Source: Bdellovibrio sp. CG22_combo_CG10-13_8_21_14_all_39_27 (GTDB lineage: Bacteria; Bdellovibrionota; Bacteriovoracia; Bacteriovoracales; Bacteriovoracaceae). From it: a stretch of DNA of 47,663 nucleotides. Below the pieces are notes generated by a model. The model was not told the DNA's origin, did no database searches, and saw only the letters and a program-made list of their open reading frames with translations. Numbering within the stretch: position 1 is the first letter of the stretch; each line of letters starts with the position of its first letter. Shown here in pieces: positions 1 through 47,663 of this stretch. The DNA lies in NCBI GenBank assembly GCA_002786715.1, contig PCTW01000043.1, forward strand, positions 124,628-172,290, in the 5' to 3' direction. The position numbers were made by a program, and so were the translations under genes.

Positions 1-1803
1 TAAACAGCTTCTTGAAGTTACAATTCTTCCGAAGGACTCAAATGGCATTTCAGGAATCTCAAATGTTTTATTACTGTCTTGATTAACATTTATTTTTTGA
101 ACATAAGGTCTGCGCCCTGGAGATTCGACTCTCAAATAAAAATCTTTGCCATTTGGAACTTTAAATTCTTTAAGAATTGAAGGTTCGACCTCTCGGCCAC
201 TTACGTATACTTTCATTTGATGTTTTTCAAAATTAGGCAAACGTATCTTAACCATGGCGCGATTATTTTTTTCGCTTTCCATAAATTCTTTTAAATTCTT
301 TTGTTTTTCGTTTTCAGCTTTCTCTTCAACTGTTAAAACTTTTTTAGTTGTATCGGCTGGCTCACGCAAGGGTGCTTTTTCTGTAACATGATTATAACCA
401 AAATACCCACCACCGAGGATCAGAAGTGCCACGGCTGCTGCTTTTACCTTAGATTTAGGTTTATCAACTCTTCTTACAGTACTGGATTCAGTCCATGAAT
501 TATCTTTTGATCTCCCACCAGCTCGTGCGCGGCTAGCAGTAGCTCCCATAACTTTTTTAGGTGCTAATGCTCCTAATTCAATTCCATCAGAGCCTTTACT
601 GTCAACACTATCGGCCATATCTTTTTCAATTTGATTTTTGGCATTATTCTTACGAGTTATTGAACGGCGCTGACTTGGTTTAGTGTCTTCACCTTCAAAG
701 CCAAAATCAATCACTTGCTCTTGAGACTTTCTCTTGGGCTCATCACTTGTATAAGCAAGTGGAGCTTCTTGGGCTGCTGGTCTACTCCCACCTTCAACTT
801 CTTCTTTGAGTTCTTCCAAAAAGGGACGAACATCAATCTTTCCAAACTCAAACATTTTTTCGCGATCTTTTTTTAGATCATCTTTAAAAAGCTCTTTGGC
901 AAAATAGTTTAAATCGGAAGAGTTAAAATCTGGAAAATTACTATAGAGAAATTTAATCAGGGCACGATTAAGCTCTTCCATGTCCTTAAATCGCTTATTG
1001 CGATCTTTTGATAAAGCACGAAGAACAATTTGATCGAGCTCTTTTGATACATTGGGATTGATTGATGAAGGAGGCGGAACTCGACATTCTTGAATCTTCT
1101 TCAAAACCGCCAAATCATTAGGTGCTTTAAACAGCTTTCTTGAACAGAGCATTTCCCAAAGTGTAATACCTACGGCAAATTGATCATAACGATGATCAAG
1201 CTCCATTCCTTCTAAATACTCTGGTGCGAGATAAGAAAGTTTACCTTTAATTGTCCCTGCTTGAGTTGCTTCTGAGTTTGTTTCGGCTTTAGCGATACCA
1301 AAGTCAATAACCTTAATCGCTCCATCATAAGTGAGCATCAGGTTATGGGGTGAAATGTCTCTGTGGACAATTTTCGTTTTCTTACCAGTCAGCTTATCTG
1401 TGTAATTGTGAGCATAGTGAAGCCCTTGACATGCTTGCGTCACGATATACACAGAAATTTCGACAGGAAAGACAAACTTCTTTTCTTTTAATTTTTCTAA
1501 ATATTCTTTGAGGTTTTTACCATCACAATATTCCATGGCAACAAAGAGCTGACCATTGTGAATACCATAATCATAAGTCTGAACGATGTTCGGATGAAGA
1601 AGACCAAATGTAAGCTTGATTTCATCCATAAACATTTTCTTAAAATTTTCATCTTGAGAATATTGAGGCTGGACCATCTTAATGGCCACAATCTTATCCG
1701 CTTGCTCACCTAGGAATCTAGCACGACAAATTTTTGCCATACCACCATCAACAAGATGGTCTAAAATGAGGTAGCGTCCAAATCTTTCTCTTTTATCTGA
1801 CAT
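1..1803 (-). CDS. Membrane Ser/Thr protein kinase (partial at window edge)
   Basis: Eukaryotic-type (Hanks) kinase, open over 601 codons and cut by the left window edge, so its C-terminus is missing. Visible are the glycine-rich loop (VDGGMAK, residues 18-24), the ATP-binding Lys (VAIK, K42), a helix-C Glu (E61), the catalytic loop HRDISPHN (147-154) and DFG (167-169). An acidic, low-complexity linker follows the kinase domain, then one predicted membrane helix (about 452-470). The last visible stretch resembles a PEGA-type extracytoplasmic beta domain. The start is ATG at 1803 with GGAGG 13 nt upstream. It is last in a minus-strand run with the thioredoxin, lipoprotein, hydrolase-like and PilZ genes. 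Kinase assignment is firm; substrate and signal are unknown. Confidence 0.9.
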   Translation of the reverse strand, partial: MSDKRERFGRYLILDHLVDGGMAKICRARFLGEQADKIVAIKMVQPQYSQDENFKKMFMDEIKLTFGLLHPNIVQTYDYGIHNGQLFVAMEYCDGKNLKEYLEKLKEKKFVFPVEISVYIVTQACQGLHYAHNYTDKLTGKKTKIVHRDISPHNLMLTYDGAIKVIDFGIAKAETNSEATQAGTIKGKLSYLAPEYLEGMELDHRYDQFAVGITLWEMLCSRKLFKAPNDLAVLKKIQECRVPPPSSINPNVSKELDQIVLRALSKDRNKRFKDMEELNRALIKFLYSNFPDFNSSDLNYFAKELFKDDLKKDREKMFEFGKIDVRPFLEELKEEVEGGSRPAAQEAPLAYTSDEPKRKSQEQVIDFGFEGEDTKPSQRRSITRKNNAKNQIEKDMADSVDSKGSDGIELGALAPKKVMGATASRARAGGRSKDNSWTESSTVRRVDKPKSKVKAAAVALLILGGGYFGYNHVTEKAPLREPADTTKKVLTVEEKAENEKQKNLKEFMESEKNNRAMVKIRLPNFEKHQMKVYVSGREVEPSILKEFKVPNGKDFYLRVESPGRRPYVQKINVNQDSNKTFEIPEMPFESFGRIVTSRSCL

Positions 1804-1893
1804 AACCGAACAAATGCCTCCATTATCACTAATGTTTATCGGTTCAAAACGAAGTATTCTTTAAAAGAAAGATGAAATAGCTGATAAAAAAAA

Positions 1894-2322
1894 TCAAATG
1901 ATTGAAATTATTAAAATATAAAGCAAGACGACCCCAAGAATTCCCCACAAATAGAACGAAGTTTTCTCTTCTTTTTGGATCTTAAACTCTCCCGTTTCTC
2001 TCATATGAGGGTCATTAATATTTTCAGCGACATAGAGAAGCTCTGCCAGCTTAGTCACTCCCGTAAATGTGTAAATGATTTCTCGGCCTTCGCAGAATGC
2101 ACTAAAGGGAACTCCTCTCACATTGAACATATCAGCAATCTCAGGCGAGGCCATTGTATCAACTTCAAAAACGTTGAAGTCTGTTCGCTGTTGCTCAAAG
2201 GCTTCAAAAACCGGTTTCATTGTGTGACAAGGGCCGCAAGTGGGTGAGAAAAATTTTATCAGGTAAGGACCTGAGATCTTATTAATTTCTTGATCAAAAT
2301 TTTCGATTGTGAGCCTAAGCAT
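1894..2322 (-). CDS. Thioredoxin-fold protein with C-terminal membrane anchor
   Basis: A 142-residue thioredoxin-like protein. The redox motif CGPC is at residues 29-32, in the usual context after a central strand (LIKFFSPTCGPC), and the cis-Pro region (VRGVPF) lies near residue 72. Unlike soluble TrxA (about 105 residues) it ends in a hydrophobic segment (about 122-142), suggesting a tail-anchored protein. There is no N-terminal signal peptide, so the Trx domain is probably cytoplasmic. The start lies 2 nt after the upstream lipoprotein stop and has no clear Shine-Dalgarno, suggesting translational coupling. Disulfide-reductase activity is inferred from the motif; the partner is unknown. Confidence 0.85.
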   Translation of the reverse strand: MLRLTIENFDQEINKISGPYLIKFFSPTCGPCHTMKPVFEAFEQQRTDFNVFEVDTMASPEIADMFNVRGVPFSAFCEGREIIYTFTGVTKLAELLYVAENINDPHMRETGEFKIQKEEKTSFYLWGILGVVLLYILIISII

Positions 2323-2324
2323 AA

Positions 2325-2846
2325 TTAATGAAGAACAACTTCGTTAAAGCCTGGAAAAGAAATTCTTAAATCGGAATCGAGACTTGTTCCTTTTCTGCAA
2401 AATCCATGAACTTTATGAAGAGAAAGTGAGAGATATTCGTAATCAGGATGAAGCTTTAAGTTTTGACCAAACTCTTCAAGAGCAAACTCTTCATATCCAG
2501 CTTTACTCATTTGTTCTTTGAACATTGAATACGAAATTCGCTTGGCATCGAGATGATAACTCACAACAAGAAGAGCTTCACTACAACTATTAATTGATTC
2601 TTTCTCGCTCTCCGAATACCACTGCGCAAAAGGACTTTGAAGATCAATTTTTTGATAGAGAACATCAAAGAGAAGAGTGAATTCTTTGTACCAAGATTTT
2701 CTCTCAAAAGTTAAAGGATCAGACCATTTTTGAGTTTTAAAAACCCCACCCTTTAAAACAAGATCACCCGATGAAATCATGTTCTTTGTTTGAGACGAAC
2801 AGGAAATCAAAAGTAAGCTTATAATACTATAGAGACAAATTCTCAT
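2325..2846 (-). CDS. Predicted lipoprotein of unknown function
   Basis: A 173-residue protein with a short N-terminal hydrophobic stretch ending in a lipobox (LLIS-C, Cys16), so it is probably lipidated and sorted to the periplasmic face of a membrane. I recognise no domain in the rest; it is charged and probably helical. The ATG at 2846 has a good AAAGGA Shine-Dalgarno and overlaps the end of the hydrolase-like gene by 20 bp, so the two are co-transcribed and probably translationally coupled. Confidence 0.75.
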   Translation of the reverse strand: MRICLYSIISLLLISCSSQTKNMISSGDLVLKGGVFKTQKWSDPLTFERKSWYKEFTLLFDVLYQKIDLQSPFAQWYSESEKESINSCSEALLVVSYHLDAKRISYSMFKEQMSKAGYEEFALEEFGQNLKLHPDYEYLSLSLHKVHGFCRKGTSLDSDLRISFPGFNEVVLH

Positions 2847-3711
2847 GGTTTTTTCCTTTTATCCAATCATAGAGCTGATCAAGAGAATCGTCATGGCAAA
2901 TATCGTTAAAAAGATCGTGCTCGCCATCTTGATAAGTTTTTGTGAATGAATTTCCTTCCATCAACCCTTTCGCAAAGAGTTTAGTTGTTTCTGAGTCTGC
3001 AATTTGATCTTTATTACCTATCAAGAGCATACAAGGAATATTGATATAATAAACTTCTTGGCGGACATGATGAGATATTCTTAAAATTTCTTGATAAAGA
3101 CCATACGTTATTCTCTTCCCGATAAGAGGATCTTTCGCAAATATTTCGCTCTTTTGCGGATTATGTGTGAGCATTCGAGCTTCAAAATCGATTGGCATGA
3201 AAACCTTTCCGAAAGCTCCTGCGATGTGCTCCATCATAGTTCTTCCAAATATTGGTGGTTCCATTTTTAATCTCAAAAGAGGATTAGAAAGAATCATATG
3301 AGATGGAATTGCCTTGAGACGTTGAAAATGGTTTTGAACGATTCGCAATGAAACTAATCCTCCTAAACCTTGCCCCAGCAAAACAACATGATCTTGGTCG
3401 CTGGTTAATTGATTAAGTACTTCAATCGTATCTAAGCAATAATCATCAAATGAAGAACAGGTAAAACGATTACCAGTCGAGAGACCATGGCCTCTCAAAT
3501 CAATCCATATGATCTGACTGTCTTTACCAAATTTCTTATAAAGTGAGGTTCCTAATTCTATGTAGCAACGGTGATAATCCAAAAGGTCATGCAAGATTAC
3601 AATCTTGGTTTTGGCCTCTTGAGGTCCTAGTGTTTTTGCAAAGAGAGTGACTCTTTTTGAGCCTTCAATTTGAAATTGAGTAAATGGAAATTCAGTTGAA
3701 AAAGTATCCAT
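2827..3711 (-). CDS. Alpha/beta-hydrolase fold protein lacking the nucleophile serine
   Basis: A 294-residue protein of the monoacylglycerol-lipase/lysophospholipase branch (Hydrolase_4) by its overall pattern: DLRGHGLSTG (71-80) after strand 4, an acid loop with Asp235 (IGNKDQIAD) and His265 in DGEHDLFND. The nucleophile elbow, normally G-x-S-x-G, reads G-Q-G-L-G (113-117), so Gly115 replaces the catalytic Ser. It is probably not a conventional Ser hydrolase, although the Asp/His pair remains. The start overlaps no neighbour but lies 1 nt from the PilZ gene's stop, and its end overlaps the lipoprotein gene. Fold assignment is good; activity is doubtful. Confidence 0.8.
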   Translation of the reverse strand: MDTFSTEFPFTQFQIEGSKRVTLFAKTLGPQEAKTKIVILHDLLDYHRCYIELGTSLYKKFGKDSQIIWIDLRGHGLSTGNRFTCSSFDDYCLDTIEVLNQLTSDQDHVVLLGQGLGGLVSLRIVQNHFQRLKAIPSHMILSNPLLRLKMEPPIFGRTMMEHIAGAFGKVFMPIDFEARMLTHNPQKSEIFAKDPLIGKRITYGLYQEILRISHHVRQEVYYINIPCMLLIGNKDQIADSETTKLFAKGLMEGNSFTKTYQDGEHDLFNDICHDDSLDQLYDWIKGKNHENLSL

Positions 3712-3712
3712 T

Positions 3713-4528
3713 TCAATTTTGTTCTAAATAATTTCGAATAGCTTGATTGGCCTCATTATCGATTTGATCAAAACGAATAGAAAAACCTTGATTCCCCTCG
3801 AGGACTCTCACAATTTTTCCTGTCGCAACAAAGCAATACTCAGAGTTATCCGGGTGGACATTCATTTTAATTTGCTCACCTACTCTTGCCGGAAATTGAG
3901 AAACGAGAATCTGCATTCCACCGACTGAAATATCGCGCGCAATCCCTTCATAGAACTCGCTGTTATCGTGAAAAAAGAGCCTTGTCACAAAAGGTTTTCG
4001 AGTGTGAATGCGACGATCTTTTTCTTCAATTGTGGGTGGAACTTCAGTCGTAATGCGAGGGAAAATAGGAAGTTCAGCTAAGAACATCCAGTTATCCATT
4101 CCAGGAACAAAGGCAAAAGTTTTTCCATTGATACGTGCCTCTTCATAAGCTCGAGAGAGTTGAGTAATTGAAAAAGGGCCATACTCAACTTCATCTCCTC
4201 CTCGATCATAACCTACTTTTATCATGACAATTTGATCGTCATCTTTGATGCGATTCCAATCCACAACTTTTTTAGGAGCAGAACTTTCATTCATCACAGG
4301 AATAGATGAAATATCTTTTTCAACTTTCGGACTTGCAGCAGGGGCTGGCTGACTTGTCATTGATTTAAACTCATCAACTTCTTGAAGTTTTTTCCAATTA
4401 TCAAAACCTTTTTTCCAAATATAAGTATCTGATTTAATTTTTCCAGATTGAATAAAGCCCTTGAACTCTTCTTCATCAACAGGTCCAACTCGTTGATTAT
4501 CTTCCACGTAGTACCAATTGGCGCTCAT
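3713..4528 (-). CDS. GYF_2 and PilZ domain protein (predicted c-di-GMP receptor)
   Basis: A 271-residue cytoplasmic protein with an N-terminal GYF_2 (DUF4339) domain (about 4-52: WYYVEDNQRVGP, then W-x-KG-x-x-x-W), a second GYF-like copy (about 112-155, EVEYGPFS to GMDNWMFL) and a C-terminal PilZ domain (about 168-271). The PilZ domain carries both c-di-GMP-binding elements: an Arg cluster RRIHTR (172-177) and D-x-S-x-x-G (DISVGG, 199-204). It is therefore predicted to bind c-di-GMP and relay the signal through the GYF-like modules. The ATG at 4528 has a strong AGGAGG. It is first in a minus-strand operon ending in the Ser/Thr kinase. Confidence 0.88.
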   Translation of the reverse strand: MSANWYYVEDNQRVGPVDEEEFKGFIQSGKIKSDTYIWKKGFDNWKKLQEVDEFKSMTSQPAPAASPKVEKDISSIPVMNESSAPKKVVDWNRIKDDDQIVMIKVGYDRGGDEVEYGPFSITQLSRAYEEARINGKTFAFVPGMDNWMFLAELPIFPRITTEVPPTIEEKDRRIHTRKPFVTRLFFHDNSEFYEGIARDISVGGMQILVSQFPARVGEQIKMNVHPDNSEYCFVATGKIVRVLEGNQGFSIRFDQIDNEANQAIRNYLEQN

Positions 4529-4699
4529 GAGATCCTCCTCTCCTAATAACAGCTTATTCTATTTTAACCCCTTGAAATATCAGGGGAAGAGGGGCAAATC
4601 TATCCGCTCTCCTATAAAGAGGGGTCTTCTATTAAGGCTTTCTTAACTTTTTCCGATAAGAGGTTGAGTTGAATTGTACTGTATCGTGAGGAGTTTACC

Positions 4700-6244
4700 T
4701 TGAAAGTGCTATTTCCACCGGTTCTTATCATTCTGGCCCTCTTCTTGAGCTCCTGCGGAAAGGAGCAGTTTAGTACCAGTCGAAAAGTTGAGACGACTTC
4801 AACTTCTCCTATTCAATTAAATTCAAGTAAGGCATGCTCTTCCTTCACTCTGATTAAGCCTCAGGTGGATTTTTTATTTCTCTGGGATAATTCGAGTTCT
4901 ACAACGTTTATCAACAACTCAACTAAAACTGCTTTAAATAATACGATTGATTCAATTTCATCCCGTTTTGATTATCACATTTTACTCGCCCCTCTCGTTG
5001 GCAGTGGAAATGGTGATGCAAAATTTGTTTCAGAAACACCAGTAGGCTTAGGTTCAGCTGCCCTTGGAATGAAGATTGATCGCTCTCAGGCGGCTAACTC
5101 TCTCAACTTTTCCTCTGTTCAAGGGACGCTTGAAAGTGGAGTTGAGCGCGTGCGTGAACTTCTATCACTCAATTCAAGCAATGGTGTTTTCCGTCAAAAT
5201 GCTTACACCGTTGTGGTTGTCATGAGTAACGAAGATGATAATTCATGGATTAATGGAGCCTATCCAACTTCTTATGATCGCGATCAATACGTAAAAACAA
5301 AGCTTCACCAAATTTTATGTCTCCGTGGAAATTATTATCCAGCGGCTGGTATGGGAGCTTGTTCAGGACCATCTCTAAATAGTCTTCAAATGAGATTTAT
5401 CTCTCTCGTTGCTAAATCGGATAAGTGTGGTGGCAGTCAGCCAACTTGGGATCAAAACCGCGTCTACAAAGAGATGTCTTCGAAAATTTACACCTCTTCT
5501 TATAGTAATGGAACTTTAATGCCAACTGATCAAGGAAATCCTGCTCCAGATCCAGATGGAATTGTTCCTTTTGATACTTATGATATTTGTAACAGTGACT
5601 TTACTCACCTCTTCGATGGCGTGAATAGTTCAATTCAAGATACTTTGATTAAGCATAAGTATGATTACTGGCCAGTGGCCACGTCTTCGGCTTCGGCGAT
5701 TGATCCAAATGAAGTGAAAGTATTTAAAGATGGAGTTGAACAAAGTCGTTTAAATGAACCAGTTGTTGGAGCTCAAAACGGTTTCAGTTTTACAAACATG
5801 GTTCAAACTCAAGATACTAGATATGAGCCATCACCGGGAGAGCCATTCACGGGTTACCTCGTTCGTCTCTATGGAAACGCCCGTGTGACATATCCAGAGT
5901 GTATGACAGTCACGACTCAAACCCCCAAAGAGTATTATGGTTATATTGCTCTTCAAGCAAAACCAGCTGAGTCAACGATCACTCTCAAAATTAATGGCAT
6001 TTCTATTCCACAAAGCGCGACTAACGGTTGGCAACTCGTCAAATCTGGCGGACAACCTCTGTACTTTAGTTCCAAGAACATAAAGATCACTGGCCCCGGT
6101 CAGTTCTGTCCAAGTTCTTCGACAACTTACTGTGCAGGCTCACCAGCCGATCTTAAGTCAGGTTATATGATTCAATTAATGGGTAATGCTGTTTATTCGA
6201 ATGGTGCTGCAATTGAATTGAATTATCTACCAGCTGCAAATTAA
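4700..6244 (+). CDS. VWA-like surface lipoprotein
   Basis: A 514-residue predicted lipoprotein: signal sequence with lipobox LSS-C (Cys19), then from about residue 55 a von Willebrand factor A-like segment. Strand 1 ends in D-N-S-S-S (63-67), matching the MIDAS consensus DxSxS, and a later strand reads VVVVMSNEDDNSW. Many Cys, Ser, Asn and Gly residues fit an exported protein. The C-terminal half (from about 340) looks beta-rich and unassigned. The start is TTG, chosen because GTGAGGAG lies 6 nt upstream and the signal peptide begins there. The gene is monocistronic, and its stop overlaps the convergent cNMP gene by 4 bp. Role unknown; adhesion or metal-dependent ligand binding is possible. 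Confidence 0.8.
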   Translation: MKVLFPPVLIILALFLSSCGKEQFSTSRKVETTSTSPIQLNSSKACSSFTLIKPQVDFLFLWDNSSSTTFINNSTKTALNNTIDSISSRFDYHILLAPLVGSGNGDAKFVSETPVGLGSAALGMKIDRSQAANSLNFSSVQGTLESGVERVRELLSLNSSNGVFRQNAYTVVVVMSNEDDNSWINGAYPTSYDRDQYVKTKLHQILCLRGNYYPAAGMGACSGPSLNSLQMRFISLVAKSDKCGGSQPTWDQNRVYKEMSSKIYTSSYSNGTLMPTDQGNPAPDPDGIVPFDTYDICNSDFTHLFDGVNSSIQDTLIKHKYDYWPVATSSASAIDPNEVKVFKDGVEQSRLNEPVVGAQNGFSFTNMVQTQDTRYEPSPGEPFTGYLVRLYGNARVTYPECMTVTTQTPKEYYGYIALQAKPAESTITLKINGISIPQSATNGWQLVKSGGQPLYFSSKNIKITGPGQFCPSSSTTYCAGSPADLKSGYMIQLMGNAVYSNGAAIELNYLPAAN

Positions 6245-7314
6245 TACTTAGGACTGCCGCCACCAGCTTTAGACTCATTTACTTTTTGAATGGCATTCAA
6301 GAGCTTAATTGAAGGATAAACTTTTTTAAGCTTATCAAATTGAACATGACACGTGAGCTTGTTACCTGTACCAACGATAATATCACCACAAAGACCTGCA
6401 TCAATAGCATCTTTTAGATTCTCTTCAATGATATCTATCTTCTTGGCCTTAAATTCAGCCATAATTGTTGAAATATCAGCTTCAGATTCGGGATTGGTCT
6501 CACCTTTGAGAGTCAATTGATCAATAATCTTTTTTAAAAAGGTTTCACATTTCAAAGAGATTCGAAGCTTTTTTGAATCTTCGGTTGTTCTTTGAGTATT
6601 AAAGAAAACGACGATACTGCGATAACGATCGAGATCTGCGACTTTGATAATTTTTGGTAAGCCATCATCATCATTACCTATCTCCATATACTTTTCTTCA
6701 ATCAAAACTCGTTGCATTTCTTCCCATTTAATTTCAGCGACGTTAAAAACATCGAAAAGATAGAAGCGCAATTTGTTCATATGAATTTGATGAATCCCGT
6801 CTTTAAAATCTCCATGAGTTTTTAAAACAAGATACAACACTGACATAATTTTTATAACGTCAGCAGTATGAAAGAAAACATAATCTGCTACTTTTCCACC
6901 AGCACCGTAGCCAACAGAGTTACTTTCTAATTCCTTCACGCGATCATTCGTTTTTCTCAAACGCTCAGCAAGGGTGTTGATAATAGTTTTAAACCAAGGA
7001 TTCAAACCAGACATGGTTTTTTCGAAAGCAACAAAAGAGATCTCAATGATTTCTACGCTAGTGATCGCTGCGGCTGAACAGCTACGACGACGTGACTTTT
7101 CATCAAAGTACGCCATCTCTCCAATAACTTCGCCAGAACGTAAAATGGCCAGCTCAACGAAACCTTTTCCTTTCGGAATAAAGAGTCTGACCTGGCCTTT
7201 TTGAATAATATAAAGAGAACTTGCAGGATCATTTTGATTGAACAAAACCTCGCCAGCGGGCATGGATCTAATTCCAGATTTTTTCTGTGCCCCTTGCTGA
7301 GAAACTCCTGTCAT
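6241..7314 (-). CDS. Cyclic-nucleotide-binding domain protein with a long C-terminal region
   Basis: A 357-residue protein with an N-terminal cNMP-binding (CRP-like) beta-roll at about 12-110: the GEVLFNQNDPASSLYIIQKG entry strands, then GEVIGEMAYFDEKSRRRS in the phosphate-binding-cassette position. No helix-turn-helix of CRP/FNR type follows. Instead about 240 residues of alpha-rich sequence without a recognised domain make it much longer than a CRP regulator. The start is ATG at 7314, overlapping the thiolase stop as ATGA with GGAG upstream; a longer reading from 7362 would overlap the thiolase needlessly. The coupling suggests co-production with the thiolase. Ligand and output are unknown. 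Confidence 0.82.
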   Translation of the reverse strand: MTGVSQQGAQKKSGIRSMPAGEVLFNQNDPASSLYIIQKGQVRLFIPKGKGFVELAILRSGEVIGEMAYFDEKSRRRSCSAAAITSVEIIEISFVAFEKTMSGLNPWFKTIINTLAERLRKTNDRVKELESNSVGYGAGGKVADYVFFHTADVIKIMSVLYLVLKTHGDFKDGIHQIHMNKLRFYLFDVFNVAEIKWEEMQRVLIEEKYMEIGNDDDGLPKIIKVADLDRYRSIVVFFNTQRTTEDSKKLRISLKCETFLKKIIDQLTLKGETNPESEADISTIMAEFKAKKIDIIEENLKDAIDAGLCGDIIVGTGNKLTCHVQFDKLKKVYPSIKLLNAIQKVNESKAGGGSPKY

Positions 7315-8474
7315 CCCAATCGCTCCAATAGAATTGCTAATGCTTCTCCACCGCCGATGCAAATGGAAGCCATACCATAACGGGCCTTTTGATTTTTCAT
7401 GGCCGTCATTAATGTTACCACGATTCGAGTTCCTGAACAGCCGATAGGATGACCAAGTGAGACTCCACCGCCATAAATATTTACTTTCCGAGGATCTAAC
7501 TCAAGTTCTCTGATGGCCGCCATTGTTACCACAGCAAAAGCTTCGTTAATTTCATAAAGTTCGACATCTTTAGTCGACAAATTGGCCTTGGCAAAACACT
7601 TCTTCATGGCCTCAACTGGAGCTGTCGTAAACCAAGTTGGATTCTGAGCATGTGAACCTGTTGCAACAATTTTAAATTCAGCATTCTTCGCGTATTTTTC
7701 CCCACCCAAAATAACAGCAGCAGCACCATCATTAATTGTCGATGCATTGGCAGCGGTAATAGTTCCGCTTTTATCAAAGGCAGGACGAAGAGTTGGGATC
7801 TTATCAAATTTTGCTTTCATGATTCCATCATCTTCAGAAACGATGGTCTCACCTTTGCGATCTGTAATTGTTACTGGAACTATTTCTTGACTAAAAATTC
7901 CAGCTTTCATAGCAGCTTGTGCACGAGTGAACGATTCAATCGCAAAATTATCTTGCTCTTCTCTTGAAAATTTAAATTTAGAAGCACATTCTTCAGCGCA
8001 ATTTCCCATCGGACGATCAGTATAAACATCCCACAGGCCATCCCATTGCATAGAATCTTTCATTTCAGTCGCGCCAAAACGAGTCCCTGTGCGTGAATTC
8101 ATCAAAAGATGAGGAGCAAGAGACATATTTTCCATTCCACCAGCGACAACCAATTCATTGTCTCCAGCAAGAATTGATTGAACTCCCATGATGATGGTTT
8201 TCATTCCTGAACCACAAACCTTATTCACCGTACTCGCTGGTACAGATTCCGGAAGACCTGCAAAGATCGCTGCTTGTCGAGCAGGTGCTTGACCAACTCC
8301 AGCAGTAACCACGTTACCCATAAAAACTTCATCGACCTGATCGCCAGAAATTTTGGCCTTTTCAAGTGCCCCCTTGATTGCCGTTGCTCCTAATTTAGGT
8401 GCTGCGACTTGTGACAAAGGCCCCATAAAAGTACCACTTGGTGTACGTGCACCAGAGAGAATATAAACACTCAC
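7311..8474 (-). CDS. Acetyl-CoA C-acetyltransferase (thiolase)
   Basis: A 387-residue type II thiolase that condenses two acetyl-CoA to acetoacetyl-CoA or cleaves 3-ketoacyl-CoA. All catalytic residues are visible: nucleophile Cys87 (NKVCGSG), His342 (GGGVSLGHPIG) and Cys372 (SICIGGGEA). Length is normal for the family. The start is GTG at 8474 with AAGGAG 5-9 nt upstream. The stop overlaps the cNMP-domain gene as ATGA. With the acyl-CoA dehydrogenase, crotonase and 3-hydroxyacyl-CoA dehydrogenase encoded about 2-5 kb away it completes a butyryl-CoA to acetyl-CoA cycle. The exact chain-length preference cannot be read from the sequence. Confidence 0.95.
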   Translation of the reverse strand: MSVYILSGARTPSGTFMGPLSQVAAPKLGATAIKGALEKAKISGDQVDEVFMGNVVTAGVGQAPARQAAIFAGLPESVPASTVNKVCGSGMKTIIMGVQSILAGDNELVVAGGMENMSLAPHLLMNSRTGTRFGATEMKDSMQWDGLWDVYTDRPMGNCAEECASKFKFSREEQDNFAIESFTRAQAAMKAGIFSQEIVPVTITDRKGETIVSEDDGIMKAKFDKIPTLRPAFDKSGTITAANASTINDGAAAVILGGEKYAKNAEFKIVATGSHAQNPTWFTTAPVEAMKKCFAKANLSTKDVELYEINEAFAVVTMAAIRELELDPRKVNIYGGGVSLGHPIGCSGTRIVVTLMTAMKNQKARYGMASICIGGGEALAILLERLG

Positions 8475-8532
8475 AAAGACTCCTTTTCTTGGTCAATTTT
8501 GGCATTAATTTAACGCAAAAATGCTCTGAAAC

Positions 8533-8817
8533 CTATGAGCATTGGGCCATGCTGAGCTTCTGAATAAAGCGCAATTTCTGCTTAGTTTCGAGAATGAGCT
8601 TAAATCCAATAACGAGTTCACCTTCAGTAACTAAAGTATAATCGTAAGCTTCAAATTCACGATCTAGGGCAATTTGAAGCAGAGGAAGTTCCTCTAGCTT
8701 GAGTGGGGCTTCAAAAAATAAGATTTGGCCGTCAAAAGAATCTATTTTGGGGATGACATTGTTATAATGTCGCAGCAGCATTCTCATATTTGTTTGTGAC
8801 CATTTGACCTTACGCAT
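8533..8817 (-). CDS. Small conserved-looking protein of unknown function
   Basis: A 94-residue soluble protein, lysine- and leucine-rich, without signal peptide or recognised motif. I start it at ATG 8817 because AAGGAAG sits at good spacing upstream; a 110-residue version from 8865 has no Shine-Dalgarno. It is transcribed divergently from the gene at 8890 and lies 58 bp upstream of the thiolase gene. Function unknown. Confidence 0.6.
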   Translation of the reverse strand: MRKVKWSQTNMRMLLRHYNNVIPKIDSFDGQILFFEAPLKLEELPLLQIALDREFEAYDYTLVTEGELVIGFKLILETKQKLRFIQKLSMAQCS

Positions 8818-8889
8818 ATAAAACTTCCTTGAGCCTGAAGATAACTTAGTGTAAGTTTCGATCATAAGAGAATCAATGAGAGGTAGAAA

Positions 8890-9330
8890 ATGCTGGCCCG
8901 TTTAGATCAAGAAAGATTTCCCCACTTAATGCCGGATGCATGGAGAACGAATCTTACAGATTTGCTTCATCAGAACTATGAAACTCAATGTGTAGAGTTT
9001 GGTAAGTATTTTGAATGCTACGGTCTCACTTATCCAAATGAACTTTTATTGGCCGTTTCACTGCTCGATAATAATGATCCGAATGCCATACCAGTTACCT
9101 ATTTAGCGAGTAGTGATTTAACCGAAAAATCTAATTCGGAAAAAATTTTTGATTCTATGATTGATTCGATTGGACTTTTTTTAGATCAATATTTCAGTAA
9201 TCCAGATTGGGATGATTACGAATCAAACTGGAATGAAGTACAATACAAGGGAACAACATTTTTCTACTCTGTTTCCCGAGACAATATAAAACTGACTCTT
9301 GAAGCTGATCGCCTATTAAATGAAGAATAA
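8890..9330 (+). CDS. Hypothetical acidic protein
   Basis: A 146-residue acidic soluble protein. No signal peptide, membrane segment or family that I can name. The start ATG is preceded by GAGAGG at proper spacing. It stands alone on the plus strand and ends at a strong bidirectional hairpin terminator (9331-9360) shared with the convergent H1-like gene. Confidence 0.65.
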   Translation: MLARLDQERFPHLMPDAWRTNLTDLLHQNYETQCVEFGKYFECYGLTYPNELLLAVSLLDNNDPNAIPVTYLASSDLTEKSNSEKIFDSMIDSIGLFLDQYFSNPDWDDYESNWNEVQYKGTTFFYSVSRDNIKLTLEADRLLNEE

Positions 9331-9360
9331 AAAAAAGAGGATCAAATGATCCTCTTTTTT
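9331..9360. terminator. Bidirectional intrinsic terminator
   Basis: Perfect 8-bp stem AGAGGATC/GATCCTCT with an AAAT loop (9336-9355), preceded by an A-run and followed by a T-run, so it can stop transcription from both sides. It separates the convergent gene at 8890 from the H1-like gene. Confidence 0.9.
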
Positions 9361-9382
9361 TATCTATTTTTTTAATTACTCA

Positions 9383-10501
9383 TTAATCTTCGTAAAGAGA
9401 TTTGCCTTTGAAGTTTTCAACAGAGATATCTGCATCATCATCAACTAAATCTTCATCCGCATCTTCAAATGAATCTTCAGTGGCTTCAATGTCCATCTCT
9501 TTAAGAACACTGTAGAATGATTTTTCATCAGCGAGATCGGAGAGAATATTTTCAATTACTTTTGAAGGATATTTTTTTACTAAGTCTTCAATAAAGGCTT
9601 GAAGTTTTCCTTCTGAAATAAGTGTTTGCTTCTTTTTGATATCTTTCCAACTCTTGATGTAGTGGTAACGGCAATAACCAGAAGTTGTTGCAGGATTGTC
9701 ACATCCCTTCTCTAAACATTCATCAAGTTCGTTGGGAATGAGGTTAATACTACGGATACCTTCAAAAATTTCTCTTAAAGAAAATTCTTCTGTTAATCCT
9801 AATACTTCTTCTTTTAAAATTTCGCGAAGTTCGCGTTCTGCTTTTTCGATTTTGCGTCCAGATGGCTTGCTGTCGTAGATAAAATCTTCAACAATATCAT
9901 CCTCTTCTTCGTAAGCTTTTTTTCCACCTTTTTTCTTAGAAGATGAAGCATGCTTCTTGAAATACTCTTCATCATCTTCGTCGTCTTCTTCAGTGCTTCT
10001 CTTCGTTGAAACTTCTTCTTCGTCTTCAAGCTCATCATCTAAGAGCATATCTTCATCATCAAGATCGTCCTCTTGATTCTTCTTACCTTTTTTCTTTGGT
10101 TCAGCTTTTGGAGCTTTCGCGGGCTTTGCAGCCTTTGGCGCTTTTTCAGCTTTAGGAGCTTTTGCAACTTTCGCAGGCTTCGCTGCCTTTGGCGCTTTTT
10201 CTGCTTTAGGAGCTTTTACCGCCTTCGCAGGTTTTGCAGCCTTTGGCGCTTTCTCTGCCTTAGCAGCCTTTGCTGCCTTCGCAGGTTTTGCAGCCTTAAC
10301 TGGTTTCGCTGCTTTTACAGCCTTAGCTTTTACTTCTTTTTTTGCAGGAGTTTTTTTCGCAGGCGCCGCTTTTTTAGAAGCTGCTTTTTTCGCAGGAGCT
10401 TTTGCCGCTTTTTTTGCTGCTGGTTTCTTTTCTGCTTTTTTGGCAGCAGGTTTCGCAGTTTTTTTAGCCGCAGGCTTGGCCTGTTTCTTCTTAGTCGCCA
10501 T
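9383..10501 (-). CDS. Histone H1-like Lys/Ala/Pro-rich protein with C-terminal zinc-site domain
   Basis: A 372-residue chimera-like protein. Residues 1-140 are almost only Lys, Ala and Pro, like bacterial histone H1 homologues, and include three 18-residue repeats (81-134, core KAEKAPKAAKPAK). Residues 142-210 are a strongly acidic Asp/Glu tract with Lys patches. The C-terminal third is a folded-looking domain containing C-x4-C-x9-C-x2-H (C262, C267, C277, H280; GYCRYH), a likely zinc site. The start is ATG at 10501 with TTGGAG upstream, rather than 10531. DNA compaction is expected from the basic tail; the role of the C-terminal domain is unknown. Confidence 0.8.
   Translation of the reverse strand: MATKKKQAKPAAKKTAKPAAKKAEKKPAAKKAAKAPAKKAASKKAAPAKKTPAKKEVKAKAVKAAKPVKAAKPAKAAKAAKAEKAPKAAKPAKAVKAPKAEKAPKAAKPAKVAKAPKAEKAPKAAKPAKAPKAEPKKKGKKNQEDDLDDEDMLLDDELEDEEEVSTKRSTEEDDEDDEEYFKKHASSSKKKGGKKAYEEEDDIVEDFIYDSKPSGRKIEKAERELREILKEEVLGLTEEFSLREIFEGIRSINLIPNELDECLEKGCDNPATTSGYCRYHYIKSWKDIKKKQTLISEGKLQAFIEDLVKKYPSKVIENILSDLADEKSFYSVLKEMDIEATEDSFEDADEDLVDDDADISVENFKGKSLYED
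10100..10261 (-). repeat. Three 54-bp in-frame tandem repeats
   Basis: Three consecutive copies of a 54-bp unit encode the 18-residue KAEKAPKAAKPAK-type repeats of the H1-like protein. The copies differ at a few bases. Copy number could vary by recombination or replication slippage without breaking the frame. Confidence 0.85.
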
Positions 10502-10606
10502 ACCGATGTTCTCCAATATTTTTTTGAGCAATCAAATACCCACTTTATTTAGATACAATTTCGTTCCCATTAGCTACCAAATCTCAGCAATTTAGGCAAA
10601 CTCTAG

Positions 10607-11746
10607 TTAGCGAACTTCTTTAAATTCATTAGCAGCGATAACGAGTCGTTGCACTTCTGAAGTTCCCTCATAAATTTCTGTGATCTTAGCGTCTCTGAAG
10701 TAGCGCTCACAAGGGAATTCCTTGGTATAACCATTGCCACCTAAGACTTGAATTGCCTTCGTTGTAATCCACATAGCGGCTTCTGAAGCAAAAACTTTTG
10801 CCTGAGCAGCCTCTTTTCCATAACTTTCGCCATTGTCTTTTTTCCAGCTGGCACTTGCGATCAAAAGGCGCGATGCAGCTAACTTTGTCGACATATCGGC
10901 AATTACAAATTGAATGGCCTGCAGGTCACTAATTGGTTTTCCGAATTGAACTCTCTCGGTGGCGTATTTTCTTGCGTAGCGAAACGCCGCTTCGCCAATT
11001 CCGAGGGCCTGAGAAGCAATACCAATCCGACCACCATCCAATGTGGCAAGGCCAATACTGAAACCTTTTTCCATTTTTCCGAGCAAGTTTTCTTTAGGTA
11101 TCTTCACTTTTTCAAGCACGATCTGAGTTGTTGAAGATCCTTTAATTCCTAATTTATCTTCTTCTTTCATCACTTGAAATCCAGGAGTGGAAGTTTCAAC
11201 AATAAAACATGACATTCCTTTGTGATCTTCAGTCTTTCTGGTTTTCGCAAAAACGATGGCAAGCTTTGCTTCTTTACCATTAGTGATCCAATTTTTAGTG
11301 CCATTGATTTCCCAATGATCGCCACGGTCTTCTGCATATGTCGTTAATGAAGCCGCATCAGATCCGGCATTCGGCTCACTTAAACAAAAACAACCAATCC
11401 ACTCACCACTGGCAAGCTTGGGAAGATATTTTTTCTTTTGGTCTTCAGTTCCGTAATGAATGATAGGCCAAGACGCAAGAGAAGAGTGAGCTGAAACCAA
11501 AACCCCAGTCGAGGCACAAGATCGCGACAACTCTTCAACGATGATGGAATAAGACATATAGTCCATGCCTGAACCACCGTATTCTTCAGGAATAAAAATC
11601 CCCATAAATCCATTCTCAGCAAGTTTTGCCACTAAGGACTCAGGAATTTTCCCCTTATGATCAATCTCGGCTGCGATTGGTGCAACTTCCGAGTCTGAAA
11701 ACTTAGCTGCCATATCTCTAATTTCTTTGTATTGCGGATCTAACAT
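10607..11746 (-). CDS. Short-chain acyl-CoA dehydrogenase
   Basis: A 379-residue FAD-dependent acyl-CoA dehydrogenase of butyryl-CoA type. FAD/substrate-site signatures are present (CFCLSEPNAGSDAASL, WITNG), and the catalytic Glu is E360 in YEGTSEVQRLVIA, the position used by short-chain enzymes. It oxidises acyl-CoA to trans-2-enoyl-CoA and passes electrons to an ETF not encoded here. ATG at 11746 follows a GGAAG Shine-Dalgarno and lies 17 nt after the crotonase stop, so hbd-type dehydrogenase, crotonase and this gene form one operon. Chain-length preference is inferred from the family. Confidence 0.95.
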   Translation of the reverse strand: MLDPQYKEIRDMAAKFSDSEVAPIAAEIDHKGKIPESLVAKLAENGFMGIFIPEEYGGSGMDYMSYSIIVEELSRSCASTGVLVSAHSSLASWPIIHYGTEDQKKKYLPKLASGEWIGCFCLSEPNAGSDAASLTTYAEDRGDHWEINGTKNWITNGKEAKLAIVFAKTRKTEDHKGMSCFIVETSTPGFQVMKEEDKLGIKGSSTTQIVLEKVKIPKENLLGKMEKGFSIGLATLDGGRIGIASQALGIGEAAFRYARKYATERVQFGKPISDLQAIQFVIADMSTKLAASRLLIASASWKKDNGESYGKEAAQAKVFASEAAMWITTKAIQVLGGNGYTKEFPCERYFRDAKITEIYEGTSEVQRLVIAANEFKEVR

Positions 11747-11763
11747 ATATCTTCCTTTAAAAA

Positions 11764-12570
11764 TTAATTACCTTTAAATTCGGGTGCTCTTTTTTCCATA
11801 AATGCCTTAGTTCCTTCTTTCATATCATTGGAACCAAAAACGGCAGAGAATTGATCAAGTTCACAACTGAGACCTTCGGCAACAGTAAGATCAACGCCAT
11901 CGTTGATCACCCTTTTACTCAAAGAAACGGCCAGAGGAGAATTGGTTGCGATTTGAGCTAACATTTTTTTAGCAGCTACCAACATGCTTTCCTTGTCTTC
12001 AAAAACTTGATTCACCAGACCTCGTGAAACAGCTTCATCAATTTTGACATTGCGACCAGTATAGATCAGCTCGCGAGCAACGTTGCGTCCCACGATACGA
12101 GAAAGTCTTTGAGTTCCTCCGAATCCTGGAATCAATCCCAATTTAACTTCAGGCTGACCAAACATGGCAGTCTTCGTGGCAAAAATAAAATCGCAGCTCA
12201 TGGCCATTTCACAACCACCACCGAGAGCAAATCCATTGACACAGGCGATGACTGGTATAGGCAACTTTTCAAACAACATCGTCACTTCTTGCCCCATGGC
12301 CCCAAAAGCTCTCGCTTCTGAAACTGACATGGAACTCATTCCAGCGATGTCAGCACCCGCGATAAAAGCTTTTTCACCGGCGCCAGTTAGGATTAAACCT
12401 TTCAATGAAAAGTTCTTATCCTCATTTAAAATATGAGAGAGCAAGTCGCGAAGTTCGCTAATAACTTCTGAATTAAGCGCATTTAATTTAGCTTCACGAT
12501 TAATTGTGATGACGCCAATTCCTTGTTCAACTTCTAATGAAATCGTTTGGTATTTATTGCTTATAAACAT
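11764..12570 (-). CDS. Enoyl-CoA hydratase (crotonase)
   Basis: A 268-residue crotonase that hydrates 2-enoyl-CoA to 3-hydroxyacyl-CoA. Both acid/base glutamates are visible, Glu121 (FALGGGCEMAM) and Glu141 (FGQPEVKLGLIPG), as is the oxyanion-hole loop KAFIAGADIAGM. The start is ATG at 12570 with GAGGG upstream, inside the last codons of the 3-hydroxyacyl-CoA dehydrogenase gene (17-bp overlap), pointing to translational coupling. A longer reading from 12615 would overlap its neighbour further and lacks family sequence at the N-terminus. Confidence 0.95.
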   Translation of the reverse strand: MFISNKYQTISLEVEQGIGVITINREAKLNALNSEVISELRDLLSHILNEDKNFSLKGLILTGAGEKAFIAGADIAGMSSMSVSEARAFGAMGQEVTMLFEKLPIPVIACVNGFALGGGCEMAMSCDFIFATKTAMFGQPEVKLGLIPGFGGTQRLSRIVGRNVARELIYTGRNVKIDEAVSRGLVNQVFEDKESMLVAAKKMLAQIATNSPLAVSLSKRVINDGVDLTVAEGLSCELDQFSAVFGSNDMKEGTKAFMEKRAPEFKGN

Positions 12571-13411
12571 AAAACCCTCTTCCACTTTTTCGTCCCATTC
12601 TACCGGCGAGAACATACTTCTTTAACAACGGACAGGCCCTGTATTTTGAATCACCAAGTCCCTCGTGAAGAACTTCCATAATGGCCAAACAAGTATCCAA
12701 GCCAATAAAATCTGCAAGCTCAAGCGGACCCATTGGTTGATTACACCCAAGCTTCATACCGATATCGATATCTTCAACTGAAGCCACACCCTCATAGTGA
12801 GCGTAAATCGCTTCATTAATCATCGGCATGAGAATGCGATTGATCGCAAATCCTGCAACATCATTAACTTTGATAAAAGTCTTACCCATTTTTTTCGAGA
12901 CTTCCTCAACAGTAGTAAAAACTTCGTCGCTCGTCTCTAGGCCTCGAATCCCTTCTACCAATTTCATCACCGGGACCGGGTTCATGAAATGCATTCCAGC
13001 GACGGCCTGAGGACGCTTGGTTTGGGCAGCAATTTCAGTGATTGAAATAGAAGATGTGTTTGTGGCCAAAATCGCCGAAGGCTTGGCAATGGCATCAAGA
13101 TTTTTAAAGATCTCGAATTTTATTTTTTTATTCTCAGTCGCTGCTTCGATTATCAAATCGCAATCAGCCAGACCTTTCATGTCTGGGGTAATTGAAAGAT
13201 TGGCCATGGTTTGATCCATATGATCTTGTGCCCACTTTCCCTTCTCAAGGCCCTTGGCCATTTGCTTTTTAATGAAGTCCAAACCCTTTTCAAGCGACTC
13301 TGGAAAAGCATCGAACATGATGGTTTGAAAGCCATTTTGGGCCGAGACTTGGGCAATTCCGCGCCCCATTTGACCAGCACCAATAATCCCTACTTTTTTT
13401 ACGCTTTGCAT
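12554..13411 (-). CDS. 3-hydroxybutyryl-CoA dehydrogenase
   Basis: A 285-residue NAD-dependent 3-hydroxyacyl-CoA dehydrogenase, the usual length for Hbd. It has the Rossmann motif GIIGAGQMG (8-16), Ser of TNTSSISITE (about 120), catalytic His141 (AGMHFMNPVPVMKLVE) and Asn191 (GFAINRILMPMINE). The start is ATG at 13411 with CGGAG upstream; the 63 extra codons of the longer frame are non-homologous leader. It is first in the operon with crotonase and acyl-CoA dehydrogenase and divergent from rpsT. Confidence 0.95.
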   Translation of the reverse strand: MQSVKKVGIIGAGQMGRGIAQVSAQNGFQTIMFDAFPESLEKGLDFIKKQMAKGLEKGKWAQDHMDQTMANLSITPDMKGLADCDLIIEAATENKKIKFEIFKNLDAIAKPSAILATNTSSISITEIAAQTKRPQAVAGMHFMNPVPVMKLVEGIRGLETSDEVFTTVEEVSKKMGKTFIKVNDVAGFAINRILMPMINEAIYAHYEGVASVEDIDIGMKLGCNQPMGPLELADFIGLDTCLAIMEVLHEGLGDSKYRACPLLKKYVLAGRMGRKSGRGFYVYKQ

Positions 13412-13490
13412 AAAAAGACACTCCGTTGAATGAAAGATATTAAAACTCGGGCATTTTAAGGCAGGGGGAGCCCCTTTATCAAATAAAACC

Positions 13491-13519
13491 TTGCCAAATT
13501 TAGCGCTGTGATTTAAAAA
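13491..13519 (+). promoter_or_regulatory. Possible rpsT promoter
   Basis: TTGCCA at 13491-13496 and TAAAAA at 13514-13519 with a 17-bp spacer make a plausible sigma-70-type promoter for rpsT. The -10 box is weak; this is a guess from spacing and position. Confidence 0.35.
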
Positions 13520-13544
13520 TCCAAGACTAATTTGGACAATACGT

Positions 13545-13569
13545 AACAGCTTGAGAAGTTTGAGCTGTT
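13545..13569 (+). promoter_or_regulatory. Hairpin in the rpsT 5' leader
   Basis: AACAGCT (13545-13551) and AGCTGTT (13563-13569) form a 7-bp stem with an 11-nt loop, ending only 4 nt before the GAGAGGAG Shine-Dalgarno of rpsT. S20 represses its own translation in Escherichia coli; a similar role here is inference. Confidence 0.45.
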
Positions 13570-13586
13570 TAACGAGAGGAGTTGTT

Positions 13587-13847
13587 GTGGCAAACCACAA
13601 GTCGGCAGAAAAAAGAGCACGTCAAACAATTAAGAAAAACGCTTTAAACAGAAGCAGATCTTCAATTGTAACTACAGTTGTTAAGAAAGTAAGAACAGCC
13701 ATTACTGAAGGTAATAAAGCTGAAGCCCAAAAGCTACTTCCAGAAGCACAGAAATTAATCAACCGTCTTGCAAAGACTGGCGTGATTAAAAAAGAAACAG
13801 CTTCTCGCAAGACTTCTCGCTTAGCTTCTCAAGTTCAAAAATTATAA
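13587..13847 (+). CDS. rpsT: 30S ribosomal protein S20
   Basis: An 86-residue, very basic protein matching S20 throughout: N-terminal ANHKSAEKRARQ, long helices, and the C-terminal motif with TGVIKKETASRKTSRLA. It binds 16S rRNA in the body of the small subunit. The start is GTG at 13587, chosen because the mature sequence begins there and GAGAGGAG lies 5 nt upstream. Monocistronic, with a leader hairpin in front and a strong terminator behind. The usual neighbour holA is present but convergent. Confidence 0.97.
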   Translation: MANHKSAEKRARQTIKKNALNRSRSSIVTTVVKKVRTAITEGNKAEAQKLLPEAQKLINRLAKTGVIKKETASRKTSRLASQVQKL

Positions 13848-13868
13848 TTTCTCGTAAAGAGTAATCAT

Positions 13869-13899
13869 AAAAAAGCCCTCATACGTGAGGGCTTTTTTT
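13869..13899. terminator. Bidirectional intrinsic terminator after rpsT
   Basis: Seven-bp stem GCCCTCA/TGAGGGC (13875-13892) with a TACG loop, flanked by an A-run on the left and a T-run on the right. It can end rpsT transcripts and also those of the convergent holA. Confidence 0.9.
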
Positions 13900-13901
13900 A
13901 T

Positions 13902-14858
13902 TTATACATGAAGGGGATGCCATCGATTCCGCATCAATTGCATTATCATCGAATCTTTTCTTTTTGCATGAATTACCATCTGAGACATAAATTCTAATTC
14001 ACTAGTTAATTCATAAGGCTTCCAAAGTTTAGCATGCGCCTCAATCTCTTTGTCGTACTTTGAAGGTTTAGCCTTGGCTTGAACATAAGATGGGTCAAGC
14101 AATTTGCCGACATGTTTTTCCATGAAAGAAAAAAGAGAAATGAGCTCATCAAATTCTGGCTGTGACCTCTCTAGTGTTGCTAAAAAATGATGGCGATGCT
14201 TAGAACCAAATAAGGTGGCCAATTCAAAATGATCTAAGCGATGCATAGAAACTGCCCGATGGACAAGATGCATATCATGAATCTTGAGAGAGCCAGACTC
14301 TAACGCTAAATTTTTAAGGGCCTGAACATAGTCACCTGTTTCAAATGGCACGTTATCCAACAAGAAATTAAAGACGTCATAGGAGAGGTCAAAGCCCATT
14401 TCATCGCAGAGAAACTGTAGAACTTTACGAGATTCCCAAAAGCGAGGAGCTTCCAGCTGAATAGCAGTCACCTTGTCATGATTCTTAAATTCATCCCAAT
14501 GTTTAGAGGAAGATTGAAAACACAAAACAATCAAACGATCTTGAAAGTAGGCCTCATTCTCTAACAAGAAAGTTTTACTCTCTTTAGGCATTTGGTCTGC
14601 AAGTAAAACCATCCCTGGCTTATTATCTCCAAACAGTCCTATATTAATCCAATTCTCTTCAATCCAATTTACTGTGAGCTCGTTGCCCAGTTGAACTTCA
14701 AAAGTCCCTCCCTCAATCCAATGATGAGGAATTTTTCTCAAGAAGAGGCGTTCAAAAAAGGGATCAGGAGAGAGGAATGCAAAGATTCCTTTCTGTCCTT
14801 CATCGATAAGATTTGATCTTGCTCGGGCAAGGTCCCAAGGCAAAAATTTAGAAAACAT
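13902..14858 (-). CDS. holA: Probable DNA polymerase III subunit delta
   Basis: A 318-residue protein of the size and weak pattern of HolA, the clamp-loader delta subunit: an N-terminal RecQ/AAA-like half without Walker motifs, a segment like ENEAYFQDRLIVLCF, and a helical C-terminal collar (about 190-318). The sequence signal is weak, as is normal for delta. Context supports it: its start overlaps the end of lptE by 11 bp (the lptE-holA pair is conserved in proteobacteria) and rpsT is next. ATG at 14858 has GGAAG upstream. Assignment rests partly on synteny. Confidence 0.72.
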   Translation of the reverse strand: MFSKFLPWDLARARSNLIDEGQKGIFAFLSPDPFFERLFLRKIPHHWIEGGTFEVQLGNELTVNWIEENWINIGLFGDNKPGMVLLADQMPKESKTFLLENEAYFQDRLIVLCFQSSSKHWDEFKNHDKVTAIQLEAPRFWESRKVLQFLCDEMGFDLSYDVFNFLLDNVPFETGDYVQALKNLALESGSLKIHDMHLVHRAVSMHRLDHFELATLFGSKHRHHFLATLERSQPEFDELISLFSFMEKHVGKLLDPSYVQAKAKPSKYDKEIEAHAKLWKPYELTSELEFMSQMVIHAKRKDSMIMQLMRNRWHPLHV

Positions 14859-15528
14859 TGAGTATGACTTCCTTAAATTTCAAGGCTCCCGTTTTGGCAA
14901 GCTCTTGCACTGAACGCTCAAAGTTAGCCTTTGATTTTGTTGAATTGGTCAGACCTTCATCGTCTGAATTTTCAGTTTCTTTCACAACCCTGTCATAGGA
15001 ACCATCAAGAGTTATCGTTTGATTGAAAACGATTTTGGGATGCTTTTGGATTTGTTGAGAGAGAGGATTTGAAATCAATTTCATCTCTTCAAAAGTAGGG
15101 TCCTTGATCAGAACGATTTGAAGCGTCAGCTGATAAGTCGTCGTTCTTGGGACGTAAAATTCCTGACGATTGCCAATTGAAGATTTGAGTTGAGAGTCTG
15201 TGAAAACCGTAGATGTTGTTTTATTCAATTCTGAAAGTCTCGGCTTTGATCGAACGATGCCAATCAACATTGCATCTCCTCGACGACTCTCGCCGGGGTA
15301 AATCTTAAGCTTGGGGTAAGCCGATAAAACTTGAGTAAATTCTCTAGTGAGTGGAGCCGATACATTGGCCAAACTGCTTTCATTCACAAACATAGGAATT
15401 GAAATGGATTGTATATCGTAATCACTGAAAGGGTTTTCATGATGGCGAAAACGATACCCTGCACAAGAAATACAGAATAGTGCAAGGCTTAAAATAAGAA
15501 GATTTGATCGGTTAATCATTGTCTTCAC
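14848..15528 (-). CDS. lptE: LptE-like LPS-assembly lipoprotein
   Basis: A 226-residue lipoprotein with lipobox CIS-C (Cys22) followed by AGYRF, the family's typical start, then a segment with ISIPMFVNES and LTREFTQVL, matching LptE. LptE plugs the LptD barrel that inserts LPS into the outer membrane. The start is GTG at 15528 or ATG at 15519; neither has a clear Shine-Dalgarno. It overlaps holA downstream and diverges from the DUF721 gene. Length is slightly above average, with a Ser/Asp/Asn-rich insert near residues 185-205. Confidence 0.82.
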   Translation of the reverse strand: MKTMINRSNLLILSLALFCISCAGYRFRHHENPFSDYDIQSISIPMFVNESSLANVSAPLTREFTQVLSAYPKLKIYPGESRRGDAMLIGIVRSKPRLSELNKTTSTVFTDSQLKSSIGNRQEFYVPRTTTYQLTLQIVLIKDPTFEEMKLISNPLSQQIQKHPKIVFNQTITLDGSYDRVVKETENSDDEGLTNSTKSKANFERSVQELAKTGALKFKEVILNVF

Positions 15529-15595
15529 TATAAATTGAAAAATTGCAGTAGCCTAGTCTTGCTTATATCTTTTCACGCTGATTAAATGGCACTCT

Positions 15596-16132
15596 ATGAT
15601 GAAAAAACTATCGAATTTATTAGAAAGCCAGGGTTATAACCCACGCCAAACTGATGAAGGACCTCGATATTCTTCCAAAAAATCGGCTCCTGGAATTCCC
15701 TTTGATTTTTTTTCACTTGTCGCAGAATGGCCCAATATTGTGGGCAAAGAGATGAGTTCTCACACGTTACCCCTCAAAAACGTAGGTAAAACATTAACCA
15801 TTTTGAGTGATCATCCAGCCTACTCACAAAGTCTCAAACTTCTAGAAAATATGTTGATTGAAAAAATTGAAAAGATTTTCCCTTCGCTCTTAGGCAAGAT
15901 GACGAAGATTCATTTTCAAGTGAATTCACAATTTTTTAAAGAAACGAAAACAGCTTACCAGAACCATATGCCGATGAAAGTTGAACAAAAAGAAGAAAAA
16001 CAAATTCTTCATCCCCAATCACCTCAATATAAAGAGCTTGTTCACATGGCAGATTTGGTTCTTAAAGAAGTGGAAGATCCTGAAATAAAAAAAAGACTGA
16101 CATCCCTCTTTATTCAAATGAAGTTACAGTAA
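15596..16132 (+). CDS. DUF721 (DciA-like) protein
   Basis: A 178-residue protein with a DUF721 domain at about 30-120: FSLVAEWPNIVGKEMSSHTLP, then a KNVGKTLTILSDHPAYSQSLK strand region. DUF721 includes DciA, a replicative-helicase operator that replaces DnaC in many bacteria. The linker around 125-150 is charged. Two ATG codons start it at 15596. It diverges from lptE, and its 3' end overlaps the convergent methyltransferase gene by 23 bp. The helicase-loading role is inferred from the family. Confidence 0.75.
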   Translation: MMKKLSNLLESQGYNPRQTDEGPRYSSKKSAPGIPFDFFSLVAEWPNIVGKEMSSHTLPLKNVGKTLTILSDHPAYSQSLKLLENMLIEKIEKIFPSLLGKMTKIHFQVNSQFFKETKTAYQNHMPMKVEQKEEKQILHPQSPQYKELVHMADLVLKEVEDPEIKKRLTSLFIQMKLQ

Positions 16133-16691
16133 TAATTTTAGCTCCAGCAACCTGAGAGTCTTCGAACAGTTTAAGCATCAACAAATGCCCCTCAACCAAA
16201 TCTTTCCAATGCTTCAATGATTCACGACTTAGAAAAAAACCTACACCATCAGGTTTTAACAATTGAAACAATTTAAGGAATTCAATTTGTTCTTTTTCGC
16301 TCCATCTTCTGGCTTTGTCGGTGAGCGGATTTGGATTCGATCTTCCAGTACCCCTTGTAAAATAAGGTGGATTGCTCACGATGCAATCATATTTTCTCTC
16401 GGGTAAAAAATCATGAAATGATTTGTGATGGAATTGAAATTTATGTTGAGGAATCATGGAGTGACAATTCTTTAAGAAGAAATCACTCCATTCTTTTTCG
16501 CAATCGATCGCATCCAAGACTATTCCAACTTCTCGACGAATGAGAATTTCAATGCCGACCACTCCACATCCACATCCTAGATCGAGTAGAGATTGTAGAT
16601 TCATTGACATGGTCTTATGAGTTACATATTTGGCAAGTTCAATTGAGTCTTGTGAAAATGAATAAAACTCTGGTTGCGAGTAATCACTCAC
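16110..16691 (-). CDS. tRNA1(Val) N6-adenine methyltransferase-like protein
   Basis: A 193-residue class I SAM-dependent methyltransferase with motif I LDLGCGCGVVGIE (36-48) and the adenine-N6 motif NPPY (107-110; VSNPPYFTRG). This is the arrangement of TrmN6 (YfiC), which methylates A37 of tRNA-Val. I place the start at GTG 16691, which overlaps the preceding stop as GTGA; ATG at 16727 would add 12 residues but has no Shine-Dalgarno. It is last in the mla-GYF gene run. The family is firm, the RNA target less so. Confidence 0.8.
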   Translation of the reverse strand: MSDYSQPEFYSFSQDSIELAKYVTHKTMSMNLQSLLDLGCGCGVVGIEILIRREVGIVLDAIDCEKEWSDFFLKNCHSMIPQHKFQFHHKSFHDFLPERKYDCIVSNPPYFTRGTGRSNPNPLTDKARRWSEKEQIEFLKLFQLLKPDGVGFFLSRESLKHWKDLVEGHLLMLKLFEDSQVAGAKIITVTSFE

Positions 16692-17842
16692 TGAAGAACA
16701 CCAACCTGATCGAGGACATAAAACCAAATGACGGTATTATCAATGTCACCAAGTTCAATTAACCTGCTCAAGCAATAACTAAACAACGAACGATTGTTTA
16801 AACATTCACGATAGTGCTGTCTTTCTATACGGAATAATGGGTATGAAAAATCAGAATTCACTTTAGAAAGTTCCGATTTTATTGTTGAATCTCTCATTAG
16901 CGATATTAGGATTTCTCGACTCAAAGGATCTTTCAGTTTTGATAATTCACCAAGTTTTTTTATCATGACTTTTCGCCAGGAATCTTCTCCTTTTATAGTG
17001 AAAAGCAAAACCCATAGACGCCAAGTCTCTAGGCCTGACAAAGTTTGTGTCGTTAGGTTTTTATCGAGAATGTCTTGAGACTCTTCGAACGAAGTTCTAC
17101 CTAAAAATTGATTAAACCAAAAATCAAAATAGGACACTCCCCAAATATGAGAAGAGCTATTTTGTCTCAAGTCAGATAAAGATAACGACTTAGCCATTTC
17201 TAATTGAACACCCATAGGTACAAAAAACATCGAGTTTATTTGATTCTGTATCATTAGACGAAGAAGAGGATCATCCAACTTTCTTTCATTCGAAATGAGA
17301 TACTTATTAAAAAGATTGAGAAAGTTTTTTATCTTTTCTTCAGAATTTTTATTTCGTTGGACAAAATATCTTAAACTCTGAGGATGGTAAGTGAGCATTT
17401 TTTTCGAAGACCGTTTAATCCACGCATAATTATCAGAGTAAAGACTCAAAATAAAGTCATCAACTGCCCGCAGTCCTTCATTCTTTTCAGTATTTCTTTT
17501 ATTTAAATACTCTTTAATTTTCATATACTTTTTTTCTTTAGGCAGCTCTTCCGCGTAAAGGTTAAAAAAATCAATCCAATTATCAATCGAGATAGCCCCC
17601 TGATTTCCTTTTTTCCATGTTTGAATAAGCTCTTGAACTTTTGCAATCTCATCCTTCGGAATTTTGTAAGACTTCATCAGCTGTATAAAGCCTAATTCAT
17701 CGAGTTTTCCTTGCTTAAAGGCATTAATTTTGGCAATCCATTCTGAATTTAAATTGCTTTTACAGCTTTTAATTTTCATTTGGAGCTCGTTGTATCGATC
17801 TTGGTTTAAAGAAACTTCGCGAATAAAACTCAAAATGAACAA
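16688..17842 (-). CDS. Helical protein, probably the 3' half of the frameshifted GYF_2 gene
   Basis: A 384-codon open stretch from a TTG that has no Shine-Dalgarno. The same frame stays open without a stop up to the A10 run at 17971-17980 and encodes plausible protein there (FVLDFARVELEDKLF, EECVALNNP). So the TTG is probably not a real start: a -1 shift at the A-run would join this region to the upstream GYF_2/TM protein, giving a 763-residue product. In that reading this half is a large, mostly helical periplasmic domain without Cys motifs or a family I recognise. Its end overlaps the methyltransferase start. Coding is likely; the boundary is uncertain. Confidence 0.65.
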   Translation of the reverse strand: MFILSFIREVSLNQDRYNELQMKIKSCKSNLNSEWIAKINAFKQGKLDELGFIQLMKSYKIPKDEIAKVQELIQTWKKGNQGAISIDNWIDFFNLYAEELPKEKKYMKIKEYLNKRNTEKNEGLRAVDDFILSLYSDNYAWIKRSSKKMLTYHPQSLRYFVQRNKNSEEKIKNFLNLFNKYLISNERKLDDPLLRLMIQNQINSMFFVPMGVQLEMAKSLSLSDLRQNSSSHIWGVSYFDFWFNQFLGRTSFEESQDILDKNLTTQTLSGLETWRLWVLLFTIKGEDSWRKVMIKKLGELSKLKDPLSREILISLMRDSTIKSELSKVNSDFSYPLFRIERQHYRECLNNRSLFSYCLSRLIELGDIDNTVIWFYVLDQVGVLQ

Positions 17843-17940
17843 AGGATTATTAAGGGCAACACATTCTTCACTTATTTTAAAATCAGAAAATTTTAATTGT
17901 GCAGTGAAAAGTTTGTCCTCAAGTTCGACTCGAGCAAAAT

Positions 17941-18978
17941 CTAAAACGAATTGGGGTGAATCAAAGGGACTTTTTTTTTTATGACTGGATTGATCTCTTG
18001 AGCCACTGCTGAGTTAATAAAGATCTTAGAAACTTCTGAAATGGGGCGATTAAGTATTTCGAAATAATAATATAAGACACCGACAATCATAAGAACCAAA
18101 ACGACTAAAAGGTAACGCAAATAATTGTCATTTCGAACGGGAGTCTGAACGATTCTCGATTTTCTCTTTGCTGGTTTTTCTGAGTTGGCCTTTTTTGAAG
18201 GGGATGGAGCTTTGGGCGGACTTACTTCAGCTTTTTTTTTAACAGATCCTTTAGGCAAGGTCGGGTTGGTATCCTCTGCTTCATCTACTTCAACATCGTC
18301 TTCTTTAAGACCTTCGAATTCCTGGCTTGCTCCTAGCACATCATCTATGGCCACTTCTTCATCGACAGTTTCTTCAAGGTCTATCTCTATTGGCATCACC
18401 ATCATAGGATCAGTGGACTCTCCAGCTTCTTCTTCAGCAACTGATTTGGGAGCTTTGCCATCATCTGGAAATTCAAGTTCATCAGCTTCGGGAAACTTTA
18501 TATTATCGCCTTCACCTGGCGGATCAACTGGAGATGCAGATGCCACTGGTGGTTTAGTATTTTTCGGAGCACTCTCAGACTTCGTTGGAGCCATGTCAGG
18601 CAAATCTAAATCCATTGGATCCGGCAACTCAAGGTCGTTTTGATCTGGTAAAGACTTTTGGGTCAGAGACTGCTCTTTGTTTTGCTTTGGTTGGTGAGAA
18701 GGAATTCTACTAATCGATGCTGTTTTATTTTCAGTAAGAGAGGATGTGATGACATCCTTGGCTTCCGAAATGGGATTAAATGTTTGAGGAATATCCCCTC
18801 TTAAATATCTTGCGACTAAATCAGCTTCTTTAATCCAGAACCAGTATCCGTTGCCGCTAGAAACTTCATCATCTGCGTTGAGAGCTCCTTTATCAAGAAA
18901 CTCCATGAGCTTTTCTTTTGAGACTGGTCCCAAAATTTGATTGCTTTTTGTTCTTATAAGCCAACTTTTATCTGTCAT
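17941..18978 (-). CDS. GYF_2-domain single-pass membrane protein (5' part of interrupted gene)
   Basis: A 345-residue frame with an N-terminal GYF_2 domain (about 4-58: WLIRTKSNQILGPVS to NGYWFWIKEADL), a long acidic/Pro-rich linker (about 65-280), a basic patch and one membrane helix (about 289-306, LLVVLVLMIVGVLYYYF). Only 39 residues follow before the stop, just after an AAA-AAA-AAA codon run. The domain should be cytoplasmic and the C-terminus periplasmic. Its ATG overlaps the mlaD stop by one base (TAATG). A -1 shift at the A-run extends it into the next frame. Role unknown; co-transcription with mlaEFD suggests an accessory part of that transporter. Confidence 0.8.
   Translation of the reverse strand: MTDKSWLIRTKSNQILGPVSKEKLMEFLDKGALNADDEVSSGNGYWFWIKEADLVARYLRGDIPQTFNPISEAKDVITSSLTENKTASISRIPSHQPKQNKEQSLTQKSLPDQNDLELPDPMDLDLPDMAPTKSESAPKNTKPPVASASPVDPPGEGDNIKFPEADELEFPDDGKAPKSVAEEEAGESTDPMMVMPIEIDLEETVDEEVAIDDVLGASQEFEGLKEDDVEVDEAEDTNPTLPKGSVKKKAEVSPPKAPSPSKKANSEKPAKRKSRIVQTPVRNDNYLRYLLVVLVLMIVGVLYYYFEILNRPISEVSKIFINSAVAQEINPVIKKKVPLIHPNSF
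17971..17980 (-). other. A10 homopolymer, candidate slippage or frameshift site
   Basis: Ten consecutive A on the coding strand, followed by G. Zero frame reads AAA-AAA-AAA-GTC and stops 12 codons after the Lys codons. Re-reading one base (or adding one A to the transcript) enters the frame that continues to 16688 without interruption. Long A-runs are known sites of RNA polymerase slippage and -1 ribosomal frameshifting. A sequencing indel or a true frameshift mutation would look the same. Confidence 0.75.
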
Positions 18979-20348
18979 TATAGAAAGAAACCAATAAGGC
19001 CTTTTAAATCTTCATCATTAAATCTTAAGCCTGCGCTAATGGTTGCACTCCTGGCCTTTTGGAGTACGTCTTCAAGCGCAACTTTTCCATAAAATACATT
19101 CCAAATTTGAATCTCTGTTGAAAGTCTTAAATTCACCCCAATATTGTCCCGATAATCAAAAACCTCCATCGAGAAACGAGATCCCCACTGATTTTTTTCA
19201 TAATCAACACCAAGACCGCCTGATGACTCGATCAAGCCTCCACGAAAAGTCCAGTTCTGAAGTTTACGACCAATTTGAACATTAAATCGATACGTATCCT
19301 TATCTCTCTCTCTTCTCACTTCTGTGCTCGTTACACCATTAGTGATAGTCGTAGTTTGCTTTTCCTTTTCAGGTCCAAATTCTGAGGTTGTTAGCCCCAA
19401 GAGATAGAATCTTTCAGGCGATGGGAAAATCTTAAGGGAGAGATCTGTTTCAGCACCGTAATCAGTATTGGCACCAGTAAAGAGAGCAAGCTCAGTTCTG
19501 ATATCATTGACTTTACCTACAAGTTTTTGAACTCCAGATAAAGTTTCTTCGACTCTGTCTGCGATTTCATCTTCAACTAAAAGTTTACCAACAGTACCCT
19601 TACCTGCTTTGACGTCAGCCACAAGGTTTTTTAAATCCTCAGTCATCTTGTCTACGTTTCCAAGAATTCTCTTCACATCAGACATGGCCGATTCAGGTTC
19701 ATCCTTATCAACTTGCTTGGCAATATCTCCTGAGAATTTTTCTAAGTTTGCGATGAGATTATCAATCTTGCCTTGGTTATCTTGAAAAATTTCTTTCATG
19801 GTTTTTGTCGCATCTTTAGTATTGGCAACAAGTACTTCTACATCTCTAAGAATTTTCTTCATTGGCTCTTCGCGATCTTTAGGAACGAGAGTATCTTTTA
19901 TACTACCGATAACCACTTTTACATCAGCCATCACTTCAGTAACATCTTTAACGAGGTTTTCTATTCCTGCACCTTCTTCGGCCAGCACCAGTCCCATACT
20001 CTCTAAAATTTCTGTATCTTTTCCAATAACGATTTCAAGATATTTGTCACCTAAAAATCCCACTGATTTAATTCTTAGTTTTGAATCCTTAGGAATTTCT
20101 ACTTTTTTTAAGACTTCAAATGTGATGAGAGCATTATTATTAGCGAGTTCAATTGTTTTAATTCGTCCAGCGCTAATACCAGCGACTTTAATTGGAGTCT
20201 TCGGAAAAATTCCTGAAGCATCTCTAATAACTGTTCGATATGTAATATAATCTCCAAAACCAGATTGGTTTGAAGTAATTTTTAAAGACATCACTACAAT
20301 AGTAGCAATTGTAAAAAGTGCTAATAGACCAACTTTTAATTCATTCAA
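18978..20348 (-). CDS. mlaD: MCE/MlaD-family lipid transport protein
   Basis: A 456-residue protein with an N-terminal membrane helix (about 4-24) and an MCE domain at about 35-112 (GIFPKTPIKVAGISAGRI, then VGFLGDKYLEIVIG). A helical/coiled region follows (about 120-280, ATKTMKEIF and MTEDLKNLV repeats). The last 170 residues look like beta strands of an outer-membrane-type barrel or sheet (RFNVQIGRKLQNW, GLRFNDED). It is about twice the size of E. coli MlaD (183 residues). It follows mlaE and mlaF and would form the periplasmic hexameric channel of the ABC lipid transporter. Confidence 0.88.
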   Translation of the reverse strand: MNELKVGLLALFTIATIVVMSLKITSNQSGFGDYITYRTVIRDASGIFPKTPIKVAGISAGRIKTIELANNNALITFEVLKKVEIPKDSKLRIKSVGFLGDKYLEIVIGKDTEILESMGLVLAEEGAGIENLVKDVTEVMADVKVVIGSIKDTLVPKDREEPMKKILRDVEVLVANTKDATKTMKEIFQDNQGKIDNLIANLEKFSGDIAKQVDKDEPESAMSDVKRILGNVDKMTEDLKNLVADVKAGKGTVGKLLVEDEIADRVEETLSGVQKLVGKVNDIRTELALFTGANTDYGAETDLSLKIFPSPERFYLLGLTTSEFGPEKEKQTTTITNGVTSTEVRRERDKDTYRFNVQIGRKLQNWTFRGGLIESSGGLGVDYEKNQWGSRFSMEVFDYRDNIGVNLRLSTEIQIWNVFYGKVALEDVLQKARSATISAGLRFNDEDLKGLIGFFL

Positions 20349-20366
20349 TTAAACGCATCCCTGCTA

Positions 20367-21116
20367 TTATAAATTCACAAACTCCAGCACGAGTTCATTC
20401 TTTGAATTCGCGAATTCTGAAGCTGGTAAGTACTCAACAATATTACCACGATGAAGGAACGCAACATAGTCAGAAATTTTCAAAGTTGCTTTTACATCGT
20501 GAGAAATAATAATTGAGGTCATACCTCGGTTTCTATTTAATTCTTGTGTTTCAACAATAAGGTCGTTGACCATTTTAGTCGTAATAGGATCGAGGCCTGT
20601 TGTCGGCTCATCATAAAGCATAATATGCGGATTTAGGGCCAGAGCTCGGCCCAAGCCTACCCTTTTTCTCATTCCACCTGAGAGTTCACTTGGTAATTTT
20701 TCAAATGAATCATCTTGAATCCCTACTGAATTCAACAATTCTTTAACTCTTAAGTTAATTTCCTTCTCGCTCAGTTTAGTAAATTCTTTCAAAGGGAAAG
20801 CGACATTTTGCGAAGCTGTCATGGAATCAAAGAGGGCCGCATACTGAAAAAGCATTCCAAAATTTTGTCGGAATTCTCTCAATTCCCATTCCGACATTTT
20901 TCCTAAATCTTTTCCCAATACCGAAACTTTTCCCGAAGTTGGTTGTAAAAGACCTAAGATATGTTTTAGTAAAGTGGACTTTCCTGCTCCAGAAAATCCC
21001 AAAATTGTTGTGATTTTATTTTTTGGAATATCAAAATTAAGACCATTGAGGATCGTATGTTCGCCGAAACATTTTGTGAGTTCTTTAATAGAAACGGCAA
21101 TTTCATCAAACTTCAT
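20367..21116 (-). CDS. mlaF: ABC transporter ATP-binding protein, MlaF type
   Basis: A 249-residue ATPase with Walker A GFSGAGKST (40-48), Q-loop (LFQYAALF), signature LSGGM (145-149), Walker B IMLYDEP (165-171) and H-loop SIIISHD. QYAALFDSMT and the signature tail MRKRVGLGRAL are typical of MlaF/Ttg2A. It powers phospholipid traffic between inner and outer membranes. The start is ATG at 21116, overlapping the mlaE stop as ATGA; the upstream 21 codons of the longer frame lie inside mlaE. Order mlaE-mlaF-mlaD. Confidence 0.93.
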   Translation of the reverse strand: MKFDEIAVSIKELTKCFGEHTILNGLNFDIPKNKITTILGFSGAGKSTLLKHILGLLQPTSGKVSVLGKDLGKMSEWELREFRQNFGMLFQYAALFDSMTASQNVAFPLKEFTKLSEKEINLRVKELLNSVGIQDDSFEKLPSELSGGMRKRVGLGRALALNPHIMLYDEPTTGLDPITTKMVNDLIVETQELNRNRGMTSIIISHDVKATLKISDYVAFLHRGNIVEYLPASEFANSKNELVLEFVNL

Positions 21117-21913
21117 AAGATCTTCACCAAGAAAGAAGTTAAAAAGTAATCTAAAACAAGAACAGAAATCATCCCCCAAACAACAGCAAGGTTTGTTCCC
21201 TTACCGACCCCTTCTGCCCCTTTGCTTACTTGAAATCCAAAATAAGTACCAATGGTAGAAACGACAAAACCAAAAAATCCTGCTTTGATAATCCCCTGCC
21301 AGATATCTTCAAGGAACATGAACTCCCCGAGCTTGGAAAAATAGACAGCCTCATCAATCATTAAGGCCTTCGTCCCAACAATATAAGATCCGACGTTACC
21401 AACAAAGAGAAAAAGAGCGGCCAACATTGGAACGGCTATGGTCCCCGCAATGATTCGAGGAACTGCTAAATATTGTATTGAACTAATTCCCATAACTTCA
21501 AGAGCATCGACCTGTTCTGTTACTTTCATGGTACCAATTTGTGCAGCCATTGCAGCCCCAGCTCTTCCAGCAACTATCAACCCTGTTAAGACGGGGCCAA
21601 GTTCGATCGCTAATGTTAACGCCGTCACTGGGCCGACCAAAGTATCAACGCTGATCACTTTAAAACCCATATAGGTTTGCAAGGCCATAACGGCTCCGGT
21701 AAAAGAACCGGCCAACATAATGATGAAAATACTTTTATTACCTACAAAATACAGCTGCTCGAAATAAAGTTTCCAGCGAAAGGGTGGCTTAATCAGCCAA
21801 TAGAAAAAAGACATCATAAATTGGCAAAATCGCCCCAAACCTGACAAAGCTTCCAGGATAAAAGCACCGAGGCTTTCAATGAGGAAAATAATCTTGCTGT
21901 AGAAAAACTGCAT
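21113..21913 (-). CDS. mlaE: MlaE-family ABC transporter permease
   Basis: A 266-residue membrane protein with the MlaE signature region GLIVAGRAGAAMAAQIGTMKVTEQ and DALEVMGISSIQYLAVPR, and about five or six hydrophobic segments. It is the permease dimer of the Mla lipid transporter. It starts 4 bp after the alr stop, so alanine racemase and the transporter are co-transcribed, and its stop overlaps mlaF. MlaB and MlaC homologues are not seen nearby. Confidence 0.92.
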   Translation of the reverse strand: MQFFYSKIIFLIESLGAFILEALSGLGRFCQFMMSFFYWLIKPPFRWKLYFEQLYFVGNKSIFIIMLAGSFTGAVMALQTYMGFKVISVDTLVGPVTALTLAIELGPVLTGLIVAGRAGAAMAAQIGTMKVTEQVDALEVMGISSIQYLAVPRIIAGTIAVPMLAALFLFVGNVGSYIVGTKALMIDEAVYFSKLGEFMFLEDIWQGIIKAGFFGFVVSTIGTYFGFQVSKGAEGVGKGTNLAVVWGMISVLVLDYFLTSFLVKIL

Positions 21914-21917
21914 GAAT

Positions 21918-23045
21918 TTATTTTAATTGATAAATTCTCGGAACACGAGGAGTTATTCGACACAAAACCTCGTAGGGAATGGTATTTGTCTGTTCACAGA
22001 ATCGGGCCAAGCTATCTCTTTCATGATTCCAGACAATAATGGGATCACCCCTTTTAATTTTCAGATCTGAGGGCACTAAAACTTGGCTCATATCCATATT
22101 GACTCGACCAACAATCTTCCCCATGACACCATTAATTTCAAATTGAACATTTTGATAATTAGTTGAGAACCCATCTCCATATCCCAAGGCCATAATCACG
22201 ATCTGTCCATTATCGGGACAAGGAGTCGCACCATATCCGATCGGAGTTCCTTTGGTGATAGGAAAGACATCAATAACATAGCTCTCTAGTTGGGAAATTA
22301 CTTTCGTTTGAACGAGTGAATCTTCTCTCATCTTCGGCAACAATGAACTTGGCCCATACATAATAAGACCTGGTCGAATATGAGTTTCGGAGTGCCCACT
22401 ATTTTGTTCAATTGATCCTGAATTCGCAATTGAAGTCTTTTTAATTGTAATTCCTTGCTGAGTGATCATTTCTTTAATTTCTTGAAAGCGCTGTGCTTGC
22501 TCCGTGTTTCTCTTATTGCCACTCATTGAAAGTGAAGATGAAGAATAATGGGTCATCAAATGTTCTATTTCATGACGCCCCTTTTTCTTAAGAAGATCAA
22601 TCACCTCTTGAACTTTATCATAGAAAAATCCGAGCCTATTCATGCCAGTATTAAATTTTAAGCAAAGAGGAAAATACTTAAAGTCGCTAGAGTTCAAAAT
22701 AATTTCAAGATCATTAAAATTTGTAAGTACCGGTATGATTCTACGATTAAGATAAACATCTCGATGCAATTCAAGATCAACTTGAATGTCAGAAAAGACG
22801 TAAATATCAAAAGCTTCTTTAGGAAGTTCTTCTCTTAGTTTGAGAGCTTCACCCAAACTGGCCGTTCCGAATTCTTTTATTCCCAACTCGAGATGAGCAA
22901 AGCGAGAAATGGGCACCAGGCCGTGCCCATAGGCATCTGCCTTCACCATGAAAAGCACCTGCTGGTCTGGAAAATGTTTTTTGATTTCGCGGTAATTATA
23001 TTCAAGCAAATCGAGCTGAACGATTAAACGACTGCCATATCTCAT
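21918..23045 (-). CDS. alr: Alanine racemase
   Basis: A 375-residue fold-type III PLP enzyme that makes D-alanine for peptidoglycan. The PLP-binding Lys is K35 (MVKADAYGHG) and the opposing catalytic Tyr is Y271 (PIGYGATP). GMNRLGF, RPGLIMYG and GRVNMDMSQV are further family motifs. Length is normal. It lies between a pseudo-receiver gene (8 bp upstream) and mlaE (4 bp downstream), all co-directional. Confidence 0.96.
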   Translation of the reverse strand: MRYGSRLIVQLDLLEYNYREIKKHFPDQQVLFMVKADAYGHGLVPISRFAHLELGIKEFGTASLGEALKLREELPKEAFDIYVFSDIQVDLELHRDVYLNRRIIPVLTNFNDLEIILNSSDFKYFPLCLKFNTGMNRLGFFYDKVQEVIDLLKKKGRHEIEHLMTHYSSSSLSMSGNKRNTEQAQRFQEIKEMITQQGITIKKTSIANSGSIEQNSGHSETHIRPGLIMYGPSSLLPKMREDSLVQTKVISQLESYVIDVFPITKGTPIGYGATPCPDNGQIVIMALGYGDGFSTNYQNVQFEINGVMGKIVGRVNMDMSQVLVPSDLKIKRGDPIIVWNHERDSLARFCEQTNTIPYEVLCRITPRVPRIYQLK

Positions 23046-23053
23046 TTGAAACC

Positions 23054-24523
23054 TTAATTAGTCAAAGAATTCAGACGAGGTCGAATAGAAGTGCCTTTAT
23101 TGGGCACAGGTACGGCTGCTGCGGCAATACTAACAGTCTTTTGCTTAATGAAACTTCTGTAAGCTTGTGTTGAGAGCGGAACCATCTGAATGTCTGGTTT
23201 TAGATTTTTGGCCAAAATAACTTCAGGCTCTTCAAAATATCGCCAAATAGGGAATCTTAGAGCGAAACTTTTGAGATCATTAAAAAAAGTATCAACATTG
23301 TCTCGATCTACAATGAAAACTAAATTCTCTGTACTAAATTGACTGAATTTAAATTTGTGATGCTTTGATGCCTCAAAACGTCCGATAAAATCTTCTATAA
23401 ACTTAGTCCAGTAGAACCGAATTAACGGGGCATTTTCTATCGCATCGTTAAGATCAGAAAAGTTGATATTAACTAAACTAAATGGAGAATCTCCTGCTTG
23501 AATTTCGGCTGCATCTCCAGCCACTTTCCCAAGAAAACAACTATCGAGAAAAGAGTAAAATTCCCAATTGGTTAACTGGCGTTTATCAGAGTTCTGAACG
23601 TTGCCTTTTTTAAGCTCAAAATGTGAGTAAAGACCGGTTAAATAGTATTCAAGTACTGACCAATCGAGATTGTTCAATACTTCCTCGTCTTCAGTTTTTA
23701 CAAAAAGAATAACTTCTGGCTTTGAACGCTTCCCTTTCAACAAGAGACTCATCAAATTTGCACCCAGCATATCAATGGCAACTTGGCTGGCCATATTTTG
23801 CGCATAAAACTCGATGCCTTGATATCCAGTTTGGCCTAACCACAAGCTTGGAAGCTCTTTAAATTTATGCGAAACAATTTGGGGTGAAATAAGTTTTTGA
23901 GCATTAAAGCTCAACTCATAGAGAGAAAAACTTTCAACAAAACCTAATTGTTGAAAACCTTGCTGAACAGCTTGATAAAAATCTTCCTGATCTCTAAGAG
24001 CATCAAAAGTTTGCAATGAACGCTTAAGCAATTGAAGATAATAATCTGCTTCTTTCAATTTTTCAGTTCCACGAACGACGCGATCAATTTGATGCTGAAG
24101 ACCACTCGCTTTGACTTCTGATTCTCTCAATTCACTTTCAAGCTGATTGAGTTTATTCACGCGCTTGAGTACGGCCTTGATTTGCCCAGAGAGAGGAAGT
24201 TCTGCTGACACTAATCCAAAATTTAATACTTCAAACGAAGTGTAAGCAAGTGGAGCAGTCGCATTTGAATAATAAAGAGCAACAGGCATGGCCTGAGCTT
24301 TAATTTGTGGATGTTGAGCAAGAGAGAGATCACCCTCTGTAAAGAGTTGAACGTCAACTAAGCAAAACGATGGAAGTTCTTCAATTGTTCCAAACCAAAA
24401 AGATTTTAAGTCGTTATAAATATAAGGGAGCACATCCATAGCGCGGAAGATATTCGAAACTTCTTTGGCAACCTTGATGTCTTTGATAAGCAAAGCAACT
24501 GAAGGTGATTTTACGTCGGACAT
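23054..24523 (-). CDS. Pseudo-receiver / degenerate signalling protein
   Basis: A 489-residue soluble protein. The N-terminal 125 residues look like a receiver fold (VALLIKDIKVAKEVSNIFRAM, then CLVDVQLF in the phosphorylation-strand position), but the usual acidic pocket is missing. A coiled coil follows (about 125-165), then an unassigned sensor-like middle. The C-terminal part (about 330-460) has the spacing of a decayed GGDEF-like domain (VNINFSDLNDA, later LVFIVDRDN) with no GGDEF motif. No enzymatic activity is expected. Domain calls are by eye and tentative. It is first in the run with alr and mla genes; GGGGGA precedes ATG 24523. Confidence 0.6.
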   Translation of the reverse strand: MSDVKSPSVALLIKDIKVAKEVSNIFRAMDVLPYIYNDLKSFWFGTIEELPSFCLVDVQLFTEGDLSLAQHPQIKAQAMPVALYYSNATAPLAYTSFEVLNFGLVSAELPLSGQIKAVLKRVNKLNQLESELRESEVKASGLQHQIDRVVRGTEKLKEADYYLQLLKRSLQTFDALRDQEDFYQAVQQGFQQLGFVESFSLYELSFNAQKLISPQIVSHKFKELPSLWLGQTGYQGIEFYAQNMASQVAIDMLGANLMSLLLKGKRSKPEVILFVKTEDEEVLNNLDWSVLEYYLTGLYSHFELKKGNVQNSDKRQLTNWEFYSFLDSCFLGKVAGDAAEIQAGDSPFSLVNINFSDLNDAIENAPLIRFYWTKFIEDFIGRFEASKHHKFKFSQFSTENLVFIVDRDNVDTFFNDLKSFALRFPIWRYFEEPEVILAKNLKPDIQMVPLSTQAYRSFIKQKTVSIAAAAVPVPNKGTSIRPRLNSLTN

Positions 24524-24593
24524 TCTATCCCCCTAACAACACAATTCCAGTTAACAGTATGCCAAGAATTAACGAGCTTCGTCTAATTTTGCG

Positions 24594-25115
24594 TTAACTT
24601 AGGCGTTCTTTTAAATGATCCAATGTGTCAATGTAGTCAATTTCCAATTTATTTAGTCTTCCTTGGGCCTTTGAATAGCCCTCAACTCTGTCTTGATAAA
24701 GATTCTCTAGAGCATTTCTCCCAGATTTAACCAAGGGTCGTCCGTGATGGTGAGAAATGCGTTCCCAACACAGCGCAAAATCGACATCCAACCATACCAT
24801 ATTTGAAAACCAAGGCTCCAAGATTTTTTGATGGTGTTCAATTGTGCCGCCACCTAGGGCCAACACCATGGATTTTGGTGAATCAAGAAGCTCACTTAAG
24901 ATATCCGCTTCGCTTAATCGAAAGCGTTCGAAGCCGACGTACTCAATCCACTGACCCAAAAATTCAAAGCCTTTTCCTTCTCTCTCAAAGATCACCTGAT
25001 CGAGATCGAGAAATTGCCAATCGCTGGCCACTTCATTTTCACGCAATTTCTCAATGAGAGTGGATTTTCCACTGCCCATAAAACCACATAGAAGAATTTT
25101 CTCAGTGCTTGCCAT
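24594..25115 (-). CDS. aroK: Shikimate kinase
   Basis: A 173-residue P-loop kinase that phosphorylates shikimate in aromatic amino-acid synthesis. Walker A GFMGSGKST (11-19), the DLDQ acid pair (LDLDQVI), the substrate-loop arginine region (FRLSEADIL), GGGTIE and the lid GRPLV are all present. Length fits AroK. It is divergent from rlmB and 70 bp upstream of the pseudo-receiver gene. Confidence 0.93.
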   Translation of the reverse strand: MASTEKILLCGFMGSGKSTLIEKLRENEVASDWQFLDLDQVIFEREGKGFEFLGQWIEYVGFERFRLSEADILSELLDSPKSMVLALGGGTIEHHQKILEPWFSNMVWLDVDFALCWERISHHHGRPLVKSGRNALENLYQDRVEGYSKAQGRLNKLEIDYIDTLDHLKERLS

Positions 25116-25167
25116 AGTGACGACCTAATCTTATGTTAGCCCCCATTATAACTCTAAGGTGTAAGCA

Positions 25168-25932
25168 ATGGCGAAGAAAAATGTCGGTCACAAATATCAC
25201 GATGACGAAGAAAAAATTTGCGGATTCCATGCCGCTCAAAAAGCTTTTGTTAAAAGAGGCCAGTCGGTAGCAAAGGTTTTTATCGAGGAAAAAAGACTCA
25301 AGTCTTTCAGTGAAATGTTAAAGTTTTGTGCCCAAAACAAAATTGCCTATAAAGTTGTCAGCGATCAAGAACTTAAAAAAGTAACCTCTTCAGAACATCA
25401 CGAAGGCATTTGCGTTTTTCTCAAACCTCGTAAAAAAGTTGAAATTGATCAACTCCTTCACAAGTTTGGAAAAGTCGAAAAAGCGCTCGTCGTCGCCCTT
25501 CATCAAGCCCAAAACCCCCACAATATCGGGGCCATTTTGCGAGTGGCAGCTCACTTTGGAGCCGATGCCATGCTGCTTGAATCACAGTCTCAAAATCTGA
25601 CTCCGTCGAGTTATCGAATTGCTGAAGGTGGTGCTGAGTTTGTTCCTACTTTATTCACAGATCATCTGCTCGATGTGCTCGGACAATTTAAAGAAGCTGG
25701 CTTTAGTATTTACTCTACCTCCAGTCATCAAAGCGGCAATCTCTATCAAACCAATTTTGCTAAAAAGTCTATCATCTTAATGGGCAAGGAAGATGTTGGT
25801 TTACCTCATGACCTTTTTAAAATGGGACAGCCCTTAAGCATTCCAGGTACTGGAAATGTGGAAAGTTTAAACCTCTCTACAGCGACTTCCATTCTGATGT
25901 CCGAATTCAGACGCCAGATTCCTTTAAAATAG
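25168..25932 (+). CDS. rlmB: TrmH/SpoU-family RNA 2'-O-methyltransferase (RlmB-like)
   Basis: A 254-residue SPOUT methyltransferase with an N-terminal substrate-binding domain (ICGFHAAQKAF, HHEGICVFLKP) and a C-terminal knotted domain containing NPHNIGAILR (116-125), LMGKEDVGLP and IPGTGNVESLNLSTATSI. This layout is that of RlmB, which methylates a G in 23S rRNA; other 2'-O targets cannot be excluded. It starts with ATG after an AAGG-type Shine-Dalgarno. Divergent from aroK. Confidence 0.9.
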   Translation: MAKKNVGHKYHDDEEKICGFHAAQKAFVKRGQSVAKVFIEEKRLKSFSEMLKFCAQNKIAYKVVSDQELKKVTSSEHHEGICVFLKPRKKVEIDQLLHKFGKVEKALVVALHQAQNPHNIGAILRVAAHFGADAMLLESQSQNLTPSSYRIAEGGAEFVPTLFTDHLLDVLGQFKEAGFSIYSTSSHQSGNLYQTNFAKKSIILMGKEDVGLPHDLFKMGQPLSIPGTGNVESLNLSTATSILMSEFRRQIPLK

Positions 25933-26008
25933 CTTGTAACTTTTTCAGGGTTCCCTCACAAATCGATTCCTCCTAGATAAGCTGACAACCTATATTAGGA
26001 GATTTTTT

Positions 26009-26533
26009 ATGAAGAACTCATTTTTAGTTTTGGCCTTAGCATTTACCATCCTAGGCTGTAGCAAAGAAATAAAACAAGAATCAAAAACCTGCACATATAA
26101 TGGTCAACCTGTTGATTGCTCTCGCCTCGAAGGCAACGGACAAGGAACAGGAAATGTTAACACCTCTCTCGGTGATCCTTTAAAAGTAGAGTCGCAAGTT
26201 CTCTACGACATCACCGAAGAAAATGGCCGCGAATTTTTCAACGTTTTAAATGATGTAAATACCCAAGCAAGCAATAACTCAGGTCTTACTTGCGGGCTCC
26301 AAATTCCCCGTGGACGCTATGAAATTGAGCTCTATGAGAAGAACAGGGTCATAATTAAGACCGATAACGGTGAACAGATCTACAAATACAAAATGGGAAG
26401 TGCACGAAGTGCCAGCAATAAGTTCAACGGAATTTGGGTCAATGAAGAACGCCAAGATCAAGTTCGAATGGTCACAACCCTGACATTCAACAATCGTTTT
26501 TTAATGGCAAGGCTAGATTGTATTCCTCAATAA
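26009..26533 (+). CDS. Predicted lipoprotein of unknown function
   Basis: A 174-residue lipoprotein: signal peptide ending in ILG-C (Cys17) and then a short polar linker with two further Cys (TCTYNGQPVDC). The folded part seems beta-rich (GRYEIELYEKNRVIIKTDNG) with a late CIPQ end. No family recognised. AGGAG 6 nt upstream supports the start. It is followed 19 bp later by yceD. Confidence 0.7.
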   Translation: MKNSFLVLALAFTILGCSKEIKQESKTCTYNGQPVDCSRLEGNGQGTGNVNTSLGDPLKVESQVLYDITEENGREFFNVLNDVNTQASNNSGLTCGLQIPRGRYEIELYEKNRVIIKTDNGEQIYKYKMGSARSASNKFNGIWVNEERQDQVRMVTTLTFNNRFLMARLDCIPQ

Positions 26534-26552
26534 ATTGCGATAAAGAAAGCGT

Positions 26553-27113
26553 ATGATGAAACAAAAGATACAATTATCAGACTATGAAGTGGATGAAACC
26601 TATGAATTCGTGGCAAAAAACTCCACGGATCCTTGGATTTCAGACATTCTCAATGAACTTGAAGCAGATATTGATAAGAGTGAGCCTTTCAAAAAAGGTA
26701 AGCTCGAAATTAGTTTTGAAGTCCTTCGTCGAGTGGCAAAACCACTTGCCGATCACCTTACAATTAAAGGTTATTTTGAAGCCGATTATCAGACTCCCTG
26801 TGTTCGCTGTTTAAAACTTACGGATCAACACATTGAGAGTGATATTTTTGGAGCTTGGGTCAATGAAAGCTTAATGAAGCTTCCTGAATTTGAAGACGAA
26901 TGTTTTCGTATTAATGGTCACGAATATGACCTTTATACTTTAGATAAAGGGGCCATCGACTTAAAAGAATTCATTCATGAACAAGTTTTCATGAATGTGC
27001 CTTTCCTGCCTCTCCATGATGAGAATTGTAAAGGATTATGCCAAAAATGTGGCGTAAACCTCAACGAAACAAGTTGTTCTCACCAGTCTGAGATGGATTC
27101 GCCGCAGCATTAG
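26553..27113 (+). CDS. yceD: YceD/DUF177 protein (23S rRNA accumulation protein)
   Basis: A 186-residue DUF177 protein. The family's two Cys clusters are present: PCVRCLK in the centre and CKGLCQKCG...C near the end, likely binding a metal. YceD is needed for 23S rRNA accumulation and nearly always precedes rpmF, as here (81 bp apart). The start is the first of two ATG codons. A 6-bp hairpin follows directly after the stop. Confidence 0.9.
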   Translation: MMKQKIQLSDYEVDETYEFVAKNSTDPWISDILNELEADIDKSEPFKKGKLEISFEVLRRVAKPLADHLTIKGYFEADYQTPCVRCLKLTDQHIESDIFGAWVNESLMKLPEFEDECFRINGHEYDLYTLDKGAIDLKEFIHEQVFMNVPFLPLHDENCKGLCQKCGVNLNETSCSHQSEMDSPQH

Positions 27114-27125
27114 TAAAAAAGGGTT

Positions 27126-27141
27126 GCACTTTCGTAAGTGC
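27126..27141 (+). other. Small hairpin between yceD and rpmF
   Basis: GCACTT/AAGTGC with a TCGT loop, 13 nt after the yceD stop and about 50 nt before rpmF. No U-run follows, so it does not look like a terminator. It may be an RNA-processing or leader element. Confidence 0.4.
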
Positions 27142-27193
27142 TATCGTAAATATCTTGGACTTATTTGTTGAAATTGATCAATTTGGAGTTGAT

Positions 27194-27409
27194 ATGGCAG
27201 TTCCTAAGAAACGTGTATCTGTATCGAGAAGAGGCCTTCGTCATGCAGGACAACACCACAAACTTTATAGAAAGCACCCGATGACTTGTTCAAACTGTGG
27301 AGCGACAACTATGCCTCACACAGCATGTTCTTCATGTGGACAGTATAAAGGTAAAGCAATTATTGACGTAAAAGTAGTTGAAGAAGTCCAAGCTAACGCG
27401 GACGCCTAA
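27194..27409 (+). CDS. rpmF: 50S ribosomal protein L32
   Basis: A 71-residue L32 of the zinc-binding type: AVPKKRVSVSRRGLRHAG start, then C-x2-C (C32, C35) and C-x2-C (C45, C48). The start is ATG at 27194 with TTTGGAG upstream; 13 codons of upstream frame are leader. It follows yceD and ends at a strong terminator, so unlike in E. coli it is not directly joined to plsX-fabH. Confidence 0.97.
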   Translation: MAVPKKRVSVSRRGLRHAGQHHKLYRKHPMTCSNCGATTMPHTACSSCGQYKGKAIIDVKVVEEVQANADA

Positions 27410-27450
27410 TTATCCTACTTGTCATTTAAGACTTTTTTAAAAACAATACG

Positions 27451-27479
27451 AGGGCCTAATTAAGTTAGGCCCTTTTTAT
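27451..27479 (+). terminator. Intrinsic terminator after rpmF
   Basis: Eight-bp stem GGGCCTAA/TTAGGCCC (27452-27472) with a TTAAG loop and a short T-run. It separates the yceD-rpmF transcript from the fab genes. Confidence 0.85.
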
Positions 27480-27498
27480 TTTAAACATTGAGTACGAC

Positions 27499-28500
27499 AT
27501 GACCGAAATCAAAACAAAGATCCTAGGTACCGGAATTTATCTCCCAAAAAAAGTTGTTACCAATCTTGACCTTGAAAAAGTAATCGATACATCTGATCAG
27601 TGGATATTTGAAAGAACAGGTATTCGTGCCCGTCGCATTTGTTCAACAGAAGGTGGAGAATGGCCTACCGATATGGCCATGCACGCTAGCTGGAAAGCGC
27701 TAGAGACGGCGCGCCTTCAACCCAATGACATTGATATGATTATTTTTGCTTCAGTAACTCCTGATCAAAAATTACCGAACTCGGCTTCCCTTCTCCAACA
27801 AAAACTTGGCATCACCAATAATTGTGCCTGTATGGATATTGCCGTTGCTTGTTCTGGCTTCGTTTACGGCGTGAACATGGCCAACTCTTTTATTAAAACG
27901 GGAATGGCGAAAAATGTTCTGGTTGTAGGATCAGAGATGCTCTCGCGCGAAGTTGATTGGAATGACAGAACCATCTGCATTCTTTTCGGTGACGGATGTG
28001 GCGTAGGAATTGTGGGGCGCTCTGAAGAAGGTGATGAATCTCAAATTCTCTCCACTCATTTAGGTTCAGATGGTTCCGGCAAAGAATTCTTCAATCAACC
28101 TGTTGGTGGTGCGGTTGAACCAATCACTGAAACCCATATTAAAGAAGGTACTCACTTCATGCGCATGAAAGGCAAAGAAATGTTTAAAGTGGCCACTCGC
28201 ACTTTAGCAGACAATGCCAAGATCGTGCTTGAACGTGCAGGCATGACTCTCGATCAAGTCGACTGGGTAGTTCCTCACCAAGCTAATATTCGCATTATTG
28301 AAACAACTGCCAATCTCATTGGCATTTCTATGGATAAAGTTATCGTTAACATCGAAAATTACGGAAACACATCAGCTGCGACTGTGCCCATTGCTTTTCA
28401 CGAAGCCATTGAATCAGGAAAAATTAAACGCGGTGATGTTGTGATTCTTGATGCCTTCGGTGCTGGCCTAACTTTTGGTGCAACTCTTCTCCGTTACTAG
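27499..28500 (+). CDS. fabH: Beta-ketoacyl-ACP synthase III
   Basis: A 333-residue condensing enzyme that starts fatty-acid synthesis from acyl-CoA and malonyl-ACP. The catalytic triad is Cys118 (VACSGFVYG), His260 (VPHQANIRI) and Asn290 (NYGNTSAA). It begins just after the rpmF terminator, so it should have its own promoter. It is first in a fabH-fabD-fabG-acpP-fabF cluster; plsX, usual before fabH, is absent here. Confidence 0.96.
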   Translation: MTEIKTKILGTGIYLPKKVVTNLDLEKVIDTSDQWIFERTGIRARRICSTEGGEWPTDMAMHASWKALETARLQPNDIDMIIFASVTPDQKLPNSASLLQQKLGITNNCACMDIAVACSGFVYGVNMANSFIKTGMAKNVLVVGSEMLSREVDWNDRTICILFGDGCGVGIVGRSEEGDESQILSTHLGSDGSGKEFFNQPVGGAVEPITETHIKEGTHFMRMKGKEMFKVATRTLADNAKIVLERAGMTLDQVDWVVPHQANIRIIETTANLIGISMDKVIVNIENYGNTSAATVPIAFHEAIESGKIKRGDVVILDAFGAGLTFGATLLRY

Positions 28501-28510
28501 GGGCCAATCA

Positions 28511-29464
28511 ATGACAAAATCAGTAACTCTTTTATTTCCTGGTCAAGGGTCTCAATACATCGGTATGGGCTCACAGCTCAAAGGTCATCCCAGCTTTGAA
28601 TTTTTAAACAAAGCGGATAAGGCCTTAGGCTATTCGATTTCAAAAATTATGATCGAAGGTCCTGAGGACGAGTTAAAGCTGACTCAAAATACACAGCCGG
28701 CCATCCTCGCCCACTCCGTTGCTCTCTATGACAAACTGCTTGAGCTGCTCAAAAATAAAAATATCAAAGTTGATCGTGTGCTTGGCCATTCGGTTGGTGA
28801 GTATGCTGCTTTAGTTGCGGCCAAGGCCATCTCTTTTGAAGATGCCGTTCGCGCCGTTCACTATCGCGGAAAATTCATGCAAGAAGCTGTGCCTGTTGGT
28901 AAAGGCAAAATGGTTGCGGTCCTCAAAGTTTCAGAGGAAAAAGTTATTGAAGCTTGCAAAGCAGTCTCTCAACCTGGCAGCGAAGTCATGCCGGCCAATT
29001 TTAATGACCCTGAACAAATCGTTATTTCTGGAGAAGCTGAAGCTTGCATTCGCGCCATGAAATGGTTTGAAGAAAATATTAAGGAAGGCTATCGCTGTGT
29101 TGAACTCAACGTTTCAGCTCCATTCCATTCTTCGCTCATGAAACCTGCTGCTGACAAATTGAAAGCAGAAGTTTTAGATAAGGTTGAATTCCGTTCAACT
29201 TTCTATCCCTACATCGCTAACATCGACGCTCACGAGTACCCAGCGGACACCAATCCTGAAAAGGTGAAAGAAAATCTTTTCAAGCAAGTTGATGGTTCTG
29301 TTTTATGGACTCAAAGTTTTAAACAATTAAGCGACGATACTTTGTGTATCGAAGTTGGACCTGGTCGAGTTCTGATGGGACTCGCTCGCAAAATAAACCG
29401 CAATATCAAAGTGATTCCTCTCGACAAGGAAGGATCATTTGAGGAACTGGAGGCACTTTTATGA
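28511..29464 (+). CDS. fabD: Malonyl-CoA:ACP transacylase
   Basis: A 317-residue FabD with FPGQGSQYIGMG (9-20), nucleophile Ser94 (LGHSVGEYAALVA) and catalytic His206 (SAPFHSSLM). It loads malonate onto ACP. The start is ATG at 28511, 10 nt after the fabH stop; the longer frame from 28475 lies inside fabH. Its stop overlaps fabG as ATGA. Confidence 0.96.
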   Translation: MTKSVTLLFPGQGSQYIGMGSQLKGHPSFEFLNKADKALGYSISKIMIEGPEDELKLTQNTQPAILAHSVALYDKLLELLKNKNIKVDRVLGHSVGEYAALVAAKAISFEDAVRAVHYRGKFMQEAVPVGKGKMVAVLKVSEEKVIEACKAVSQPGSEVMPANFNDPEQIVISGEAEACIRAMKWFEENIKEGYRCVELNVSAPFHSSLMKPAADKLKAEVLDKVEFRSTFYPYIANIDAHEYPADTNPEKVKENLFKQVDGSVLWTQSFKQLSDDTLCIEVGPGRVLMGLARKINRNIKVIPLDKEGSFEELEALL

Positions 29465-30225
29465 AGGCCAAATTTCACGATCTCGAAGCCAAAGTTATTC
29501 TCGTCACTGGCGCCACTCGCGGCATCGGTCGCTCTATTGCCGAATCATTAGCATCTCAAGGTGCTCATGTCGTTTTCAATTATCGCGAAGGCAAAGAGGC
29601 CATCGCCAATGAACTCTGCGAGAAACTAAAGACTCTCGGGGCAAAAAATGCAACAGCGATTATGTTTGATGTGACTAATACTGAGCAGATGAAAAATGCG
29701 CTCGATACTTTTCACAAAGATCATCCTCCGATTACTGGTCTTGTGAACAATGCGGGTATTTCAAAAGATACCTTGATGTTGAGACTGAAAGAAGATGAGC
29801 TCTCTCAAATCATCGATACCAATTTAAAATCGGCGATCATGATTACTCAAATCCTTTCTCGTACATTTTTAAAAGCAGAAAATGTTTCAATCGTAAATAT
29901 GAGTTCAATCGTAGGCTTGATGGGAAATGCTTCTCAGGTTGCCTACTCTGCTTCAAAGGCCGGATTGATTGGTTTCACCAAGTCTTATGCCAAAGAAATG
30001 GCGGCCAAAAATGTTCGTTGTAATGCCATTTGCCCAGGCTTCATTGCCACCGATATGACTGACGCTTTAAATGAAGCGGCCAAAGAAAGCTATTTAAGCT
30101 CCATCCCCTTGAAAAGATTCGGGGAGAGCTCAGAAGTGGCCGATTTGGTGAGCTTTTTATTAAGCGGCGCGTCTTCCTATATTACAGGGGAAACTATAAA
30201 AATCGACGGTGGTCTGTACATTTAA
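29461..30225 (+). CDS. fabG: 3-oxoacyl-ACP reductase
   Basis: A 254-residue short-chain dehydrogenase: cofactor motif TGATRGIG (16-23), NNAG (96-99), catalytic Ser149 (NMSSIVG), Tyr162 and Lys166 (YSASK), and the FabG-typical GFIATDM. It reduces 3-ketoacyl-ACP with NADPH. ATG overlaps the fabD stop (ATGA), pointing to coupled translation. Confidence 0.95.
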   Translation: MKAKFHDLEAKVILVTGATRGIGRSIAESLASQGAHVVFNYREGKEAIANELCEKLKTLGAKNATAIMFDVTNTEQMKNALDTFHKDHPPITGLVNNAGISKDTLMLRLKEDELSQIIDTNLKSAIMITQILSRTFLKAENVSIVNMSSIVGLMGNASQVAYSASKAGLIGFTKSYAKEMAAKNVRCNAICPGFIATDMTDALNEAAKESYLSSIPLKRFGESSEVADLVSFLLSGASSYITGETIKIDGGLYI

Positions 30226-30281
30226 TTTAATACTGTGTAAGTTACCGTAATTCTAAGCAATCGATTGAAGGAGAAACTCTC

Positions 30282-30509
30282 ATGATGCAAGAAAAAGTGA
30301 TGAAACTGATCTCTGAAGCAACAAAAGTAGATTTAGGCAAAATTAAGCCTGAGACGAGTTTTGTTGATGATCTTAACCTCGACTCACTCGACATCGTTGA
30401 ACTAATGATGAAGATGGAAGACGAATTTGGAATTGAAATTCCAGAAGAAGACGCTGAAGGCTTGAAAAAAGTTGATGACGTCGTCAAGTATATCGAAGCA
30501 AAGCAATAA
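30282..30509 (+). CDS. acpP: Acyl carrier protein
   Basis: A 75-residue acidic helical protein with the phosphopantetheine attachment site Asp34-Ser35-Leu36 (LNLDSLDIVEL) and ACP-typical EDEFGIEIPEEDAE. It carries acyl chains in fatty-acid and lipid synthesis. Two ATG codons begin it; GAAGGAGA precedes. It has 56 bp of leader after fabG and is followed by a hairpin terminator before fabF. Confidence 0.97.
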   Translation: MMQEKVMKLISEATKVDLGKIKPETSFVDDLNLDSLDIVELMMKMEDEFGIEIPEEDAEGLKKVDDVVKYIEAKQ

Positions 30510-30514
30510 TAAGC

Positions 30515-30541
30515 TAAGGCCCTTCGGGGCCTTTTTTGCTT
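30515..30541 (+). terminator. Intrinsic terminator between acpP and fabF
   Basis: Seven-bp stem AAGGCCC/GGGCCTT with a stable TTCG loop (30516-30533) and T-run. It probably ends the abundant acpP transcript and makes fabF depend on read-through or its own promoter. Confidence 0.85.
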
Positions 30542-30591
30542 TTTAGAGCTGACAAAAATTTTAATTATCATTTCTAACAGGATGATCATTT

Positions 30592-31851
30592 ATGACTTTC
30601 AAACCACGAAGAGTCGCTATTACTGGAATGGGAGCCATCTGCGGATTGGGTCTTAACCTCAAAGAAGTTTGGGGAGGAGTACTCGAAGGCCGTCCAGGCA
30701 TTACGAAAATCGAAAACATTAATACTGAAAATCTCGGCGTTCATATCGCCGGAGAAGTTAAAAATTTTAAAATGACAGAAGAACTCCTTCCTGAAAAAGA
30801 ATGGAGTCGCTACGACACATTTATCCATTATGGATTAAGTGCTACCAATGAAGCTCTCATCCAAGCAGGACTCAAAGATAATTTCGCTGGATACAATGCT
30901 GAAAATATTGGCGCCATCATGGGTGTTGGTATGGGTGGTTTTCCTCAGATTGAAAGCACTCATAGTACTTTTTTAGAAAAAGGGGCGAGAAGAGTTTCTC
31001 CTTTTTTCATACCTGGAATTATTCCTAATATGGCGACAGGATTGATCACTCTCCAATTTGGAATGAAAGGTCTGAACTACACAATTTCTTCCGCCTGCGC
31101 TTCTGCCGCTCACGCCATCACTGCAGCTGCTTATGAAATTATGATGGGTAGACAAGAAGTAATGATCACTGGAGGAACCGAAAGTGTCGTCACTGCACTT
31201 CCACTCTCTGGCTTTAATAATATGAAGGCCCTTTCCAAAAGAAATGATGAACCAGGAAAAGCATCTCGTCCCTTTGATGTTGCTCGTGATGGTTTCGTTA
31301 TGGGTGAAGGCGCCGGAGTTTTGATTCTTGAAGATTTAGAAAAAGCGATAGCTCGTGGAGCGACTATTTACGCTGAAGTCGTAGGCCATGGTGCTACTTC
31401 TGATGCCTATCATATCACTGCACCTCATCCGGAAGGCGAAGGCGCAAGAAGATGTATGGCGATGGCCGTGAAAACAGCAGGCATTACTCCTGACCAAGTA
31501 GGATATGTGAATGCTCACGGAACCTCTACTCCTCTAGGTGATATTGGTGAAACAAATGCGATTAAAAAAACTTTTGGCGAACATGCTCACAGCATGTTTG
31601 TGAGTTCGACAAAATCAATGACTGGCCACCTCCTTGGAGCGGCTGGTGGTATCGAGAGTATCTTTTGTACGATGGCCCTTCATGAAGGGATCATTCCTCC
31701 AACAATTAATCTCGATAACCAAGACCCGCAGTGTGATTTGAATTATGTTCCTCACAAACCGGTTAAGGCCAATATTGAATATGCTCTTAACAACTCATTT
31801 GGCTTTGGTGGTACGAACTCTTCACTCGTTCTCAAGAAATATATAAAATAA
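30592..31851 (+). CDS. fabF: Beta-ketoacyl-ACP synthase II
   Basis: A 419-residue elongating condensing enzyme with Cys169 ([10 protein letters not shown]), His309 ([12 protein letters not shown]) and His346 ([12 protein letters not shown]), the Cys-His-His triad of KAS I/II. It elongates acyl-ACP chains. It follows acpP across a terminator and sits 11 bp upstream of glyA. Confidence 0.96.
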
Positions 31852-31862
31852 TTGGAGAATTA

Positions 31863-33125
31863 ATGTTTGATTTTAAAAGTGATAATTTAAATTCAGTAGA
31901 TCCTGAAATTGCGGCCATTATCGAGAGCGAACGCCATCGCCAAGAAGAAGGCTTAGAACTTATTGCTTCAGAAAATTACACATCACCTGCTGTCATGATG
32001 GCCCAAGGATCAATCCTGACCAACAAGTACGCAGAAGGATATCCTAAAAAAAGATATTACGGTGGCTGTGAAAACGTCGATCGCGCAGAAGCACTTGCGA
32101 TTGAGAGAGTAAAAAAGCTTTTTGGTTGTGAGTTCGCGAATGTTCAACCCCATTCAGGCTCACAGGCCAATATGGCGGTTTATTTTTCAGCGTTATCCCA
32201 TGGCGATACTGTCTTAGGTATGGACCTCTCACAAGGCGGTCACCTCACTCACGGTTCACCTGTAAACTTCTCTGGAAAACTTTTTAAGTTTGCTTCTTAT
32301 GGTCTCAATTTAGAAACTGAACTTCTTGACTATGATCAGATTCAAGCATTGGCCCTTGAGCACAAGCCAAAAATGATTGTGGCGGGAGCATCGGCTTATT
32401 CTCGTAAGTTAGATTTTGAAAAATTTAGAAAGATCGCCGACAGTGTTGGCGCCTATCTTATGGTGGACATGGCCCATATCGCAGGCTTAGTTGCCGCAGG
32501 CGTTCATCCTTCACCGTTTCCTCACGCCCATTTTGTGACTTCAACGACTCATAAAACATTGAGAGGTCCTCGCGGCGGTATAATATTAACCAATGACGAA
32601 GAATTGGCGAAAAAAATTAATTCAAATATTTTTCCAGGCATCCAAGGTGGACCTCTTGAACATGTGATTGCAGCTAAAGCAGTGGCATTTTTAGAAGCGC
32701 TCAAGCCTGAATTTAAAACTTATCAAGAACAAGTGATAAAGAATACTCAAGCTCTAGCCTCATCGCTTCAAAGGCATGGAATTGAGCTTGTTTCAAATGG
32801 CTCTGATAATCACCTTATTCTAGTTAAAACTGATTCCGTGAATCTCTCTGGTAAAGACAGTGAAAAGATTCTCGAGGCAGCTGGAATTACTTGTAACAAA
32901 AATATGGTTCCTGGGGATAAGCGTTCTCCTTTTATTACTTCAGGTATTCGCCTCGGAACTCCTGCTATTACCACTCGCGGAATGAAAGAAACTCACATGA
33001 TTCAAGTGGCAGATTGGATTGCGAAGGCTTTGAAAAATTCTCAAGACCTCAAGGTCCATGAGCAAATTAAAAATGAAGTTCAAGCTTTATGCAGGGATTT
33101 TCCAGTCTATAAAGGAATGAACTAA
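31863..33125 (+). CDS. glyA: Serine hydroxymethyltransferase
   Basis: A 420-residue PLP enzyme interconverting serine and glycine with folate one-carbon transfer. The PLP Lys is K231 in [38 protein letters not shown] and [11 protein letters not shown] are further signatures. TTGGAG precedes ATG. Its stop is immediately followed by the nrdR start (TAA-ATG). Confidence 0.97.
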
Positions 33126-33602
33126 ATGTATTGTCCTACCTGCCATCATCAAGATACTAAAGTTATTGATACTCGTATCTTTAATGATGGACTCAGTATT
33201 CGTCGCCGAAGAAAGTGTGAAGCTTGTGAGAAACGATTCACAACTTATGAGAATGTCGAATTAGAAACACCAACAATTGTTAAACATGACGGTAGACGTG
33301 AAGCTTTCAATGGGGAAAAAATCCTCAAAGGCTTATCAAAAGCTTGTCAAAAAAGACCGATCTCCAGTGAAGATATTCATTCGATTATAGAATCAGTAAA
33401 GAAAACGATTAGTGAAATTGGCTCGAAAGAAGTTCCCTCAAAGCTTATTGGGGAAATAGTTATGGAAAATCTCCATCACTTAGACCCAGTGGCTTTTGTT
33501 CGCTTCGCTTCATTCTATTGGGATTTTAAAGATATTAATGGTTTTGTAAAAACGCTCCAAAACAATAAGCTTATTGAGAAAGAAGATAATCATGTCCAAT
33601 AA
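33126..33602 (+). CDS. nrdR: Transcriptional repressor NrdR
   Basis: A 158-residue NrdR: an N-terminal zinc ribbon (C3-x2-C6 and C31-x2-C34 with the Arg-rich SIRRRRKCE between) and an ATP-cone (about 50-140, IVKHDGRREAFNGEKIL). It represses ribonucleotide reductase genes according to nucleotide state. It is directly downstream of glyA and overlaps nusB by 11 bp. Confidence 0.96.
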   Translation: MYCPTCHHQDTKVIDTRIFNDGLSIRRRRKCEACEKRFTTYENVELETPTIVKHDGRREAFNGEKILKGLSKACQKRPISSEDIHSIIESVKKTISEIGSKEVPSKLIGEIVMENLHHLDPVAFVRFASFYWDFKDINGFVKTLQNNKLIEKEDNHVQ

Positions 33603-34056
33603 AAGATCAGTTGCAAGAACTTTTGCATTCCAGTTTCTTTACCATCTCCAACTTCCCGAATTTGAGAGGCTCATGTCGAATCAAGAAATTGATGCAGCTG
33701 AGATGAGTGAACAAATCGAAGAGTTTTATCTATCCTACGTTGAGAAAGATAATGATCATTTCGGAGCACCACTAGACTCGGAACAAAGAATGTTTGCGGA
33801 GAGCCTCATTCAAGCAAGCTTTGCTCATAGTGATGAACTTAAGAAAAAAGTCATCTCCTGTTTAAAAAACTGGAAATGGGAATCTCTTGATAAAGTCGAC
33901 AGAGCGATTCTTTTACTCGGAGCTGCCGAAATAAAGATTTTGCAAAACACTCCTAATCAAGTTGTCATCAATGAATGCATTGAAATGGCAAAAAAGTTTG
34001 GCTCAACTGAATCCTTTTCATTTATCAATGGTGTACTAGATGCTCTTGCCAAATGA
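33592..34056 (+). CDS. nusB: Transcription antitermination factor NusB
   Basis: A 154-residue helical RNA-binding protein. KRSVARTFAFQFLYHLQ at the N-terminus and DKVDRAILLLGAAEIKIL...VVINECIEMAKKFG...FINGVLDALAK at the C-terminus are family-typical. It acts in rRNA antitermination with NusE. The start is ATG at 33592 inside the last codons of nrdR. The usual ribD/ribH genes between nrdR and nusB are absent. Confidence 0.95.
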   Translation: MSNKRSVARTFAFQFLYHLQLPEFERLMSNQEIDAAEMSEQIEEFYLSYVEKDNDHFGAPLDSEQRMFAESLIQASFAHSDELKKKVISCLKNWKWESLDKVDRAILLLGAAEIKILQNTPNQVVINECIEMAKKFGSTESFSFINGVLDALAK

Positions 34057-34435
34057 ACAAGATAAGCTTTTAAGACTCGTTGATGAAAACTGCTTGGCCA
34101 TTATTTGGCTTCATGAAGGCTCGTTAACCGATCAAATACCTTATTTTTCTGAAATTAATTACCTCAGCAATGGACTAATCCTCCAATCACTTGAAAATGA
34201 CCAAATCGATGTTCACTTATTTCATTCTAATAATTTTTCGAAACCCTTATATATATACTTTTTAAACTCAAATATCCCTGATCTTATTAAAAAAGTTGAT
34301 TCTATCACTTCAATCATCAAGAAAGAAAAAGAAGAAAATTCTCATTTGATTATCCTAGAACCTAAAAGTTCGCACCACGGAAAGCAAATTAAATCACAAT
34401 ATTCAAAGTACCATTTTCAGATTATTCATTACTAA
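34040..34435 (+). CDS. Hypothetical protein overlapping nusB
   Basis: A 131-residue frame that begins inside the last six codons of nusB and ends overlapping the convergent response-regulator stop by 4 bp. Composition looks like a real soluble protein (mixed charged and hydrophobic, no low complexity), but I recognise no family. The coupled start supports expression with nusB. Confidence 0.55.
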   Translation: MLLPNEQDKLLRLVDENCLAIIWLHEGSLTDQIPYFSEINYLSNGLILQSLENDQIDVHLFHSNNFSKPLYIYFLNSNIPDLIKKVDSITSIIKKEKEENSHLIILEPKSSHHGKQIKSQYSKYHFQIIHY

Positions 34436-35778
34436 GAGATGTCTCGCATAAGAACTTGCAAAAGAGCTCGATAAATCTTTTTAAAATTACCTTTATTGTA
34501 GATCTCATTAAAATCTTGAACCATGACCGTCAACTCTTTTGAATGGTTCAGAAGCACTTCCTTGGCGAGGTGGCTGGAAAGAATGATGACTCCATCGATA
34601 GGACTCAATAGAGTCGAGTCTATACTTCGTGGGAAACCATTTCCGTAGGGTGATTCATGATGATTAAGAATAAGATTTAAGACATCACTGTCGAAAAATT
34701 CTTTTGCTTCTAATATTTCAGATGACAGTCTCGGGTGCTCAATCACAATCTTTTGATCTTGAAGAGAACATTCTTCAAATGAGTCATCAATAGTGGAGTG
34801 AATTTGAGCCAACTCTTCAGACTGTAGTGAGATATTTTGAAAAAGACTAGCAATTGCTATTTTTTTTCTCAACTCTGATGTATTCCATTCTAATCTTTGG
34901 ATTAGAGAGTTTGAAAAATAGGCCGTTAATAACCCGTGATTTGAAATATAAGATCCTCTCTTTGAAAAGAGACTGAGAAGATCCTTAAGTCCTTTCGTCT
35001 GGTCGAGAAATTGGAGTGTTTCAATCACACTTTTATCTGCAGTTTTTAAAATCGCTTCATTAAATCCTTGAGTTTGTATAATTTCTCTTACATTATCGAG
35101 AGCATCTAAAACCAAGTTCCCTTTGTCTTCAAATTTTATCTCTGTTTTAATTTTTTGGATAAGGGTGTCTGTCTCTCCCAATTTTGTCTTCATCATAGCT
35201 TGAGCTTTGTCGTGAAAAACATATCCCCAATGCATACTCTTATCAATATAGCGCTGAAGAATGTCTTGATCCAAATCATCATGAGCATCTATAATTTTAA
35301 CCATTTTATCTTCATGAATTTTAACAAAGACATCGGCTTTGATTTTTCCTCTAAAAGTTAAAATCGTATTCAATTTAATTCGGGCATATTCAGAAAATTT
35401 CTCTGAATTGGCTGATTTATCACTCACCATTTTTAAAATTTTTTCAGCGCTAAAAGGTTTAGATATGTATTGGTACAGTTCAGGACGAGAGTAAAAATTT
35501 TCAAATCCCTCTAGCCTATTCGGTTCATAGGTCGAAACAAGGGTAAAACAGGTTTGGGGTAAATTCTCAGAAACCCATTTAAAAACGTCGCCACCCGAGC
35601 CATCATCCATGCGATAGTCACAAAAAATAAGGCCAACATCTTTTTGTTCTTGAAGTAATTGAATCGCCAAATTACCAGAGGCTGCAAAAAAGACCTCTAT
35701 ACTATCATTGGCTTCGAGAATGAGTTCGAAAACTTCTCTTATTTGAGGTTCATCATCAACTACTAAAACCTTAAACAA
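34432..35778 (-). CDS. Response regulator with degenerate HD-GYP-like output domain
   Basis: A 448-residue protein. The receiver domain (1-120) is intact: DDE (8-10), phosphoacceptor Asp54 (FCDYRM) and Lys107 (YISKPF). A helical linker follows, then an HD-GYP-like domain (about 270-420). In that domain the HD metal pair is replaced by Gln-Asn (LFQN, 314-315), while HHESPYGNGFP (373-383) retains the second His pair and a GFP variant of GYP. It is therefore probably not an active c-di-GMP phosphodiesterase but may bind a nucleotide or a partner. No histidine kinase is adjacent. Confidence 0.82.
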   Translation of the reverse strand: MFKVLVVDDEPQIREVFELILEANDSIEVFFAASGNLAIQLLQEQKDVGLIFCDYRMDDGSGGDVFKWVSENLPQTCFTLVSTYEPNRLEGFENFYSRPELYQYISKPFSAEKILKMVSDKSANSEKFSEYARIKLNTILTFRGKIKADVFVKIHEDKMVKIIDAHDDLDQDILQRYIDKSMHWGYVFHDKAQAMMKTKLGETDTLIQKIKTEIKFEDKGNLVLDALDNVREIIQTQGFNEAILKTADKSVIETLQFLDQTKGLKDLLSLFSKRGSYISNHGLLTAYFSNSLIQRLEWNTSELRKKIAIASLFQNISLQSEELAQIHSTIDDSFEECSLQDQKIVIEHPRLSSEILEAKEFFDSDVLNLILNHHESPYGNGFPRSIDSTLLSPIDGVIILSSHLAKEVLLNHSKELTVMVQDFNEIYNKGNFKKIYRALLQVLMRDIS

Positions 35779-35835
35779 AAAGCCTCCTCTAAATATAATT
35801 TAGATTATAAACAATTTTAGAAGAACTTTGGTGGT

Positions 35836-36642
35836 TTATTTCAATCCGACGATATAAGTTACCCATGACTCACAATTTTCTTCGCTTTTTGATTCGTAAA
35901 AAATTCCATCACCTTCACCATCTTCATCAGTACCTTCCCAATAAGTTATAACCTTTGAAAAGCCAGCTTCTTGCATCAAATCAACAATCTCGGCCATTGA
36001 CCAATGTCTCCAGTCGTAATGAAAGGCCTTAAGGTGCTTCTTTTTGTCATGATGGGTCTGAAAATGGATATAATAAGTACAGTGATTGTTGAGTGGATTA
36101 TAGCTATCGCAATCCCAAAAATAGCTATGCCCTTCGTGCTCTGTCTCTTCTTCAAGTTCTTGGTGACATTCTGTTCCGCCAAATATGTCGACTGCAAACA
36201 TCCCATCTTTCTCTAATCCCTCGAGTACTTTTTTAAAATAGGAAAGCAAGAGAGAGCGCTCTTTGAAAATAAAATAAGAGAAGTTGAAAGCGACCACGAT
36301 ATCGGACTTAAAGTCTCGGTTTTCTAGCACGTTTCCATGGAGATAAGTAACTCTCTCTTTTTCAAGATCTTTTAATTGAGACCAATGACGCTTCTTGCCT
36401 AAGTCAATTGGTTCTTGGTCTAAATCCACTGCCCAGGCATGGTGATCAGGACTTTGTGATCCCCAAACACAAGCGAGCATCCCCGTTCCGCCGAAATCTT
36501 CTCTGAGCGTTAAGGCACGGCGTTTTCTCAGTCTTTCAAACTCTTGGTTGAGAAACAGCATGTCGTTTTCAGGATTTTGAACTGATTTCTCATAGAGGTC
36601 GTATTTTAAATCAACTGTTAAATCGCTGCTTCCGCGTGACAT
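35836..36642 (-). CDS. Class I SAM-dependent methyltransferase
   Basis: A 268-residue methyltransferase with motif I LREDFGGTGMLACVWG (about 46-61), an acidic motif II end (AWAVDLDQEPIDLG) and motif IV-like VVAFNFSYFIF. The post-core part carries a small Asp/Glu-rich loop (EGTDEDGEGDG). Family signature EDFGGTG is seen in a group of uncharacterised methyltransferases. Substrate unknown. Monocistronic on the minus strand. Confidence 0.8.
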   Translation of the reverse strand: MSRGSSDLTVDLKYDLYEKSVQNPENDMLFLNQEFERLRKRRALTLREDFGGTGMLACVWGSQSPDHHAWAVDLDQEPIDLGKKRHWSQLKDLEKERVTYLHGNVLENRDFKSDIVVAFNFSYFIFKERSLLLSYFKKVLEGLEKDGMFAVDIFGGTECHQELEEETEHEGHSYFWDCDSYNPLNNHCTYYIHFQTHHDKKKHLKAFHYDWRHWSMAEIVDLMQEAGFSKVITYWEGTDEDGEGDGIFYESKSEENCESWVTYIVGLK

Positions 36643-36711
36643 TGCTCATCCTTTGAAACTCATTATTATGGTGTATAACCCTATCACAAAAAGAGGGCCA
36701 TCTCAAAATCT

Positions 36712-37092
36712 CTAATAAGATTTGTAAGACTTAACTTCTTTTATTGAAGAGCCAAATTTCTCATTGATTTTGTTCTTTATCTCGAACCTTTTATCATTCG
36801 TAATATAAACTTTTCTTGCTAATTCAATAAACTCTTTATCAAACAATTTCACTCTCTCTTTCTCTCTGATTAAATCTTCAATGACCCATAATTCAGAATT
36901 TACTGTCTTAAGATTTTCTAAATATGTTCCAATCTCATCAAGAGACAATGACTCTAAAGTAGTTGATAGAACACTTAGTTCTTCATTCACAAGAATGAGT
37001 TTGTTCTCATCAACAATCTTTTCTTTTTTGATTAAAAGAATTGTAATCTTATCTACTAATTCACCGAGTGAAACCTGACACTGAACTTTCAC
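36712..37092 (-). CDS. DUF6165 family protein
   Basis: A 126-residue helical protein resembling DUF6165: SLGELVDKITILLIKKEKI at the start, NSELWVIEDLIREKE in the middle and FIELARKVYITNDKRFEIKNKIN, GSSIKEVKSY at the end. The family is often found near glycan-processing genes, but function is unknown. The start is GTG at 37092 with GAGGAG 8 nt upstream, overlapping the end of greB by 32 bp. Confidence 0.75.
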   Translation of the reverse strand: MKVQCQVSLGELVDKITILLIKKEKIVDENKLILVNEELSVLSTTLESLSLDEIGTYLENLKTVNSELWVIEDLIREKERVKLFDKEFIELARKVYITNDKRFEIKNKINEKFGSSIKEVKSYKSY

Positions 37093-37582
37093 CTTTGAAC
37101 TCCTCTATCACTATTCTTTTATACTCTATTTTTATGATTTCAAACTCACGCTGTCCATTTGGAGTTTGAATAGCCACATTATCATTTAACTCTTTCCCCA
37201 ACAAACTGTGTCCGATAGGTGATTTCCAAGAGAGGTAATTCATTTTAGTATCAACTTCATCTGTGCCAACGATACTAATCACTTTGATATTTTCATCTTC
37301 ATCTTGCAGAGTCACAGTTGCACCGAAAAGAATTTTTGAAGACTTTGTCTTTTCGGGATCTATAATCTCTGCTCTATCCATTCGACCATTTAAAAAATTT
37401 ATTCTTTTATCAATTTCACGCAACCTTTTTTTTCCATAGAGATAGTCGGCATTCTCAGAGCGATCTCCAAGAGAGGCAGCCCATGAAACAACTTTCGTCA
37501 CGGCCGGCCTTTCTAATTTAATAAGCCACTCTGCCTCATCTTGATATCGTTTAAATCCTAATGGTGTAAAATACTTCTTCAT
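37061..37582 (-). CDS. greB: Transcript cleavage factor GreB
   Basis: A 173-residue GreA/GreB-family factor. The N-terminal coiled coil has the GreB-type signature DRSENADYLYGKKRLREIDKR, the acidic tip residues that enter the RNA polymerase channel, and the C-terminal FKBP-like domain includes SPIGHSLLGKELND. It rescues backtracked polymerase. I use ATG 37582, overlapping the phosphatase stop as ATGA; ATG 37597 is an alternative. Confidence 0.92.
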   Translation of the reverse strand: MKKYFTPLGFKRYQDEAEWLIKLERPAVTKVVSWAASLGDRSENADYLYGKKRLREIDKRINFLNGRMDRAEIIDPEKTKSSKILFGATVTLQDEDENIKVISIVGTDEVDTKMNYLSWKSPIGHSLLGKELNDNVAIQTPNGQREFEIIKIEYKRIVIEEFKGESSVSGFTR

Positions 37583-38061
37583 CTCTTTTTTTCCCATTGA
37601 GAAAAAAAGATTTCGGCAGCCTCTTCAATTATATCGAGCACCATTTCAAAACCTTGATCCCCGCTGTAATAAGGATCAGGTACTCTGTCGATAGGACTTT
37701 GAGGAATGAGATCAGTTAGTTTCTTAACTTTCTTTATAAACTTTTTCTCATGGTCTAAAGCCATCACATTCTTTAAGTTTTCATCATCCATGACAAAGAT
37801 TTCATCAAAAAACTCCAAGTCAGACAGTTTAATTTGTCGAGATTTTGAGTCAAGCTGGTATCCTCTTAGCGAAGCATGCTTTCTCGATCGGTCATCTGGT
37901 AATTGCCCCTGATGATGAGCAGAAGTTCCCGCAGAATCAATTTCCAATTCTTTCTGTAAATTGAGTCGTCTAATATAAGCGTCAAAAACACCATGAGCGG
38001 TTGGACTTCGGCATATGTTTCCAAGACAGACAAAGAGAATTTTATGCTTTTGTTTCATCAT
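37579..38061 (-). CDS. Low-molecular-weight protein-tyrosine phosphatase
   Basis: A 160-residue LMW-PTP with the P-loop C12-LGNIC-R18-S (VCLGNICRSP) and the general-acid Asp129 in VPDPYYSG. Members dephosphorylate protein tyrosines, often of capsule-related kinases; no such kinase is adjacent. First in a run with greB and DUF6165, which overlap serially. Confidence 0.92.
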   Translation of the reverse strand: MMKQKHKILFVCLGNICRSPTAHGVFDAYIRRLNLQKELEIDSAGTSAHHQGQLPDDRSRKHASLRGYQLDSKSRQIKLSDLEFFDEIFVMDDENLKNVMALDHEKKFIKKVKKLTDLIPQSPIDRVPDPYYSGDQGFEMVLDIIEEAAEIFFSQWEKKR

Positions 38062-38120
38062 TATTGAATTATCATTAAGATTAATATGCCCAATTGTAGG
38101 TTAAAAAAAGAGGTAATCCA

Positions 38121-38672
38121 ATGGCGCGCCGAAATGTAATTAGAATGGGGCATCCACTTCTAAGAGAGCTGGCCAAACCTCTCTCAAAAGAGGAAATTCT
38201 CAATTCTCAAGAGCTGATACAAGACCTTTTTGATACGATGGCAGAAGAAAAAGGTATTGGCATAGCCGCTCCACAAATTGGAGTAAGTCTTCAAGCGGCC
38301 ATCATTGAACTTCCCAAAGAAAACCCAAGATATCCAGATATTGAAGAGTCAGATACTTTTATTATTTTCAATCCAAAAATGACAGTTCTTGATTCAACAA
38401 CTCAGGGTTATTGGGAAGGATGTCTTTCGGTACCAGGACTTAGGGGATTCGTTGAAAGACCTCGAAAGGTTTGTATCGACTATCTCGACCAAGAGGCCAA
38501 TTCTCAAAGAATAGAATTGGAAGGTTTTCTGGCAACAGTCTTTCAGCATGAACTTGATCACCTTTTTGGAGTTTTGTACGTTGACAGAATTTCTGACAAA
38601 ACGAAGCTCAGCTTTATCGAAGAGTTTATTCAATTTCACTCTGAAGATGAGCAACTTGAAGAAGATGTATAG
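38121..38672 (+). CDS. def: Peptide deformylase
   Basis: A 183-residue metalloenzyme that removes the N-formyl group from nascent proteins. All three motifs are present: GIGIAAPQIG (45-54), EGCLSVPG (Cys101) and QHELDH (His143, Glu144, His147). GAGGTAATCC upstream of ATG fits a Shine-Dalgarno. It overlaps trmO by 8 bp. Confidence 0.96.
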   Translation: MARRNVIRMGHPLLRELAKPLSKEEILNSQELIQDLFDTMAEEKGIGIAAPQIGVSLQAAIIELPKENPRYPDIEESDTFIIFNPKMTVLDSTTQGYWEGCLSVPGLRGFVERPRKVCIDYLDQEANSQRIELEGFLATVFQHELDHLFGVLYVDRISDKTKLSFIEEFIQFHSEDEQLEEDV

Positions 38673-39363
38673 TTTAAATCCGATTGGCCATGCAGAAACT
38701 CCCTTTAGCGAAAAATTTGGAATTCCAAGACAGGCTTCACTTTTAGATAATATTGATTCCGCAATCATTTTAAAAGCCGAAGTCCATTCTCTAGACAGTC
38801 TCGATGGCTTAAGTCCCGGCGACCTCTTATGGGTTATCTCCTATTTTCATCTCTCAAAAAGTCATGGTTCTAAAGTTAAGGCTCCCCGTCTAGGTGGAAA
38901 CAAAAAAGTAGGAGTCTTTGCCACTCGCTCACCTTCTCGCCCAAATCCAATTGGACTTTCTCTGGTGAGAATTAAGGCCATTGAATTTGAAAAAAAGAAA
39001 TGTCGAATCTTAACGACTGGACTCGATCTCGTTAATCGAACGCCGATCCTCGACATCAAACCCTACCTCGCCTACAGCGATTTTGGAAAATCTCAATCAC
39101 CTCAATGGGTTCAGGAGAATGACTTTGAAAAACCCAAAAAAATCGAGTACGCCCCCCTGTTCCTGAGCAAATTAGATGGTCTTGTAAAGCTTGAATTAGA
39201 GCAACTTCTGAATCTTTTGGATGTCGTCTTCTTAGAAGATCCAAGGCCCGCTTACCAGAGGGAATCAGAGAGAACCTATTTTTCTAGTTTTTATCGCTGG
39301 AATATTGCCTGGAAAATAAAAGAAAATATCGTCTATATCCTTGATATCACAGAGCTAAAATAA
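38665..39363 (+). CDS. trmO: tRNA (t6A37) methyltransferase TrmO-like
   Basis: A 232-residue protein with the TsaA/TrmO beta-barrel: NPIGHAETPFSEKFGIPRQ at the N-terminus, then HGSKVKAPRLGG, GVFATRSPSRPNPIGLSLV and LDIKPYLAYSD, typical SAM-binding elements. TrmO N-methylates t6A37 of tRNA-Thr. ATG 38665 overlaps def; ATG 38647 would add six residues. Co-transcribed with def. Confidence 0.88.
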   Translation: MYSLNPIGHAETPFSEKFGIPRQASLLDNIDSAIILKAEVHSLDSLDGLSPGDLLWVISYFHLSKSHGSKVKAPRLGGNKKVGVFATRSPSRPNPIGLSLVRIKAIEFEKKKCRILTTGLDLVNRTPILDIKPYLAYSDFGKSQSPQWVQENDFEKPKKIEYAPLFLSKLDGLVKLELEQLLNLLDVVFLEDPRPAYQRESERTYFSSFYRWNIAWKIKENIVYILDITELK

Positions 39364-39467
39364 GCTTAAACGTCATTCTAATGAGTTAAAGGCGACTTCA
39401 TTTCTTAAGTAAACAAAATACGGTTCCGATAGTCTTTTATGGCAAAAATTGCCTGTGTTAGGGGACT

Positions 39468-40760
39468 ATGATTTCAAACAAAAAACATATCGTAATCTCG
39501 ATAATCGGGAGCTTTACAGTGGCTGCGTTGCTCTTGAAAGACACCCAGCAACCCCTGCCCTCACTTTGGAAAAATCAACCTTCAACACAACAAAGAACAC
39601 CCGCTTCAACAAGTCTTGATCATCTCGATCTTGAACTCATTTCAGATTACTTTGAGTACCCTACTTATAACAAATTCATAGGGTACGATATCAAAAGCAA
39701 GTTCTGGACGAACAAAGATGATGACTATCTAAAAACGAAATCGCTAAAAACAATTCAAGAAGCTTTTGCCAAAACGTTTAAACAAACTGAAGAAGAGAAG
39801 CTTGATAAAAAAGCATCCTTCATTTTAAAGCAAAATATTTATAAAGGCTTTATCGAAAATTTCATCAAGACAATCGCTGTCAGCAAAATTGTAAATGGTC
39901 AATTTCAATTTGATTTTGAATTCACTCCCTATATTGAGACAGATATCAATTACAACCGAGAGTTTTCCAGCAACCAACTCATTCGGCTTGATGATACAAA
40001 ATCAATTTACGATATTTTGACAAATGAAGACAAAGAAATTGCTGAGAACATTTACCGATTACCATGGCCAGATTCAGGCGAATACTACCAGTACGTCGGA
40101 GGGAATCTCACGTTATGGGTAAAGTTATTTGATCTGGTTTGGCATCCAAGTCACCCGTTTCCTAATCCGAAAAAAAATGCTGTCAAAGGATTTGTTCGCT
40201 ATAGACGCTATTTTAAAGTCAATCCGCAGAATAACAAAACACATGAAATAAAAAATGCAAACTTCGAGATTAATCACATTATCTACAAGAAAGATGAAAG
40301 TAATGAAAAACGTTTTTTGACTGTCGATATTTACAAACAGTTCGACTTGGAAAACCCTATACCTCAACTCGACAAAATGGAAATCCATTTTGGGAAACTA
40401 TTACCCTCAAATATCATTCATGATTCGATTTTAGAAGATCTCCTTTCAAAAGACTTGCCGGCGATTGATACGGGAGAGATGGTTCTGTCAGGAAAATATC
40501 ATAGTGAAATGAATGGCAATCAAAGCCTAAATTCAAATATTAAAATTAAAAAGCTTGTCTATGACTTTAAAATTCATGAATTCACCGAAGAATCAAAAAT
40601 CGTTGTATCACTTGCCGGAAATCAACTCGATCTAGAAGATTCTGGAATTCTCAAGAATGAAGTAAAAGATCGCTTGTTAAGATCTTCTGCCTTAGATTTA
40701 ACGAATGCTCTAGAATTGAGAGAATTTTACTCACATCTCTTTGAAGAGGTGAGTAAATGA
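39468..40760 (+). CDS. Exported or membrane-anchored protein, partner of PLD-like protein
   Basis: A 430-residue protein with an N-terminal hydrophobic helix (about 8-22) followed by a Pro/Thr/Gln-rich stretch, so it is probably anchored in the inner membrane with a periplasmic body. The body is mostly beta-like and aromatic-rich (FWTNKDDDYLKTKS, YYQYVGGNLTLWVKLFDLVWH). I recognise no domain. AGGGGA precedes ATG 39468. Its stop overlaps the PLD gene as ATGA, so the two products are made together; scaffold, targeting or inhibition of the phospholipase-like protein are open possibilities. Confidence 0.72.
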   Translation: MISNKKHIVISIIGSFTVAALLLKDTQQPLPSLWKNQPSTQQRTPASTSLDHLDLELISDYFEYPTYNKFIGYDIKSKFWTNKDDDYLKTKSLKTIQEAFAKTFKQTEEEKLDKKASFILKQNIYKGFIENFIKTIAVSKIVNGQFQFDFEFTPYIETDINYNREFSSNQLIRLDDTKSIYDILTNEDKEIAENIYRLPWPDSGEYYQYVGGNLTLWVKLFDLVWHPSHPFPNPKKNAVKGFVRYRRYFKVNPQNNKTHEIKNANFEINHIIYKKDESNEKRFLTVDIYKQFDLENPIPQLDKMEIHFGKLLPSNIIHDSILEDLLSKDLPAIDTGEMVLSGKYHSEMNGNQSLNSNIKIKKLVYDFKIHEFTEESKIVVSLAGNQLDLEDSGILKNEVKDRLLRSSALDLTNALELREFYSHLFEEVSK

Positions 40761-42892
40761 ACAAACTACTTCTCGCAATTTTTGCAAGCTTAATCTCTTC
40801 CGTTTTTGCAAAGGAAGTTAGTATAGCGGATAGAGTGAAATCATACGAAATCTACTTAAAAAATTATGAAGCCGTATTCTCTATTCGCGAAATAAATAGA
40901 GATGAAGAGTTTAAGAGAAGTGTAAAAAAACTAAATAAAGAAATTCAAGATGATGTGTTAGATTTGACAAAGAACTTGGATGGAAAATTAAATCCTCATT
41001 TTATCAAGTCCATAATCTATTGGAAGTATATTAACCCTAGAAAGATTGAACTTAAGCAAGTTTTAAACTACGCAATGACATATCAAATGATGATTGCCAG
41101 AGACTATTTGGACAATCCTTTTAGTAAAAATAAAATCACTCTTCTCAATAATTTGCGAAAGGATTTAAAACTGACCAATTTAACGCAAGATAATATTATA
41201 GCGATAACATCAAAAGATATTGAACTCAAATCAAAATTTTTATCAGAAATCGATGATGTGCGCTCGCTCTCGAATGGGTTAGAGCAAACAGAATATTTCT
41301 CAAAATCAATTTACGAAGGGATTCTTGATTATAATAACTTCTCATTAGACCCGCGAGGAATTATTCCTGGAAATAATGTCAAAATTATTAGCGAGAATGA
41401 TCAGAGCCTAGAACGAATTCAGTGGTTCAACGAAAGAATCATTTTTGGAGGCTCAGATCTAGACTTCAATCATAAAGATATCCAAATGCCATTATCTGAT
41501 CAAAGCAATGGGCACATTGTTTTCAAAAAAGACCCTATTTTTAAGAAAATAAAGGAGATGATTGATGAATCGAAAGATTCAATCTTTATAGATATTTTTC
41601 TTATGGGTGGAACTCTTGGTGCCACATTGTCTGAGTACTTACTCGATCAAGCTAAAGTTAAAATACAAGCAAACAAAAACTTTAAACTTCTCATTCTTCA
41701 TGACTTCTCCACTCACTATAATATGGCCGAAGAATTGATGCCTGTCTTTCAATACATTAAATCGAGAATAGAGTCTGATAAAGAACTATCGCGTTCCGTG
41801 TATTTACTTCAGGCCAATATTCATCGCCACCCACCAGGTGTTCCTTTTGGTATTACCAATCTGATTCCTAAAACAGATGAAGTGATGGCCGAAATGGAAA
41901 AGAAGAGCACTTACTTTGAATCAAAAATAGATCACTCCAAGGTCATAGTCATTGATGCGAACACATCCAAACCTCAAGCCTATTTCGGTTCAAAAAACTG
42001 GACCGATCACAGTGGCGGATATTATTACGATAACACGATTTGGGTTGAAGGCCCAGCAGCTGCACTTGTTCAACATTCCTATTATGATGATATTGAAGCT
42101 GCTCTCACTGAAAATACTGCCGAAAGCAAACTGTTCTACCTTAAAGATCAAGGTTTTGATAACTCTCAATATCTTAGAAAAAAAGAGCAAATATTAAATG
42201 ATTTCAAAGTTAAAAGAACTCAGTTTGAAGCAGTTGGAAGCGATACTCTTCGAATTGCAGAAGCCAATGTCGATGGAAGAATTAAGAATGTTCGAAATAT
42301 TCTTATAGATATGATTTCCCATGCAGAAGATCACATTTTTATGGAGCAATTATTTCTCTATGACAAATATGTCATTGATGCTCTTATTAAAAGGAAAATC
42401 GAAAAGCCATCTCTCGAGATAAAAATCATTATTGATCATAATGGCAATTTTGGAATGAACGGACTTCCCAATACTCTCTTTATCAGAGAATTGAAGTCTC
42501 ATCATATTGAAGTGAGAACCCGCCAAACTTTGGGCACACAAGTAGTATTGAAGGACGGAAGCACTCGTACCTACCATCAGGAAAATCATCGTAAGATTAC
42601 CAGTGTTGATGGGAAGGTTCTTCTAGGGGGATCAAGCAATATAAATCCAGATACTCTCCAAGGAAGCTTTAGAGAATTTGGAGCACAAATTTTTAGTCAT
42701 AGCGAGATTTCACAATATGAGAAGCAATTTATTATCGACTGGTCTGATCCTCAAAAAGTGGCGGAAGTGGATATCGAAAATTTTCAAGCTTATATTGGTG
42801 GAAAAAGTTTTTCAAAAAGGATAAGCGATCTACTGAATAAAATCGGTTCTCAGTTGATCCGTTCAAAAGATCAACTCGAAAAAAGATACTAA
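40757..42892 (+). CDS. Secreted phospholipase D-like protein with two HKD motifs
   Basis: A 711-residue protein with a Sec signal peptide (cleavage likely after VFA, residue 18) and a helical N-terminal region (to about 200). Two HxKx4D motifs of the phospholipase D superfamily follow: H393-S-K395...D400 (FESKIDHSKVIVID) followed by GSKNW, and H611-R-K613...D618 (NHRKITSVDGK) followed by GGSSN. Both catalytic halves are thus intact. Cardiolipin synthase-, phospholipase- or nuclease-type chemistry are all possible. It is coupled to the upstream exported protein and may be a periplasmic or secreted effector. Confidence 0.88.
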   Translation: MNKLLLAIFASLISSVFAKEVSIADRVKSYEIYLKNYEAVFSIREINRDEEFKRSVKKLNKEIQDDVLDLTKNLDGKLNPHFIKSIIYWKYINPRKIELKQVLNYAMTYQMMIARDYLDNPFSKNKITLLNNLRKDLKLTNLTQDNIIAITSKDIELKSKFLSEIDDVRSLSNGLEQTEYFSKSIYEGILDYNNFSLDPRGIIPGNNVKIISENDQSLERIQWFNERIIFGGSDLDFNHKDIQMPLSDQSNGHIVFKKDPIFKKIKEMIDESKDSIFIDIFLMGGTLGATLSEYLLDQAKVKIQANKNFKLLILHDFSTHYNMAEELMPVFQYIKSRIESDKELSRSVYLLQANIHRHPPGVPFGITNLIPKTDEVMAEMEKKSTYFESKIDHSKVIVIDANTSKPQAYFGSKNWTDHSGGYYYDNTIWVEGPAAALVQHSYYDDIEAALTENTAESKLFYLKDQGFDNSQYLRKKEQILNDFKVKRTQFEAVGSDTLRIAEANVDGRIKNVRNILIDMISHAEDHIFMEQLFLYDKYVIDALIKRKIEKPSLEIKIIIDHNGNFGMNGLPNTLFIRELKSHHIEVRTRQTLGTQVVLKDGSTRTYHQENHRKITSVDGKVLLGGSSNINPDTLQGSFREFGAQIFSHSEISQYEKQFIIDWSDPQKVAEVDIENFQAYIGGKSFSKRISDLLNKIGSQLIRSKDQLEKRY

Positions 42893-42897
42893 AAGAT

Positions 42898-43149
42898 CTA
42901 TTTAACTTCGCAATCAGCATCTTTGAAACCAGTCAGAGAAGGTTTCGCGGCATTATTCTTAAGTTCTTCCTCAAGCTTCTTTTTTAACTCCTCTTCTGAA
43001 TCACATGATTCATCTTTAGGCTTCAAGTCTGAAAAATCCTGAGAAGAAGCTTGGGCGCTAGAAACAGGAGCTTCAACAATTGGTTTTTGCTCTTCTTTAC
43101 AGCTCGTTAATTGAAAAAAAACAATTAATGAAATAATGAGTAATTTCAT
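42898..43149 (-). CDS. Small lipoprotein
   Basis: An 83-residue lipoprotein: signal peptide with LTS-C (Cys17), then an acidic, Lys/Glu-rich, probably unstructured or helical body (EEELKKKLEEELKNN) with two further Cys. No family. It begins 2 bp after the SDR stop and ends 5 bp from the convergent PLD gene. Confidence 0.68.
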   Translation of the reverse strand: MKLLIISLIVFFQLTSCKEEQKPIVEAPVSSAQASSQDFSDLKPKDESCDSEEELKKKLEEELKNNAAKPSLTGFKDADCEVK

Positions 43150-43151
43150 TT

Positions 43152-43898
43152 CTAACCTCTACTGTAATTGATTAACTTTATATTCATTATCTTTCGATAC
43201 AAAAATCGCGGTATTTTTTCAATGATTAGAATGACGCATTTCATTTGCCAAGGAAAAATATAATAGACTTTCTTCTTCTCAATCGCCCTCATAATCAGTT
43301 TCCCAGCTTTTTCGACTGGCATAAGAAAAGGCATAGGATGATCATTTTTTCTCGTTAATGGAGTATCTATGAAGCCAGGTGCAATGGCCGAGACATCAAT
43401 ACCAAGTTTCGGAAAATCGAGTGCATAAGACTCGCAAAGTTTTAAGACGGCCGCTTTTGAGGCACTATAAGCTGAAGCACCTGGCAATCCGACCAAACCT
43501 GCAACCGAAGCAATTGCGACGAGATGGCCATTTTTTTGCTTCATCATATACTCAACTGCTTTTTCAAAAGCATTGAGAACTCCAATGACATTGGTATCCA
43601 TAATATCTCTTGAAGTTTGGAAATTGGGAGTCTTGGATTTTGAACCGTGACTGCGACCAGCGTTAGCGATCATCATATCGAGAGTTCCTTCACCTACGAA
43701 TGAAGCAATCGCTTGATGAAGTTCCTGAATATTCGTCACTGAGGCTTGATAAAGTTGAATGTTGGTCTTTTCTGTTAGCTCTTTTTCACATTTTGACAAA
43801 TCCCTACCACAAATTCCTACGCGATGACCAAGCTTAGCGTATTGTTTCGCCAACTCTGCCCCAATACCTGTTGTTCCCCCCGTGATAAATATATTCAT
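43152..43898 (-). CDS. Short-chain dehydrogenase/reductase
   Basis: A 248-residue SDR with TGGTTGIG cofactor motif (6-13), NAG (ANAGRSHG), IASVAG Ser and YSASK catalytic Tyr/Lys. A hydrophobic C-terminal stretch (VYYIFPWQMKCVILIIEK) suggests membrane association. Substrate unknown. The start is ATG 43898, overlapping the permease stop as ATGA; TTG at 43904 is less likely. Confidence 0.88.
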   Translation of the reverse strand: MNIFITGGTTGIGAELAKQYAKLGHRVGICGRDLSKCEKELTEKTNIQLYQASVTNIQELHQAIASFVGEGTLDMMIANAGRSHGSKSKTPNFQTSRDIMDTNVIGVLNAFEKAVEYMMKQKNGHLVAIASVAGLVGLPGASAYSASKAAVLKLCESYALDFPKLGIDVSAIAPGFIDTPLTRKNDHPMPFLMPVEKAGKLIMRAIEKKKVYYIFPWQMKCVILIIEKIPRFLYRKIMNIKLINYSRG

Positions 43899-44944
43899 GT
43901 GCAACAGTGTCCTTTCTTTTTTGGATTAAATAATTTCTTTAAATGGCTTTGATAAATTCCTTTTCCCATTAAAAGGAGAAGAACTAAACCAGATAATTTT
44001 TCAAAATGACTTTGATGAGTATGTTCAGATGAAATTTTAAACAAGATAGGCAAATTTAAAGTTTGGTACAAAAAGTCCACAATATAAGAAAGCCCTAGCG
44101 CAACGACAGCAATGACCACGAGATTAATGACGATTCCCTTTTTGCCAATAGTCTTTTGCATAACAGCCAAATTGGCCAAATTGGTAGCGGGACCAGTTAT
44201 GAGAAGAACCAGAGCTGAACCAGGAGAGAGGCCTTTCATCATTAAGGTAGCAGCAATAGGTGTGCTCGCTGAAGCACAAATATAAACAGGTATTCCAATA
44301 AGTAATATTAAATAACGAGAATAGGCTGATTGCAGAATCTCATTCCAATCTTGGGGAATAAGCACAGTGGCCAAACTACTTAAGAATATTCCCACAAAAA
44401 GCCAAAGCGCTAAATCATCGACAATATCATGGTATGAATATTTAATGCCTTTAATGAGCTTAGTTAAAAATGGAGAATCTTCCGATTCTTCATGATCATG
44501 ACCGCAACAAGATTTTTTAACTTCAATAACTTCACTATACTCTTGTGAATTCCAAATCAATTGCCCGATTCCAGCAATCAAAGAAATGATTAAGGCGGCG
44601 ATAGGACGAATCAAGGTCATCGGTAGGTCTAAGAGCGTATAGGTCACGAAAATTGAATCCACGCCTGTTTCTGGTGTTGAAATGAGAAAAGCTGAGGTCG
44701 AAGCATTGCTGGCCCCCTTTTTCTTGAGCTCAACGGCAGTGGGAAGAACTGAACAAGAGCAAAGTGGCAATGGAATTCCAATCAGCGCTGATTTTAAAAC
44801 TGGCCAAAAACCAGGGCCTTTAATCCATCTTTCAACTTTTTTTTGATCCAGAAATTCATGAAGAATTCCACTAAGCAATAACCCAAGCAGTAGAGCAGGG
44901 CCCATGCTTGATACTAATTCAAAAAAAGAGTTGATAACTTGCAT
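43895..44944 (-). CDS. SO_0444/ArsP-type permease (probable Cu/Zn efflux)
   Basis: A 349-residue permease of the DUF318 family with about eight to ten membrane helices. The signature region PLCSCSVLPTAVELKKKGAS (60-79) holds Cys62/Cys64, and the large loop carries a metal-binding cluster CCGHDHEES (146-154). The C-terminus ends in HCC-T. This combination matches the SO_0444 Cu/Zn efflux branch, so metal export is inferred. The SDR gene overlaps its 3' end; TauE/SafE lies upstream. Confidence 0.82.
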   Translation of the reverse strand: MQVINSFFELVSSMGPALLLGLLLSGILHEFLDQKKVERWIKGPGFWPVLKSALIGIPLPLCSCSVLPTAVELKKKGASNASTSAFLISTPETGVDSIFVTYTLLDLPMTLIRPIAALIISLIAGIGQLIWNSQEYSEVIEVKKSCCGHDHEESEDSPFLTKLIKGIKYSYHDIVDDLALWLFVGIFLSSLATVLIPQDWNEILQSAYSRYLILLIGIPVYICASASTPIAATLMMKGLSPGSALVLLITGPATNLANLAVMQKTIGKKGIVINLVVIAVVALGLSYIVDFLYQTLNLPILFKISSEHTHQSHFEKLSGLVLLLLMGKGIYQSHLKKLFNPKKKGHCCT

Positions 44945-45005
44945 AGTGGGAATTGTACCTGAGCTGTTTTAAGACGACAAAAGAACAAACTGCTCCCTGC
45001 GCCAT

Positions 45006-45800
45006 TTAGAGGCTTGCTAAGCCCTTGATCGCAATGGCCACAAGAAGTAGCGCGAACCCTTTTCGCATCTTATCTTGAGGAAATTTGTGTGAGAGCTTTG
45101 CGCCAAAACGCGCAAAAAGAGAACTGACACTCGTGATCCCAATCAAGGCAGGCAAATAGATATAGCCAACCGAATATTCAGGTAAATTGCCGATAGATAA
45201 TCCATTATAAATGTAGGAAGCAGATCCCACCAAAGCAATAGGAAGCCCCAACGTTGCCGAAATTCCAACAGACTTCTTCATCGAAAATCCTCTCCAAGTA
45301 AGAAAAGGAATACTAATTGTTCCGCCACCAATTCCCAAGAGAGAAGACTTAAATCCAATAATAAAACCAAATAAATTAAAAATCAGCATCGAGGTAGGCT
45401 TAGACTGAGGATGAACATGGGCATCGATCCAGGTTTTAAGAGCAACAACACAGACATAAACAATAAAAAGAATTTCTAAACTCTTTCCAGAGATAATACC
45501 AGTGAGTCTTCCACCAATAAAAGTTCCAATGATGACTCCGCCTAAGAGTTTTTTAAAAACAACCCAGTCGATAGAGCCCAGTTTATTATGTGAATAAACT
45601 GAGCTCATACCAGTAACAAAAATGGTTGAAAGACTTGTTCCCAAAGCCATGTGCATAATCAATTCTTTAGGGAATCCGAGTTTCACAAAACTATAATGAA
45701 GGATGGGAACAATAATAAGTCCCCCACCAATTCCAAAAAGTCCCGCAATCGTACCAGCGACGGTACCCAAAAGAAGATAAATCAAAAGCTGTAGCAACAT
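45006..45800 (-). CDS. TauE/SafE-family membrane transporter
   Basis: A 264-residue membrane protein with about eight helices and both half-repeats of TauE/SafE: GLFGIGGGLIIVPIL near the N-terminus and SSLLGIGGGTISIPFL in the second half. The family exports sulfite, sulfonates or related anions; the substrate here is unknown. It starts 19 bp after the aspS stop and so may be in its transcription unit. Confidence 0.88.
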   Translation of the reverse strand: MLLQLLIYLLLGTVAGTIAGLFGIGGGLIIVPILHYSFVKLGFPKELIMHMALGTSLSTIFVTGMSSVYSHNKLGSIDWVVFKKLLGGVIIGTFIGGRLTGIISGKSLEILFIVYVCVVALKTWIDAHVHPQSKPTSMLIFNLFGFIIGFKSSLLGIGGGTISIPFLTWRGFSMKKSVGISATLGLPIALVGSASYIYNGLSIGNLPEYSVGYIYLPALIGITSVSSLFARFGAKLSHKFPQDKMRKGFALLLVAIAIKGLASL

Positions 45801-45819
45801 AAGCCAATCATAACGCTTC

Positions 45820-47139
45820 TTACGGCGATAATCGACTTATATCTCTAGGAAAGAGTGAACATCGCTTCACACTCTCTAAACCAATAATCTTTTGAGTTAA
45901 CCGCTCTAGACCCAATCCAAAGCCACCATGAGGAGGAAGCCCGTAACGATGGGCCTTAATGAAAAACTCAAAATGCTCAGGATTCATACCTCTTCTTTTT
46001 AATTTATTAACAATGGCCTCATATTCATGAATTCTTTGTCCTCCCGTGGTGATTTCAACACCACGATAGAGCAAGTCAAAGCTCAAGCTCTCTTCAGGAT
46101 TAACTTCGCTGTCCATGGCATAGAATGGCCTTTTCTCTGATGGGTAATGAGTGACAAAAAGAAAATCACTTCCCCACTGCGATAGCGCCCACTCCGAAAT
46201 TTTTAGCTCTTCCTGAGGTGATAAGTCGGGCTCATTTTCTTCATGAATTCCAAATTCACGAGAAACAATGACTTTGACTTCTTTAAAAGTAAGTGAAGGA
46301 ATGGATTCAAATTCTTTCAAGCTTATACCCAAGAGCTCGAGCTCAAAAGAACATTCCAACTTCAGGAATTCAAAAACTTCTTTTAAAACTCCTGTTTCAA
46401 AGGCCATGACCTCTTCAAATGATGAGATGTTGCCAATTTCAGCATCGACAGAAATATATTCATTGAGATGGCGACTGGTATTATGCTTTTCGGCCCTAAA
46501 TACCGGAGCAATTTCAAAAACGCGTTCGAAAATTCCCACGCCAAACTCTTTATAAAACTGAGGACTCTGAGTTAAGTATGCTGGTTGTCCGAAATAATTC
46601 AGCTCAAAGATATTGGCCCCGCCTTCAGCTCCCTCCTTTACAATCTTTGGCGTTCGAAGCTCTGTACAACCTCTTTTTCGTAAAGCTCGTCGAAAACCTT
46701 CTCCCAGAGCTTCTTGAATTTTGAAAATTGCTTTTTCACGCGGATGCCGAAGAGAAATCATTCTTTGATCAAAGAGCACATCATTGTGAATATTGAGCTC
46801 AGGTTTAGTTAAGTCAAAGGGTGACGACTCATAATGAGTAGATAAAGTCTTCCACTTTGAAATTTGAATTTCGATCGTCTTACTCGCCAAAACCTTATCT
46901 TTAAGTTTCGCCGTCACGACTTTGCCCCAGACGTGAATCGAACTTCCCTCTTTCAAAGAGCACTCTCCAGTGATCACCGATTGAAAAATACCGGCCAAAG
47001 TTGAAAGATGTACAAATGAAAACTGCCCAAGATTTTTTATCTTATAGATCGTTCCAGTGAAATCGACATCCGCATCTACCATTGACTCAGGGTTGATAAA
47101 GAACTGATTTAATTCTCCTGCTGGTAAAATCGATTTCAT
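45820..47139 (-). CDS. aspS: Aspartyl-tRNA synthetase, archaeal/non-discriminating type
   Basis: A 439-residue class IIb synthetase: N-terminal OB-fold anticodon domain (about 22-100), motif 1 region, AYLTQSPQFYKE, motif 2 FRAEKHNTSRHL (214-225) and motif 3 with GGFGLGLERL (405-414). It lacks the GAD insertion of the roughly 590-residue bacterial AspRS, so it is of archaeal type (AspRS2), which in bacteria often charges both tRNA-Asp and tRNA-Asn. The start is ATG 47139 with GGAGG 5 nt upstream. A leader ORF and terminator directly upstream suggest attenuation control. Confidence 0.93.
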   Translation of the reverse strand: MKSILPAGELNQFFINPESMVDADVDFTGTIYKIKNLGQFSFVHLSTLAGIFQSVITGECSLKEGSSIHVWGKVVTAKLKDKVLASKTIEIQISKWKTLSTHYESSPFDLTKPELNIHNDVLFDQRMISLRHPREKAIFKIQEALGEGFRRALRKRGCTELRTPKIVKEGAEGGANIFELNYFGQPAYLTQSPQFYKEFGVGIFERVFEIAPVFRAEKHNTSRHLNEYISVDAEIGNISSFEEVMAFETGVLKEVFEFLKLECSFELELLGISLKEFESIPSLTFKEVKVIVSREFGIHEENEPDLSPQEELKISEWALSQWGSDFLFVTHYPSEKRPFYAMDSEVNPEESLSFDLLYRGVEITTGGQRIHEYEAIVNKLKRRGMNPEHFEFFIKAHRYGLPPHGGFGLGLERLTQKIIGLESVKRCSLFPRDISRLSP

Positions 47140-47151
47140 AAAAGCCTCCAT

Positions 47152-47181
47152 AAAAAAAAAGCCCCGCGATAGGCGGGGCTT
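47152..47181 (-). terminator. Terminator/attenuator in front of aspS
   Basis: On the minus strand AAGCCCCGC pairs with GCGGGGCTT (9 bp) across a CTATC loop, followed by a U-run. The U-run ends 2 nt before the aspS GGAGG, so a polymerase stopping here makes no aspS mRNA. Its 5' arm can instead pair with the end of the leader ORF. Confidence 0.9.
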
Positions 47182-47225
47182 CAAGCTTGAACATTTAATT
47201 AATTTGGACTAGTTCAAACGACCCC
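47175..47225 (-). promoter_or_regulatory. Candidate antiterminator of the aspS leader
   Basis: On the minus strand GUUUGAAC (47219-47212) can pair with GUUCAAGC (47192-47185): 8 bp, one wobble. Outside it, across an asymmetric internal loop, GGGGU (47225-47221) can pair with GCCCC (47179-47175), the 5' arm of the terminator. The two foldings exclude each other. Confidence 0.65.
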
Positions 47226-47295
47226 TAAATAATGAGCTACGATCATCATCTGATTTAAATACTTTTGAATGGGGTGTTGTTTGAGAAATACTCAT
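47209..47295 (-). CDS. Asp-codon leader peptide of aspS
   Basis: A 28-codon ORF with its own AGGA Shine-Dalgarno 4 nt before ATG 47295. Codons 16-18 are three consecutive GAT (Asp) codons (47250-47242), in the peptide segment KSDDDRSS. It ends 27 nt before the terminator stem that precedes aspS. Layout matches leader peptides of amino-acid attenuators such as the Phe-rich leader of E. coli pheST. No homologue known to me; a stand-alone small protein cannot be excluded. Confidence 0.65.
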   Translation of the reverse strand: MSISQTTPHSKVFKSDDDRSSLFRGRLN

Positions 47296-47453
47296 CTCTT
47301 CCTTTATGACACAGGTCTTTATGTGATTCAATTCAAGTAAGTTTTTGCCAGACAAAATCCCCGAACTTCAAAGAAGCCCGAGCTCAATATCTAACTCTTT
47401 GAATTTACTATTTAAAATAAACACAAAAAAGTGCCTTAACCCCTTAAAAAGAC
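47296..47453. other. Intergenic region between the aspS leader and the tRNA promoter
   Basis: Together with the leader this forms the longest gap between conventional genes. It must hold the minus-strand promoter of the aspS leader, but I find no convincing -35/-10 pair. No other ORF, repeat or hairpin stands out. Confidence 0.5.
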
Positions 47454-47482
47454 TTGACGAAAATCTCATGTATTCCTATACT
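47454..47482 (+). promoter_or_regulatory. Sigma-70-type promoter of tRNA-Asp
   Basis: TTGACG (47454-47459) and TATACT (47477-47482) with a 17-bp spacer, about 20 bp before the tRNA. Followed by G+C around the start (CTGCCC), as in strong stable-RNA promoters. Confidence 0.85.
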
Positions 47483-47501
47483 GCCCAATACAAAAATTCG
47501 C

Positions 47502-47578
47502 GGGGGCGTAGTTGAGTTGGTTACAACATCGCCCTGTCACGGCGAAGGTCGACGGTTCGAGCCCGTTCGCTCCCGCCA
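47502..47578 (+). tRNA. tRNA-Asp (GTC)
   Basis: A 77-nt cloverleaf: acceptor GGGGGCG/CGCTCCC with discriminator G and encoded CCA (47576-47578), anticodon stem TCGCC/GGCGA around anticodon GTC (47536-47538), T-loop TTCGAGC. It is divergent from the aspS leader and has its own promoter and terminator. Confidence 0.97.
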
Positions 47579-47587
47579 TTTTTGTTT

Positions 47588-47621
47588 GAAAAAAGCTGTC
47601 TGCAAAGACAGCTTTTTTTTT
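47588..47621 (+). terminator. Intrinsic terminator after tRNA-Asp
   Basis: Eight-bp stem AGCTGTCT/AGACAGCT (47594-47613) with a GCAA loop followed by a long T-run. The preceding A-run makes it potentially bidirectional. Confidence 0.92.
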
Positions 47622-47663
47622 GTCTAAATCTTAAACTTTCAATTCTGTAGATAAAATCTGAAA

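Follow-up and report, generated by a model that had tools for sequence, protein, structure and literature searches.

In Bacteriovoracaceae, the gene for an archaeal-type aspartyl-tRNA synthetase (AspRS2) appears to be controlled by transcription attenuation of the trp/pheST type, in which a translating ribosome would sense the charging of Asp-tRNA, a reading to which we assign a probability of about 0.87. The evidence comes from a window of 47,663 nucleotides, that is, the whole stretch of DNA analysed from Bdellovibrio sp. CG22_combo_CG10-13_8_21_14_all_39_27, and from a comparison with related genomes. Sequence and comparison establish the parts of the proposed attenuator, their conservation, covariation and spacing, and the inventory of synthetase genes.

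We infer the start of the transcript, the stalling, the termination and the reserve role of the enzyme as follows. RNA polymerase would start at or beside the ATG of a short leader ORF. When Asp-tRNA is plentiful, the translating ribosome would reach the stop codon of the leader and mask an RNA segment (segment 2), so that a terminator hairpin (3:4) forms. When Asp-tRNA is short, the ribosome would stall at a run of Asp codons, masking segment 1, and segment 2, just past the leading edge of the stalled ribosome, would pair with segment 3, thereby blocking the terminator and allowing AspRS2 to be made. If the leader is left untranslated, a 1:2 hairpin would form, leading again to termination. 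In the genome of the window, which also encodes a bacterial AspRS with no such leader, AspRS2 would act as an inducible reserve.

The leader peptide ORF spans 47209-47295 on the minus strand, has 28 codons and encodes MSISQTTPHSKVFKSDDDRSSLFRGRLN, followed by a stop. The proposed stall site is a run of three consecutive Asp codons, GAT GAT GAT (47242-47250, minus strand), and both features lie exactly where a previous sequence-only reading of this DNA had placed them. The search for counterparts covered 129 genomes of the family, 12 of which carry AspRS2, and at 7 of these 12 genes the same layout was found, namely a terminator preceded by a short ORF in which Asp codons are clustered. The AspRS2 genes sharing the leader are 55-61% identical to that of the window, and the AspRS2 tree has three main subclades, two of which contain the leader, a distribution that takes a minimum of two changes. 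An attenuator is expected to have a short leader ORF whose regulatory codons specify the relevant amino acid; such an ORF is seen here in sequence and conserved over seven genomes, its translation being predicted. The Asp clusters of the seven leaders read SDDDR, NDDDCCD, NDDDS, FDDDSWD, DQDDLDCD, SDCDDSDDS and CDCDD, and 72-96 nt separate the ends of the ORFs from the aligned start of the gene. Taken over the seven leaders, the control windows of 8 codons each hold 26 Asp among 56 residues, versus 4 of 151 in the remainder of the same ORFs, a count biased upward because the ORFs were chosen for containing DD.

The content of these clusters raises the question of whether Asp is the only amino acid sensed. 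In two genomes aspS2 heads an operon with a second synthetase copy: a second serS lies 10 nt after aspS2 in G023 (L055:4665-5909), whose leader reads ...SDCDDSDDSN..., and a second cysS lies 17 nt after it in G017 (L056:4330-5748), whose leader reads ...YCDCDDS.... Ribosome-mediated attenuation that senses Cys or Ser too, chiefly in operons that join aspS2 to a second serS or cysS, would account for these leaders. The match between the Asp and Ser or Asp and Cys codons and the respective operon is only suggestive, as Ser and Cys occur in other leaders too. In particular, Cys is also found in leaders with no downstream cysS (L006, L014), the control windows show no enrichment of Ser (7/56 versus 24/151), and the leader of the window has Asp alone as a run. 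A sensor of several amino acids is therefore considered unlikely, and attenuation through Asp codons is the preferred reading.

The RNA segments of the Asp attenuator are all encoded on the minus strand. Segment 1 (47271-47284) consists of UCAAAC and ACCCC, and lies within the leader-coding sequence. Segment 2 (47212-47225), the 5′ arm of the antiterminator, reads GGGGU C GUUUGAAC and begins 16 nt past the last Asp codon. Segment 3 (47175-47192), the 3′ arm, is formed by GUUCAAGC and GCCCC. The sequence-only reading had proposed that GUUUGAAC (47219-47212) pairs with GUUCAAGC (47192-47185), GGGGU (47225-47221) with GCCCC (47179-47175), and ACCCC (47275-47271) with the same GGGGU; all three pairings hold, and the last is lengthened by UCAAAC (47284-47279). 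Segment 3 overlaps the 5′ arm of an intrinsic terminator (47158-47182, minus strand) located between the leader ORF and the gene, so that antiterminator and terminator are mutually exclusive, as attenuation demands. The GC-rich terminator, described earlier as a 9-bp stem, is indeed present at that place but measures 10 pairs, 7 of them GC, with a predicted energy of -18.3 kcal/mol. It runs into nine U (47152-47160, minus strand), and the end of this run stands, as had been noted, 2 nt before the Shine-Dalgarno of the synthetase gene (47152 versus GGAGG at 47149-47145).

The pairings were examined by exchanging arms between species, a check that needs no alignment and is independent of the alignment used for pair counts. 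Cognate 2:3 arms pair at -19.8 kcal/mol on average versus -13.0 kcal/mol for arms swapped between species, the best of 5040 permutations of seven leaders that are not fully independent, L006 and L015 being close relatives. The cognate 1:2 pairing, which uses leader-coding sequence as in classical attenuators, ranks third among the 5040 permutations of the same seven leaders; its weakest instance is in L018 (-11.1 kcal/mol). Aligned as raw sequence with MAFFT (A1, A3), the leaders have their arms out of register; pairs were counted on an N-padded alignment (A4), whose manual padding followed the structure and hence favours it. In the antiterminator, with five leaders aligned by element, double changes occur at 7 of 13 pairs and 89% of the cells are paired; none of 500 shuffles matches the covariation values, and the signal collapses when the alignment is slid by one column. 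No excess covariation was counted for the terminator on A4, because this alignment shifts the terminator of L018 by two positions. In other words, the comparison of relatives suggested by the earlier reading finds ORF, Asp codons and terminator kept together in seven genes, with covarying antiterminator and 1:2 helices.

The geometry of the leader is equally consistent. In every one of the seven leaders, 12-17 nt separate the end of the run's last Asp codon from segment 2, about the distance to a ribosome's leading edge, so that the stall codons are placed relative to the antiterminator as attenuation requires. The leaders were also folded with and without ribosome masking, as had been proposed. 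Before the 3′ arm of the terminator is made, the antiterminator has a probability of 1.00 if a ribosome occupies the Asp codon and of 0.00 if it occupies the stop codon, in 7/7 leaders each. Spacing and folding together support, in all seven leaders, the claim that an Asp-stalled ribosome would free segment 2 and a ribosome at the stop codon would cover it. With no ribosome, the probability of the antiterminator before the 3′ arm is made is also high (0.74-1.00), and the untranslated state appears ambiguous in the folding model. At equilibrium and with the 3′ arm made, the terminator beats the antiterminator in most leaders; antitermination must therefore be kinetic, as in known attenuators.

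Alternatively, the hairpin might terminate constitutively and so limit read-through into aspS2, with the Asp ORF as a chance frame. A strong hairpin would in fact cut expression with no sensor at all; those of the seven leader-bearing genes have -12.4 to -18.3 kcal/mol and end 18-42 nt before the gene. The distribution of the elements makes the explanation highly improbable. The remaining AspRS2 genes, five from the family and two from other families, show no Asp-cluster ORF and no hairpin stronger than -8.5 kcal/mol; the terminator is found at 7/7 genes with a leader ORF versus 0/7 without, and each of the genes with the terminator, and none of the others, has an Asp-rich ORF. Among the 14 AspRS2 upstream regions, no case was found of the pattern that the earlier reading would have taken as contrary evidence, a terminator kept without the ORF or its Asp codons. 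Moreover, an Asp-Asp ORF at the equivalent distance arises in just 0.75-3.7% of dinucleotide-shuffled upstream regions versus 7/7 homologous leaders, the antiterminator and 1:2 pairings covary, and no same-strand gene that would need a terminator lies between it and the divergent tRNA gene upstream.

The arrangement was also recovered only before this gene. Five leaders were used to build a covariance model, which scores its own members at 92 to 47 bits, and in a run over the 129 genomes all its strong matches stand before AspRS2. L010, outside the model, ranks first in its genome (35.4 bits, E 0.003); L007 scores only 21 bits. The other matches of 28-36 bits that were inspected were rejected, as most of them fall at the end of a long gene with an ordinary terminator behind it.

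Upstream of the leader ORF of the window lie a -10-like hexamer, CATAAA (47303-47308, minus strand), 7 nt before the ATG, and, 17 nt from it, a -35-like hexamer, TTGAAT (47326-47331, minus strand), which reads TTGACA in L006 and L015. In 7/7 cases a TATAAT-like hexamer precedes the leader ATG by 6-7 nt, the best of 67 offsets (score of 31 versus a mean of 19.2, sd 2.9), and the summed -35/-10 score of the seven leaders is 59 versus a shuffle mean of 42, with none of 5000 shuffles as high. From this position of the -10-like hexamer, transcription is predicted to begin with the A of the ATG or the base beside it (47295-47296). The leader ORF is thus probably leaderless, and the Shine-Dalgarno that the sequence-only reading had assigned to it, although present in the DNA, would lie upstream of the transcript start and go unused; it is absent in most relatives. 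Control of the terminator by a trans-acting or metabolite-sensing RNA, be it a T-box, a riboswitch or a protein-bound leader, with the ORF irrelevant, is scarcely credible: Asp T-boxes are known in Firmicutes and do use a terminator/antiterminator choice, but the stems and sequence that a T-box carries upstream of its terminator were not detected, as the Rfam search of the window matches tRNA only and gives no T-box or riboswitch, no conserved structure was seen upstream of the ORF, and a T-box stem I would not fit on a transcript that apparently starts at the ATG.

The controlled gene (45820-47139, minus strand) had been taken for aspS. It does encode an aspartyl-tRNA synthetase, specifically the archaeal-type second AspRS rather than the bacterial housekeeping enzyme, as it matches NCBIfam NF003483, ‘aspartate--tRNA(Asn) ligase’ (475.8 bits, cut-off 353), and a separate bacterial AspRS is encoded in the same genome (C21:22111-23856, 678.6 bits). 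Its closest solved structure is Thermus AspRS2 (1n9w), a non-discriminating enzyme of the archaeal type. In Deinococcus and Thermus, the role of AspRS2 is Asn synthesis on tRNA (PMC4206432). For a non-discriminating AspRS, GatCAB would be expected in the same genome; no GatB was found in the genome of the window (G000) or in 10 other searched family genomes with AspRS2, and AsnRS is present in all AspRS2 genomes, that of the window included. Given this inventory, AspRS2 is unlikely to serve tRNA-dependent Asn synthesis here, and with GatB absent its automatic name is doubtful. Loading Asp on tRNA-Asn would probably be harmful in these cells, and a switch based on Asp codons fits an AspRS2 that would serve tRNA-Asp; since AsnRS occurs in all AspRS2 genomes and GatB in none of those searched, Asp is a sensible amino acid to be sensed. 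A scan of the genome contigs with the synthetase gave one distant match, which was discarded as unrelated.

As for the reserve role, no Asp-Asp ORF was found in the upstream regions of bacterial AspRS genes. The bacterial AspRS is present in 5/7 genomes with the leader versus 1/6 without, an association that is only a trend. It was not found in G023, a 99%-complete genome that bears the leader, or in G022, and a reserve role of AspRS2 is therefore not universal. G019, which has AspRS2 and no bacterial AspRS, carries a second AsnRS-like gene above the asnS cut-off (C100:2645-3919, 453 bits).

Two further observations concern the surroundings of these genes. Head-to-head with the leader, the window contains a tRNA-Asp (GTC) gene (47502-47578, plus strand) with its own promoter-like site (47454-47482, TTGACG-17-TATACT); a tRNA-Asp gene near AspRS2 was not seen at the loci of relatives, and the adjacency is therefore not part of the mechanism. 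Elsewhere in the family, two stand-alone second serS genes (L088, L089) are preceded by Ser-rich short ORFs (...GLCVLSLSSK and ...VSSFSSLSSC) and then by a similar hairpin-like stretch with no clear adjoining U-run, and are noted as candidate Ser leaders.

It may be general in this family that a spare synthetase lies behind a cognate leader. A tentative extension, which we regard as conceivable but do not favour, is that the spare AspRS2, second SerRS and second CysRS are silenced behind leaderless leaders with matching codons and induced when charging of the respective tRNA fails, two-spare operons using both codons. If so, induction would occur, for example, under attack by synthetase inhibitors or overload of the main enzyme, and reserve synthetases of this kind would bear on bacterial survival of such inhibitors. 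If the Asp attenuator is real, aspartate joins the amino acids sensed by leader-peptide attenuation. In addition, the sensed amino acid would hint at the job of a misnamed enzyme, as the Asp codons before an AspRS labelled for tRNA(Asn), in genomes with no GatB, point to tRNA(Asp).

Classical attenuation is already known, and its Asp version is apparently new within the literature searched: as the sequence-only reading had supposed, full-text searches, of incomplete coverage and thus compatible with an earlier prediction, found no described Asp-leader attenuator. One close parallel is the pheST attenuator of E. coli, in which the PheRS operon is under a Phe-rich leader peptide. As proposed for AspRS2, a synthetase gene is there controlled through a terminator, an antiterminator and a leader peptide that carries the amino acid of the enzyme; here, the amino acid is Asp rather than Phe, the enzyme is an archaeal-type second synthetase, and the leader ORF is probably devoid of a 5′ UTR. 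T-box RNAs also let synthetase expression answer the charging of its own tRNA via a terminator/antiterminator choice, as proposed here, but they bind the tRNA directly with no translation, whereas translation of the leader is proposed for AspRS2, in a window where Rfam finds no T-box. The aspS gene of Shewanella is similarly preceded by a predicted structured 5′ UTR with a terminator, labelled only ‘tRNA synthetase leader’ (PMC2659441); in the part of that source consulted, no Asp leader peptide is described for it. In mycobacteria, leaderless short ORFs with a run of Cys codons act as attenuators (Canestrari et al. 2020, cited in PMC9031893), the same combination of leaderless ORF and codon run; unlike the present case, they serve Cys biosynthesis operons, with no obvious intrinsic terminator (PMC1262725). 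Finally, attenuators have been predicted for trpS2 and leuS of Streptomyces (Seliverstov et al. 2005, PMC1262725), which differ from the AspRS2 leader in amino acid and phylum and share with it a classical attenuator before a synthetase gene, trpS2 being likewise numbered as a second gene.
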